DNA of 44,795 nt, from contig JANYHT010000042.1 of assembly GCA_025358925.1 (NCBI GenBank), positions 1 to 44,795 of the forward strand, given 5' to 3'. Every line of letters starts with the position of its first letter. Position 1 is the first letter of the stretch. The position numbers were made by a program, and so were the translations under genes. This DNA is from Gemmatimonadaceae bacterium. GTDB lineage: Bacteria > Gemmatimonadota > Gemmatimonadetes > Gemmatimonadales > Gemmatimonadaceae. Under the pieces are notes generated by a model. The model had not been told where the DNA came from. It ran no database searches and was given only the letters and a program-made list of their open reading frames with translations. Of the stretch, positions 1-44,795 are shown piece after piece.

Positions 1-142
1 GCGATGGATCAAGTTGCGAGCGCGATCGACCGCGTGGTTTATCAGGCTGCGTGACGACGCCGATCACATCATGTCCTTCGCCAAGTAGTGCGCGAAGTGG
101 TGGCACCGCAAAGTCGGGTGTGCCCCAAAAAAGAATGCGCAT
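1..142 (-). CDS. fmt: Methionyl-tRNA formyltransferase, N-terminal part (cut by window edge)
   Basis: Only the first 47 codons lie in the window. Reading the minus strand from the ATG at 140-142 gives a protein starting [20 protein letters not shown], followed by [12 protein letters not shown]. The GTPDFA and [10 protein letters not shown] segments are hallmark N-terminal motifs of Fmt, which transfers a formyl group from 10-formyl-THF to initiator Met-tRNA. The start follows the def stop codon by 17 nt, and def-fmt is a very common pair because deformylase later removes the group Fmt adds. No clear Shine-Dalgarno sequence is visible. The rest of the gene lies beyond base 1. Confidence 0.93.
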
Positions 143-159
143 TGTGCTGGCGCGGCGAA

Positions 160-714
160 CTACAGGTTTTCGGACTCGCGCTCGGGAGGCAAATCGCCCA
201 CCGGCAACACGCGCACGAACTTCGGATAGTTGATCTTCTCTTCGTCCCACTCGCGCAACGCTGCTCGTTTTTTCAGTAGACTCAGTCGATCCGTGAACAA
301 CTTGCCGTGCAAGTGATCGATCTCGTGTTGCAAGCAGCGCCCAAGGAGGTTGGCCGCTTCAATTTCGTAGATATTGCCGTCGATGTCTTGCGCGCGCACG
401 GTGACGCGGGCGAACCGTGTCACGTCCGCGTAGATCTCGGGAATGGAAAGGCAGCCTTCTTCGCCTTTCGCCGAGCCTTCTTGGATAATGATTTCTGGAT
501 TGATGACCACGAGTCGGACGTCGTCCGCTTCAACAACCGCGAGGCGTTCCCGTCGACCGATTTGCGGCGCGGCGAGTCCAACGCCTTTCGCCACGTGCAT
601 CGTTTCGAACATGTTATCAATGAGACGTCGCAGCTCCGGTGTGATCGTGGAGATGCGCTCGGTTTCCTGCCGCAGAATGGGCGAACCGAGGACGTGAATG
701 TCGAGCAGAGACAC
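160..714 (-). CDS. def: Peptide deformylase
   Basis: Metalloprotease that removes the N-formyl group from nascent proteins. All three family motifs are present: [18 protein letters not shown] and [12 protein letters not shown], whose Cys and two His bind the metal with the HEIDH Glu as catalytic base. I choose the GTG at 712-714 because the protein then begins (V/M)[15 protein letters not shown], which aligns with the usual N-terminus of Def. A longer reading from 759 would add 15 residues and overlap yajC. With the GTG start the protein is 184 aa, near the usual length, and begins 7 nt after the yajC stop. The C-terminal tail after the metal site is Lys/Glu-rich. Confidence 0.94.
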
Positions 715-721
715 GGACGAA

Positions 722-1078
722 TCAGGCTGAGGCGACGGGCGCAGTGAGCACGCGATCAATCCGACCGCGTTCGATCACGAGTCGAGATTCACCCGACTTG
801 ATGGTGATGCGATCAGCCATAGACGTTAGCGTTTCTCCGTCTTTCGATTGCTGCGCAATAAAGACGACCTCGCCGATGATACCACCAGTGGTCACAATTT
901 CATCGCCACGTTTGAGCGTGAGCAGCAGGGCATCGCGCTTTTTGCGTTGGGTTTGTTGCGGACGAATGAGGACGAAGTAGAAGATCGCGAAGATCGCTCC
1001 ATACATAAAGATCATGGAGGTGATCTGATTGCCCGGCAACTGAAGTGCGGCGAGGCTGGCGAGGATTGGAACGGTCAT
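722..1078 (-). CDS. yajC: Preprotein translocase subunit YajC
   Basis: Small inner-membrane protein that associates with the SecDF part of the Sec translocase. The 118-aa product has one N-terminal membrane helix (MIFMYGAIFAIFYFVLIRP), the diagnostic RPQQTQRKKRDALL stretch, and the LKRGDEIVTTGGIIGEV segment that is strongly conserved in YajC. The ATG at 1076-1078 overlaps the tgt stop as ATGA, suggesting translational coupling. A longer reading to 1114 would overlap tgt by 40 nt and adds nothing family-like. The order queA-tgt-yajC is widely conserved; secD/secF do not follow here, as def and fmt come next. Confidence 0.95.
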   Translation of the reverse strand: MTVPILASLAALQLPGNQITSMIFMYGAIFAIFYFVLIRPQQTQRKKRDALLLTLKRGDEIVTTGGIIGEVVFIAQQSKDGETLTSMADRITIKSGESRLVIERGRIDRVLTAPVASA

Positions 1079-2229
1079 GTCGTGGTCAATCGGGAGTGAT
1101 AGCGGGCGAGCCAATCGCGACTCCAGCCCTCAAACGAGCCGCCCTGCACTGCGGCTCGTGCGTCGCGCATGAGCGCGACAAGGAAATGTACATTGTGGAG
1201 GCTCAGCAGGCGGAGTCCGAGCAGCTCTTCCGTCACGAACAGGTGCCGCAGGTAGGCGCGGGAGAAGCGCGAACACGCGACGCACGTGCACGCATCGTCA
1301 AGCGGCGCTGGGTCGAGGCGAAAGGTGGAGTTCTTGATGTTGCGTCGACCGGTGGTGGTGAAAAACGCACCGGTGCGACCCATGCGGGTGGGCGCGACGC
1401 AGTCAAACACATCGACGCCGCGCGCCACGCCTTCCACGAGATCTTCCGGAAAGCCGACGCCCATGAGGTATCGCGGGCGGTCGGTCGGGAGCGCTGCATT
1501 CACCACATCGAGCATGGCGTACATGTCCGGTTTTGCTTCGCCAACGGACAGTCCGCCAATGCCGAAGCCAATCCAATCGCCGCTTTGGTGAATGGCTTCG
1601 CACGAAGCCCGCCGGAGCGCGGCGTGGATGCCGCCCTGCACAATCGGGAAGAGCGCCTGATTGGGCGTTGGCGCGTCAGGATCGTCGCGCTGCAAACGCT
1701 CGAATTCGGATTGGCATCGCGCCAACCACCGAATACTGCGTTCCATCGCTTCACGCGCGAGCGGTTCGGCCGATTGCCCGGGTACCACGTGATCGAACTG
1801 CATAATGACATCCGCGCCCAAATTGCGTTCAATACGCATCACGGATTCTGGCGTGAACTGGTGGAGAGACCCGTCAAGATGACTTTTGAATTCGACGCCA
1901 TCTTCGGCGATGGTGCGAAGCCCTTCCAGCGAAAACACTTGAAAGCCGCCCGAGTCGGTAAGAATCGGCTTGTTCCACGCCATGAATCGATGAAGGCCAC
2001 CCATCGCACGAACAGTGTCATCCGTGGGCCGGAGGTGCAGATGGTACGCATTGGCGAGGATCATTGTCGCACCGAGCCGATGCAGATCGTCGGGATCGAG
2101 TGTTTTGACGGACGCCAGTGTCCCGACTGGCATGAACTGCGGTGTTTCGACAACGCCGTGCGGCGTGACGAAGTGACCAGCGCGTGCGGCGCCCGACTGG
2201 TGCGTGAGGTGGAATAAAAAGGCGGTCAC
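1075..2229 (-). CDS. tgt: tRNA-guanine transglycosylase
   Basis: Exchanges guanine-34 of GUN-anticodon tRNAs for preQ1 in queuosine synthesis. Visible signatures are TPHGVVETPQFMPVGT near the N-terminus, ILTDSGGFQVFSLE (substrate-binding Asp region), IVQGG, MGVGFPEDLVEGVARGVDVFDCVAPTR (nucleophilic Asp in the FDCVAPTR part), and a C-terminal zinc site CTCVACSRFSRAYLRHLF. The GTG at 2227-2229, four bases after the queA stop, gives 384 aa, matching the family; the longer frame to 2328 runs inside queA and has no family-like residues. It acts just before QueA in the pathway, consistent with the shared operon. Confidence 0.96.
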   Translation of the reverse strand: MTAFLFHLTHQSGAARAGHFVTPHGVVETPQFMPVGTLASVKTLDPDDLHRLGATMILANAYHLHLRPTDDTVRAMGGLHRFMAWNKPILTDSGGFQVFSLEGLRTIAEDGVEFKSHLDGSLHQFTPESVMRIERNLGADVIMQFDHVVPGQSAEPLAREAMERSIRWLARCQSEFERLQRDDPDAPTPNQALFPIVQGGIHAALRRASCEAIHQSGDWIGFGIGGLSVGEAKPDMYAMLDVVNAALPTDRPRYLMGVGFPEDLVEGVARGVDVFDCVAPTRMGRTGAFFTTTGRRNIKNSTFRLDPAPLDDACTCVACSRFSRAYLRHLFVTEELLGLRLLSLHNVHFLVALMRDARAAVQGGSFEGWSRDWLARYHSRLTTT

Positions 2230-2233
2230 GTGA

Positions 2234-3310
2234 TCAGACGACGCACATTGCATCCCCATACGAATAGAACCGATACTGCTCGGCCACCGCCGTCCGATAC
2301 GCGTGCATCGTTTGCTCATAGCCTGCAAAGGCCGCGAGCAGCATCAGCAGCGTTGAACGTGGCAGATGAAAATTCGTGATGAGATGATCAACACCGCGGA
2401 ACTGATACGGTGGTCGGAGAAAAATGTTGGTGCCGCGACTGATCGGTTGGATGCGTCCCGATGCATCGGCGGCCGATTCGAGCGTGCGCACACTGGTCGT
2501 ACCCACGGCCCAGAGTTTGCCGCCGCGATCGCGCACGGCATTCAGCGCCTGCGCCGACTCCGCCGACACTTCGCACCACTCTTCGTGCATGATATGCGCG
2601 GAGGGATCATCGTCTTGCACCGGACGAAATGTGCCCGGCCCAACGTGCAGCAAAACATTGACGCGTTGCACCCCGCGCGCTTCGATACGTGCCAGCAGTT
2701 CGGGAGTGAAATGCAATCCGGCGGTTGGTGCGGCGACGGACCCGGATTGATCCGCGAAGACGGTTTGGTAGCGCGACGTGTCGTTCACATCGTCGGCGCG
2801 ATTGATGTACGGCGGTAGTGGAATATGACCGAACTGTTCAATCGCATCGCGCACGTCGCCCTCCGCGTGGAGCCGTACGATGCGTGTCCGATGCGGCGTC
2901 GTCTCGACAATTTCTACGCGAAACCCTGGTGCGATGGTAACCGTACGTCCCGGTCGTAATTTGCTGCCGGGATGCACCATCGCTTCGTAGTGCGTGTCAT
3001 CCACTGGTCGCAACAAGAGGAACTCAGCCGGGCCACCGCTGTCCCGACGGCCAAGCAGTCGCGCGCGAAAGACACGCGTCGTGTTGACGACGATCGCGTC
3101 GTTTGCGGGAATGAGTTCGGCGAGATCGCGAAAGGTGCGGTGCGTGAGCGTGTTTGCCGCTCGATCGAGCACCAGCAATCGACTTCCATCACGCGGCTCG
3201 ACGGGACGTTGGGCGATGCATGCGGTCGGCAGATCGTAGTCGTAGTCGGACGTACGGCTGCCTGCGATGTGGACAGACGAGTCCGCGGAGACTGGTAATT
3301 CTGGGCGCAT
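2234..3310 (-). CDS. queA: S-adenosylmethionine:tRNA ribosyltransferase-isomerase
   Basis: Transfers and isomerises the ribosyl moiety of SAM onto preQ1-tRNA to give epoxyqueuosine. The start at 3308-3310 gives 358 aa, as expected for QueA. Motifs include YDLPTACIAQRPVEPRDGSR, the GGPAEFLLLRP segment, LPPYINR, and the C-terminal NFHLPRSTLLMLLAAFAGYE. An open frame extends upstream to 3631, but it only translates a purine-rich tract, a GCGGAGGC tandem repeat and a trinucleotide microsatellite (giving poly-valine), so it is not part of the protein. The first 25 residues before YDYDLP are somewhat longer than usual and could include non-native sequence. Confidence 0.95.
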   Translation of the reverse strand: MRPELPVSADSSVHIAGSRTSDYDYDLPTACIAQRPVEPRDGSRLLVLDRAANTLTHRTFRDLAELIPANDAIVVNTTRVFRARLLGRRDSGGPAEFLLLRPVDDTHYEAMVHPGSKLRPGRTVTIAPGFRVEIVETTPHRTRIVRLHAEGDVRDAIEQFGHIPLPPYINRADDVNDTSRYQTVFADQSGSVAAPTAGLHFTPELLARIEARGVQRVNVLLHVGPGTFRPVQDDDPSAHIMHEEWCEVSAESAQALNAVRDRGGKLWAVGTTSVRTLESAADASGRIQPISRGTNIFLRPPYQFRGVDHLITNFHLPRSTLLMLLAAFAGYEQTMHAYRTAVAEQYRFYSYGDAMCVV

Positions 3311-3452
3311 TGAGCCGCGAAAGACAATCGGTGACGGAGGGAAGCGCAACGGGGAGAGGGAGATCGCGGGGAGGGAGATCGCAGGGTGCGGGTTCATGCG
3401 AATGGTGCGTGGGTGCGCGCGGCGGGTGATGGTGCGATGACGCGACATCGTA
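3311..3452 (-). repeat. Leader of queA with tandem 15-mer and pyrimidine-rich tract
   Basis: Non-coding stretch between the queA start and the inverted-repeat element. Read on the queA strand it is strongly CCCT-rich. It contains the 12-mer GAGGGAGATCGC (plus strand) twice, at 3356-3367 and 3371-3382, spaced 15 bases apart. It resembles the pyrimidine-rich leaders of ruvB, the aminotransferase and the HNH gene elsewhere in this window. No promoter with good -35/-10 boxes was recognised in it. Confidence 0.6.
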
Positions 3453-3503
3453 AACTGCGGTTTCGCGGAGGCGCGGAGGCGCGGAGGCGCGGAGGACGCG
3501 GAG
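3453..3503 (+). repeat. GC-rich repeat terminus, expanded copy (GCGGAGGC units)
   Basis: Reads AACTGCGGTTTC followed by three GCGGAGGC 8-mers, then GCGGAGGA and CGCGGAG. This is the same sequence as the left terminus of the 382-bp element at 39829-39865, but with extra 8-mer units and without the CA of TTTCACGCG. A shorter copy in inverse orientation is at 4027-4045, so the GxxExxY gene lies between them. Confidence 0.8.
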
Positions 3504-3532
3504 AACAGCAGAAGAACAAGAACAAGGGAAAG

Positions 3533-3630
3533 CACCACCACCACAACAACTACAACAACAACCACCACCACCACAACCACCACCACCACCACCACCACAA
3601 CAACAACCACCACCACCACCACCACCACCA
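3533..3630 (+). repeat. (CAC/CAA)n trinucleotide microsatellite
   Basis: About 98 bp made almost only of CAC and CAA triplets, with a single TAC near 3551. It ends 8 bp before the ATG of the GxxExxY gene. A run of this length is prone to slipped-strand changes. On the opposite strand it reads as GTG/TTG and produces a spurious poly-valine extension of queA. A shorter repeat of the complementary type, (GTT)n, is at 20598-20638. Confidence 0.95.
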
Positions 3631-3638
3631 AAGAAAAA

Positions 3639-4082
3639 ATGGAACTTGACGATATTACAGAGGCAATAGTGCAAGAAGCGTTGAAAATTCACATCGCGCT
3701 TGGGCCGGGATTGCTAGAGTCGGTGTTTGAAGTGGTGTTAGCGCATGCACTCGTGCGGAGGGGTTTTGCGGTGGAGCGTCAAAAAGCGGTTCGTATTCAG
3801 TATGACGGACTTCATTCCGTGGACGGATTCCGCGCCGATCTCGTGGTAAATTCGCGGGTCATCGTGGAGATCAAGTCGCTCGACCGTGTTGCGTCGGTGC
3901 ATTCCAAACAGCTCCTCACCTATCTGCGACTCATGCATTTACCAGTGGGATTGCTGATCAATTTTGGCGAGGCCCTGTTAAAGCAGGGCCTTCACCGCGT
4001 GGTGAACGGGCTCGACCCAGTCACGTCTCCGCGCCTCCGCGTGAACAGATCGTTGGCCGAATGCGCGAAGGCGATTCATTGA
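3639..4082 (+). CDS. GxxExxY protein (PD-(D/E)XK-like nuclease superfamily)
   Basis: 147-aa protein of the GxxExxY family, which shares the PD-(D/E)XK nuclease fold; its biological role is not established. The name motif appears as G24-LL-E27-SV-F30, with Phe replacing the usual Tyr. The putative catalytic elements are D67 in FRADLVV and E77/K79 in VIVEIKS, followed by QLLTYLRLM, a conserved helix. The ATG follows a microsatellite by 8 bp with only a weak A/G-rich ribosome-binding region. Residues 130-136 (SPRLRVN) are encoded by the inverted GC-rich repeat, and the last residues run past it, so the C-terminus is probably not native. The end overlaps the convergent GWxTD gene by 7 nt. It is the only plus-strand gene in this stretch, which suggests insertion. 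Confidence 0.85.
   Translation: MELDDITEAIVQEALKIHIALGPGLLESVFEVVLAHALVRRGFAVERQKAVRIQYDGLHSVDGFRADLVVNSRVIVEIKSLDRVASVHSKQLLTYLRLMHLPVGLLINFGEALLKQGLHRVVNGLDPVTSPRLRVNRSLAECAKAIH
4027..4045 (-). repeat. GC-rich repeat terminus, short inverted copy
   Basis: Plus-strand CTCCGCGCCTCCGCGTGAA. It is the exact reverse complement of a 19-nt part of the left terminus of the element at 39829-40210. It lies inside the 3' end of the GxxExxY gene and supplies codons 130-136. Confidence 0.85.
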
Positions 4083-6313
4083 ATACGGAAGCTGGTTTGC
4101 CGAGAGGTTTTGCGCTGATTGGCGAGATCGGTCACGTCAACGCGTAGTCGATACGCGCCCGACGGCGAGTTGGACACATCAAGTTTGAGAAACTCCACCA
4201 GCGTATTCGCCGAGGCCACGGTGCGATCAAATGAAATTGTGAGTTGATCGCGTCCGCCCTGCGCGCGTCCTAACGTTTTCCCGAGCCCGTCGAGCAGGCG
4301 TGCCGCGAGACCAGCCGCGCCGCCTTTGCTGATGCGTTCGATCGTTACTGCCAATCGATATTTGTTTTGTCCGTCTTTGGCGACGAGATCGTACATCTCC
4401 CACAGGAGTCCGATGGCCGATCCGGTGGGATACTGTCCAACACCCGGTTGCATGCTGACATCGGTCCAACGTTTGGGTGCGCTGCTGGCACTGTTGGGCG
4501 TAGGTGTGCTGCCCAGCAGCACGTCGCTCATGCCGAAGCCGGTGTTGACTTCGGGATTGAGTCGCGTCAATGCCCGCGCCGCGCGTTTGCTGTCCGCCTG
4601 CAGCGCTTCGACGCGCAGCACGTTGATGCCAGGACCAATACGGCGTGTCCACGTCCGCATCACCGGCGCGATCGCGGAATCGGGACGGACGCTTGTTTGC
4701 TCGGACTCTATGCCTCTGATGCGCACGAACTGATCGAACAATCGAATGTCGACGTCGATTGGCGCCCGTGTAAGCCCTAATCCGTGCACGAGCGAGTCAA
4801 ACGGAATGCGCGCTGCCACGACGACGTCTGACGAGTCGCTACCACTACGAAAACGTGCGACACGAATGGCGATGGTATCGAGGAGTCGCGTGGACGGAAC
4901 GTTATCCCACGCCACAGGCACAGCGTTTTTGACCTGTTCAACATTGTCGTGATCGGCAAAAGCAAAGCGAGCCGTGCCGAAGCCCGGTGGCAGGTCGAAG
5001 AAAAATACGAGACCGCTGTTGTACATCCAGACCAGCGATACACCGCCGTCCAATCCACTCGTGGTGCCAGCGACGGTTAGTTCGACATCGGGCGGTCCGT
5101 ATCGCACGTGCACATCGCCCCGGTCGGTATCAGCGCCGAGCAGGTCGAAGTCTTCGTTGGTCCACCGAAAATCGGCAAAGGTGACACGGGCATAAAACTC
5201 CAGCTGATATTCGTTTTCACTCGTGAGCGCGAGTGGATCGCTCATCATCCAATACATGGCTTCGAGTCCACGCTGTTGTGGCGCCGGCAGTTTGGCGTAA
5301 CCGACCGTGTCTCCTATTTGCCCGTCCGCGTTTTTCACCGGCCGCGGTCGCAAAATGCGCGTGAAGCGCGTGAACCGCGCACGATCTGTGTCGTCCATGA
5401 GTGCCTTGGCGCTGTCGAACGCGATTTTCGCGCCTTGCTCGTCGTTCAGCCGATGAGACGCGAGTCCGCGAGCGAGCCACGACTGATAGTCGAACGGAAA
5501 GCGTTTGCTGCGCTGTATGCCAAGTTCACGCATTTCATGCCACCGGCTTCGTTCGCCCAAGGCCATGAAAAGGTGACGACTGAATCGGAGATTGGTGGGG
5601 TCGACCGCGAGCGCTGCTGCAAATTTTACGAAAGCGTTGGCATAGTCAGTATTTCCTGTAGGCGGTTCAATTTTTTTTGCAAAACTCTCGACGTAACTGC
5701 GGGCCTTGTCGCGCTGCCAATTGTTCGCGTTCGAGAGTTGAATCTTTTGACGGTCAAACGTGAGTGCGCGATTGGCGATGGCTTCATACCGACGCCACGT
5801 GGCCATTCCTACTTCGTCGGCTGCAACGGCGAGCAGCAAACTATCGCCCGCTTTCGTGGCTGCGTCGAATGCGTTACCCACCTCGCTGGTGGCCGCGAAT
5901 CGTAACGTGGACACGCCCGAGGAGAGGTTGAACTTACTGAGCGCGAGCCAGTAGCGCGCGCTATCGGGCGCAAGTTTGGTTGCCAGTCGCAATGCGGTGT
6001 CTGCACCGATCAGCAAACGAATGGTGCGTTGGTCGCTGATGTATTGCGCATTGCGTTTCGCTTTGGCCATACTCCAATTGAGCAAACCGAACTGCAGCCA
6101 CCCCGCGGCATTTTTCGCATCCCTGTGCAGCGCAGAATCGAGCAAGGCATACGCCCGCGCGGTGTCGCCCGCGCTCGCAAGAGAATCGGCGCGAGCGGCC
6201 ATGTTTTGGCGGCTGAATGCATTTTGTGCTATGACGACTTGCGGCACGAACAGTGCGCCAACCAAGCATAACGAAATCACCAGCAACCGTCTCAAATTGG
6301 AGTGCATTAGCAA
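4076..6313 (-). CDS. GWxTD domain-containing secreted protein
   Basis: 745 aa. Residues 1-30 form a signal peptide (LLVISLCLVGALFVPQVVIA, cleavage near Ala29-Gln30). Residues about 35-310 are helical and alanine-rich with TPR-like spacing (GDTARAYALLDSAL, DEQGAKIAFDSAKAL). The GWxTD region is recognised at about 375-410 by FADFRWTNEDFDLLGADTDRG then DVHVRYGPPD; RGxVxxxYGPPD is the most diagnostic part of this domain. The C-terminal third is beta-rich. The GWxTD domain is common in Gemmatimonadota and Acidobacteriota and has no established function. The gene starts 9 nt downstream of the ruvB stop on the same strand, so the two are probably cotranscribed. A second ATG three codons in is an alternative start. 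Confidence 0.85.
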   Translation of the reverse strand: MLMHSNLRRLLVISLCLVGALFVPQVVIAQNAFSRQNMAARADSLASAGDTARAYALLDSALHRDAKNAAGWLQFGLLNWSMAKAKRNAQYISDQRTIRLLIGADTALRLATKLAPDSARYWLALSKFNLSSGVSTLRFAATSEVGNAFDAATKAGDSLLLAVAADEVGMATWRRYEAIANRALTFDRQKIQLSNANNWQRDKARSYVESFAKKIEPPTGNTDYANAFVKFAAALAVDPTNLRFSRHLFMALGERSRWHEMRELGIQRSKRFPFDYQSWLARGLASHRLNDEQGAKIAFDSAKALMDDTDRARFTRFTRILRPRPVKNADGQIGDTVGYAKLPAPQQRGLEAMYWMMSDPLALTSENEYQLEFYARVTFADFRWTNEDFDLLGADTDRGDVHVRYGPPDVELTVAGTTSGLDGGVSLVWMYNSGLVFFFDLPPGFGTARFAFADHDNVEQVKNAVPVAWDNVPSTRLLDTIAIRVARFRSGSDSSDVVVAARIPFDSLVHGLGLTRAPIDVDIRLFDQFVRIRGIESEQTSVRPDSAIAPVMRTWTRRIGPGINVLRVEALQADSKRAARALTRLNPEVNTGFGMSDVLLGSTPTPNSASSAPKRWTDVSMQPGVGQYPTGSAIGLLWEMYDLVAKDGQNKYRLAVTIERISKGGAAGLAARLLDGLGKTLGRAQGGRDQLTISFDRTVASANTLVEFLKLDVSNSPSGAYRLRVDVTDLANQRKTSRQTSFRIQ

Positions 6314-6322
6314 CCTCGAAGA

Positions 6323-7351
6323 TCAGAAAAGTCCGGCCGGCTCAGTGAGTGACGTAGGCGGAACAAAACCAAGGTGCCGATACGCGTGCGGCGTGGCGAC
6401 CCGACCGCGCGGTGTGCGCTGCAAAAACCCATTCTGCACGAGGAACGGCTCGTACACTTCCTCGATGGTGCCAGTGTCTTCGCCAATCGCGGCAGCGATG
6501 GTGCTCAACCCAACCGGACCACCATCAAACTTCTCGATGATGGTTTTCAGGATCCGACTATCCATGTCGTCCAAACCGAAATGGTCGACGTCTAACAGTG
6601 CTAACTGCGCGTGCGTCATTTCCAGTGTTATACGACCATTACCCCGTACCTGCGCGTAGTCACGGACGCGACGCAACAATCGATTGGCAACACGCGGTGT
6701 CCCTCGCGAACGCTTCGCGATCTCGTGCGCGGCCTCGGCGTCCATCTCAACCTTGAGCACATCGCCCGTGCGCCGCACAATGACCTCGAGCTCATGCACG
6801 GGATAGAATCCGAGCTGATGCACGATGCCAAACCGTGCTCGCAGCGGCGCGGTGAGCATGCCCAATCGCGTGGTCGCACCCACGAGCGTGAAGCGCTCGA
6901 TATTCATTGTAACCGTCTGCGCCTTGGGCCCCTCGGAGAGTCGAATATCAATGCGATAATCCTCCATCGCCGGATACAAAAACTCTTCGATGATAGGGCG
7001 CAGTCGATGAATTTCGTCGATGAACAACACATCGCCTTCACGCAAATTGGTAAGCGGGCCCACCAAATCCCCTGGCTTTTCCAGCGCCGGCCCTGACGTG
7101 GTGGTGAGGTTCACGCCCAGCTCGCGCGCCATCAAATCGGCTAGGGTGGTTTTCCCTAACCCCGGCGGACCGAAAAACAGCGTGTGATCAAGCGCCTCAC
7201 GACGTTCCCGCGCCGCCTCAATCGCGATGGACAAGCTTTCTTTGATCTTGTTTTGCCCAATAAACTCCGCCAACCGCTGGGGACGCAGCGATAGCTCGAC
7301 GAGGCTCTCCTCGGACAGCGCCTCAGGCGTCGTGATCTCAGCGCGCGTCAT
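6323..7351 (-). CDS. ruvB: Holliday junction branch migration ATPase RuvB
   Basis: Motor of the RuvAB complex that drives branch migration during recombinational repair. The ATG at 7349-7351 gives 342 aa, normal for RuvB. Visible are [19 protein letters not shown] at the start, Walker [10 protein letters not shown], Walker [11 protein letters not shown], sensor 1 VGATTR, the arginine-finger region with [18 protein letters not shown], and the C-terminal winged helix ending [18 protein letters not shown] longer frame to 7444 translates only a pyrimidine-rich leader. ruvA and ruvC are encoded 6 kb away, so ruvB is separate from its partners, as in many bacteria. Confidence 0.97.
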
Positions 7352-7401
7352 CGGAAGGGAAATGGGGAGCGGGAAGGCGAAAGGGGGAATGGGAAATGGC
7401 G
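7349..7401 (-). repeat. Pyrimidine-rich ATTTCCC/ATTCCCC leader of ruvB
   Basis: On the ruvB strand the bases just before the start read as repeated CATTTCCC, CATTCCCCC and CCATTTCCC blocks up to the ATG. There is no Shine-Dalgarno sequence. The remaining divergent region to 7545 contains an AT-richer segment near 7424-7430 (TATATT on the minus strand) that could be a -10 box for ruvB, but no convincing -35 box was found. Confidence 0.5.
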
Positions 7402-7545
7402 CGAGACCATCACCCACGAAGGCAATATACGGACAAACGCTCACGTCGCTTTACCAAAACATTGCCGTAGGGGTACCAGCATTTCAGTCGTTGCCGCGTA
7501 TCATTCCTAAGCGCGTCCCGCTCCGTCCCGTTCAACCCGTTGCCA

Positions 7546-8046
7546 ATGTCTCATCGGTTCTTCTCCGTCGCCTCGCTCGTTGGCATCGCCACTCTCGTCG
7601 CTGTTACGACGGCGGCGGCACCTGTGCGCATCAAGATGTCGCGTCCCACGATCGCGACGGGACCGAGCATCGAAGAAACGATCAACATCGATTGGCGCGT
7701 TCTCGCGGGGCTCGACTACTCAAACGGTAAATCCACAGACACGCTGAAAAAGCTCGAAGGCAAAATGGTCCGCATTCCGGGATTCGTTGTGCCACTCGAC
7801 GACTTTCAGGACGAAGGCGCTGAGTTCTTACTGGTGCCTTACTACGGCGCGTGTGTACACACACCGCCACCACCGCCAAATCAAATCGTCATGGTTGGCA
7901 TGACAGGCCGCAAAGCGATCAAGCTCAATTTGTTTGACGCCGTGTGGATGTCCGGTCGACTTAAAATCGCCTCGGTCGAAAGTCCATACGGCACCGTCGG
8001 CTACCAGCTCGAAGGTATGAAGGTCGAGCCCTATTCGGCGAAATGA
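7546..8046 (+). CDS. DUF3299 domain secreted protein
   Basis: 166 aa from the ATG at 7546; a TTG six bases earlier is also in frame. Residues about 1-26 are a signal peptide or membrane anchor (FFSVASLVGIATLVAVTTAAA). The mature part matches DUF3299: WRVLAGLDY, then KKLEGKMVRIPGFVVPLD, LLVPYYGACVHTPPPPPNQ with a single Cys and His, and a C-terminal PYGTVGYQLEG. These proteins are predicted to be periplasmic and are often found next to ABC transporter genes, as here. The stop overlaps the ATG of the following ATPase (ATGA), so the three genes form one translational unit. The substrate is unknown. Confidence 0.8.
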   Translation: MSHRFFSVASLVGIATLVAVTTAAAPVRIKMSRPTIATGPSIEETINIDWRVLAGLDYSNGKSTDTLKKLEGKMVRIPGFVVPLDDFQDEGAEFLLVPYYGACVHTPPPPPNQIVMVGMTGRKAIKLNLFDAVWMSGRLKIASVESPYGTVGYQLEGMKVEPYSAK

Positions 8047-8759
8047 CGGCGGATACGGCCGACGTTCCGGCCGTGGAGTTGTCGCAACTGCGTTTTGCGT
8101 ATCGTGCGGGCCGTGACGTATTGGCCATCGAGCATCTGGCCATCGCCCGCGGAGAAACGGTATTTCTGCATGGGCCGAGCGGGAGTGGGAAGACCACGCT
8201 GCTCGGCCTTCTTGCGGGTGTGCTGCAAGCGACCAGCGGGAGCGTGAAAGTGCTGGGCACCAACTTCTCCACAATCTCGAGCGGATCGCGTGATGCCTTT
8301 CGAGCGCGACATCTCGGTTATGTGTTTCAAATGTTCAATCTGATTCCGTATCTGACGGTACGAGAGAACATTCTGTTGCCGATTCGGCTCGACGCAGGGC
8401 GACGCGCGCGCTTGGGTACGACGACGCTCGATGATGCAGTGGCGGACATTGCGTCGCAGCTCGATATCGCAGAATTGCTCGACGCGCCGATCGCGGAATT
8501 AAGTGTCGGGCAGCAGCAACGCGTCGCCGCCGCACGCGCGCTGATCGGACATCCGGAGGTCGTCATAGCTGATGAACCAACGTCGGCGCTCGACACGGAT
8601 CGTCGCGAACAGTTTCTCGCTCTGCTCTTTGCGTCGTGCAAAAAAGCCGATGCTACTCTCGTGTTTGTCAGTCACGATCACACGCTCATGCCGCTCTTCT
8701 CGCGAACGGTGTCCCTCGCGGAAATAAACCACGCGTCTGTGCAGCGGAGCCGCGCGTGA
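8043..8759 (+). CDS. ABC transporter ATP-binding protein (LolD/MacB type)
   Basis: 238-aa nucleotide-binding subunit. Walker A GPSGSGKTT, Q-loop FQMFNLIPYLT, signature LSVGQQQR, Walker B VVIADEPTSALD and H-loop FVSHD are all intact. The LTVRENILLP segment and the short single domain are typical of ATPases that work with FtsX-type permeases (LolCDE/MacB class), which power extrusion of lipoproteins, peptides or other envelope molecules rather than import. It is coupled by ATGA overlap to the DUF3299 gene and followed after 22 nt by the permease. Specific substrate cannot be inferred. Confidence 0.92.
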   Translation: MTADTADVPAVELSQLRFAYRAGRDVLAIEHLAIARGETVFLHGPSGSGKTTLLGLLAGVLQATSGSVKVLGTNFSTISSGSRDAFRARHLGYVFQMFNLIPYLTVRENILLPIRLDAGRRARLGTTTLDDAVADIASQLDIAELLDAPIAELSVGQQQRVAAARALIGHPEVVIADEPTSALDTDRREQFLALLFASCKKADATLVFVSHDHTLMPLFSRTVSLAEINHASVQRSRA

Positions 8760-8781
8760 TGCATCGGTGGGCGACAGCGTT

Positions 8782-10254
8782 ATGCTAATTCCGCGTCTCG
8801 CGCTGCGCTCGTTGCGTAGTCGATTGCTCACCACCTCACTGACGGTCGCCAGTATTGCGCTCAGCGTCACGCTGCTGGTCGGTATTGAGCATGTGCGCAC
8901 CGGCGTCCGTGAAAGTTTCGCCGGCACGATCAAGGGCACAGATCTGATTGTCGGCGCGCGGGGTGGTTCATTACAAGTGTTGCTCAGCACTGTGTTCGGC
9001 ATTGGCTCGCCGGGTGGCGGTGTCAAACTATCCACCTTTGAGCGATGGAAAGCACATCCCGCAGTGAAGTGGGCGGTACCATACACGCTCGGCGATAGCC
9101 ATCGCGGGTTTCGCGTGGTAGGAACAACCGCAGAATTTTACGAACGCTATCGTTATCGCGCCGATGGTCGCGTTACGTTCGCGTTCGGACACGCTGGCGT
9201 GACGGATGCCGATGTTGTGATTGGTAGTGATGTTGCTGAAAAGTTGCGATACACCATCGGTACGGCGGTGGTGGTGACGCACGGCATGCGCGACATCGGC
9301 ACGTCGAGTCATGAGGCGCATCCATTTAAGGTGGTAGGCGTGCTGAATCGCACGTTTACGCCAATTGATCGCTCGGTATACATCACGCTTGCCGGCGTGG
9401 AAGCGATGCACGACGGCTTCGAGAAGCCGGTCGCACCGAAAACGATCTTCGCCGCGAAAACAAAATCGGCACCGGTGCTGACGCCGAGAGTGGCGCGTAT
9501 ACCGCGTCCCGTCGCTGCAATGCCGACCCCCGGGGCTCCGCTCGTGATGCCGGGTGCGACACCACCGCCTGGCACGCCGATGGTAATGCCCGGTGCGTCG
9601 CCACCACCTACTGCTGTTGAGGCACCGAAGCTGATATCAAAACCGGTGCCGGTTGTGGCGATGGCCGTCGAGCCAGCAGTTGTGGTCGACGCGCATGCGG
9701 ATGATCAAATCACATCTTTTTTCATTGGCACGAAGAACCGTTTCGAGGCGCTGATGTTACAGCGCGAAATGAACACCGATCTCGTCGAACCACTCACCGC
9801 AGTTATTCCCGGCGTGGCACTTGGTGAGCTGTGGCAGAATATTGGGAGCGCAGAAGTTGGATTGCGCGTCATCGCGATTTTTGCGGTGATGATCGGTCTG
9901 TCGGGTATGCTGGTGTCGCTGTACTCCTCACTCGAAGCGCGTCGTCGCGAAATGGCGATCTTTCGCGCGGTCGGCGCCGGTCCGCGAACTATTATCACAC
10001 TGCTAGTGCTCGAGTCTGGATTGCTGTCGCTGCTCGGCTGCGTGCTCGGCGTGGTGTTTGTGTACGCGGGCCTGTTCGTGGGGCAGGCTCCCATCGAACA
10101 ACGGTTTGGCTTGCACCTAACCATTCGCCCACTCGGCGCGACGGAGTGGGGCTATCTCGCGATCGTGCTCGTTGCTGGAATAATGATCGGCTTCGTACCG
10201 GCTATGAAAGCATATCGTACGTCGTTGGTCGACGGGCTTAGCCCGAGAGCTTAA
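8782..10254 (+). CDS. ABC transporter permease, FtsX/MacB-like, with proline-rich insert
   Basis: 490 aa from the ATG at 8782; a GTG at 8767 would add five residues. One N-terminal membrane helix (LLTTSLTVASIALSVTLLVGI) is followed by a large periplasmic domain and three C-terminal helices, with the FtsX signature near AIFAVMIGLSGMLVSLYSSL and RRREMAIFRAVGAGPRTI. Residues about 248-276 hold a tandem Pro/Gly-rich repeat (LVMPGATPPPG then MVMPGASPPPT), which is unusual for this family and lies in the periplasmic part. It pairs with the ATPase immediately upstream. The C-terminus carries the expected PAMKAYRTSLVDGL. Confidence 0.88.
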   Translation: MLIPRLALRSLRSRLLTTSLTVASIALSVTLLVGIEHVRTGVRESFAGTIKGTDLIVGARGGSLQVLLSTVFGIGSPGGGVKLSTFERWKAHPAVKWAVPYTLGDSHRGFRVVGTTAEFYERYRYRADGRVTFAFGHAGVTDADVVIGSDVAEKLRYTIGTAVVVTHGMRDIGTSSHEAHPFKVVGVLNRTFTPIDRSVYITLAGVEAMHDGFEKPVAPKTIFAAKTKSAPVLTPRVARIPRPVAAMPTPGAPLVMPGATPPPGTPMVMPGASPPPTAVEAPKLISKPVPVVAMAVEPAVVVDAHADDQITSFFIGTKNRFEALMLQREMNTDLVEPLTAVIPGVALGELWQNIGSAEVGLRVIAIFAVMIGLSGMLVSLYSSLEARRREMAIFRAVGAGPRTIITLLVLESGLLSLLGCVLGVVFVYAGLFVGQAPIEQRFGLHLTIRPLGATEWGYLAIVLVAGIMIGFVPAMKAYRTSLVDGLSPRA

Positions 10255-10269
10255 CTCAGCGTCCCGCCC

Positions 10270-11913
10270 GTGTCTCTTCGTCGCAATCACTCGATCATTT
10301 CGTTTCGCGCGCTGGCCGTTGCGCTGCTCTCCGTCAGTGCGCTGACGGCACAACCGCGTCCGATACTTAAAGCACCACTCGCCTCACCCATTCCTGCTGA
10401 ATCGTTGCCGGCTTATGTGCGCTCCGATGCGCCGCTCGATGCGATGATTGTCAAGTTGTGGGACGAAGGCATGAATCGATCACAGCTCGCGACGCTGAGT
10501 CAAGTGCTCCTCGACTCCATTGGACCACGACTCACGGCATCACCCAACATGACGCGCGGCCAGAACTGGCTTGTGTCGACGTACACGAAGTGGGGGGTGC
10601 CTGTTCGAAAGGAAAAATACGGTACGTGGAATTCGTGGCGTCGTGGCGCGGCGTTCGCACTCCTCACAGCACCACGCGCAAAACCGCTCGAGGCCACCAT
10701 GTTATCGTGGAGTGGCAACAGTGGGGGCAAATGGATGGACGGAAGTGTGATCGTGCTTAAACCGTACGAAACTGCTGAAACGTTTTCCGCGTGGTTGAAA
10801 AACGTTCGAGGGAAGGTCGTGCTGGCGAGTGCGCCGCGCATCACCTGCCGAATGCCCAATCAGATAACCGAATACGCAACGACAGCTACACTGAGTGCGC
10901 TGGATTCGACGCAGCGTGATCTCGATGCGCCGTATCTTGGATTGACGCAACGTGTGCCGACATTTTACGCTGACCTGAAGAAAGCAGGTGCGATTGCAGT
11001 GTTCGAATCAAGTTGGTCGCAGTATCCGGGGATCGATAAAGTGTTTGGGTCACCGCGCAACTCGGCATTGCCGGTATTTGACATTGGGTGCGAAGACTAC
11101 GGAATGCTGTTCCGACTGGCGGCAAACAAGCAAGGGCCGCGAGTGCGTGTCATGGCGGAATCGGAATTTCTTGGCGAGCAACCGGTGTTCAATGTCATCG
11201 CCGAGTTGAAGGGCTCGAAAAAGCCGGATGAGTATGTCGTGCTGTCGGCGCACTTCGATAGTTGGGAAGGCAGCGCGGGTGCGACCGACAACGGCACGGG
11301 TTCACTGACGATGATGGAAGCAATGCGCATTTTAAAAACCGTCTATCCAAAGCCGTCGCGCACGATTTTGGTGGGACATTGGAGCGGCGAAGAGCAGGGG
11401 CTCAACGGCTCGGGTGCATTCGCTGCAGATCATCCAGAAATTGTGCGCGGATTACAGTACGCGTTTAATCAGGACAACGGCACGGGGCGGATTGTGTCAC
11501 TCGGCCCAACTATTTTTCCAGAGAACGGACCGCGCCTCGCGCAGTATCTCGCGCAAATACCCTCAGAAATCACGCAGTGGATTCGGCTGCAACCGCCCGC
11601 GATGTACAGCAGCGGTTCGGATCATGTCTCGTGGCTCTGTCACGATGCGCCAGCTGCGAATCTCAACGCGCTGTCGTGGGATTACGGACAAACCACCTGG
11701 CACACCAATCGTGATTCGTTTGATAAGGTGATGCAGGACGACCTTCGAAGTAACGCCACCTTCACTGCGATGCTGGCGTATCTCGCCAGCGAAGATCCCG
11801 AGCGCACGTCACGCGCGGTGCTGTCTCCCGCGCCAATCGGACCACTCGGACGACCGGTGGCGATGTTGACGTGCGCGAAGCCGGCACGAGACGCTCAACA
11901 GTACCGACGCTGA
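10270..11913 (+). CDS. Secreted M28-family zinc aminopeptidase with PA-like domain
   Basis: 547 aa from a GTG 15 nt after the permease stop. Residues 1-28 are a signal peptide ending ALTAQP. A PA-like insert lies in the N-terminal half (VRGKVVLAS, KKAGAIAVFESSW). The M28 metal ligands are recognisable in order: SAHFDSWEGSAGATDNGTG (His and bridging Asp), HWSGEEQGLNGSGAF (Glu-Glu), FNQDNGTG (Asp) and the late His in TWHTNRDSFD. It most likely trims peptides in the periplasm or outside the cell. Its adjacency to the ABC genes may be operonic, but a functional link is not shown. Confidence 0.9.
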   Translation: MSLRRNHSIISFRALAVALLSVSALTAQPRPILKAPLASPIPAESLPAYVRSDAPLDAMIVKLWDEGMNRSQLATLSQVLLDSIGPRLTASPNMTRGQNWLVSTYTKWGVPVRKEKYGTWNSWRRGAAFALLTAPRAKPLEATMLSWSGNSGGKWMDGSVIVLKPYETAETFSAWLKNVRGKVVLASAPRITCRMPNQITEYATTATLSALDSTQRDLDAPYLGLTQRVPTFYADLKKAGAIAVFESSWSQYPGIDKVFGSPRNSALPVFDIGCEDYGMLFRLAANKQGPRVRVMAESEFLGEQPVFNVIAELKGSKKPDEYVVLSAHFDSWEGSAGATDNGTGSLTMMEAMRILKTVYPKPSRTILVGHWSGEEQGLNGSGAFAADHPEIVRGLQYAFNQDNGTGRIVSLGPTIFPENGPRLAQYLAQIPSEITQWIRLQPPAMYSSGSDHVSWLCHDAPAANLNALSWDYGQTTWHTNRDSFDKVMQDDLRSNATFTAMLAYLASEDPERTSRAVLSPAPIGPLGRPVAMLTCAKPARDAQQYRR

Positions 11914-13046
11914 TTCGCGCGCGAAGTGGGCTTGTTGCACTGCACCTGCTTGCAGCCGTTGTCGTCACGGCGCAGCAAACGCTTGGCCATGCGCAAAGCA
12001 ACAACTACCAGATCTTTCGCGAGAGTTTTGTACATCTGGTGCAGGGAGTAAATCTGTATGCGCAATTTCCGACCACACAATTTGACTTGTTTAAATATTC
12101 GCCAACGTTCGCGTTGCTGTTTGCACCATTTGCCATCGTGCCGTATTCGGTGGGCTTGCTGCTGTGGAATGTGACGAATGCGGCTGCGCTTTGTACCGCG
12201 ATGGTGTTACTCCTCACACCGCGCGCCGCGACATGGGCGCTGGGAATCGTCTTCCTAGAAGCGCTCGGCGCCGTGCAGAACAGCCAAAGTAACGGCTTGT
12301 GTGCGGCGCTGATGATTTTCACGCTCGTTGCGCTGGAGCGGGAACACGTGGCGTTGGGCGCGGCGGCCGTCGCGAGCGGTGCCGCAATTAAAGTTTACCC
12401 GCTTGCGAGCGGCGTACTTGGGCTCGTTTCGCCGAAACGTTGGTCGCATCTGTTGTGGTGCGTCGTGATGGGTGCGTTGTGCACCTTGTTGCCGCTCCTC
12501 GTCACGTCACCAACAACGCTGCTCGAACAATATCGTTCGTGGATTGTGTTGCAGCGTGCGGACACCGCGAAAATCGCGATGTACTGGATTGGCGGTGTTC
12601 TTGAACGACTCATAGGTGCCCCTGTGCCCCACGCACCAATCCAATTATTCGGCGTGCTGTGGACGTTGCTGATCGCGTGGTATGCACAAACGCAGTGGTC
12701 TGACGCGGTGCTGCGGCGCCTGTTGCTCGCATCGCTGCTGCTCTTCGCTGTGGTGTTCAATCACATGTCGGAGTCGCCGACATTTGTGATTGCATTCGCT
12801 GGCGTCGGCATTTGGTGGAGCGTGTTGCCGCGAGCGCGCTGGCGCGACGCTACGGTCTTGCTCGCTCTGCTCATTGGTTCCGTCGGCGGCACCGATGCGG
12901 TGCCGAGACACATTCGCTTGGCATGGATTGTCGAGCCGCGACTGAAAGCGTGGGTCACCATTCTCGCGTGGTGCGCCGTGCAGTACGACATTCTGCGACT
13001 CCTGCGTCCAGCTAGCCCTTTGCCAGTCGCGTCAACGCCGCTCTAA
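11871..13046 (+). CDS. GT87/DUF2029-like polytopic membrane glycosyltransferase
   Basis: 391 aa with about nine hydrophobic helices. The first loop contains RESFVHLVQGVNLYAQFP and FDLFKYSPTFALLFAPFA, the characteristic pattern of the DUF2029/GT87 family, whose studied members are polyprenyl-phosphate-dependent mannosyltransferases. AVASGAAIKVYPLA is another conserved segment. The GTG start at 11871 lies 43 nt inside the peptidase gene; no better start is visible. The 3' end overlaps the convergent ruvA gene by 35 nt. The sugar and acceptor are unknown. Confidence 0.75.
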   Translation: MREAGTRRSTVPTLIRARSGLVALHLLAAVVVTAQQTLGHAQSNNYQIFRESFVHLVQGVNLYAQFPTTQFDLFKYSPTFALLFAPFAIVPYSVGLLLWNVTNAAALCTAMVLLLTPRAATWALGIVFLEALGAVQNSQSNGLCAALMIFTLVALEREHVALGAAAVASGAAIKVYPLASGVLGLVSPKRWSHLLWCVVMGALCTLLPLLVTSPTTLLEQYRSWIVLQRADTAKIAMYWIGGVLERLIGAPVPHAPIQLFGVLWTLLIAWYAQTQWSDAVLRRLLLASLLLFAVVFNHMSESPTFVIAFAGVGIWWSVLPRARWRDATVLLALLIGSVGGTDAVPRHIRLAWIVEPRLKAWVTILAWCAVQYDILRLLRPASPLPVASTPL

Positions 13047-13605
13047 CCAGAACGGACACGTCTCCGGTAATCCCACTCTCCACTGCGCCACGGACCGCGC
13101 GATCTGCTTCTACTTGGTTATAGCCCAATGACAGCAGCGCACGAATAGCATCATCCGCGACCGCATGTGTGCCACTCGGTGTCGACGGCGCACCGCCGAC
13201 GGTGTCCATCTTGTCGGCTAAGTCGAGAATCAGTTGCTCCGCTTTCTTGCGACCAACGCGCGGCACACGCATCAACGTCGTCACATCCTTCTCACGAAGC
13301 GCGCGCACGACGCGCTCGGCAGTGAGTGACGAGAGAATGCCGAGTGCCAACGCTGGTCCAACGCCCTTCGCAATAAGCAGGCGCTGAAAAACCGAGCGCT
13401 CGTACGTTGAGACAAAGCCATACAAGTGCCACGCATCCTCGCGCACGGAGAGATGCGTATGCAGCACGACCGATTGTCCCTCGGCCGGCAGTGATTCGAA
13501 TACCGATAAGGGGATGAGGCATTCGTAGGCGATGCCGCTTGCCGTCATGATCTCAACACGATCAAGGTCACGGGACACCAGCTTACCTGCAACTTGTGCG
13601 ATCAA
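13012..13605 (-). CDS. ruvA: Holliday junction DNA-binding protein RuvA
   Basis: Tetrameric junction-binding subunit that loads RuvB. The product from the TTG at 13603-13605 starts (M)IAQVAGKLVSRDLDRVEI, matching the OB-fold N-terminus of RuvA. The helix-hairpin-helix motifs LLIAKGVGPALALGILS and LMRVPRVGRKKAEQLILDL are clear, as is the C-terminal RuvB-binding domain DDAIRALLSLGYNQVEADRAV. Length 197 aa is normal. TTG overlaps the ruvC stop as TTGA, arguing strongly for this rare start; the longer frame to 13659 runs inside ruvC. The 3' end overlaps the convergent GT87 gene by 35 nt. Confidence 0.95.
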   Translation of the reverse strand: MIAQVAGKLVSRDLDRVEIMTASGIAYECLIPLSVFESLPAEGQSVVLHTHLSVREDAWHLYGFVSTYERSVFQRLLIAKGVGPALALGILSSLTAERVVRALREKDVTTLMRVPRVGRKKAEQLILDLADKMDTVGGAPSTPSGTHAVADDAIRALLSLGYNQVEADRAVRGAVESGITGDVSVLVRAALTRLAKG

Positions 13606-14117
13606 CGTTTGGTTCTGGACGGAGTGAGGCTCGGGAGTGACGTTGCGAGACACGCGCACAACGCTGCCGCGACGCCATCAGCGGCATCAGAGGGTTCTGG
13701 CGCGTGTTTCAATCGGAGTAGTCTGGCAATCATGAACTGGACTTGCTCTTTCGTTGCCGCACCAGTGCCCGTAATGGCTTTCTTGATTTCAGCCGGAGGA
13801 TACTCGTAAATCACCACCGCTGCCCGTTGCGCCGCGAGCAGAATGACGCCACGCGCGTGCCCCAGGACAATTGTCGTCCGCACATTCCGCGCGTAGAAAA
13901 CGTCTTCGACGGCGACCGTATCTGGGCGATGTCGTTCGATCAACTCGACCACGCCTTCGTGAATGTTCTGCAAGCGTGCTGGCAACGGATCCCGAGCGTT
14001 GGTGCGAATCACTCCACACTCGACCAACGTGGCCGTACGTCCTGTCATCGACACAACACCGTATCCGGTGACCGCCGTCCCTGGATCGATGCCGAGCACC
14101 AGTCCGGGTCGCGTCAC
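13602..14117 (-). CDS. ruvC: Crossover junction endonuclease RuvC
   Basis: Resolves Holliday junctions. Catalytic acidic residues are in GIDPGTAVTGYGV (Asp), TVAVEDVFYARNVRT (Glu) and the C-terminal PSDAADGVAAAL (two Asp). Two consecutive GTG codons at 14115-14120 are possible starts; either gives about 171 aa, the usual length, starting 5-8 nt after the yebC stop. The open frame to 14204 overlaps yebC and adds non-family sequence. The order yebC-ruvC-ruvA is a common bacterial arrangement. Confidence 0.95.
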   Translation of the reverse strand: MTRPGLVLGIDPGTAVTGYGVVSMTGRTATLVECGVIRTNARDPLPARLQNIHEGVVELIERHRPDTVAVEDVFYARNVRTTIVLGHARGVILLAAQRAAVVIYEYPPAEIKKAITGTGAATKEQVQFMIARLLRLKHAPEPSDAADGVAAALCACLATSLPSLTPSRTKR

Positions 14118-14124
14118 CACAGGA

Positions 14125-14868
14125 TCACGCCTCGTCCATCGCGTCCGCATCCATCTCGAAATTCGCATCAACTTTTTGTACATCATCCAACTCTTCGAGC
14201 GCATCGAGCAGCTTGATCAATTGCGATGCTGCGACGCCTTCGACGTGCACACTGCTCTTTGGCACCCACGCCAATTCCGCGTCGGACACTTTGTATTTTT
14301 TAGCTTCGAGGCTTTCCTTCACTGCGTGGAGCGAACCCGGATCGGTGGTGATCACGAAAAGTTTATCTTCGCGCACCACGTCCTCCGCGCCGGCTTCGAG
14401 CGCAACTTCAATGAGCACGTCTTCGACAACGCGCGCGCCGTCGACCGACATCTGACCCTTTCGATCAAACAAGTATGCGACCGAGTTCGTCGACCCCATA
14501 TTACCGCCGTTCCGCGACAGCTTAAGCCGCACGTCGGCCACCGTGCGCGTAGGATTGTCGCTGACGGTCTGAATCATGAGCGCGATCCCGCCTGGTCCAT
14601 ATGCCTCGTAGAGCGCGTCCACGTAATCCACGCCTTCGAGTTCACCGGTGCCCTTTTTGACCGCACGGTCGATGTTTTCTTTTGGCATCGACACGGCCTT
14701 CGCGTTGTCAATGGCCGTTCGCAATCGCGGGTTTCCTCCGGGATCACCACCGCCAAGCTTGGCCGCCATGGTGACTTCACGAATCAAACGCGTGAACAGT
14801 ACACCGCGCTTCTTGTCGGTGGCCGCTTTCGCGTTGCGGATGTTTTTCCACTTACTGTGACCAGCCAT
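14125..14868 (-). CDS. YebC/PmpR family transcriptional regulator (TACO1-like)
   Basis: 247 aa starting MAGHSKWKNIRNAKAATDKK, the nearly invariant N-terminus of the family. MPKENIDRAVKKGTGELEG and YEAYGPGGIALMIQTVSDNP are also diagnostic. Family members have been described as transcriptional regulators and, more recently, as factors that help ribosomes at stalled sites. The ATG at 14866-14868 has a Shine-Dalgarno GAGG at 14873-14876. An upstream open frame to 15024 is not needed. It precedes ruvC and ruvA on the same strand. Confidence 0.95.
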   Translation of the reverse strand: MAGHSKWKNIRNAKAATDKKRGVLFTRLIREVTMAAKLGGGDPGGNPRLRTAIDNAKAVSMPKENIDRAVKKGTGELEGVDYVDALYEAYGPGGIALMIQTVSDNPTRTVADVRLKLSRNGGNMGSTNSVAYLFDRKGQMSVDGARVVEDVLIEVALEAGAEDVVREDKLFVITTDPGSLHAVKESLEAKKYKVSDAELAWVPKSSVHVEGVAASQLIKLLDALEELDDVQKVDANFEMDADAMDEA

Positions 14869-14947
14869 GTTGCCTCGCTGACGTTCCAGGCCTGCCGGAT
14901 GGCGACGCGTTGGAGCGAAATATGTTGAGAAGCGATGAAGGGGACTA

Positions 14948-15799
14948 CTACTGTTCTGGATCCAAAACATCCTCGAAGCGCAGCCATTGCCCGAAGAAAT
15001 ACAAATCGGCGTAACCCAGTGCACCGCGGCGCTGCTTCAGCACAATCAACTCGGTCGCACCGGCGACTCCAACGTCCGCGTCGTACAGGTCTTCGCGATA
15101 GAGGCCGAGTACAAGATCGGCGTGCGTGCCAACCGCCCCGTGCATGCCGAAGTCCGCTAAACGCGGGCGTCGATCCGCGCGCGTTCGATCGATCGCGGTC
15201 AAGTGTGTGACCACCAGCAGCGCCACGTTACGCTCGATGGCCAGTCGCTTGAGCGACAGCAGGGAGAACGCCAACGCATCGAATCGACCCGCTTCTCGTT
15301 CGAGGAGGGCTTCGAGTCCATCGATGATCAGCAGCGTGGTCTCGGGCAGACTGTCGAGCATCGGTGTCACGTCAGCGAGGCCTCCTCGCGTAATCGTTTC
15401 GACGACGGGCACGTGATCGCGCAGGGTTATCGCGGTGGCCGCGATTCGACTTCGCTCCTCGTCCGTCACGGTGCCTGCACTGAGCGACGCAGGAGAGACT
15501 CGAGCGCCAATAGCCAGCGCACGTTCGTACGCGCGCTCGGGTCGCATTTCTCCGGTGAACACGAGCGCCCGAGCCTCGCACCGCAGGGCGATTGCTAGCG
15601 CGAGGGAAGACGTGCCGGCGCCATCGTCGCCACCGAGTACAATCAAGTCGCCGCGATGGAATCCGCCGCCAATGATCCGATCAAGCGAAGGGAATCCGGA
15701 GCGGATGAAGTCGTCGAGGTCTTTTCCGTCTCGTACGCGGTCGACCCGAGCGACGATGCGCGTCAGTGGGGAAATGTCGTGGCTGCTCACGCGGGACAC
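14948..15799 (-). CDS. DnaB-C/KaiC-like RecA-fold ATPase with degenerate Walker A
   Basis: 283 aa from the GTG at 15797-15799, five bases after the upstream gene's stop; a GTG at 15788-15790 is an alternative. It resembles only the C-terminal ATPase half of replicative helicase DnaB: SGFPSLDRIIGGGFHRGDLIVL, Walker B LLIIDGLEAL, VVTHLTAIDRTRADRRPRLAD, and THADLVLGLYREDLYD matching the DnaB end. The P-loop reads GGDDGAGTS (residues 56-64): Thr63 stands where the catalytic Lys should be. ATP binding may therefore be lost or altered. The N-terminal primase-binding domain of DnaB is absent. It is in a run with yebC-ruvCA, hinting at a DNA-transaction role, but function is unknown. Confidence 0.7.
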   Translation of the reverse strand: MSRVSSHDISPLTRIVARVDRVRDGKDLDDFIRSGFPSLDRIIGGGFHRGDLIVLGGDDGAGTSSLALAIALRCEARALVFTGEMRPERAYERALAIGARVSPASLSAGTVTDEERSRIAATAITLRDHVPVVETITRGGLADVTPMLDSLPETTLLIIDGLEALLEREAGRFDALAFSLLSLKRLAIERNVALLVVTHLTAIDRTRADRRPRLADFGMHGAVGTHADLVLGLYREDLYDADVGVAGATELIVLKQRRGALGYADLYFFGQWLRFEDVLDPEQ

Positions 15800-15804
15800 A
15801 CCGC

Positions 15805-16203
15805 TTAAGAGCCGCCAGCGAGTTGTCGGGCCAGTCGTTCCAATTCTTGCACGCCCGCACCGTCGAGATACGTGCCTGCAACCGCCACGAGACTGCGCAG
15901 CGCTCCGGCCACTTGAAGTGGTGTACCCGTCGTGGCGTCCACACAACGTGAAAATGGAACACGCGTAGTGGGCGGTAACGCGAGTGAGGCGAGCCACACC
16001 TTTGCCTGCGTTGCGCGCGTGGCGCGATCGGGTTGGGCCGCCGCATCGGGTCCGACCAAACTGTGCGCGAGCCGCGCGGTCATCAATGCAGCCAAGGCCA
16101 CTTCACGTCCGCCGCCAAGTGGCAAGCGCCCAGCGCGTGCCGCCAATGCGGGGAAGGGAAAGGTCAGCGGCTCAAGGCTGTATGGAAGCGGTTCGACATT
16201 CAC
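15805..16203 (-). CDS. Conserved-looking hypothetical protein, alanine/leucine-rich
   Basis: 132 aa, not recognised. It is mainly helical by composition (VALAALMTARLAHSLV, GALRSLVAVAGTYLDGAGVQ, LERLARQLAG) with one central PTTRVPFSRCVD strand-like stretch and no signal peptide. The first 15-20 codons are Pro/Leu-rich (LPYSLEPLTFPFPA) and resemble the pyrimidine-rich leaders seen elsewhere here, so the true start may be internal, for example the ATG of MTARLAHS. It ends 5 nt before the DnaB-like ATPase gene, implying cotranscription. No function can be proposed. Confidence 0.55.
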   Translation of the reverse strand: MNVEPLPYSLEPLTFPFPALAARAGRLPLGGGREVALAALMTARLAHSLVGPDAAAQPDRATRATQAKVWLASLALPPTTRVPFSRCVDATTGTPLQVAGALRSLVAVAGTYLDGAGVQELERLARQLAGGS

Positions 16204-16275
16204 GACGCGAATCTAACGCACGCCAGCGGACTCGGCTTGCTAGACCGCGTGTATGCAAATCGGGTAGCTTCCAGT

Positions 16276-17838
16276 ATGGCGCAGCCAGCAAAAGCAATTC
16301 TGTGGGTCGATGACGAGGCGGAGCTGCTCGAACCGCATCGTATCCTGCTCGCGGATAAGGGCTATCAGGTGGAAACGGCAACAAATGCCGACGATGCATT
16401 AGAACTGCTTCGTCGCAAGCCGTACGACCTATTACTGCTCGACGAGCAGATGCCTGGCACGCGCGGCCTTGATGCGTACAAGGGTATTCGCGAATTACAG
16501 CCAACGCTGCCGGTGGTGATGGTCACCAAAAGCGAAGAAGACGCGACGCTCAAGGAAGCCATTGGTGCCAACGTGCGCGAATATCTTGTGAAGCCAGTCA
16601 CGCCGCGACAGGTGCTCTCCGTCATCACGCGCATCCTTGAAGGTCCGCTCATCCGTTCGCAGGCGCTGGCTCGCGCCTTCGTCGAACGATTTCGTGCGAT
16701 TGAAGCAGACCGCTATGCGAGTCTTGATTGGCGGGGCTGGATTGATCGATTCAGCGAGCTAATGCAATGGGACGTCGACCTCGCAAACGCCGGAGAACTT
16801 GGCCTACACGAGTCGCTGCGCGGACTGTATCCCGATATGCATCGCGAGTTCGCCACGTTTATGAAGACAGAGTATCCGCGGTGGTTGCGGGAACTTGAAG
16901 GCGATCGCCCACCGCTCTCCGTCGACGTCTTCTCGGAATTTGTCCTGCCCGTATTAGCACGCGATAAGAAAGCAATTTTTATCGTGATCGATTGCTTACG
17001 CGTGGACCAATGGCGCGTGCTGGAGCCGTTGCTCGCGCCGTTATTCGAAGTGGAGACCACGCACTATTACTCCATTTTACCAACCGCGACACCATACGCG
17101 CGCAACGCCTTGTTTAGCGGACTGTTTCCCGGAGAAATCGCAGCTCGGTTTCCTGATTGGTGGGGTGAACGCGATGACGAATCGCTCAACGCGCACGAAC
17201 GCGACCTGCTTGTGGCGCAGTTGGAAGAGCTGCAGATCAAGGCGCCCGTGCGCTATCAAAAGATTACCAGTGCCGCTGACTCCGACGACCTTGATCGACA
17301 CTTGCCTGGCGCAATAGCGGGCGAAGGTATTCACGCATTCGTATTTAACTTTGTAGACTTGCTCACGCACGGTCGCAGTGAGTCCAACATTTTGTTCGAA
17401 GTGGCGCGCGACGAAATTGCGATGCGTGCGCTCACCAAGCAGTGGTTTGAACGTTCGTCGTTATTCACGCTGCTCAGAGAAGCGTCGCGGCGCAATATCT
17501 CCGTGGTCGTGACCAGCGATCATGGCGCCTTGCACTGTAACACACCCGCAACGGTCTTTGCGAAGCGCGATGCAACGGCCAATTTGCGGTACAAATTTGG
17601 CGAGGATATTCGCGCTGAACGACCGGACCATGCGCTGCTCTTCAGCAATTCAGACGATTTGCGACTGCCGCATCGCGGTCACAATAGCAATACGCTGCTC
17701 GCTGCGGGCGACACGTTTTTCGTGTACCCAACAAAACTCCGTGAATACCAGAGCCGCTATCGCGGGAGCTTTTTGCACGGTGGTGTTACGCCCGAGGAAT
17801 GCATTCTCCCCGTCGCCCTACTCACACCTAAACGGTGA
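16276..17838 (+). CDS. PorX-like response regulator with PglZ (alkaline-phosphatase-fold) domain
   Basis: 520 aa, close to PorX of Bacteroidetes. Residues 4-120 form a receiver domain: acidic pocket D12/D13, phospho-acceptor D56 (LLLLDEQMPG), T84 and K106. A helical linker follows, then a PglZ domain with FIVIDCLRVDQWR, YSILPTATPYARNALFSG, FVDLLTHGRSE, VVTSDHGALHC and LPHRGHNSNTL, giving the Asp, Thr and His residues expected for zinc binding in this superfamily. Known PorX proteins regulate type IX secretion and have phosphodiesterase activity; whether this one does is unknown. The ATG at 16276 fits PorX start; the upstream frame lies opposite the neighbouring gene. The stop overlaps the next start (GTGA). 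Confidence 0.88.
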   Translation: MAQPAKAILWVDDEAELLEPHRILLADKGYQVETATNADDALELLRRKPYDLLLLDEQMPGTRGLDAYKGIRELQPTLPVVMVTKSEEDATLKEAIGANVREYLVKPVTPRQVLSVITRILEGPLIRSQALARAFVERFRAIEADRYASLDWRGWIDRFSELMQWDVDLANAGELGLHESLRGLYPDMHREFATFMKTEYPRWLRELEGDRPPLSVDVFSEFVLPVLARDKKAIFIVIDCLRVDQWRVLEPLLAPLFEVETTHYYSILPTATPYARNALFSGLFPGEIAARFPDWWGERDDESLNAHERDLLVAQLEELQIKAPVRYQKITSAADSDDLDRHLPGAIAGEGIHAFVFNFVDLLTHGRSESNILFEVARDEIAMRALTKQWFERSSLFTLLREASRRNISVVVTSDHGALHCNTPATVFAKRDATANLRYKFGEDIRAERPDHALLFSNSDDLRLPHRGHNSNTLLAAGDTFFVYPTKLREYQSRYRGSFLHGGVTPEECILPVALLTPKR

Positions 17839-19742
17839 GTAATTTTGTGAACGACGTGCGCACCACGGGCACGTTTAAAGTGCCCGCGCAGAAACTGTGG
17901 GGGAGACTGTGGATATTTGTACGTCCGCATCGCGGAAAGCTCGTGGGCGTTGTCGTGCTCAACGCCGTCGCCGCCGTTGCCGACGTGTTTTCCTTCACGC
18001 TGCTCATTCCCTTTCTCAACGCGCTGTTCAATAAGCCAGATATCATTCCGCAGGGCTTCATCGGCAATCTGCTGAACGCCAGTATCGGTATGCTGCTGGT
18101 GCCGTCAGACCAAATGGCTTCGCTACGCAACGTCATTCTCGTCGTGCTCGTGGCAGTCGCCGTCAAAAATGTTCTTATTTGGCTGAGCGGGCAGATCGGT
18201 GTGCAATTGCAGGAATACGTCGTCCGCGATTTGCGCGATCGGGTGTACGCACACCTGCTCCGGCTACCGCTCCCGTGGTTTACACGCAATAAAGTTGGCC
18301 AGATTATTTCGCGTGTCCTGAATGATACGAATAACGCAAAAGCCGTCGTTACCGAACTGATCACGCGCTCGATGTGGTCGACGGCTCAAGTAGTCGCAAC
18401 GGTTGTCATGATGTTTGTGGTGTCGTGGCAGCTGTCGCTCGCCGCTCTCGTGGTGGCACCCCTCACGATTGGCGCATTGCAGCCGGTCTTGCGGAAGCTG
18501 CGTAAAGGGTACCGTCGGCTGGGTAACGATCAAGGCGAAATCACAAGCCTCGTGCAGGAAGTTGTGAGTGGCGTTCGTCTGATTAAGTCGTACGGCGCCG
18601 AGCCACGGGAAGAAGCTCGATTTGTGACGCGCAATGCGGCATTCGCGCGCGGTTACGTACGCATCGGTCGACTCTCGCTACTCTCTGGACCGGTTACCGA
18701 AACGTTGGGTACCTTCACGGCCGTCGCCATTCTGTGGTTTGGCGCGCATCTGGTGCTCGTAGATAAATCATTGGATTCGTCGGAGCTCATCGTCTTTCTC
18801 ATCTGGGTGATGCGACTCTTGCAACCACTGAAACAGTTGTCGCAAGTACAGCCCGCCGCGCAGCAGTCGCTCGCGAGTGCAGAACGACTGTTCGAAATAT
18901 TGGACTCGCCTGCCGAGACCGCGCTCGATCGCGGCACAGTGACTGCGCCGCAATTCCAGCATACGGTGGCGTTCGAAGACGTTACATTCGCGTACGACGA
19001 AGGCGCGGAGGCACTGCGCACTGTGTCGTTTACCGCACGCAAAGGAGAAATTATTGCGTTGGTTGGCGCCAGTGGTGCAGGCAAGTCAACGCTGGTCGAC
19101 CTTATTCCTCGATTTGTGGAGCCGACACGCGGTCGCATTACTCTCGACGGTGTGGATCTTCGCGACATCAAACTCGATGCGCTGCGCGCGCTCACCGGCA
19201 TAGTCAGTCAGGATACGGTGCTGTTTAACGACTCGGTACGCGCGAACGTCGCGTTTGGTCGCCCGAGTGCGTCGCAAGCGCAACTTGATGCGGCGGCGAC
19301 GGCGGCGAATGCGCTCGGCTTCATTCACGCGCTCCCGAAAGGTTGGGAAACGAACCTCGGCGAACGCGGTACGCGGCTTTCCGGCGGACAACGGCAGCGT
19401 CTCGCTATAGCGCGTGCATTGCTCTCCGATCCGCCGATTTTGATTCTCGATGAAGCGACCTCAGCGCTCGACGCAGAATCAGAGCGGCTCGTGCAAGAGG
19501 CCATTGATCGATTGCTCGAAGGGCGTACCGTGTTTGTCATCGCGCATCGTCTCTCCACAATTCAGCACGCCAATCGTATTCTCGTGCTGGATCATGGTCG
19601 TGTGACAGAAGAAGGAACGCACGACGAGTTGCTCACGCGTGGCGGCGCGTACGCACGATTGCATGCACTGCAATTTGATCGACGATCTGAGGCGAGCATG
19701 AGCGATGATGAAGCAACGGTCGCACTGTTGGCCGTTGAATGA
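17835..19742 (+). CDS. ABC exporter, fused permease-ATPase (MsbA/lipid A flippase type)
   Basis: 635 aa half-transporter. Six membrane helices lie in residues about 25-330, with the intracellular-loop feature LPLPWFTRNKVGQIISRVLNDTN. The nucleotide-binding domain has Walker A GASGAGKST, Q-loop VSQDTVLFNDSV, signature RLSGGQRQRLAIARAL, Walker B ILILDEATSALD and H-loop AHRLSTI, all intact. The family exports lipids or other hydrophobic compounds as a homodimer; MsbA-type lipid A core flipping is the likeliest role in a Gram-negative envelope, but substrate is not certain. The GTG start overlaps the PorX-like stop as GTGA. The C-terminal 20 residues are acidic and unusual. Confidence 0.9.
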   Translation: MSNFVNDVRTTGTFKVPAQKLWGRLWIFVRPHRGKLVGVVVLNAVAAVADVFSFTLLIPFLNALFNKPDIIPQGFIGNLLNASIGMLLVPSDQMASLRNVILVVLVAVAVKNVLIWLSGQIGVQLQEYVVRDLRDRVYAHLLRLPLPWFTRNKVGQIISRVLNDTNNAKAVVTELITRSMWSTAQVVATVVMMFVVSWQLSLAALVVAPLTIGALQPVLRKLRKGYRRLGNDQGEITSLVQEVVSGVRLIKSYGAEPREEARFVTRNAAFARGYVRIGRLSLLSGPVTETLGTFTAVAILWFGAHLVLVDKSLDSSELIVFLIWVMRLLQPLKQLSQVQPAAQQSLASAERLFEILDSPAETALDRGTVTAPQFQHTVAFEDVTFAYDEGAEALRTVSFTARKGEIIALVGASGAGKSTLVDLIPRFVEPTRGRITLDGVDLRDIKLDALRALTGIVSQDTVLFNDSVRANVAFGRPSASQAQLDAAATAANALGFIHALPKGWETNLGERGTRLSGGQRQRLAIARALLSDPPILILDEATSALDAESERLVQEAIDRLLEGRTVFVIAHRLSTIQHANRILVLDHGRVTEEGTHDELLTRGGAYARLHALQFDRRSEASMSDDEATVALLAVE

Positions 19743-19746
19743 CTTC

Positions 19747-20592
19747 GTGACGGCTCGCATCAACAGCGCACAGGCGCGACTACGAGCCGATCGCCGCGCG
19801 TGGTTTGGTGTTGGGGTCGTTACACTGTTCGTGCTCGCCGCGATCCTGGCTCCGCTGCTGGTGCACTTTGATCCAATACAGATTGACCTGAACATGACCT
19901 TGCGCGCACCGTCGCTCACACACTGGCTTGGCACAGATGCCCAAGGGCGTGATGTGTGGGCGCGACTAGTTTACGGAACACGCGTATCACTGCTTGTCGG
20001 ACTTGCCTCACAAGGACTTTCGCTCACGCTCGGCGTCGTGCTCGGACTGCTGTCAGGTTATCGCGGCCGGTGGACCGACGACTTTATCATGCGGTTAGCC
20101 GATGTCACCTTGGCGTTCCCATCGTTGTTGCTGCTGATTGCGATGGCCGCAGCATTCGAACCGTCACTTCCGGTGGTATGCACGGTGATTGGCGTGGTCG
20201 GTTGGGCTGGCATGGCGCGGCTTGTTCGCGGGCAGGTATTGGTGGTGCGCGAACTCGAATACGTCCAGGCGATGCGCGCGCTCGGAGCGCGTGATCGACG
20301 TATTCTGACGCGACATGTCCTACCGAACATCATTGCACCCGTTGTGATAGCGGCAACGCTCGGCATCGCTGGTGCGATCATGGCGGAGGCCGCGCTCTCG
20401 TTTCTCGGACTTGGTGTCCAGCCTCCAACGCCAAGCTGGGGTTCAATGATTGCCGACGGCCGAGATCTTTCACAGTTACGTAACGCACCATGGACGTCGC
20501 TTTCACCAGGCCTAGCGATCGGCTTTGCCGTGCTCGGGTTCAATCTGTTAGGCGACGCACTTCGCGATGCCCTTGATCCTCGGGAACGCTGA
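19747..20592 (+). CDS. ABC transporter permease, DppC/OppC type
   Basis: 281 aa from the GTG at 19747, four bases after the preceding stop; a TTG at 19735 is another choice. The N-terminal helix (FGVGVVTLFVLAAILAPLLV) and the following LRAPSLTHWLGTDAQGRDVWARLVYG are classic DppC/OppC features, as is the EAA-loop YVQAMRALGARDRRILTRHVLPN and the end SFLGLGVQPPTPSWGSMIADG. It would form part of a peptide or nickel import channel, but no DppB, solute-binding protein or ATPase partner is present in the window. The adjacency to an exporter is probably positional. Confidence 0.9.
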   Translation: MTARINSAQARLRADRRAWFGVGVVTLFVLAAILAPLLVHFDPIQIDLNMTLRAPSLTHWLGTDAQGRDVWARLVYGTRVSLLVGLASQGLSLTLGVVLGLLSGYRGRWTDDFIMRLADVTLAFPSLLLLIAMAAAFEPSLPVVCTVIGVVGWAGMARLVRGQVLVVRELEYVQAMRALGARDRRILTRHVLPNIIAPVVIAATLGIAGAIMAEAALSFLGLGVQPPTPSWGSMIADGRDLSQLRNAPWTSLSPGLAIGFAVLGFNLLGDALRDALDPRER

Positions 20593-20597
20593 TCACC

Positions 20598-20638
20598 GTT
20601 GTTGTGGTTGTTTGTTGTTGTTGTTGTTGTTGTTGGTT
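20598..20638 (+). repeat. (GTT)n microsatellite
   Basis: About 41 bp of GTT/TTG-type triplets with a few interruptions, in the 70-bp gap between the permease and the aminotransferase. It is the complement type of the CAA-rich repeat at 3533-3630. It is followed by the short pyrimidine run CCCCTAGTCCCTCGTCCCTC directly before the aminotransferase ATG. Confidence 0.9.
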
Positions 20639-20662
20639 AACCCCTAGTCCCTCGTCCCTCTC

Positions 20663-21799
20663 ATGTTGCTTTCCATCCGCGCCACCCATTTCCCCTGGAT
20701 GGACACCGATCGCAGCATCTATCTCAACGCTGCCTCGGCCGGTCCTCTGCCGTCAACGGCTGTTACCGTCGCGGACCAGTGGGCGCGTTTACGGCGCACG
20801 CCGCAGTTGCTCCCGTTGCCCGTGCTGCAGGAAGCAGTCGGAACGGCTCGCACCCAGTTTGCCCGATTGATCGGCGCCGATGCCGACGAAATTGCGTTGA
20901 TGCCGAACACCACGTACGGACTCAATCTTGCGGCGCGCGCGTTGCCACTTCGACCGGGGACAATCCTCACATTCGATGGCGAGTTTCCCAGCTGCGTGTA
21001 TCCATTTCAAGCACTGGCGTCGCGTGGCATTTCGCTGGAGCTCGTCCCGCGCGTGAATGGCTTGCCTGATGAAGACACGCTTGTGAAGAAGATTGGACGC
21101 GGTGACGTTGTGGCCGTCGTGATTTCGTGGGTGCAATTCTCTACAGGGTACGTCGCCGACTTGCAACGCATTGGCAACGCGTGCCGTGCGCACGGTGCGT
21201 TTTTTATTGTTGACGGTATCCAAGGCTGTGGTGTTTTGCCGATCAACGTACACGCACTCCCGATCGACATGTTTGCAAGTGGCGCGCAGAAGTGGCTCCT
21301 TGGTCCGTGGGGCACCGGTTTTGTCTACATACGACGAGAGCTCATTCAACAAATCGAACCGCACGATGTTGGATGGGCGTGCATGCGGGCGTCGACCGAT
21401 TACGGCCGCCTCACGGACTACGAATTCGATTTTCTCCCCGATGCGCGTCGGTTTGAAGTTGTGACGCTCGCCTACCAAGATTTTGCAGTGGCCAATGCCG
21501 CGACCACGTTGTTGTTGGAGATCGGCGTGCATGAGGTTGCCGCGCATTGTGCATCACTCGTCGCGCGCGTCGTGCAATGGGTGGAAACGCGACGCGATGT
21601 ACGTCTCGTCAGTGCCGTCGACGCAACGCGTCGCGCCGGCATTGTCGCGTTCGCGCCCACCGACCTCGTCGGCATGAGTGATCGTCTTCAGCGCGCTAAC
21701 GTGATTCACGGAACACGTGAGGGTGCGATTCGTCTGTCGCCGCATTGCTACAACACCGCAAATGAGATCGATGAAGTTCTACGCGTGCTTGAAGGCTAA
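20663..21799 (+). CDS. Class V aminotransferase (cysteine desulfurase-like fold)
   Basis: 378-aa PLP enzyme. The start YLNAASAGPLPSTAV is the usual opening of this group, NTTYGLNLAARAL contacts the cofactor phosphate, IVDGIQGCG contains the PLP-binding Asp, and the Schiff-base lysine is in ASGAQKWLLGPWGTGFVYI. The C-terminal RLSPHCYNTANEIDEVLRVL is also typical. The QKWLLGP context resembles SufS/isopenicillin-epimerase-like members, but the cysteine-bearing loop of true cysteine desulfurases is not clear. The precise substrate is therefore open. The ATG is preceded by a pyrimidine-rich leader rather than a Shine-Dalgarno sequence. Confidence 0.88.
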   Translation: MLLSIRATHFPWMDTDRSIYLNAASAGPLPSTAVTVADQWARLRRTPQLLPLPVLQEAVGTARTQFARLIGADADEIALMPNTTYGLNLAARALPLRPGTILTFDGEFPSCVYPFQALASRGISLELVPRVNGLPDEDTLVKKIGRGDVVAVVISWVQFSTGYVADLQRIGNACRAHGAFFIVDGIQGCGVLPINVHALPIDMFASGAQKWLLGPWGTGFVYIRRELIQQIEPHDVGWACMRASTDYGRLTDYEFDFLPDARRFEVVTLAYQDFAVANAATTLLLEIGVHEVAAHCASLVARVVQWVETRRDVRLVSAVDATRRAGIVAFAPTDLVGMSDRLQRANVIHGTREGAIRLSPHCYNTANEIDEVLRVLEG

Positions 21800-21889
21800 C
21801 GTTGCGCGGACGCGTATTACCTTACATGTTCACGCGCTGCCCGTACTCTCGCGTCCGGGTGTTATCATCGTGACGATTGCTACGCATCC

Positions 21890-22714
21890 ATGCCCGAACT
21901 CTCCATCGACTCCGTACCGGTCCTTCTCACCAAACGCGCCGTCGCTGACGCGCTGCGTTCGTGGGCCATTACGCTTGGATGTCCGGTGTCGTATCTCGAG
22001 CAGGCGCGCGTGGTGTCGGTGCAGCGTGACTTTGTCGAAGGCGAGTGCGAAGTCCGCATCTTCACCCGGGGCGAATCGGCCGTCGTGTCAATGCCGTCGG
22101 CCGCGGCACGCGATCTTGCGTTGGGAAACGATGAAATCAATGCGTTGGTCGAACTCGCGCGAAGTGATGCGGCGCCGGGCACATTCGTTACTCTGCGCGG
22201 CACGACGTTTGTGATTGATGACGAGCCGGTCTCTGTCTCCGTGCTCGATCACGACACGTTCCGAGCGGCAACAAATCCTGCGCGCGCGGCGATGGTGTTC
22301 GATCCGCGTCTCGATGTGGTGGATATGTTGCGCCACGAAGTGTCGGCTGCGGAATGGGAAAAAGGTGGTGGACTTTTACTGTCGCCACATCGCGTCGGAG
22401 CGCTCGCGGGTGGTGTACTCGTTGCGCTGGCGACTGTCTCCGCCGCAGACGGGCACCTCGCTCGTATCCGCGTTATTGTCGCGCCAAATTTTCGCCGCCG
22501 TGGACTTGGGCGACTCGTGCTTCAGGCGCTCGCGAAACATGTATTGTCAGAGGGGTTACTACCATTCGCGCGGATCGGCGCGAATGACATCGCCGCGCGC
22601 GCGCTCGCAGGCGCCACAGGCTTTGTTTACTTTGCACGGGCGCTCACGATGCGTATTACGGCTGTGCCTCACCATCAAGCGGCGCACGGTGGTGCGGGGC
22701 CGGTATTCGCGTAG
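21890..22714 (+). CDS. GNAT-family N-acetyltransferase
   Basis: 274 aa. The C-terminal half carries the GNAT core: RIRVIVAPNFRRRGLGRLVLQAL is the acetyl-CoA pyrophosphate loop (motif A, R/Q-x-x-G-x-G/A type), followed by ARIGANDIAARALAGATGFVYF, a typical motif B. The N-terminal 130 residues have no recognisable domain but are mixed alpha/beta. The acceptor cannot be inferred. The last 59 nt overlap the 3' end of tyrS on the other strand, a fairly large convergent overlap, so the last residues (HHQAAHGGAGPVFA) may be poorly constrained. Confidence 0.82.
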   Translation: MPELSIDSVPVLLTKRAVADALRSWAITLGCPVSYLEQARVVSVQRDFVEGECEVRIFTRGESAVVSMPSAAARDLALGNDEINALVELARSDAAPGTFVTLRGTTFVIDDEPVSVSVLDHDTFRAATNPARAAMVFDPRLDVVDMLRHEVSAAEWEKGGGLLLSPHRVGALAGGVLVALATVSAADGHLARIRVIVAPNFRRRGLGRLVLQALAKHVLSEGLLPFARIGANDIAARALAGATGFVYFARALTMRITAVPHHQAAHGGAGPVFA

Positions 22715-23999
22715 TCGGCACCTGTAGCAATCCGTAGTCACGTGCGCCTTTTCGCAGCAGCAAAAATCGTCCGACCAACAGTTGTTCATCGTGCAGTGTG
22801 CGATCGGTCGCACCAAGCTTCGCACCGTTGACACTGATCCCGCCCTGCTCGAGCAGCCGCTTCGCCGCGCCGCGCGACGCCGCGAGTCCAAGCGTAGTCA
22901 GTGCTGCATACACATCCACGCCCTCCGTCGCGACACTGTTTTCGCCCGCCGCCTCGTACGTTGCAAACGGTATTTCAGCGCGTAACGCCTCCAATGCGTC
23001 GATCGAAAGCAACGTCGGATCCCCTTTCTCAAAAAGCAACGCTGAAACCTCTTTAGCGACGCGAGCGGCCGTCTCTCCGTGGACGCGTGTTGTGACGTCC
23101 ATCGCTAACGCGCGCTGGGCCTCGCGCTTCTCCGGCTGCGTTCGCACGGAAGCGTCGAGTGCTTCGATTAACGGCAAATCCAACAGCGTGAAAAATCGAA
23201 GAAAGCGCGACACATCGCGATCGTCGGCACTCATCCAAAACTGATAAAACTGGTACGGCGAGGTGCGTGCGGCATCAAGCCACACCGCGCCCGTTTCGCT
23301 TTTTCCAAACTTGGTCCCGTTCGCATTCGTGATGAGCGGAAACGTCAACGCATGCGCTTCGTGTCCCGTTACCCGACGAATGAGATCGGTACCGGCTGTG
23401 ATATTGCCCCATTGATCGCTGCCGCCTATTTGCAGCGTTACACCTTCACGCCGATGCAATTCAAGAAAATCGTATGCCTGCAGCAGCATGTACGAAAATT
23501 CGGTGAACGATATGCCAGACTCCAGTCGCGACTTCACGGAGTCCTTCGCCAACATCACGTTCACCGAAAAATGCTTGCCGGTATCGCGCAAAAAGTCTAG
23601 CAGTGAAAGCGGTGCCAACCACTCGACGTTATTCAGTAGTTTCGCGGCGTGCGGACCTTCGAAGTCTAGGAACCGTTCGAGCTGGCCACGAATCGCCGAC
23701 GCGTTCTCGGCAATCGTTTCCAAACTCTGTAGGGTGCGTTCCGAACTCTTACCACTCGGATCGCCAATCATGCCGGTGCCACCCCCCACCAGTGCAATAG
23801 GTCGATGTCCGGCTCGCTGCAAATGCACGAGGCCCATCACCGGAATCAGATTGCCAACGTGCAGACTCGATGCCGTGGGATCAAAACCGCAATAACCGGT
23901 GACCGGACCCGCGCGTAACGCTGTCGCAAGCCCGTCGGTGTGCTGAAAGAGTAGCTCGCGCCACGTGAGCTCGGAGATAGGCGCTGGATGATCAGACAT
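22656..23999 (-). CDS. tyrS: Tyrosyl-tRNA synthetase
   Basis: 447-aa class I synthetase. The HIGH equivalent is LHVGNL within CGFDPTASSLHVGNLIPV; GGGTGMIGDPSGK, LQAYDFLELHRREGVTLQIGGSDQWGN and the KMSKS equivalent KFGKSETGAVWL follow in order. A C-terminal S4 RNA-binding domain is present (SRGAAKRLLEQGGISVNG). The last 15 or so residues are an Arg/Pro/His-rich tail that overlaps the convergent GNAT gene by 59 nt. Start ATG at 23997-23999. No T-box or other leader regulation is visible in the 69-bp gap to the divergent PBP gene. Confidence 0.97.
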   Translation of the reverse strand: MSDHPAPISELTWRELLFQHTDGLATALRAGPVTGYCGFDPTASSLHVGNLIPVMGLVHLQRAGHRPIALVGGGTGMIGDPSGKSSERTLQSLETIAENASAIRGQLERFLDFEGPHAAKLLNNVEWLAPLSLLDFLRDTGKHFSVNVMLAKDSVKSRLESGISFTEFSYMLLQAYDFLELHRREGVTLQIGGSDQWGNITAGTDLIRRVTGHEAHALTFPLITNANGTKFGKSETGAVWLDAARTSPYQFYQFWMSADDRDVSRFLRFFTLLDLPLIEALDASVRTQPEKREAQRALAMDVTTRVHGETAARVAKEVSALLFEKGDPTLLSIDALEALRAEIPFATYEAAGENSVATEGVDVYAALTTLGLAASRGAAKRLLEQGGISVNGAKLGATDRTLHDEQLLVGRFLLLRKGARDYGLLQVPTTRIPAPHHRAPLDGEAQP

Positions 24000-24068
24000 A
24001 CATCTAAGATATCCGAGCAGAAGCTCTTGGCGCGCCCTGGGGTGCGTTGGTAGCCTTCACCATCTCAA

Positions 24069-26255
24069 ATGCCACTCCCTTCCGTTCTCTCCGCTCGTGG
24101 TGTCGCCGGGCTGTTCGCGCGCTTCCCGATTCTCGGGTGGCTCATCCTTGTCGTGCTGTTCGGCGGCGCCTTTGGCGCGGGTGGTATCATCGGCGCTTGG
24201 TCGGTGATCTGCACGGAAGGACGTTGCCCGTCCATTAGCTCACTCGAGCAGTATGTGCCGAGGCAAACGTCGAAGGTGTTTGCCGCAGATGGACGCTTTA
24301 TTGCGGAACTTGGTGTCGAACGTCGTACGCTCATCCGTCTCGACGAAATTCCGAAGCATGTGCGTGACGCCTTTGTGCTCACGGAGGATCGACGCTTTTA
24401 CTCGCACGCAGGCATCGACTACTACCGCATCGTTGGGGCACTCGCGCGCAACGTGAAAGCGGGTCGCTATGCGCAAGGGTTTTCGACCATCACCATGCAG
24501 TTGGCGCGCAACGTGTTTCCGGATCGCATTTCACGCGAGAAGACTATTTTTCGGAAGGTGAAGGAAGCACGCGTCGCACGAGCCATCGAGCAGAGATATT
24601 CGAAGAACAAAATTCTTGAGCTGTACCTCAATCAGATCTATTTAGGGAACGGCGCCTACGGTGTGGAGACCGCATCGCAACGCTACTTCGGCAAGTCGGT
24701 GCGCAATCTCTCGGTGGCGGAGGCCGCGGTGCTTGCCGGACTGCCCAAAGCCCCAGAGCGATACAATCCTCGCCGTTTCGCCGATCGCGCTATTCAACGA
24801 CGCAACACGGTGCTGGAGCTTATGCGCCGTGATCACGTCATCAACGATTCCGATGCATCGTTGGCGAAGGCATTTCCCATGCAATTGGCGCAGCGCACGG
24901 AATCGGGTGACGTGGCGCCGTACTTCGTGGAGTACGTACGGCAGCAGCTTGAAGTGCAGTTCGGCAAGCGACTCTATGACGAAGGTCTGCAAGTGTACAC
25001 GTCGCTCGATATCGACCTGCAAGGCGCGGCCGAACGAGCGCTTGAAAATCAGATCAAAGCGATCGAAGCCGGCCGTCATGGTGCGTATAAGCACCTAACG
25101 TACGAAGCGTACGTCGCACGAAGCGCGGAGGGCGGCGAGGCAGGCACGGCGAATTCGCCGTATTTACAAGGCGCGTTCATTGCCATCGATCCGCGCAGTG
25201 GCGCCGTGCGCGCAATGGTGGGTGGACGAGACTTCGACGACTCCAAGTTCAATCGCGCCGTGCAAGCATTGCGGCAGCCTGGCTCGACATTCAAGCCGCT
25301 CGTTTATGCGTCGGCTATTCACGCGGGTTTTACGCCCGCGCAAATTGTCGACGACTCGCCCATTTCCGTCGACCAAATGTCGGGTGAGGCGTGGACGCCG
25401 CAAAACTACGACATGAAATTCATGGGCCCAATGCCCATGCGCAAAGCGTTGTACATGTCGCGAAACCTCGCAGCGATTCGCACGGGGATGCAGGTGGGTA
25501 CGGGACAGGTCATCTCGATGGCGCGGAAGTTCGGCCTCTCCACACCCATTCCACCCTATCCCTCCATCTTCATTGGCTCGGCCGACGTGTATCCCATCGA
25601 GATGGTGGGTGCGTATTCAGTCTTTGCCAATCTTGGATTGCGGACCACACCCAACGCGATCACAAAAGTGCAGAGCGCGCAAGGCAAAATGGTGTGGCAA
25701 CCACCATCCACACGTGAAGCCGTGCTGTCGCCAGAAGAGTCATGGCTGATGGTGAGTATGATGAAAGATGTTGTTGTGCGCGGTACCGCATCAAAAAACG
25801 TGTGGGGTGCGGGGTTTCATGTGCCGGCGGGTGGAAAAACAGGCACCACCAACGATGGCGCCGACGTTTGGTTCATCGGCTACACGGCCGATTTGGTCGC
25901 TGGCGTATGGATGGGTTTTGATCGTCCAACAAAAATCAAAGCCAATGCACAAGGCGGCGAGCTCGCCGCTCCCGCATGGACAGCGTTCATGACGGAAGTC
26001 TATCGTCGCAAACCCGAACCCCCGGATTGGCCGCGACCCGATGGCGTGGTTACACGGCAAATCGATGCGTTAACCGGCGGCCTCGTCACCAGCGCATGTC
26101 CATCCAACACGCTGACAGAATATTTTGTGCAAGGCACTGAGCCCACGCGTTCGTGCACAGATCCCATTCCCATGGGTATCCCGATTTCTGCGGATAGCGC
26201 GCGTGCAAAGGCCGTACGCGACACGGCAAATCCGTTCCGCATTCCACCGCAGTGA
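24069..26255 (+). CDS. Penicillin-binding protein 1A (bifunctional transglycosylase/transpeptidase)
   Basis: 728-aa class A PBP that polymerises and cross-links peptidoglycan. One N-terminal membrane anchor (residues about 19-43) precedes a GT51 domain with catalytic Glu106 in LTEDRRFYSHAGIDYYR, then GFSTITMQLARNVF and RKVKEARVARAIE. The transpeptidase domain has S406-T-F-K409 (GSTFKPLVY), the SRN motif in YMSRNLAAIRTG, and KTGTTND near 589. The C-terminus carries PDGVVTRQIDALTGGLVTSACP, typical of PBP1A. Length is within the family range. The stop overlaps the next start (GTGA), so the amidohydrolase is cotranslated. Confidence 0.95.
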   Translation: MPLPSVLSARGVAGLFARFPILGWLILVVLFGGAFGAGGIIGAWSVICTEGRCPSISSLEQYVPRQTSKVFAADGRFIAELGVERRTLIRLDEIPKHVRDAFVLTEDRRFYSHAGIDYYRIVGALARNVKAGRYAQGFSTITMQLARNVFPDRISREKTIFRKVKEARVARAIEQRYSKNKILELYLNQIYLGNGAYGVETASQRYFGKSVRNLSVAEAAVLAGLPKAPERYNPRRFADRAIQRRNTVLELMRRDHVINDSDASLAKAFPMQLAQRTESGDVAPYFVEYVRQQLEVQFGKRLYDEGLQVYTSLDIDLQGAAERALENQIKAIEAGRHGAYKHLTYEAYVARSAEGGEAGTANSPYLQGAFIAIDPRSGAVRAMVGGRDFDDSKFNRAVQALRQPGSTFKPLVYASAIHAGFTPAQIVDDSPISVDQMSGEAWTPQNYDMKFMGPMPMRKALYMSRNLAAIRTGMQVGTGQVISMARKFGLSTPIPPYPSIFIGSADVYPIEMVGAYSVFANLGLRTTPNAITKVQSAQGKMVWQPPSTREAVLSPEESWLMVSMMKDVVVRGTASKNVWGAGFHVPAGGKTGTTNDGADVWFIGYTADLVAGVWMGFDRPTKIKANAQGGELAAPAWTAFMTEVYRRKPEPPDWPRPDGVVTRQIDALTGGLVTSACPSNTLTEYFVQGTEPTRSCTDPIPMGIPISADSARAKAVRDTANPFRIPPQ

Positions 26256-27628
26256 ATTCCGCTCGCACGATTTACACAGCGAGTTGGGTGCTCCCAATTT
26301 CGGCGCCGCCCATTCGGGACGGCGCCGTTTGTGTAGACGGCTCGTGCATATCGCTCGTTGGACGCGCGCTCGATCTCCTCCCGCACAATACCGACGCACG
26401 ACACGTGGCGCTCGGGGATGCGGTATTGATGCCAGGCTTAGTGAACGCGCACACGCACCTTGAGCTCACAGCCATGCGTGGCTTTCTCGAGGGACTCGAT
26501 TTTCGCGGATGGCTGCGCACGCTCACGAAGGCGCGCCGAGAGGTGATGGATGCGGACGCGCTCCTTGACGCATCGCGCTACGGTCTTGGTGAAGCACTGC
26601 GCAACGGCATCACGACCTGCGCCGACACGTCCGAGTCTGGCGTTCCTCTCGTCGCCATGCGAGAAATGGGCGTGCGTGGCATTGGCTATCTCGAAGTATT
26701 CGGCCCAGATCCCATGCAGTCGGTGACGTCACTCGCGGAGCTTCGCGAACGCGTCGCGATCACGCGCGTTCACGATACGATGTTGGTACGTACCGGTGTC
26801 TCACCGCATTCGCCATATACCGTATCTGCACCGCTCTTTCGTGCGGTCGCCGAGTACGCCAATGCGGAATTGTTGCCAGTGGCGGTGCACGTCGCGGAAA
26901 GCATCGCCGAAACACAGTTTGTGCGTGACGGTCGCGGTCCATTTGCAGATCGTCTGCGCGAACGCGGCATCGCCGTCGGACCACAAGCGCGCTCGCCAAT
27001 TGCGCTGTTGCATCAAACAGGAATACTCCAGACGCGCCCGTTGCTCATCCACGCGATTTACCTTGACGATGATGATCGCCGTCGCATCGCGGATGCGGGA
27101 GCGTCGATCGTGCATTGCCCGATCTCCAACGCGAAACTTGGCCAAGGTATGGCCGCACTCCATCGCCTGCGTGACGCAGGCATTGCAACTGGACTTGGCA
27201 CCGATTCCGTAGCCAGTAACGATCGCATGGATCTGCTGGGTGAAGCGCGACAAGCAGCACTCTTGCAATCATTACAGTTGGGCGTACCCGATGCGCTCTC
27301 GGCGCACGACGCACTCGATCTCGCCACCCGCGGTGGCGCGCGCGCGCTCGGCCTCGACGCCCGCATCGGCACACTCGAACCCGGAATGGACGCCGATCTG
27401 ACGGCTTTTCCGTTGGATAATATCGACGCAATGCCGCTGCACGACCCGTCAGTCACATTGGTCCACGTCCTTGCGGGTGTCGTGAAGGCGACGCTCGTCA
27501 CAGTTGCCGGCCGCGAATTGCTGCGCGATGGAATGATCGTCGACGCCGATCATGGACTGTCAGCACGCATTGGCATCATTGGTGAGCGCTTACGCCTCTG
27601 GCGCGCACAACAAGTGTCAAACCTGTAA
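26252..27628 (+). CDS. Amidohydrolase-family metal-dependent hydrolase (TRZ/ATZ, MtaD/SsnA-like)
   Basis: 458 aa starting with GTG overlapping the PBP1A stop. Metal ligands are visible in order: GLVNAHTHLELTAMR (HxH), VAVHVAES (His), LLIHAIYL (His) and GLGTDSVASNDRMDLL (Asp). SIVHCPISNAKLGQGMA and LGEARQAALLQS are typical of the subgroup that deaminates or dechlorinates ring compounds, including adenosine analogues and guanine. The C-terminal ALGLDARIGTLEPGMDADL is the standard composite-domain return. The substrate is not determined; deaminase of a purine-like metabolite is the most likely. Confidence 0.9.
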   Translation: MNSARTIYTASWVLPISAPPIRDGAVCVDGSCISLVGRALDLLPHNTDARHVALGDAVLMPGLVNAHTHLELTAMRGFLEGLDFRGWLRTLTKARREVMDADALLDASRYGLGEALRNGITTCADTSESGVPLVAMREMGVRGIGYLEVFGPDPMQSVTSLAELRERVAITRVHDTMLVRTGVSPHSPYTVSAPLFRAVAEYANAELLPVAVHVAESIAETQFVRDGRGPFADRLRERGIAVGPQARSPIALLHQTGILQTRPLLIHAIYLDDDDRRRIADAGASIVHCPISNAKLGQGMAALHRLRDAGIATGLGTDSVASNDRMDLLGEARQAALLQSLQLGVPDALSAHDALDLATRGGARALGLDARIGTLEPGMDADLTAFPLDNIDAMPLHDPSVTLVHVLAGVVKATLVTVAGRELLRDGMIVDADHGLSARIGIIGERLRLWRAQQVSNL

Positions 27629-27643
27629 TCAACCCGTATTTCT

Positions 27644-27693
27644 AATCGCAAATCCCCAATCCCTATTCCCTAAATCCCCATTCCCCATTCCCT
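27644..27693 (+). repeat. Pyrimidine-rich ATCCCC/ATTCCC tandem tract
   Basis: The 132-bp gap between the amidohydrolase and HNH genes holds several near-copies of an 8-9 nt block such as AATCCCCA, ATCCCTATTCCCT and CATTCCCCATTCCCTA. Similar blocks precede ruvB (minus strand) and the class V aminotransferase. The rest of the gap carries only the HNH ribosome-binding site. Confidence 0.7.
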
Positions 27694-27748
27694 ATGCCAG
27701 AGGGTATGGTTCATTTGTCCAAGTCAGCCGACCCACTCGATTCAGCAT

Positions 27749-27755
27749 GGAGGAG
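27749..27755 (+). promoter_or_regulatory. Strong Shine-Dalgarno of the HNH gene
   Basis: GGAGGAG lies five bases before the GTG at 27761. It is one of the best ribosome-binding sites in the window and fixes a GTG start for the downstream gene. Confidence 0.8.
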
Positions 27756-27760
27756 ACTGC

Positions 27761-28402
27761 GTGATCGCCGGATGTCTCGCACTGAATGCATCGTATGAAC
27801 CACTGACCATGGTACCCCTGCGTCGAGCATTGCGCCTCGTCATTGACGGCAAAGCCGAGATCGTAGAAGCGGAGGGCGAACGTCCGGTGCATTCGGAGCG
27901 CGCCGCATATCCACGCCCTGCCGTCATCCGACTCACGCGTTTTGTGCACGTGCCGCGACGTTTTCGTCGACAGGTGACAAACACCTTTCTGTTCGCGCGT
28001 GACGAATATCAGTGTCAATATTGCAAGCGGACGGTTGTTGAGCTCAAACCCCGCGAATCACTTACCCGCGATCATCTCATTCCCATGTCGCGCGGTGGTG
28101 TGAACGAATGGACCAACGTTGTCACGGCCTGCAGTAGCTGCAATACGCGCAAAGCCAATCGCTTGCCGGACGAAATCGGCATGCATCCAATGCACGCACC
28201 GGTAGAGCCGCACTTCGTGCACTTAAGCTGGGCGGTGCGTCGTCTCACGCCAATTCAGGCGCGGTACATTCGCGTGTTTTATGGTGAAGCCACTCTCAAG
28301 CAGCTCGAAGAACTTGAACGCGTGACGTCGCGCACTGGCGTTCCGGCACATGCGCATACAACGCCACTGTCACACGGTATGCCCGTGGTCGTTTCGCTGT
28401 AA
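27761..28402 (+). CDS. HNH endonuclease family protein
   Basis: 213 aa. The HNH/treble-clef core is CQYCKRTVVELKPRE, LTRDHLIPMSRGGVNEWTN and ACSSCNTRKANR: two CxxC pairs bind a structural metal, DHLIP gives the first His, and the N and H of the motif are in GGVNEWTN and the following helix. The N-terminal NASYEPLTMVPLRRALRLVIDGKAEI is the conserved extension of stand-alone bacterial HNH proteins of this type, which are widespread on chromosomes and not linked to a particular mobile element here. A strong Shine-Dalgarno precedes the GTG. Cellular role unknown. Confidence 0.88.
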   Translation: MIAGCLALNASYEPLTMVPLRRALRLVIDGKAEIVEAEGERPVHSERAAYPRPAVIRLTRFVHVPRRFRRQVTNTFLFARDEYQCQYCKRTVVELKPRESLTRDHLIPMSRGGVNEWTNVVTACSSCNTRKANRLPDEIGMHPMHAPVEPHFVHLSWAVRRLTPIQARYIRVFYGEATLKQLEELERVTSRTGVPAHAHTTPLSHGMPVVVSL

Positions 28403-28415
28403 ACGCAACGTCGCG

Positions 28416-29060
28416 TCAAAAAACCATCACGCCGCTGCGCTTCTCCAAATGCCGTACTTCGCCGCCGAGCAATCGCGTGACGAGTGTACGAAATCCGCGC
28501 GTGAGGGCGGTGCCTGGACTTCGGCGCCCTTGCACAGCGGGCGCTGCTTCGCCGCGCAACCACCGTTGTAGTTCGTCAAGGTCGCTGATCGCGACCATCT
28601 GCACGTCGACCTGTACGTTGACGTAGCCTTTGCGTCCCTTCGCACGTGCAGACAAGCTTGGCATGTACGCGAGCTCGCTTGCGGCGCGCGCATCGGTAAA
28701 TCGCGAGTAGCTGCCCAACGACACCACGCGGTCACGTGTGCGGCGGAGCACCTCGTACGTACGATCAATGACGTCGTAACGCACGCTGACGTCCCACTCT
28801 TCGCGATCGACAATTTCATCAAACCATCGACCAGTCATCCAGAGTTCGGCACGAAAATGTTCGCTGAGTGGGAATCCACTGCGCAACAGCTCGTCAAATG
28901 TTTTCTCCTCAAGCAGACCGCGTAACGAAATCGCCGGCGACGTGGCACCGGCGGCGGATTCAATCTCAATTCGCGGCAACGACTGCGCGCGAAGAGCAGT
29001 CGCCTCGCCAAGCATGCCGAGCGAGAGTGCGAACAGCACCAACCGTACTCGTCGCAACAC
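28416..29060 (-). CDS. DUF4390-like secreted protein
   Basis: 214 aa with a signal peptide in residues 1-26 (LVLFALSLGMLGEATALRA). The central part SGFPLSEHFRAELWMTGRWFDEIVDREEWDVSVRYDVIDRTYEVLR has the pattern of DUF4390: a leucine-rich 'GFPL' strand, an aromatic-rich 'ELW..RRWFD' strand and a 'W....RYD...YE' strand. DUF4390 proteins are envelope proteins often encoded near NtrY-like kinases, which fits here. The GTG start at 29058-29060 overlaps the barrel gene stop as TAGTG. It is the last gene of the five-gene minus-strand operon. Function unknown. Confidence 0.65.
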   Translation of the reverse strand: MLRRVRLVLFALSLGMLGEATALRAQSLPRIEIESAAGATSPAISLRGLLEEKTFDELLRSGFPLSEHFRAELWMTGRWFDEIVDREEWDVSVRYDVIDRTYEVLRRTRDRVVSLGSYSRFTDARAASELAYMPSLSARAKGRKGYVNVQVDVQMVAISDLDELQRWLRGEAAPAVQGRRSPGTALTRGFRTLVTRLLGGEVRHLEKRSGVMVF

Positions 29061-30832
29061 TAGAACCGGTGTCCGAGTCGCACATACACATTGGGCTGCA
29101 ATCCGCCCTGCGACACCGCTTCCGCCAGGTACACGCCGAAATTGCCGAAATCAAATCCGCCACCAAGATCGCTGCGCCACGTGCCAAGACTCGGCAGTTT
29201 CCCAGTGCGATACAGGCCGGCGTTCCGCGAGTCACCAACCAACCAGCCGCGTCCGGTGTTTGCAAAAACTACCCATGACCCGTCACCACCCAATCGACTG
29301 ATCGACCATCGACGATCACCAAAATGATCTCCATCGCCAAACAATCGAATGCGAAAGTCTCCCTTCCATTCCGCTTGCAGGAGCAATATCCGATCACATT
29401 GGGCCGGACGTCCGAGCTGCACATAGACCGCGTCGTCGCCTGTCGCACACGTGCCCGCGTCCGGATTGCCAATAGTCCGTCGGAAGTCAAAGCCGGGCAA
29501 CGCGTCGATACCACTCACGGACACACGCCGTTGCATCGGCAGCGCATCGCCATTCAACCGCCCAGCCAACACCACTCGCAAGTTGATTTGCGTGCTCGGC
29601 CCCAATCGGTTGTATCGGCGCACGTCCAGCAATCCACGCGCGTATTGCACATCACCGACGGTTTGCGCCCGCACACCGACAGTGCTCGTCGCCACACGAT
29701 CGAAAGTGCCTTGACCATGCTCATACTCACCGCGTAGCAACCATCCGGTTCGCGGATTTTCCGGGTTATTTCGCGTATCCAATCGACCAGTCAGCGTAAG
29801 CAAATGCAGCACGCCTTCATCGGCCTCCGGATTCGTGCGCCACGACCTGTCAGAGTTGAAAAGCGAGAGTGGATTGAGTGTCCGACGCGACGACCATCGT
29901 TCTTCGCCAAACGACGCGCGCAATTCAGATCCGCGACCCGTAAAGACGGAGACGTAACCGGCGCCGCCGTGACGTTGCCAGTAGTCACGGTAGTCGCGTG
30001 AAAATAAAAAACTCGCAAGTCCAACCTCACCATCGGACAATTGCCAATCTTCCACCGGCGTCACTTCATCGAAGAGACGACCACCAAGGAGTGCGCCACC
30101 GTGACGTCCCTTCCGTACCTCAAACATCGCGCGATGGCCACGACTGGCCCGTGTCCACGCCAGTTTATCGCCCGTCCGAAAAATGCCCAACAGCTCGCCA
30201 TTCACACGCGTATCGCCGTTCTGCGCGTAGAAGCGCGGACCGAAATACAACGGTAATCCCTCCACGCGATTGTACGTATGCGCGGTGGTGAAAAACAGTT
30301 GACTGCTCTGACCGTTATCATCGCGGTGCCAACGCGCGAATCGCGCGAACACTTCACGGTCAACATCGGCGACGAGCGTGTCGCTCTCCTCGTGATAGCG
30401 TAACCGCGCGCTCCATACGCGAATCTCGCCGCGCACGAGCGGGTGATCGAGCGATTCCAATCCTCCACCGAGGACAGTGAGCGTCCCGGCAATCGACGCG
30501 CCATCCACGAGCACCACATCCGCGTTGATCACGACGAGCTGACCAGTGATTGCACCCGCAATACGCGCCCGGCCGCCGAGCACCGCCACATCGCCGCGCA
30601 CGGTATCGGCCACGGCTAATGAGAAATCACCGCGTACGCGCTTCGTGTTCGGCGCATTCCACACATTCTGTACATCATGGGCGACGTCTCGAGGAAGCCC
30701 ACCCACGCGACGTTCGGGTTCGGGGGGGCGCTCCTGCGCCGAGAGCGCAAGCGCGTACAAACACGAGCAGGTGAGCAGCGCCACAATGATGGTGCAACGT
30801 CTCATATCACGCTCGGCTTGAAGGACGATCAC
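29060..30832 (-). CDS. Outer-membrane beta-barrel protein (BamA/Omp85-like) with beta-helix-like N-terminus
   Basis: 590 aa. A signal peptide ends near ALALSAQE (residues about 10-32); the GTG start at 30830-30832 overlaps the regulator's stop as GTGA, while an ATG at 30805 is an alternative. Residues about 65-115 are short glycine-rich hydrophobic repeats (VRGDVAVLGGRARIAGAITG, then QLVVINADVVLVDGASIAGT) resembling bactofilin/polymer-forming beta-helix turns. From about 150 to the end are alternating amphipathic strands of a surface barrel with DTRNNPENPRTGWLLRGEYE, a segment typical of Omp85/surface-antigen barrels, and the C-terminal VYVRLGHRF ending in Phe, the usual Bam signal. POTRA domains are not evident. 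Role unknown. Confidence 0.75.
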   Translation of the reverse strand: MIVLQAERDMRRCTIIVALLTCSCLYALALSAQERPPEPERRVGGLPRDVAHDVQNVWNAPNTKRVRGDFSLAVADTVRGDVAVLGGRARIAGAITGQLVVINADVVLVDGASIAGTLTVLGGGLESLDHPLVRGEIRVWSARLRYHEESDTLVADVDREVFARFARWHRDDNGQSSQLFFTTAHTYNRVEGLPLYFGPRFYAQNGDTRVNGELLGIFRTGDKLAWTRASRGHRAMFEVRKGRHGGALLGGRLFDEVTPVEDWQLSDGEVGLASFLFSRDYRDYWQRHGGAGYVSVFTGRGSELRASFGEERWSSRRTLNPLSLFNSDRSWRTNPEADEGVLHLLTLTGRLDTRNNPENPRTGWLLRGEYEHGQGTFDRVATSTVGVRAQTVGDVQYARGLLDVRRYNRLGPSTQINLRVVLAGRLNGDALPMQRRVSVSGIDALPGFDFRRTIGNPDAGTCATGDDAVYVQLGRPAQCDRILLLQAEWKGDFRIRLFGDGDHFGDRRWSISRLGGDGSWVVFANTGRGWLVGDSRNAGLYRTGKLPSLGTWRSDLGGGFDFGNFGVYLAEAVSQGGLQPNVYVRLGHRF

Positions 30833-32223
30833 TCGGTGGATGAAGCAAGGCCCAGTCGACGCATTCGGCGATAAAGGTTCGGCCGATCGGTTTGCAAGCG
30901 ACGCGCCGCTTCGGCGATGTTGCCATCGCTCTGCGCAAGTGCCGCAGCAATTAGCCGGCGCTCATAGGCGTCGAGCGCATCGCTGAGGGGAACCGTTGGC
31001 GATACCGCCGCCGCCGCATGTTTCGCGTCAGACACCACTCGAGCGTCGTAACTTCCGCCAATCGACGGTAGTACTTCACGCACCTGCTCTTCACCGATTT
31101 CACTTCCCGCATATAAAATGGCGAGGCGTTCCACAATGTTCGCGAGTTCGCGAACGTTACCGGGCCACCCGTACGCAGGAAATGCGCCGATCGCATCGGC
31201 GCGCCAGCGGACGAGCGGACGCCCCGTACGGGTGCGATGACGATCCGCGAAATGCCGTACCAGCGCGGCAATATCGCCGGGCCTATCTCGCAGCGGCGGC
31301 AACGAAATTGGAATGACATTGAGACGGAAAAACAAATCTTCGCGAAACGATCCATCGGCGACAGCGCGCGTAAGATCCTTGTTCGTTGCGGCGAGAATGC
31401 GAACGTCAATTTTGATTGGCTTCCCTCCACCCACGCGTTCGATCTCTCGCGCCTCGATCGCGCGCAACAGTTTGGCTTGCGCCTCGGACCCTAGGTCGCC
31501 CACTTCATCGAGAAACAACGTGCCCGTGTGCGCCAATTCAAACCGGCCAATACGTCGATCGGTAGCTCCCGTGAATGCGCCACGCTCGTGCCCAAACATT
31601 TCGCTTTCGACGAGGTCGCGCGGAATGGCCGCGCAGTTTACACGCACAAACGGTTTGTCGCGTCGCGGGCTCGCCACATGTAACGCAGCAGCGACCAGCT
31701 CTTTGCCGGTGCCCGATTCTCCCGTGATCAGCACACGCGCATCGGTTGGACCAACACGGGCAATGAGTGCGCGGACATCCCGCATCACCGGCGAGTCGCC
31801 AATCATCTCGCCCGAAATACCCAAATCATCGCGCAGCGCCTGCGCAGCACGACGCGCCTGTCGGAGTTCAAACGCCGACGCGAGTGCCAACAACACCCCT
31901 TCGGGTGTAAGCGGTTTTTCTAGAAACGTGAATGCACCCAATCGCGTCGCGCGCACCGCATCCGCCAATGCCGCACGTCCACTCATCATCACGACAGGCA
32001 AATCCGGACGACACTCGCGCAACCGCTTCAATAGCGCGAGACCATCTAACTCGCCCGGCATCATCAAATCAACGAGCGCCACGTCCGGCTCAAGCGCTTC
32101 AGCAAGCGCGAGGCCTGTTGCTCCATCAGCCGCATCACGTACATCGTATCCTTCGCCCGCTAAAAGCGCTCCAACCATCCGCCGGATGTTCGGCTCATCG
32201 TCCACGATTAAGACGCTAGGCAT
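30829..32223 (-). CDS. Sigma-54-dependent response regulator, NtrC/NtrX family
   Basis: 464 aa. Receiver domain 1-120 with acidic pocket near D8/D9 and phospho-acceptor D52 (VALVDLMMPG). The AAA+ domain has Walker A ITGESGTGKELVA, GAFTGA loop in HERGAFTGATDR for sigma-54 contact, Walker B TLFLDEVGDL, and RAIEAREIERVGG. The C-terminal Fis-like helix-turn-helix is SDGNIAEAARRLQTDRPNLYRRMRRLG. It thus activates promoters of RpoN holoenzyme. It lies downstream of a membrane kinase in the same operon and its own stop overlaps the barrel gene, so these genes probably form one regulatory module. Confidence 0.93.
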   Translation of the reverse strand: MPSVLIVDDEPNIRRMVGALLAGEGYDVRDAADGATGLALAEALEPDVALVDLMMPGELDGLALLKRLRECRPDLPVVMMSGRAALADAVRATRLGAFTFLEKPLTPEGVLLALASAFELRQARRAAQALRDDLGISGEMIGDSPVMRDVRALIARVGPTDARVLITGESGTGKELVAAALHVASPRRDKPFVRVNCAAIPRDLVESEMFGHERGAFTGATDRRIGRFELAHTGTLFLDEVGDLGSEAQAKLLRAIEAREIERVGGGKPIKIDVRILAATNKDLTRAVADGSFREDLFFRLNVIPISLPPLRDRPGDIAALVRHFADRHRTRTGRPLVRWRADAIGAFPAYGWPGNVRELANIVERLAILYAGSEIGEEQVREVLPSIGGSYDARVVSDAKHAAAAVSPTVPLSDALDAYERRLIAAALAQSDGNIAEAARRLQTDRPNLYRRMRRLGLASSTE

Positions 32224-32264
32224 CGCGCGTGCCGCCGTGAGAAAGCGAATTCAATCGCGCCGCA

Positions 32265-32870
32265 TCAGCCAACGGGACGCTCAACCATCTCACCACGTGC
32301 CGCTGACACAAACTCCGGCGCATGCGCTCGCTCGGCGAGCAATTTCGACGTGAAGCGCTGCCCTTCGCTCACGCGTTCCAGCTCGACCGCGACTGTGTCG
32401 ATGTTGCGATCCATCGCGTCGAGTCGCGTCTGCAACTCCGCCGAAACACCTTTCATGGCCGTTCGTCGATCCATGCGCCGAGCAAATGCGCGTGCCAGTG
32501 GAAGGCCAACGATGACAAAGGCAAATGCGGCCGAGAGCGCGTACGTCATCTGCACGGCGCCGCGCGGAACGACGTCGCGCACCGGAATAATTGTTTCCGT
32601 ACCGTTCTGCGTGAGGTGAATGCCACTCCCATCAACGCGCACGGAAATCGGATTGTCGCCGTTTGTGGGGAAAACAACGGTGCCAGGTCCCTGTGCCAAC
32701 AGCGCCGCATCCTGCGTCCCCTCATTCGCACCTTGGATGGCGTCGCGCACTTGCTGACGAATTTGATCGCGCGCGCTTCGTGCTTGCGTCTGCACTTGTT
32801 CCGCGAGTGCGCGGGCCTGCTGCGCCGTTTGCTGCGCCGTCTGCTCTGTCGACTGTTGGTCCGTCCGCAT
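32265..32870 (-). CDS. Membrane-anchored coiled-coil protein, unknown function
   Basis: 201 aa. Residues 1-50 are Gln/Ala/Arg-rich and strongly coiled-coil-like (QQTAQQARALAEQVQTQARS). Residues about 58-105 are glycine/valine-rich with beta character (GTVVFPTNGDNPISVRVDG). One membrane helix is at about 108-128 (YALSAAFAFVIVGLPLARAF), then a second charged coiled coil (LQTRLDAMDRNIDTVAVELERV). No signal peptide precedes it. It sits between the kinase (2-nt gap upstream) and the regulator (41-nt gap downstream), so a role in signalling is plausible but unproven. No family was recognised. Confidence 0.6.
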   Translation of the reverse strand: MRTDQQSTEQTAQQTAQQARALAEQVQTQARSARDQIRQQVRDAIQGANEGTQDAALLAQGPGTVVFPTNGDNPISVRVDGSGIHLTQNGTETIIPVRDVVPRGAVQMTYALSAAFAFVIVGLPLARAFARRMDRRTAMKGVSAELQTRLDAMDRNIDTVAVELERVSEGQRFTSKLLAERAHAPEFVSAARGEMVERPVG

Positions 32871-32872
32871 CG

Positions 32873-34222
32873 TTATGCTCCCTGAACACCGGTAACTGGA
32901 AGGCGTAACCGCATCTCTGTACCTGCACCCGGAGTACTCGTCACTTCTATTACACCGCGATGCGCCGTCATCGTTTGTCGTGCGATTGCCAGCCCTAACC
33001 CGGTACCACCCGGCTTCGTCGTCACGTATGGATCAAAAATATGCGCCAGCGCTGCTGCACTAATGCCGCAGCCGCTATCGCGCACCGCAATGCAGACCGC
33101 GTCTTCGCCGTACAACACGTCGCGCTCGACGCGCACGACGACATGCGCCTCTTCACCGCAGACCCCACACGCGTCCACCGCGTTTAACAACACGTTCGTC
33201 ACCGCGCGCACCAGCGGCTCGTGATAACCCATCACCAGCGGCAACACCGGCGAAATCTCGAGATCGAGCCGCAAACGATCCGGCACCGCACTCTTCGCCG
33301 TGCGCGTCACGAGCTCGGCGAGATCGATCTCCGCCAACGGGCCATCCGGCAGGCGACCAAACTGCGCGAAACTGCGCGCCATCGTTTCCAGTCGCGCCGA
33401 CTCTTCCGCCAGCACTTCAACCGTTTCGCGCAACTCATCCGGCGCGCTTCGCCGCAACCGCTCGACCGCAAAGCGAATTGGCGTGAGCGGATTTTTCAGC
33501 TCGTGGGCAAAACGACGCGCCGACTCGCGAAACGCCTCCGCGCGTTCGGCGTCGAGTGCCTGCTGACGACCGGTTTCTAGATCGCGCGCCATAGTTCGCA
33601 TGCCTGTGCGCAACACCTCAAACTCGGGAGCACCGCGGCGCTCGGTTTGCTCGGGTACGGATTGCCCAGTGCGGATCAACCCGGTCCACCCCACTAATTC
33701 GTCGAGCGGTCGACTGAGTTGTCGACTCAAATGTCCCGCCACGCGTGATGCGCCTACCGTCACGAGCACCACCACCAACAGCGCCCCAACGGCAATGAGT
33801 CGCATCGTGCGGTTGGCGAGAAAATCGAATCGTCGCGCTAACTCCACCGATTGCCGTAATTCCGTTTCATGCGCATCCAACAGCTGTCGTTGCTGTTCGG
33901 ACAGCGGCGAACGTCGCGCCGCCTCAACCGCCGCACCACCGCTCCGTGCTATGCGCTCCCAAGCCGACCCGGAGGACAGCAGCGACAGTGCCCGACTCGC
34001 GGTACCCGTCCACAGCGCGGTCACCGCAATGGTCGGAACCACCGCAAAGAGTAGCAACGTTGCGAACAATCTCGACCGAAACGGCGCCCGACGACGCGCG
34101 CGCGCGCGCGATCGACCGAGCGTGCCCAGTCTCGTGCGCTCCCTACGCGCTGGAGAAACGGGCGGTTTCTCTTCCAGCGCGGCTGCGATTGCGTGGGTGG
34201 TCGGCTTCCGCATCTCCTTCAT
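32873..34222 (-). CDS. Membrane sensor histidine kinase, NtrY-like
   Basis: 449 aa. An Arg-rich cytosolic start is followed by membrane helix 51-71, a short periplasmic sensor of about 70 residues, helix 140-158, a HAMP domain (SRQLSRPLDELVGWTGLIRTG), the HisKA box with H240 in FAHELKNPLTPIRFAVERLRR, and an ATPase domain with N box NVLLNAVDACG, G1 DSGCGI and G2 GTGLGLAIA. The H-box and NPLTPI are typical NtrY features. It would phosphorylate the NtrC-type regulator two genes downstream. The stimulus is unknown. Two in-frame ATGs (34220-34222 and 34211-34213) are possible starts. Confidence 0.9.
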   Translation of the reverse strand: MKEMRKPTTHAIAAALEEKPPVSPARRERTRLGTLGRSRARARRRAPFRSRLFATLLLFAVVPTIAVTALWTGTASRALSLLSSGSAWERIARSGGAAVEAARRSPLSEQQRQLLDAHETELRQSVELARRFDFLANRTMRLIAVGALLVVVLVTVGASRVAGHLSRQLSRPLDELVGWTGLIRTGQSVPEQTERRGAPEFEVLRTGMRTMARDLETGRQQALDAERAEAFRESARRFAHELKNPLTPIRFAVERLRRSAPDELRETVEVLAEESARLETMARSFAQFGRLPDGPLAEIDLAELVTRTAKSAVPDRLRLDLEISPVLPLVMGYHEPLVRAVTNVLLNAVDACGVCGEEAHVVVRVERDVLYGEDAVCIAVRDSGCGISAAALAHIFDPYVTTKPGGTGLGLAIARQTMTAHRGVIEVTSTPGAGTEMRLRLPVTGVQGA

Positions 34223-34305
34223 ACTGGATAATTTACGCGGCTACACCCGCACGGCATGTCCCATTCCCGCCGGCGCGGTGGCGCACGCGTCGATCCTGGA
34301 GTGGC

Positions 34306-35889
34306 ATGGCAACGTCGTGGTCCCTCGCTCCACTTGTTGAGCAGCGCGCACGGGAACATCCCGAGCGACCTCTCGCGATGGTCGGCGAACGGACGTGGAG
34401 TTACGGGCAAGTCGATGCGCAAGCGTCGTCACTTGCGGCTGCATTTTCCGAGCTCGGACTGGGAGCAGGAGATCGCGTCGCTGTAAATTTGCCCAACGGC
34501 GTCGAGTGGATTGTGTCACTCCTCGCCTGCGCAAAGCTAGGCGCCGTTGTCGTTCCGGTCAGTCCGCAACTGAGTTCGCACGAGTTGCGCTATCAACTGC
34601 GACATGCTGAAGCGAGTGCTGTGGTCACCATCGAGAAATACGGTGGCGTTGACTTCCTCCAACGATTCGAGGATCTCCTCGGCGACCTGCCGGACCTGCA
34701 GTACGTCGTAACCGTGGGTGACGAAGATTTGTGGTACGATGATCGGATCTTTCAATTTGAAGATCTGCTCTCCAGTGGCTCCGGCCGCACATATCCTCGT
34801 CCGCTCACGCACACCGACGCGAACGACCTCGCCGTGGTCTACACGTCGGGCACGATGGGAAAACCGAAAGGCGTGCGACTGTCGCATCAGGCCGTCGTGG
34901 AAAATGCGGTACGCAGTGCCGAGATCGTCGAGCTTTCACCGGATGATCGCGTCCTCGCCGCCGTACCGTTGTTTGCGATTTTCGGCTTCAGCGTCATGGT
35001 GGGAACGATCACGGCGGGAGCGACACTGGTGTTGCGACCCGCCTCCGATGCAGCAGGCGTGCTGGCGCTCATCGAGCAAAAGCAAATCACGGTGCTGCAC
35101 GGTGTACCCACGTTGTATCACCTCCTCATGCGTGACGAGCGTTTCGATCCAGCGCGTCTCCGATCACTGCGCACCGGCGTCATTTCCGGAAGCTCCGTGG
35201 CCGAAGCGTTGGTACGCAAAGTGCGCCGATGGTGCGATGTGCTCGTCGCGTACGGTCTGACGGAAACCGGACCAACGGTGACGATGACGAGATTTACCGA
35301 TAGCGAGGATCGTCGCCTTGATTCGGTGGGACGCGCACTACCGGGCGTTGAAGTGATGGCGGCGGACATGCGCACAGGCACGCTGCACGGACCTGAAGCC
35401 GTCGGCGAAATCGCGGTGCGTGGAACGAGTGTGATGCAGGGCTACCTGCGTATGCCGGCGGAAACCGCCAAAGTGCATACGCCGGAAGGATTTTTTCTCA
35501 CCGGCGATCTCGGCATCATCGACGAGGATGGCTACATCAAGATTCTTGGACGGCGGCAAGAGACGATCTCGCGCGGGGGCAATCAGCTCTACCCGCGTGA
35601 ATTGGAAGATCGGCTTCGTGCGCATCCAGCAGTAGACGATGTCTGCGTGATCGGCGTTCCCCATGATGTGCTGGGGGAGCAGGTGTGCGCGTGCATCGTG
35701 CCGGTTGAAGGCGCGGTCATTACGGGAAGCGAGATCAAACGCTTCGCGAAAGAAACGATGGCCGCATACAAGACTCCCGATCTCGTTCGCTTCTTCGATG
35801 TCTTTCCCATGACGGGAAGTGGCAAAGTGCGGCGACGAGAACTCGCGCGGGCCATCGCGCTCGATCACACTGTTTCGCACTCAGGGTAG
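34306..35889 (+). CDS. AMP-dependent acyl-CoA synthetase/ligase
   Basis: 527-aa ANL-superfamily enzyme that activates a carboxylic acid to its CoA thioester through an acyl-adenylate. The phosphate-binding motif VVYTSGTMGKPKGVRLSH, the YGLTETGPTVTM motif, TGDLGIIDEDGYIKILGR and the C-terminal PMTGSGKVRRREL with catalytic Lys are all present. RRQETISRGGNQLYPRELED is the hinge. The ATG at 34306 is preceded by GGAG (34298-34301). It is divergent from the kinase operon with an 83-bp gap. The acyl chain is unknown; fatty or aromatic acids are likely. Confidence 0.92.
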   Translation: MATSWSLAPLVEQRAREHPERPLAMVGERTWSYGQVDAQASSLAAAFSELGLGAGDRVAVNLPNGVEWIVSLLACAKLGAVVVPVSPQLSSHELRYQLRHAEASAVVTIEKYGGVDFLQRFEDLLGDLPDLQYVVTVGDEDLWYDDRIFQFEDLLSSGSGRTYPRPLTHTDANDLAVVYTSGTMGKPKGVRLSHQAVVENAVRSAEIVELSPDDRVLAAVPLFAIFGFSVMVGTITAGATLVLRPASDAAGVLALIEQKQITVLHGVPTLYHLLMRDERFDPARLRSLRTGVISGSSVAEALVRKVRRWCDVLVAYGLTETGPTVTMTRFTDSEDRRLDSVGRALPGVEVMAADMRTGTLHGPEAVGEIAVRGTSVMQGYLRMPAETAKVHTPEGFFLTGDLGIIDEDGYIKILGRRQETISRGGNQLYPRELEDRLRAHPAVDDVCVIGVPHDVLGEQVCACIVPVEGAVITGSEIKRFAKETMAAYKTPDLVRFFDVFPMTGSGKVRRRELARAIALDHTVSHSG

Positions 35890-35892
35890 GAC

Positions 35893-37941
35893 ATGAATCC
35901 GCGTCACCTCCGGCCGGCACCAACGCCGAGCCGTGCAATTGCACCGTTTCACCGTGGCCCGCAGGCCGCCCCCGTGACCATGGCCGGGATGCCCATTTCG
36001 CAATCGCCCAATGCGGCGCTCCTCATCGACTTCGATAACGTCACGATGGGGATTCGCTCCGACCTGCAAGGCGAACTAAACAATCTCCTCTCGTCGGACA
36101 TCATCAAAGGCAAAGTCGCCGTACGGCGTGCGTACGCTGACTGGCGTCGATATCCGCAGTACATCGTGCCGCTCACCGAATCATCGATCGATCTTATTTT
36201 TGCGCCGGCGTACGGCTCTGCGAAAAAGAACGCGACGGACATTCGACTTGCGATTGACGCGATGGAGTTGGTCTTCACGCGGCCGGAAATCGGCACGTTC
36301 GTGCTCCTCTCTGGCGACTCCGATTTTTCGAGCATGGTCATCAAGCTCAAGGAGTACGGCAAGTACGTCATTGGTGTCGGTATTCGCGAATCGTCCAGCG
36401 ATTTGTTGGTGATGAATTGCGACGAGTACTACTCGTATAACGCACTCGCTGGTCTGACGAAAAACGGTGACGACGAATCCACGCGTTGGGACCCGTGGGA
36501 GTTGGTAACCGAATCCGTCACGCGCATGAAGCGCAACGGCGACGTGATGCGTTCGGACCGACTCAAGCAAGTCATGCAAGAGATCGATTCCTCGTTTGAC
36601 GAGAAGTTGCTCGGCATGCCGAAGTTCTCGCGCTTCGTGCAAGACGCGGCCAACAAGGGATTACTGAAAGTCACGAAGTTGGAGAGCGGACAGCTCGAAA
36701 TCGACGCGCCTAGTGCAGACAGTGTGCTTGCGGCGGCTTCTGTGACGGGGACGTCGGCGTCCGCACCAAGCACCGACAATGAAACACCAGAACAGCGTCG
36801 TGAACGCGAGCGTGAGCGTGATGAACGCCGCGGTCGTCGAGGTCGTCGCGGACGCGGGCGTGATCGTGGGGATCGTGGCGAGCGCACGGATACCGATTCG
36901 TACCCGGTCGTGAGCGCCGAAACCGTTGACGGTGCGCCAACAATTGCGCTGTCGTCGGCACCCGCCGCTGAAATTTCCGCAGACGCCTTCTTCGCGCCGA
37001 TCGTTGATTCCGCGAACGTACCAGCGACGCGCGACGAACGTGGTCGCGGCCGCAACCCGCGCCATGACCGACCGGATCGTACGGAACGTCGTCCCGAAAC
37101 GGCCGGCGCACAGTCGGCGTCGTTTGGTGCGGATGTCGCCATTGAAGTGGGCACAAGCGGCGAACGACTGACGCGCAGCGATGCGTTTGATCTCGTGCGT
37201 CGCGCGGTCGAATCGTTGGTGCAAGGCGAAGAGTCAACAAGTGCGAGCGCCGCACGTCAGCGCGCGTTTGAATTGTTGGGACGCGATAGTGAGTCGCTAA
37301 GCGCACGCAATTTTGAACGCATTTTGCAGGATGCGCATGACGCCAACATGATCGATCTCCGTCGTCGTGGAAACGACTTCGAAGTAGCGCGTGCGGCTGA
37401 TGCGGCACCCATTGTCGACCAACTCAAGTCGGTCGAACAAGCGCAGGCGGCTGTCGCTGCGGCAAACGCACCACCGCCAGCCCCGCGCGGCATGTCGCAT
37501 CGCGGCGTCGCGCCGCGCGGCATGGGTGGTCGCGGCAAGGCGCTCGCGGCACCCTCGGCCGAGCTGCTCATGATGGGAGTTGTTGGTCCGCGCAGTGGGA
37601 GTGTTTCTGCCGTGCCCATCGCAAATGCGCCGATCGTGTTGGCCGTTGTCGAAGCGCCGGTTACTCATGCCGAGCCGGTCGCCGTGGCCGTCGAAGCAGT
37701 CGCTGTCGTAACGAAGCGCGGCGCAACAGCGAAGCCTGTGACAGAAAAGGCACCTGCCAAGAAGGCAGGAGTAAAGGCGCCGACGAAGACCGTGACCAAG
37801 GCACCGGCCAAGAAAGCTCCGGTGAAGGTCGCTAAGGCCCCAGCGAAGGCCGCCAAGGCCCCCGCAGCAGCCGAAACCGTCGTGGTCAAGAAAGCGGCGA
37901 AGACACCGGTCAAAAAAGTCGCTAAGGTCGCGAAGAAGTAG
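35893..37941 (+). CDS. NYN-domain (PIN-like) nuclease with OST-HTH/LOTUS domain and histone-like basic tail
   Basis: 682 aa. Residues about 40-185 form a NYN domain: ALLIDFDNVTMG, KNATDIRLAIDAMEL and LLSGDSDFSSMV supply the four conserved acidic residues expected of this metal-dependent PIN-like RNase fold. An OST-HTH/LOTUS winged helix follows (VMRSDRLKQVMQEIDSSFDE and PKFSRFVQDAANKGLLKV). A linker of Arg/Glu repeats then RGRRGRRGRGRDRGDRG comes next, then a second possible wHTH (residues about 420-500), and a 70-residue Lys/Ala/Pro tail (APAKKAPVKVAKAPAKAAKA). It probably acts on RNA and binds nucleic acid through the tail. ATG at 35893, or 35980/35989 as alternatives. Confidence 0.8.
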   Translation: MNPRHLRPAPTPSRAIAPFHRGPQAAPVTMAGMPISQSPNAALLIDFDNVTMGIRSDLQGELNNLLSSDIIKGKVAVRRAYADWRRYPQYIVPLTESSIDLIFAPAYGSAKKNATDIRLAIDAMELVFTRPEIGTFVLLSGDSDFSSMVIKLKEYGKYVIGVGIRESSSDLLVMNCDEYYSYNALAGLTKNGDDESTRWDPWELVTESVTRMKRNGDVMRSDRLKQVMQEIDSSFDEKLLGMPKFSRFVQDAANKGLLKVTKLESGQLEIDAPSADSVLAAASVTGTSASAPSTDNETPEQRRERERERDERRGRRGRRGRGRDRGDRGERTDTDSYPVVSAETVDGAPTIALSSAPAAEISADAFFAPIVDSANVPATRDERGRGRNPRHDRPDRTERRPETAGAQSASFGADVAIEVGTSGERLTRSDAFDLVRRAVESLVQGEESTSASAARQRAFELLGRDSESLSARNFERILQDAHDANMIDLRRRGNDFEVARAADAAPIVDQLKSVEQAQAAVAAANAPPPAPRGMSHRGVAPRGMGGRGKALAAPSAELLMMGVVGPRSGSVSAVPIANAPIVLAVVEAPVTHAEPVAVAVEAVAVVTKRGATAKPVTEKAPAKKAGVKAPTKTVTKAPAKKAPVKVAKAPAKAAKAPAAAETVVVKKAAKTPVKKVAKVAKK

Positions 37942-37960
37942 CCACGAAGGGTTAGAAACG

Positions 37961-37993
37961 AACGCCGCCCTTTCCTGGGGCGGCGTTTGTTTT
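37961..37993 (+). terminator. Rho-independent terminator after the NYN gene
   Basis: A 10-bp perfect stem AACGCCGCCC/GGGCGGCGTT with a 7-nt loop is followed by a T-rich run. It begins 20 bp after the NYN stop codon and sits before the 3-methyladenine glycosylase start. Confidence 0.85.
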
Positions 37994-38028
37994 GTCAGGC
38001 ACTCCGAAAACTTGAAAACGCCGCTTGC

Positions 38029-38601
38029 ATGCCCAGCTCCGTCGTGCTCCCCGCCACGTTCTACAACCGAGACGCCAATTTGGTCGCGCGCGACCTCTTG
38101 GGCGCCATCCTCACCGTCGAGCACTCAACCGGGATGGTCGCTGGTCGCGTTACCGAAACCGAGGCCTATCTAGGTCCCCACGACCCCGCCTGCCACGCGG
38201 TTGTTGGACGCACTCCTCGTACGTGGCACCTGTTCGGCCCACCTGGCACCGCATACGTGTATTTCATTTACGGCATGCACTGGTGCGTGAATGCCGTAAC
38301 GCGTGAGGAGGGCTTTGGCAGTGCGGTGCTCATACGCGCCGTCGAGCCACTGGTGGGTCTCGATCTGATGCGCTCACGACGACCCAAAGCGCGGCACGAA
38401 ATCGAACTGTGCAACGGCCCTGCCAAGCTCTGCGCGGCGTTCGGCATTAATCGAGCACTCGATGGGAAGTCACTCACCGGCACGAGTGCGATCAGCATCC
38501 ACGAAGGTGTGCGCGTGCATGATGTCGACGTGATTGTTGGTCCGCGCATCGGTATTCGCAAAGCCGTCGAGTGGCCGCTGCGGTTTCGCGTGCGTACTTG
38601 A
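38029..38601 (+). CDS. 3-methyladenine DNA glycosylase (AAG/MPG family)
   Basis: 190 aa. Excises alkylated purines. Family signatures are NRDANLVARDLLGAIL near the start, the catalytic region RVTETEAYLGPHDPACHA (Glu that activates water), GTAYVYFIYGMHWCVNAV, AVLIRAVEPLVG and ELCNGPAKLCAAFGI. Length is typical of bacterial members. The ATG at 38029 fits; the upstream frame to 37987 would run through the terminator. It ends 3 nt before the convergent kbl stop. Confidence 0.93.
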   Translation: MPSSVVLPATFYNRDANLVARDLLGAILTVEHSTGMVAGRVTETEAYLGPHDPACHAVVGRTPRTWHLFGPPGTAYVYFIYGMHWCVNAVTREEGFGSAVLIRAVEPLVGLDLMRSRRPKARHEIELCNGPAKLCAAFGINRALDGKSLTGTSAISIHEGVRVHDVDVIVGPRIGIRKAVEWPLRFRVRT

Positions 38602-38604
38602 CGT

Positions 38605-39807
38605 TTACGAGCGCAGCAGCTTCACGGCGCGGCCCACTTCTTTGAACGCGGCGATCACCGTATCCAGATCATCGCGCGTGTGTGCCGCACTCACCTGACA
38701 GCGTACGCGCGCCTGTCCCTGTGGCACCACGGGAAATCCAAAGCCAGTCACAAAGACACCGCGATCCAGCATCATCTCGCTGATACGAATGGCCGTCGCA
38801 GTCTCGCCAACAATGATGGGCACGATAGGCGTTTCGCCGGCAAGCGGATGAAAGCCTGCTTCTACAATTGCTGCGCGAAAGTACCGCGTGTTGTCATGCA
38901 ACCGCGTCACGAGTTCTGGATGTGCGGCGGTGTAACGCACTGCCGCCAGTGAACTCGCGGCCACTGTGGGCGGCAATGCATTTGAAAACAGCTGCGGACG
39001 CGACCGTTGTGTCATCATGTCGCAGAGCGATTCCGGACCGGCGATAAATCCACCCGCAGCGCCACCGAGTGCTTTGCCAAGTGTTGATGTAATGATGTCG
39101 ACGTTGCCCAAAACGCCAAAATGTTCTGCGGTGCCGCGACCTGTTTTACCCAACACGCCCGTGGCGTGCGAATCGTCCATCACGACAATGGCATCGTACT
39201 CGCGCGCGAGTTGCAGGATCTCCGGCAGCTTGGCAATCGAGCCTTCCATCGAAAACACACCATCCGTCCAGATGATGCGCCGCGCTGCGCCGCGCGCACC
39301 GGCCAACTTGTCGCGCAGGTCGTCCATATCGCTGTGCTTGTACACAGCGGTCGTGCACTTCGTGATTGCTTTTGCGAGCCGCACTGAATCAATGATGGAG
39401 GCGTGGTTCAATGCGTCAGACACGACGAAATCGCCTTCGCGCGCGATACTCGGCGTGAGTGCTTCGTTCGCGTTCCACGCCGATACATATGAGAGTGATG
39501 CGGGCGTTCCCACAAAGGACGCGAGCTCCGACTCCAAATCCCGATGCACCGTGAACGTGCCGCAAATAAAGCGAACCGACGCGGTGCCTGCGCCAAACTG
39601 TTCGAGTGCGTGTATGCCTGCGGCGACAACACTGGGTTCGTTCGCTAAGCCCAAATAATTGTTCGACGAAAGGACGATTACTTCGCCGCGCCCCTCCATT
39701 CGGACGCGAGCACCTTGTGGCGACTCGAGAAAATTCAGTCGCTTGTACGTACCGGCGGCTTTGAGCGCGTCGAGTTCGGTCTGGAGATCGGCGGAGAGCG
39801 TGGACAC
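38605..39807 (-). CDS. kbl: Glycine C-acetyltransferase (2-amino-3-ketobutyrate CoA ligase)
   Basis: 400-aa PLP enzyme that cleaves 2-amino-3-ketobutyrate with CoA into glycine and acetyl-CoA, the second step of threonine breakdown. LNFLESPQGARVRMEG, SSNNYLGLANEP, FICGTFTVHRDLE, MDDSHATGVLGKTGRG and the lysine-bearing ITSTLGKALGGAAGGFIAG are those of Kbl and its close relatives. GTG start at 39805-39807; no Shine-Dalgarno is evident. tdh, which makes its substrate, is upstream on the same strand, so a tdh-kbl operon is expected, but a 382-bp repeat element lies between them. The paralogous alternatives (BioF, AlaS-type synthases) are less likely because of tdh. Confidence 0.93.
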   Translation of the reverse strand: MSTLSADLQTELDALKAAGTYKRLNFLESPQGARVRMEGRGEVIVLSSNNYLGLANEPSVVAAGIHALEQFGAGTASVRFICGTFTVHRDLESELASFVGTPASLSYVSAWNANEALTPSIAREGDFVVSDALNHASIIDSVRLAKAITKCTTAVYKHSDMDDLRDKLAGARGAARRIIWTDGVFSMEGSIAKLPEILQLAREYDAIVVMDDSHATGVLGKTGRGTAEHFGVLGNVDIITSTLGKALGGAAGGFIAGPESLCDMMTQRSRPQLFSNALPPTVAASSLAAVRYTAAHPELVTRLHDNTRYFRAAIVEAGFHPLAGETPIVPIIVGETATAIRISEMMLDRGVFVTGFGFPVVPQGQARVRCQVSAAHTRDDLDTVIAAFKEVGRAVKLLRS

Positions 39808-39828
39808 GGGTGGCGATGGTCATGGGGA

Positions 39829-39865
39829 AACGGCGGTTTCACGCGGAGGCGCGGAGGACGCGGAG
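39829..39865 (+). repeat. Left inverted terminus of the 382-bp element
   Basis: 37 nt beginning AACGGCGGTTTCACGCGGAG. It matches the reverse complement of 40174-40210 at 36 of 37 positions. Copies of its core occur at 3453-3503, 4027-4045 (inverse) and 44453-44466 (first part only). Confidence 0.9.
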
Positions 39866-40173
39866 AAAAAACCAAACAAAATTGGAGTCTTCCGTGAATC
39901 TAGGGAGAGGCGCCGGTTGAACAGCAACGCCGAACCGCGAATAACACCAAGGACGCGAATGTGCCTCCGAACAGTATCCGGTTGGATCGCGTGATGCCGG
40001 CATCGCACTGTTTTCATTCAAGGGATAGTGCAACGCTATTTGCCGGTCGACACGTCACCCGCGCTCACACCAACCGAGTTCGCGGCAGTTCGATGGTTTG
40101 CTTTTCTTTGGATTTTCCTAAAAATTCGAGCAACGCCAGTCTGACCGTCGACGCCCCACCGGTTTTGCAGTTC

Positions 40174-40210
40174 CTCCGCGTCCTCAGCGCCTCCGCGTGA
40201 AACCGCCGTT
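40174..40210 (-). repeat. Right inverted terminus of the 382-bp element
   Basis: 37 nt ending CCTCCGCGTGAAACCGCCGT on the plus strand followed by T. It differs from the perfect reverse complement of the left terminus by one base (A at the position of a C). It ends 11 bp before the tdh stop codon. Confidence 0.9.
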
Positions 40211-40221
40211 CCACACCACCA

Positions 40222-41244
40222 CTACAGTTGGAAAATGATCTTCCCCGCTTCACCGGACTTGATCAGATGCATCGCTTCATCAACGGCATCGAGCGGTAGT
40301 CGATGCGTGATGACCGGCGATGGATCAAATGCGCCTGAGCGCAAAAATCTCGTCATCTGATGCCACGTTTCGTACATCCGTCGGCCCACCACGCCGTACA
40401 CGGTCAATCCCTTGAAGATGATCTCCGACGCGAAATCGACATCGATCGTACGTGAGGGGATGCCCAACATGTTTACGCGACCACCCGGTCGTGCGAGTGC
40501 GAATGCTTGATGCACTGCACTCGCTACGCCCGACATTTCAAGCACCACGTCGGCACCATATCCGTCAGATGCTGCGCGCACCGCTGCCTCGGCGTGCTCC
40601 GGCAAGACTGCATCGTGCGCGCCCATCGTACGCGCCAATTCGAGTCGACGCGGATTTACGTCCGTCGCAATGATCCGCGCCGCGCCTGCCGCCTTACAGA
40701 TGCCCACAGCAAACGCACCGATCGGGCCACACCCCGTGATGAGAACAACCGCGCCCGGAATCTCGGCGGTGAGCGCTGTGTGAAACGCGTTGCCCATGGG
40801 GTCGTGAATGCCACCAATGTCGTAACTGATCGCGTCGTCCAAATGCCACACGTTGGTTGCCGGCATCGCGATGAACTCCGCGAAACATCCGTCGCGATCG
40901 ACTCCGATGATGCGCGTGGCCGGATCCACATGCGATTGCCCTGTGCGACTGAACAGCGAGCGTTCGTCGACAATATGTCCCTCGGCGGTTACGCGATCGC
41001 CGACTTTAACGGTTTCAACCAAACTTCCAACCGTGACAACATCGCCAGCGAACTCGTGTCCAACTACAAATGGTGGCTTACAACGACCCGCCGCCCAAGC
41101 ATCCCATTCGTAAATGTGCACGTCCGTTCCACACACGCCGGCACTCCGCACGCGAATAAGGACCTCATCATCGCGTATGCGAGGCTCCGGAACTTCAGTG
41201 AGCGTTATCCCGCGTCCGGCTGACTGTTTGACCAACGCTTTCAC
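40222..41244 (-). CDS. tdh: L-threonine 3-dehydrogenase (structural zinc site absent)
   Basis: 340-aa NAD-dependent medium-chain dehydrogenase that oxidises threonine to 2-amino-3-ketobutyrate. The start MKALVKQSAGRGITLTEVPEP, the catalytic zinc region with C38 (GVCGTDVHIYEWDAW) and H63-E64 (VVGHEFAGD), and the Rossmann motif LITGCGPIGAFAVGICKAAGA fit Tdh. The structural zinc loop is altered: in the segment 92-107 the four cysteines usual in Tdh align with D93, S96, S99 and D107. The GTG start at 41242-41244 has GGAG five bases upstream. It precedes kbl, which uses its product. Confidence 0.92.
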   Translation of the reverse strand: MKALVKQSAGRGITLTEVPEPRIRDDEVLIRVRSAGVCGTDVHIYEWDAWAAGRCKPPFVVGHEFAGDVVTVGSLVETVKVGDRVTAEGHIVDERSLFSRTGQSHVDPATRIIGVDRDGCFAEFIAMPATNVWHLDDAISYDIGGIHDPMGNAFHTALTAEIPGAVVLITGCGPIGAFAVGICKAAGAARIIATDVNPRRLELARTMGAHDAVLPEHAEAAVRAASDGYGADVVLEMSGVASAVHQAFALARPGGRVNMLGIPSRTIDVDFASEIIFKGLTVYGVVGRRMYETWHQMTRFLRSGAFDPSPVITHRLPLDAVDEAMHLIKSGEAGKIIFQL

Positions 41245-41907
41245 AGATACTCCAGAAGGTGCGACGTTGCCAAATTGGGTGCTGTACGAGGGAGAATCGC
41301 ACAGTCAACGCAACATGGCGTCATCATGGGAACGACGTGGAAAGACAAAGGTCGCACGCGTGACTGTGACGTGGTAGGTGTGAAAATCGTCGAACGCTTG
41401 CAGTAATCGCGCGCGTTCTTTATACGCGCTATTGCGCGTTGGAATTATCAACGCGTATATTCGCGATACCACAACGACTTGCGCGTGATGTCCACATCCT
41501 CGAAAACGAGGCGCGCCGTCCTTACTGGAAACGCGTGGCAAAACCACGGTTATCGTACCACCGGAGTAACGGCGTGATTTTTCAAACGCCACCTGCAGCG
41601 GCTGACACGCCTCCCTCGTCAGCTGCCGAGTTTTCGCCGTCGCCTGTTGCGACGGCCCGCTCCGTCGTCGCCGCTGCGACGCGTGAGTTGCGCATTCTTG
41701 GTTCCGCGTTGCGTGAGCCCCGTGTCGTTGATCGCCGGATGCGCGTGTGTCCCCCTCGCTTGTTCATCGCTACTGTGTCGCGCCGAGATCGTGCGCGCTC
41801 ATCATTGCCTGCTGCCGCATTTGCGCGGGCACACACCTACACGTGTCTCTTTGAGATCGTGTAGCGCGTAACGGCGCGGCGCTCACGCGTTGTTCGTTCG
41901 CGGCTCA
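41245..41907. other. Long gap before the histone-like gene, no confident gene
   Basis: Between the tdh start and the leader hairpins of the histone-like gene. A plus-strand open frame (41439-41864, TTG start, or from a GTG at 41574) and a minus-strand one (41305-41592) give protein sequences without recognisable domains and without ribosome-binding sites, so neither is called. The candidate promoter at 41432-41461 is inside. A long untranslated leader is possible. Confidence 0.4.
41432..41461 (+). promoter_or_regulatory. Candidate sigma-70-type promoter overlapping a palindrome
   Basis: TTGCGC at 41432-41437 and TATATT at 41456-41461 are separated by 18 bp. The spacer contains CGCGTT at 41435-41440 and AACGCG at 41450-41455, an inverted repeat; TATACGCG at 41421-41428 and CGCGTATA at 41452-41459 form a second one. 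This is the best-looking promoter in the 718-bp gap before the histone-like gene and would give a 5' leader of about 490 nt. Based only on sequence match. Confidence 0.35.
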
Positions 41908-41927
41908 CCTTTCCACCGGGGGAAAGG
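41908..41927 (+). promoter_or_regulatory. Leader hairpin 1 of the histone-like gene
   Basis: CCTTTCC at 41908-41914 pairs perfectly with GGAAAGG at 41921-41927 around a 6-nt loop (ACCGGG). It lies 35 nt upstream of the start codon. Confidence 0.55.
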
Positions 41928-41939
41928 GAGCACCACAAC

Positions 41940-41953
41940 CTCCTCACGAGGAG
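41940..41953 (+). promoter_or_regulatory. Leader hairpin 2, overlapping the Shine-Dalgarno of the histone-like gene
   Basis: CTCCT at 41940-41944 pairs with AGGAG at 41949-41953 around loop CACG. The AGGAG half is the likely ribosome-binding sequence (GAGGAG, nine bases before the ATG at 41963), so the hairpin could hide it. A second possible site, TAGGA, lies at 41956-41960. Confidence 0.5.
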
Positions 41954-41962
41954 AGTAGGATC

Positions 41963-42286
41963 ATGGCACCAGCAAAGAAAGCTGCGAAGAAAGCGGCGAA
42001 GAAGGGTGGCCGTAAGGCTGCAAAGAAGGGTGCGAAGCGGGCTGTGAAGAAGGGCGCGAAGAAAGCAGCGAAGAAGGGAGCCAAGAAGGGCGCGAAAAAG
42101 GCCGCCAAGAAGGGTGCCCGCAAGGTCGCCAAAAAGGGCGCAAAGAAAGCTGCAAAGAAGGGCGCCAAGAAGGCGGCAAAGAAAGGCGGCCGCAAGGCTG
42201 CAAAGAAAGCCACCAAGAAAGCTTCCAAGCGCAAGACGGCCAAGCGCGCCAAGAAAGTTGTCGCTCCGGCTCCGGTCGCAGTGTAA
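41963..42286 (+). CDS. Lysine/alanine-rich histone H1-like protein
   Basis: 107 aa made of repeated KKAAKKGAK-type blocks with occasional Gly-Arg (GGRK) and ending KRAKKVVAPAPVAV. About half the residues are Lys, with most of the rest Ala and Gly. This composition matches bacterial histone-H1-like DNA-binding proteins that resemble the C-terminal tail of eukaryotic H1 and are proposed to compact DNA. There is no globular domain. The ATG follows GAGGAG (41948-41953) and TAGGA. Codon use is nearly uniform AAG/AAA with GCG/GCC/GCT variation, showing repeat expansion rather than recent exact duplication. The NYN protein 4 kb away has a similar tail. Confidence 0.88.
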   Translation: MAPAKKAAKKAAKKGGRKAAKKGAKRAVKKGAKKAAKKGAKKGAKKAAKKGARKVAKKGAKKAAKKGAKKAAKKGGRKAAKKATKKASKRKTAKRAKKVVAPAPVAV

Positions 42287-42324
42287 CTCTCGCGTCAGCG
42301 CAGTCTGAAGTTCGTACAAACGCG

Positions 42325-42352
42325 AAGGCGCCGGCATGTCTGCCGGCGCCTT
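42325..42352. terminator. Terminator-like hairpin between convergent genes
   Basis: AAGGCGCCGGCA (42325-42336) pairs perfectly with TGCCGGCGCCTT (42341-42352) across a 4-nt loop TGTC, a 12-bp stem. It lies between the stop of the histone-like gene (42286) and that of the small minus-strand gene (42389), so it could serve both. T-runs are short (TTT on the plus strand). Confidence 0.75.
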
Positions 42353-42388
42353 TCACGTTCTCTCCTGCGTACTCCGAAACAGTGGGCG

Positions 42389-42556
42389 CTATGCCGCAGC
42401 GACCAGCCCGCGTGACACGATCGGTGCATCAACGTCGTCGGGCACCGGACCCCATACAAACGCGGAGAATCGGGGCAAACCCACATTTGGTCCACCGTCC
42501 GCGATCACAATGCCGATCGGCTCCCGTTCTTCGATCTTCTCACGACTTAGGCGCAT
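42389..42556 (-). CDS. Small hypothetical protein, 55 aa
   Basis: Start ATG at 42554-42556, stop TAG at 42389-42391, minus strand. A good Shine-Dalgarno GGAGGG (42563-42568) lies six bases upstream. The product starts MRLSREKIEEREPIGIVIAD and ends VSRGLVAAA; the middle GGPNVGLPRFSAFVWGPVPD is glycine/proline-rich. It has a charged start and no membrane helix. No family was recognised. It is supported by the ribosome-binding site and by the terminator hairpin just beyond its stop, but coding status is not proven. Confidence 0.55.
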   Translation of the reverse strand: MRLSREKIEEREPIGIVIADGGPNVGLPRFSAFVWGPVPDDVDAPIVSRGLVAAA

Positions 42557-42680
42557 GGGTGACCCTCCACCCGAATATTGAAACCGCTAGGCGCCGCAAC
42601 CACGGCCGCCGCATGCGCCGTCCTAAAGCACATCCAATGCCATGTCAGCAGAAACATGTAAGTTATTAATTGACATTACT

Positions 42681-42714
42681 TTATAAGAAAACGCCGGCAC
42701 ATATTGCGCCGGCG
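42681..42714 (-). terminator. Rho-independent terminator for the methyltransferase-like gene
   Basis: Plus-strand CGCCGGC (42692-42698) and GCCGGCG (42708-42714) form a 7-bp stem with a 9-nt loop. On the minus strand it is followed by TTTTCTTATAA. It lies 70 nt beyond the stop at 42785. Confidence 0.75.
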
Positions 42715-42738
42715 GTATCAAATTGACACGTCACGAAA

Positions 42739-42769
42739 GTGCTTGTCCGTGTCGCAGTGACACAAGCAC
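42739..42769 (-). other. Additional bulged hairpin after the methyltransferase-like gene
   Basis: GTGCTTG (42739-42745) pairs with CAAGCAC (42763-42769), with an inner TGTC/GACA stem after a 4-nt bulge. It lies 15 nt past the stop, upstream of the terminator in the transcript. It may add 3'-end protection; no known element was recognised. Confidence 0.4.
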
Positions 42770-42784
42770 CAAAGATCAGCCCGT

Positions 42785-43627
42785 CTAAGCTACTGCCGCA
42801 TCCTTCCGTGCCATGAAGGTGTCACGACGACCCACACTGTGTTCAATCGAAATGGTCCAGCCGCGATAACGCGAACGCAGTTCGTCTAACGGCACCCCGT
42901 CCGCCGCTGCCGCGATGGTCTCCACCAAATGCACACCACCGTCCACTGTCGCGCTTTGCAGCACCTCGATGACTTTCGCACGATCCTGCGATGACAGCCC
43001 GGCAAACGCTGTAGGCGAACAAATTACCGCATGCAATTCAACGTCGGGTGCCCACGCCACCAAATCCTTGCAGTAACTCCGCACGCGCTGTGTTAGGCCA
43101 GCGGCTTCGGCGGCCTTTACTACGCGCATTACCGCGTCCTCAGTCGGTTCAATAGCGGTCACCGCACAACCGCGAGCGGCGAGATATAACGCCGGACCTT
43201 CTCGCTCCGCACCCGCCACGAGCACGTGTCGATCTGACGAGTCCTTGAGCGCACGTACTAAAGCACCATCTGGCTCCAATCCCCAATGCTCGGGTCGCTG
43301 ATACTGCGCAAGCACTTTCAAACGTCGACGCTTCCACGTCGCATACGTCGGCAAACGCAGTCGTCGCGCAATAATCCGATCGACTTCCTGCCACACGACG
43401 ATTTCCGTGAGCGTCGTCTGCGCTTCACTACACAGTACGGCCACCGCTTCGTCGCCAATCTTCAACAGCGCGCTCCGCGAGACCGAGTCTTTGTAGTCCT
43501 CGATTTCTCGCTCGACGTACTGCTCGTACTCGTATCTGAGTGAGCGCGGAGAATTGAAGAGAGTATCCCGTGTGGAAGAATGTGGACAAAGTATGTGCCG
43601 CTCTCTGATTTGCAAGCGTACGTACAC
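42785..43627 (-). CDS. Class I SAM methyltransferase-like protein
   Basis: 280 aa. The C-terminal two thirds have a Rossmann-type SAM fold: motif I HVLVAGAEREGPALYLAARG then VTAIEPTEDAVMRVVKAAE (acidic E at the end of strand 2), with LHAVICSPTAFAGL as the motif after strand 4. The usual GxGxG is altered to GAEREG, so binding of SAM is not certain. The N-terminal YEYEQYVEREIEDYKDSVSR and IGDEAVAVLCSEAQ are helical. The start is doubtful: the frame from ATG 43627 leaves only 33 bp to the divergent mutM start, and the family-like part begins near residue 31. Confidence 0.6.
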   Translation of the reverse strand: MYVRLQIRERHILCPHSSTRDTLFNSPRSLRYEYEQYVEREIEDYKDSVSRSALLKIGDEAVAVLCSEAQTTLTEIVVWQEVDRIIARRLRLPTYATWKRRRLKVLAQYQRPEHWGLEPDGALVRALKDSSDRHVLVAGAEREGPALYLAARGCAVTAIEPTEDAVMRVVKAAEAAGLTQRVRSYCKDLVAWAPDVELHAVICSPTAFAGLSSQDRAKVIEVLQSATVDGGVHLVETIAAAADGVPLDELRSRYRGWTISIEHSVGRRDTFMARKDAAVA

Positions 43628-43660
43628 ATTCTTCGCCTACACACTGCTAAATCTTTGCAC

Positions 43661-44443
43661 ATGCCAGAATTGCCAGAGGTTGAGGACGCCGCACGTCGAC
43701 TCCGTGCCGCGATCATCGGCCGCACCTTCGTCACCGCGCGAGCCTTGCATCCATCAACCGGGCGAACGCTCACCGACGTTGCGTGCCAACGGTTAATCGG
43801 GCAGCGGGTGATCAGTGTTGATCGCCGAGCAAAGCTGCAGGTCGTGCGGTTCGCCGATGATCGCGTGCTCGAGGTGCATCTACGGATGACCGGTGACTGG
43901 GACATTGGGCGCCACGACGATCCGGCACCGCTGTACGAACGCGCACGTTTCACGTGCGATGATGGGACCCGCATCTCGTTTGTGGACAGTCGCGCGTTTG
44001 GCGTGCTCACCGTGCATGACCCAGGCGCGTTCAAATTGCCGCTTTACGGGCCGGAGCCACTCGATGCTGACTTCACGGCTGCCGTGCTGTTAAAGGCCCT
44101 GAAGGCGCGACGAGGTCCGATCAAACCAGTACTCCTCGATCAGCGGGTGATTGCTGGATTGGGCAACATCTACGCGGCGGAAGCGCTGTGGGAATCGCGC
44201 ATCCGACCGGACACGCCAGCGAATCGAATTGCTTTAGTTCGCGTGACTCGACTGCGCGACGCTATACGCCTGGTGCTCAGTGAGGCGCCGAGTGCGCGGT
44301 ACTACGAGCGCGAGGAGCGTGTCGAGGAATCGTGGCGTGTGTACGATCGCGAAGGCAAGCCGTGTTTGCGTTGCGTTGCGCCAATTGTGCGCATCGTGCA
44401 AGCGGGACGGAGCACGTTTTATTGTCGACGGTGCCAGCGGTGA
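43661..44443 (+). CDS. mutM: Formamidopyrimidine-DNA glycosylase
   Basis: 260-aa bifunctional glycosylase/AP lyase for 8-oxoguanine and formamidopyrimidines. The mature start PELPEVEDAARRL supplies the catalytic proline; RRAKLQVVRF holds the conserved lysine; LRMTGDWDI, FVDSRAFGVL and LLDQRVIAGLGNIYAAEALW are all typical. The zinc finger is CLRCVAPIVRIV followed by YCRRC at the C-terminus (C-x2-C...C-x2-C). The ATG at 43661 gives an exact PELPEVE start; the frame upstream of it is not coding. Possible short zinc-finger family paralogue Nei is excluded by the PELPEVE and finger pattern. Confidence 0.95.
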   Translation: MPELPEVEDAARRLRAAIIGRTFVTARALHPSTGRTLTDVACQRLIGQRVISVDRRAKLQVVRFADDRVLEVHLRMTGDWDIGRHDDPAPLYERARFTCDDGTRISFVDSRAFGVLTVHDPGAFKLPLYGPEPLDADFTAAVLLKALKARRGPIKPVLLDQRVIAGLGNIYAAEALWESRIRPDTPANRIALVRVTRLRDAIRLVLSEAPSARYYEREERVEESWRVYDREGKPCLRCVAPIVRIVQAGRSTFYCRRCQR

Positions 44444-44452
44444 GAACAGCGT

Positions 44453-44795
44453 TTCACGCGGAGGAACAACGAAAAACGAGAACACAAATCAGATAAAAGT
44501 CGAAGGAAAACCACAAGCAAAAAAATGGGCTCGTCCGGGAATTTCGGGAGAAGCGTCGGTCGAACAGCAACGGCTGACCGCGAATGGCGCGAATAGCGCG
44601 AATGTGTTCCACTCCGGATGCGGCTGGATCGCGTGATGCCGGTCGCGCACTTTTCGCATCGAAACCACGGAAACGCACGGATACCACAACATGCTGTGTG
44701 GTTGCGGTTGCTGGATCGGCGTGATCCGCTTTGTCTCCGTTCAGTGTATCCGTGCCTTCTCCGTTCCGCAGTTTGCTTTTCTTGCGTCTTCGGGG
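44453..44795. mobile_element. Related repeat element, truncated by window edge
   Basis: Ten bases after the mutM stop a GTTTCACGCGGAGG (first half of the 39829-39865 terminus) begins a segment that resembles the interior of the 382-bp element in the same orientation: GGGAGAAGCGTCGGTCGAAC, ACCGCGAATGG, GCGAATGTG, GGATCGCGTGATGCCGG and later GTTTGCTTTTCTT, which is at 40096-40108 in the other copy. The right terminus, if present, is beyond 44795. It has extra A-rich sequence near 44466-44530 absent from the other copy. Nothing convincingly coding is seen. Confidence 0.5.

Follow-up and report, generated by a model that had tools for sequence, protein, structure and literature searches.

The closest described systems are the RAYT genes and their REP sequences. 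A RAYT gene is flanked by inverted repeats that are also dispersed through the genome as intergenic hairpins, each genome holds few, diverged copies of the gene, copies are rare on plasmids, and the repeat type follows the gene clade (PMC2817692, PMC3116915, PMC8266576, PMC8049555). Genes of another family, S23, are known from the intervening sequences of 23S rRNA (PMC4990558). GxxExxY genes occur in many bacterial phyla, and the culturable species with matches include Gemmatirosa kalamazoonensis. A limited literature search found neither a published account of repeats flanking them nor a match to the arm sequences described here.

We analysed a GxxExxY gene in a stretch of 44,795 nucleotides (the window) from a Gemmatimonadaceae genome of 4.0 Mb (G000). 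Its product scores as a full-length member of the family, with E-values of 4e-35 against PDDEXK_3 (PF13366; 121 bits, cut-off 22) and 1e-36 against GxxExxY (TIGR04256; 125.5 bits, cut-off 35). The protein has no match to a Y1 transposase, PDDEXK_3 alone being above the cut-off in that search. Among 16 GxxExxY sequences from several phyla, residues E27, D67, E77 and K79 are invariant and Q91 is nearly so; judged from this comparison, the PD-(D/E)XK active-site residues of the window protein are intact. The predicted model (pLDDT 82) adopts a restriction-endonuclease-like fold, and its best structural match is SSO0001 (Z 9.5). A structure-specific activity was considered from the match to the Holliday-junction resolvase HJC; its Z of 6.7 is no higher than that of restriction enzymes, and therefore no such activity is claimed from it. 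A search of PDB sequences with the protein and an Rfam search of the window returned no match.

Features of the window discussed in the text, with positions numbered from its first nucleotide
Feature	Position	Strand	Remark
queA (Pfam Queuosine_synth)	2237..3310	-	host-operon neighbour flanking the insertion on one side
Left (5') inverted arm	3453..3503	+	AACTGCGGTTTC and five GCGGAG units in phase, with spacings of 8/8/8/9 nt; same terminus at about 20 other places in the genome
G-free CAC/CAA low-complexity leader, left arm to gene	3533..3631	+	sister species also has one, of different repeat make-up
GxxExxY gene, 147 aa, PD-(D/E)XK nuclease fold	3639..4082	+	conserved E27, D67, E77-x-K79, Q91
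Right (3') inverted arm, CTCCGCGCCTCCGCGTGAA	4027..4045	-	read through as SPRLRVN in the C-terminus of the gene
745-aa ORF	4076..6313	-	neighbour on the other side of the insertion; adjoins queA in 17 congeners that lack the cassette
Gene-less 382-bp element	39829..40210		same termini as the GxxExxY cassette
Degenerate second-family arm, (CGCGAATNN)x3	39936..39960	+	located in the 382-bp element's loop
Perfect second-family arm, (CGCGAATNN)x3	44579..44603	+	

The sequence-only reading of this locus had placed a PD-(D/E)XK-like gene, opposed in strand to its neighbours, between two termini of the same family as those of the 382-bp element. All of this is borne out. The gene lies on the plus strand, and queA and the 745-aa ORF, which has no Pfam match, are both on the minus strand. 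Positions 3480-3505 of the left arm are identical to 39842-39867 in the 382-bp element, and the right arm is 100% complementary to 39838-39856. The whole left arm reads AACTGCGGTTTCGCGGAGGCGCGGAGGCGCGGAGGCGCGGAGGACGCGGAG. It is atypical in having five units and in the loss of the 'AC' of TTTCAC; the standard form, TTTCACGCGGAGACGCGGAGGACGCGGAG, is found in the sister species. CAA-rich tracts that resemble the leader between left arm and gene are also seen in the loops of other repeat copies.

The pattern GCGGAGGCGCGGAG has 38 matches with one mismatch or none in G000, against 13 for the reversed pattern. Copies of this family are often arranged as head-to-head inverted pairs, 60-330 bp apart, and those that were fetched share an end of roughly AACNGCNG-TTTCAC-GCGGAG-NN-GCGGAG-NNC-GCGGAG. 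Most of the CGCGGAG-family copies enclose no gene, and many lie away from any GxxExxY gene. The gene-less copies fold as hairpins: three of the four that were folded have z-scores of -8 to -11 relative to shuffled sequences. Inspection of five gene-less elements by eye revealed no target-site duplication, and no site at close range was cleanly empty. An element-free site was not found for any gene-less hairpin; the sister-species sites that were examined held shortened or eroded hairpins. At the site of the 382-bp element, for instance, the sister genome (G306) has a bare hairpin whose loop measures about 45 nt; the loop in the window is about 300 nt long and includes the degenerate second-family arm.

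Several single sites show further variation. At the element in L053 4379-4633 (G000:C16, about 106.4 kb), the sister genome has only the short palindrome GCTGCGGTTTCACACG-ACAG-TGTAAAACCGCAGC, which looks like a hairpin collapsed to its outer ends. The CGCGGAG-family hairpin at L052 1264-1569 (minus strand) encloses a 101-aa ORF that by eye looks like a remnant of an IS3-type orfA. The window also contains a run of a degenerate 12-bp tandem repeat at 41947-42258, with 16 registers.

A link between a nuclease and a repeat family, as proposed from the window, extends to the Gemmatimonadota generally and to other phyla. We aligned the 500 nt upstream of 60 Gemmatimonadota GxxExxY loci with the reverse complement of the 300 nt downstream; these loci are not a random sample but the top-scoring matches whose flanks were long enough, and the controls were intervals of equal size taken from the same sequence stretches (up to 20 kb). 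Matched inverted arms with a score of at least 16 were found at 31 of the 60 loci, compared with 0.63% of 9982 control intervals and none of 20 loci of ParE toxin genes. About half of the Gemmatimonadota loci have no detectable arms. A further 18 relatives come almost all from other phyla, among them Bacteroidetes, Planctomycetota, Proteobacteria and Lentisphaerae (the sister species is L033), and at 15 of the 18 the arms score above the 99.9th percentile (15.0) of 1209 controls. Arm-framed genes include one in Sphingomonas parapaucimobilis, where it lies between fabD and fabG, and one that follows radA in Bacteroides finegoldii.

The sequence-only reading had also called for an enrichment test of the repeats around GxxExxY genes within the phylum, and its outcome was positive. 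An RCNRAG triple lies within 300 bp of 21/60 loci and of 55/4347 control intervals (odds ratio 42, p 2e-23); for triples on either side of the same locus or interval the counts are 10/60 and 1/4347, respectively. Among the relatives from other genomes it is present within 300 bp in 15 of 18. The stop codon precedes the right arm in 30 of the 33 arm-bearing loci, often by 0-5 nt, and this near-zero spacing indicates that arm and gene form one compact unit; arm-gene-arm cassettes measure roughly 0.5-0.7 kb. That the last codons of the gene are made from the repeat is true of the window, where SPRLRVN near the C-terminus is the translation of the right arm, and does not stand as a general trait: such a C-terminus is uncommon, the gene ending before the arm in those 30 loci.

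These counts bear on a reading in which independent hairpin repeats merely gather near accessory genes. Two genomes without a GxxExxY match (G174 and G049) still have 38 and 28 RCRRAG triple repeats, as this reading would allow, and the presence of S23 genes likewise correlates with repeat number. The repeats of these two genomes could either be orphan populations or belong with a gene missed in an incomplete assembly. Against hitch-hiking, the RCNRAG-type unit was found at 0/20 ParE and 0/20 S23 genes, its two-sided occurrence is 10/60 at GxxExxY loci against 1/4347 in controls, the stop-to-arm spacing is close to zero, the arrangement recurs across phyla, and arm type follows the protein clade. 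Given these counts the hitch-hiking reading is strongly disfavoured, and we consider it very improbable. We discounted the genome-level correlation between repeat number and presence of the gene (32/36 against 64/262), which is confounded, since S23 genes show a correlation too.

Arm types vary by locus and include CACAGAG, CACGGAG, CGCAAAG, CACGAAG, CGCGGAG and rarer ones; the two arms of one locus match. The more identical two proteins are, the more similar their arms tend to be (Mantel r 0.21, permutation p 0.0005), a correlation that still includes shared ancestry. GAG- and AAG-type units require 9 changes on the protein tree, compared with 13.2 after shuffling (7 or 2 of 500 shuffles were as low). 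One genome (G283) has six GxxExxY paralogs in two clades, with 62-67% identity within and 41-53% between clades; among the four typed paralogs, one clade has GAG units and the other AAG units. Taken from these comparisons, arm type tends to follow the GxxExxY protein tree.

Alternatively, the arms could act at the level of RNA, as hairpins in the gene's own transcript that serve autoregulation, RNase III processing or termination, in the manner of the 23S rRNA intervening sequences, with the dispersed copies being general intergenic hairpins. The high stability of the hairpins would fit such a role, and so would the S23 genes of those intervening sequences (PMC4990558), which have the same arm architecture. 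Matched inverted tandem-repeat arms occur at 15 of 20 Gemmatimonadota loci (L198-L217) of S23 (TIGR02436), which encodes a four-helix bundle, and their units of about 7 bp include AGGAGTC, GGTGTCT and GGGAAAC. However, the GxxExxY arms occur in both orders relative to the gene, their repeat unit is gene-family-specific and tends to follow clades, and many copies lie away from any GxxExxY gene. We regard a regulatory or RNA-level role as improbable. An S23 gene is also present in G000 itself (C31:3198-3518).

The cassette is a lineage-specific insertion at its site. The gene order 745-aa gene, queA, tgt is largely conserved across the genus. The 745-aa gene adjoins queA without GxxExxY in 17 congeners, and ruvB adjoins queA in six. 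No GxxExxY gene was found near queA in any of 27 other congeners; only G000 and the sister species carry the cassette there, so it most likely entered this site after the genus had started to diversify. Stable, ancient residence at the site, which would have spoken against a mobile cassette, was accordingly not seen. A second cassette (L114) is shared or replaced at its site in congeners and so provides no clean empty site.

An autonomous transposon resembling an insertion sequence would likewise produce a lineage-specific insertion such as the one next to queA; the nuclease would then be the transposase, the arms its terminal inverted repeats and the gene-less elements deletion derivatives of the MITE type. 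The compact cassettes, the gene-less elements with the same termini and the Sphingomonas cassette inserted within a fab gene pair are all compatible with this model. Yet GxxExxY copies within one genome are at most 67% identical, and no genome examined has a near-identical pair. The gene has no match in phages and none in viral contigs, and is found on plasmids in only 8 of 72,556 records, all predicted to be non-mobilizable. Target-site duplications were not seen, and the majority of copies are gene-less. The diverged paralogs, the absence from phages and the near-absence from plasmids, together with the lack of a target-site duplication evident by eye, argue against an ordinary insertion sequence; the autonomous transposon model is in our view unlikely. 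The suggestion of an autonomous cassette with the 382-bp element as its plain deletion derivative is not supported in that form, given the same paralog, phage and plasmid results and the bare hairpin at the 382-bp site of the sister genome.

Along with its two repeat families, G000 contains a pair of GxxExxY genes, the second of which (C28) sits among (CGCGAATNN)x3 repeats of the CGCGAAT type, which are present in about 50 copies (56 pattern matches, control 1), often as inverted pairs 160-200 bp apart (L279-L308). This second gene has Asn at the position of the catalytic Lys and a shortened end. At the corresponding site the sister genome retains only a gene remnant; two perfect CGCGAAT copies were found in G306, and at least one second-family site there holds an eroded copy. 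The lower number of CGCGAAT copies alongside loss of the second gene is suggestive, as a single comparison with a fragmented MAG that is 90% complete.

At the level of sequence, these comparisons document the arms, the gene-family specificity, the closeness of gene and arm, the association between arm type and protein clade, the gene-less copies with hairpin-forming capacity and the lineage-specific arrival of the cassette. From them we infer mobilisation of the hairpins or of the cassette. We think it reasonably probable that GxxExxY genes and the surrounding hairpin repeats constitute a two-component system, in which the PD-(D/E)XK nuclease recognises the arms and helps to spread, convert or maintain the hairpins. 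A resident nuclease would recognise inverted arms made of phased 6-bp cores (here CGCGGAG), which both flank its own gene and form the gene-less hairpin population elsewhere in the genome. The nuclease may bind extruded or single-stranded hairpins and cut at or near the edge of an arm. Repair or re-integration of the cut hairpin could then copy it to new sites or homogenise existing copies.

Such a system would provide a testable role for nucleases that many genome annotations name only by a sequence motif, and a likely source of the CACAGAG, CGCAAAG and CGCGGAG hairpin repeats in several phyla. If it is real, matched gene-repeat pairs should exist in each genome, and the cognate substrate of a protein could be read from its flanks.

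Comparison with S23 elements hints at a wider class. In both cases a small gene lies inside matched arms; the proteins are unrelated, and the units are about 7 bp in S23 arms and 8-9 in those of GxxExxY. One architecture is thus used by two unrelated small proteins. We speculate, tentatively, that these are widespread minimal elements, in which a small non-transposase protein (GxxExxY and, separately, S23) governs its own fast-diversifying, tandem-repeat-armed hairpins with clade-specific units, through a mechanism, at the DNA or RNA level, that differs from known transposition.

The GxxExxY system shares terminal inverted repeats and short gene-less copies with MITEs and insertion sequences, but differs from them in having no transposase of a known kind, no visible target-site duplication and no recent gene copies. 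Its likeness to RAYT/REPIN is closer: a resident, diverged gene is accompanied by a population of cognate gene-less hairpins and, as in a REPtron, lies between two inverted copies of its own repeat, both in the window and at the arm-bearing half of the Gemmatimonadota loci. Identity with RAYT was rejected, since there is neither a Y1 transposase nor a REP palindrome. The GxxExxY enzyme belongs to the PD-(D/E)XK fold, whereas that of RAYT is a Y1 HUH transposase, and the GxxExxY arms consist of 6-bp cores phased at intervals of 8-9 bp, in contrast to the 20-40 nt REP palindrome with its GTAG/CGTC head. Gene and repeats together look like a selfish or repeat-maintenance two-part system undescribed in the literature we found, for which RAYT/REPIN, built around a different enzyme, appears to be the better analogy and the nearest functional analogue.

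Follow-up and report, generated by a model that had tools for sequence, protein, structure and literature searches.

A short DNA hairpin that has been copied around the genome of a Gemmatimonadaceae bacterium lies between tdh and kbl, two genes that normally work as a pair, and it appears to be a gene-less member of a little-noticed class of mobile hairpins whose larger relatives carry either a gene for a nuclease-like protein (GxxExxY) or a gene (S23) otherwise known from insertions in ribosomal RNA. We give this reading a probability of about 0.7. The window analysed is the whole stretch of 44,795 nucleotides, which is contig C32 of the genome designated here G000; G018 is its sister species, other genomes are numbered in the same way (G), and contigs (C) and sequence loci (L) carry their own numbers. 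The features of the window are collected in the table.

Table. Positions of the element, its parts and its neighbours in the 44,795-nucleotide window
Positions	Strand	Feature	Observations
39829-40210	.	Element, 382 bp, in the tdh-kbl junction	Of the other 28 junctions read, 27 lack these arms and G018 has a 113-bp version
39829-39877	+	Left arm	Head AACGGCGG, then TTTCACGCGGAG and degenerate 8-9 bp GCGGAG units
40162-40210	-	Right arm	Inverted copy of the left arm
39878-40161	+	Interior, no gene	Member of a second dispersed repeat family (GGTCGAACAGCAACGGCTGACCGCGAAT...); matches at C31, C66, C18, C43, C53, C62, C71, C29 and at window 44521-44654 (70-82% identity)
38605-39807	-	kbl (glycine C-acetyltransferase), downstream gene of the split operon	Gene name from the sequence-only reading; protein conserved in 29 loci; not searched in a family library
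40222-41244	-	tdh (threonine dehydrogenase), upstream gene of the split operon	Gene name as for kbl
3453-4054	+	Second, ORF-bearing element of the same family	Arms 3453-3509 and about 4019-4054; same structure in G018 (L238)
3639-4082	+	GxxExxY ORF, 147 aa, PD-(D/E)XK nuclease superfamily	C-terminus reads through the right arm; TIGR04256 1.3e-36, PF13366 (PDDEXK_3) 4.2e-35

To check if the element had the structure that the sequence-only reading had described, its termini were compared directly and the whole window was searched for inverted repeats. The first 37 nt and the reverse complement of the last 37 nt differ at one position, and the arms extend to 49 nt at 88% complementarity with 284 nt between them, which makes this the strongest inverted repeat of the window (4 pairs of at least 20 nt in all). 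The arm core TTTCACGCGGAGGCGCGGAG has 3 hits in the window against 0.01 expected. The gap between the genes is 414 bp, the element lying 11 bp after the tdh stop codon and 21 bp before the kbl start, and no convincing ORF lies inside. Single-stranded RNA of 39820-40220 (-) folds to -190.4 kcal/mol (z = -7.2, 0 of 100 shuffles as good). Therefore, the observation of a 382-bp element with 37-bp inverted termini that splits the tdh-kbl pair was correct.

To determine if the termini recur in inverted pairs, the absence of which had been set beforehand as grounds for rejecting the sequence-only reading, the arm core was searched in the own genome and elsewhere. In G000, 31 hits with at most 2 mismatches were found, 16 of the cores being exact, and a control pattern gave 8 hits against 41 at up to 3 mismatches. 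Paired by position, 11 pairs were + then - within 700 bp, with no neighbour pair of any other order; some of the remaining hits have a more degenerate partner, such as the left arm at window 3453, or lie near a contig start. A scan of 84,980 species' genomes for the exact core gave at least 118 stretches, with titles naming Acidobacteriota, Verrucomicrobia, Planctomycetota, several proteobacterial groups, Gemmatimonadetes and others. Of these 118, 72 have + then - arms within 400 bp, 7 have - then +, 7 have same-strand neighbours and 38 have no neighbour, a stretch being countable in more than one class. The exact core also occurs in 32 stretches of a viral contig collection (L382-L413), a possible vehicle, although these stretches were not read. 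Growth of a local hairpin in place by replication slippage and template switching could be suggested by the tandem-repeat arms, by the extended arms of one locus in G012 (L218) and by bare 32-38-bp hairpins in G018 where G000 has full copies, but it is unlikely, as arm cores at many unlinked places of the genome need copying between loci.

Within the genus, the core was found at up to 1 mismatch in only 3 of 30 genomes: G000 (26 hits), G018 (16 hits) and G044 (5 one-mismatch hits, none paired), which fits the recent spread proposed by the sequence-only reading. In a survey of 20-kb samples, inverted repeats scoring at least 25 were few: 3 in 400 kb of G020, 5 in 360 kb of G004, 2 in 400 kb of G000 and 1 in 400 kb of four outgroup genomes, whereas shuffled sequence gave none at 20 or above. 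These hairpins are thus sparse, although the samples were not drawn at random.

The presence of the segment at every tdh-kbl locus of the phylum was the other outcome named in advance as fatal to that reading, and the junction was therefore examined in relatives. A search of 41 genomes found the locus in 40 and returned 30 loci, of which 29 had both genes; the junctions of the other genomes were not read. Twenty-one junctions have 5-59 bp between the genes, whereas 8 have gaps of 144-479 bp holding hairpin inserts of more than 100 bp. G018 has a 113-bp hairpin with the same arms and a short loop, and six others (G001, G022, G004, G006, G008 and G017) have gaps of 415-479 bp filled by hairpins of different sequence. 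On the protein tree the insert label needs 3 changes, and strongly supported branches force at least 2, so unrelated hairpins have entered this one junction more than once.

To compare copies at orthologous sites, joined flanks of 9 own-genome copies were queried in the 30 genus genomes and the G018 places were read. Besides tdh-kbl, five sites could be compared on both sides: L063 (660-bp core in G000, a hairpin of about 90 bp in G018), L066 (267 bp against a bare hairpin of about 32 bp), L070 (103 bp against a hairpin of about 38 bp), L072 (present in both, different lengths) and L076 (present in both, similar). L064 had no match, and L065 and L068 ran into contig ends. L061 was left out because its flanks and those of L241 (G000:C16:6438-6974 and G018:C189:2600-3100, with a like element) are 100% identical in two genomes whose kbl genes are 92% identical, which could reflect recent exchange or cross-contamination of metagenome bins. 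The arms thus stay while the loops differ, and the comparison did not show whether loops were gained in G000 or lost in G018. In G018, two copies of one element with nearly the same interior lie in tandem, 162 bp apart, at a contig break (L237 and L240; C343:1-400 and C130:10550-10733).

The interior of the element proved to be a repeat in its own right, which could not be seen in the sequence-only reading. Positions 86-264 of the element match elsewhere in the own genome at 70-82% identity, at places such as C31:20899 and C43:99885 where no such arms were seen, so that a second dispersed repeat family sits in the loop. At window 44430-44795, a second repeat family (GCGAAT-type) runs to the contig end, and its last ~131 bases (44665-44795) recur at the very start of contigs C66 and C18, so the assembly broke inside a repeat.

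Larger copies are not non-coding, which also could not be seen in the sequence-only reading. The second element of the window has the same arms around the GxxExxY ORF, and G018 has a like element with closely similar flanks. The two ORFs show a dN/dS of 0.17, against 0.06 for kbl, so the protein is under purifying selection. In an alignment of 42 sequences, G22, E25, D65, E75, K77 and Y93 are invariant, which fits a PD-(D/E)XK active site. The AlphaFold model (mean pLDDT 88.3) has as its best but weak match SSO0001 (4ic1; Foldseek E 3.4e-3, sequence profile E 0.07), a Cas4 protein; the GxxExxY protein, of about 145 residues, stands alone, and no CRISPR context was examined. A search for sequence relatives in the PDB gave one further hit, ribosomal S4 (E 0.08), taken as chance. 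Between the left arm and the GxxExxY start codon (window 3520-3640) lies a long CAC/CAA microsatellite, which also gives a spurious poly-Val extension of the ORF on the other strand (2234-3631).

To determine if such ORFs are generally associated with arms, complementarity was scored between the 400 bp on either side of each ORF, for the loci returned (about 30 per search) that had full flanks; loci with truncated flanks were left out (4 of 28 in one set), as was L227 from one analysis. TIGR04256 is present in 29 of 30 genus genomes and 33 of 101 phylum genomes, and TIGR02436 (S23, four-helix) in 28 of 30 and 54 of 101. At a score of at least 18, GxxExxY genes had arms at 4 of 26 genus loci and 13 of 18 loci of other genera, against 0 of 52 and 3 of 36 pseudo-positions in the same loci (17 of 44 against 3 of 88 in all), and S23 genes at 14 of 19 and 18 of 24, against 0 of 38 and 2 of 48 (32 of 43 against 2 of 86). 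Pairing left and right flanks of different loci gave 29 of 812, 16 of 342 and 23 of 420. Most genus GxxExxY genes (22 of 26) lack detectable arms and several look like a resident gene, so GxxExxY is not always part of an element, and the G000 and G018 GxxExxY elements were among the weaker scores (15.8 and 18.8). The GxxExxY arms are mostly CACGGAG/CACAGAG/CGCGGAG-type 8-9-mers, several headed AACTGC, whereas the S23 arms are other short tandem units such as GGAGTCA or GTATCAG. In L218 (G012:C69:55525-58875), GxxExxY is flanked by arms over 300 bp long, made of about seven head-to-tail ~46-bp AACGGC/AACTGC units on each side as a concentric hairpin. An outside-to-inside age gradient in long arms, expected if copies insert into the loop, was sought, but no consistent gradient was found.

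The tdh-kbl inserts were then compared with the arms of ORF-bearing elements. The G000 insert matches arms around GxxExxY in G018 and G000 (L204, L211) and in another genus (L265). The strongest single link is in G001, whose ORF-less tdh-kbl hairpin, together with that of G022, matches both arms of the S23-bearing element L281 of G001 at 82-86% identity over 178-241 bp. Thus, in two unrelated hairpin families at the same operon junction, the ORF-less insert shares its arms with an ORF-bearing element: GxxExxY in G000/G018 and S23 in G001.

Occupied and empty sites were also compared for S23. At one orthologous site (site X), 14 genomes were read: the 4 with the S23 ORF (G020, G004, G012 and G044) all have inverted arms, of different sequence, whereas the 10 without it have no inverted repeat scoring 15 or more. 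The ORF is in opposite orientation in G020 compared to G004, G012 and G044 (L414, L422, L423, L427), through either loop inversion between arms or independent insertions. At site Y, just after what reads as the end of rpoC and its terminator, five genomes have S23 and arms (in G041 with an internal stop), and G045 has a decayed ORF and no inverted repeat scoring 15 or more.

To check if structure is maintained, compensatory changes were counted in the hairpins. In the tdh-kbl hairpins of G001, G022 and G004, 29 cells show changes on both sides with pairing kept, against 8.2 (maximum 15) in shuffles, and 42 are broken, against 72 (minimum 60). In contrast, G008/G006/G017 showed 0 double changes, and site Y, counted without L432, which was cut off by its stretch, gave 6 against 2.9 (maximum 9), not above chance. 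Structure is partly maintained, which may reflect selection on RNA or DNA structure, or arm-to-arm copying at the DNA level. A retained regulatory RNA structure of the operon rather than a parasite, kept because the hairpin tunes kbl expression or mRNA processing, could be proposed from these changes, from the long stable fold and from the occupation of the junction by at least two unrelated hairpin families. However, this seems unlikely, as 21 of 29 junctions have no such hairpin, the loop differs freely between sister species (382 against 113 bp), and no promoter-like site was found, nor any terminator-like site on the transcribed strand; the one terminator-like site (mean 0.7 in shuffles) is on the + strand, which is not the operon's strand. 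A function in the operon transcript was not assayed. A search of Rfam 15 gave no match at E of 1 or below in 39500-40500.

One alternative is a conventional MITE, an internally deleted derivative of a DDE transposon moved by a transposase that recognises the arms. The element is short, non-coding and dispersed in multiple patchy copies with terminal inverted repeats, and MITEs such as ERIC and Correia elements are likewise short and often intergenic, with Correia-containing transcripts being cut by RNase III (PMC10969869). A target-site duplication, for which the sequence-only reading had proposed to look, was not found: 2 of 10 copies have a direct repeat of at least 4 nt at matched distance, against a null mean of 1.27, so the act of insertion is unproven. 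The arms are degenerate tandem 8-9-mers, unlike ordinary terminal repeats. No parent transposase was found; one copy (C16:35012-35671, in L063, G000:C16:34900-35780) holds an ORF, translated by eye, that resembles a transposase helix-turn-helix domain (PF01527, HTH_Tnp_1) below the family cut-off, but the recurrent ORFs are GxxExxY and S23, which leaves the existence of an autonomous partner with the same termini undecided. Because no target-site duplication was found, the element was not classed as a MITE, and this explanation is considered unlikely. A REP-like palindrome moved in trans by a RAYT (Y1 transposase) is very unlikely: dispersed hairpins near gene ends resemble REP sequences in position, but PF01797 has no match in G000, which is 96% complete, or in G018, whereas 8 of 30 genus genomes have one.

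In its build, the element is closest to the intervening sequences (IVS) of 23S rRNA, in which terminal inverted repeats form a stem around a loop that may hold the S23/four-helix ORF, in a few hundred bp (PMC4990558). The termini here form such a stem, and the same protein family sits in arm-bounded elements of the phylum. The elements described here lie between and within protein genes, not in rRNA, this copy has no ORF, and a second ORF type is used. As this copy is not in rRNA and carries no ORF, it was not classed as a 23S IVS. PF05635 (S23-type) proteins resemble Avd, the accessory protein of diversity-generating retroelements (PMC10053308); no reverse transcriptase or variable repeat was looked for near these elements. 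Rickettsia palindromic elements are dispersed and can sit in-frame in protein genes (PMC10969869). Their sequences were not compared with ours; the class described here carries ORFs in full copies and its arm core occurs in many phyla. One copy here (L072) lies in the linker of a dihydrolipoamide acetyltransferase-like (E2-type) ORF, named from its translation, with the frame open through the element in both G000 and G018, but the other copies read were taken as intergenic by inspection, so in-frame insertion as a property of these elements is neither established nor excluded. In the PMC literature searched, which does not include subscription papers or preprints, so that absence in print is not shown, no paper joined GxxExxY or S23 genes to dispersed hairpin repeats.

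Taken together, we interpret the 382-bp segment as an ORF-less, IVS-like copy of a mobile, hairpin-bounded element. Its arms are inverted copies of a short head (AACNGCGG) followed by degenerate tandem 8-9 bp GCGGAG units, and they fold into one long stem. The space between them is a variable loop, nearly empty in some copies and occupied in others by another repeat, as here, by a transposase-like fragment or by an ORF, which is GxxExxY in the full copies and S23 (four-helix, Avd-like) in sister families with other arm sequences. The analysis itself demonstrates dispersed inverted pairs, patchy presence, independent hairpin gains at one operon junction, arms shared between ORF-less and ORF-bearing copies of the same genome, and purifying selection on the conserved nuclease-like ORF of the window. 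By contrast, we only infer that the element-encoded protein, GxxExxY here, handles the arm hairpin as DNA or RNA and moves ORF-less copies in trans, and that insertion next to stop and start codons is tolerated because the stem-loop of the tdh-kbl transcript is a substrate for RNase III-type processing, as for rRNA intervening sequences, where cutting in the stem has been shown in vitro (PMC4990558). There is no direct evidence that GxxExxY or S23 acts on the arms, cleavage by RNase III was not measured, and the GxxExxY element itself does not fold clearly better than shuffles (z = -1.55, 20 shuffles). The interpretation given by the sequence-only reading, a short element that had recently spread or kept a function, was thus supported, although it did not foresee the repeat in the loop, the coding relatives or the other hairpin families at the same junction.

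A broader reading is tentative, and we consider it less likely than not. In this view, there would be a general class of bacterial mobile element, built as a hairpin whose arms are fast-changing tandem 7-9-mers and whose loop carries either an S23/Avd-like protein or a GxxExxY nuclease; 23S rRNA intervening sequences would be the rRNA-inserted minority of this class, dispersed motifs such as CGCGGAG, CACGGAT and GCGAAT repeats would be its ORF-less remains, and movement would be directed by hairpin structure rather than by target cutting of the DDE type.

The origin and mobility of 23S rRNA intervening sequences are described as unclear (PMC4990558). The finding of S23-type and GxxExxY ORFs inside hairpin-armed elements at many loci across a phylum, with ORF-less copies splitting an operon, gives a comparative system in which mobility, loop replacement and the role of these two little-characterised protein families can be tested. 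It may also explain a set of dispersed short repeats whose core turns up in many phyla.
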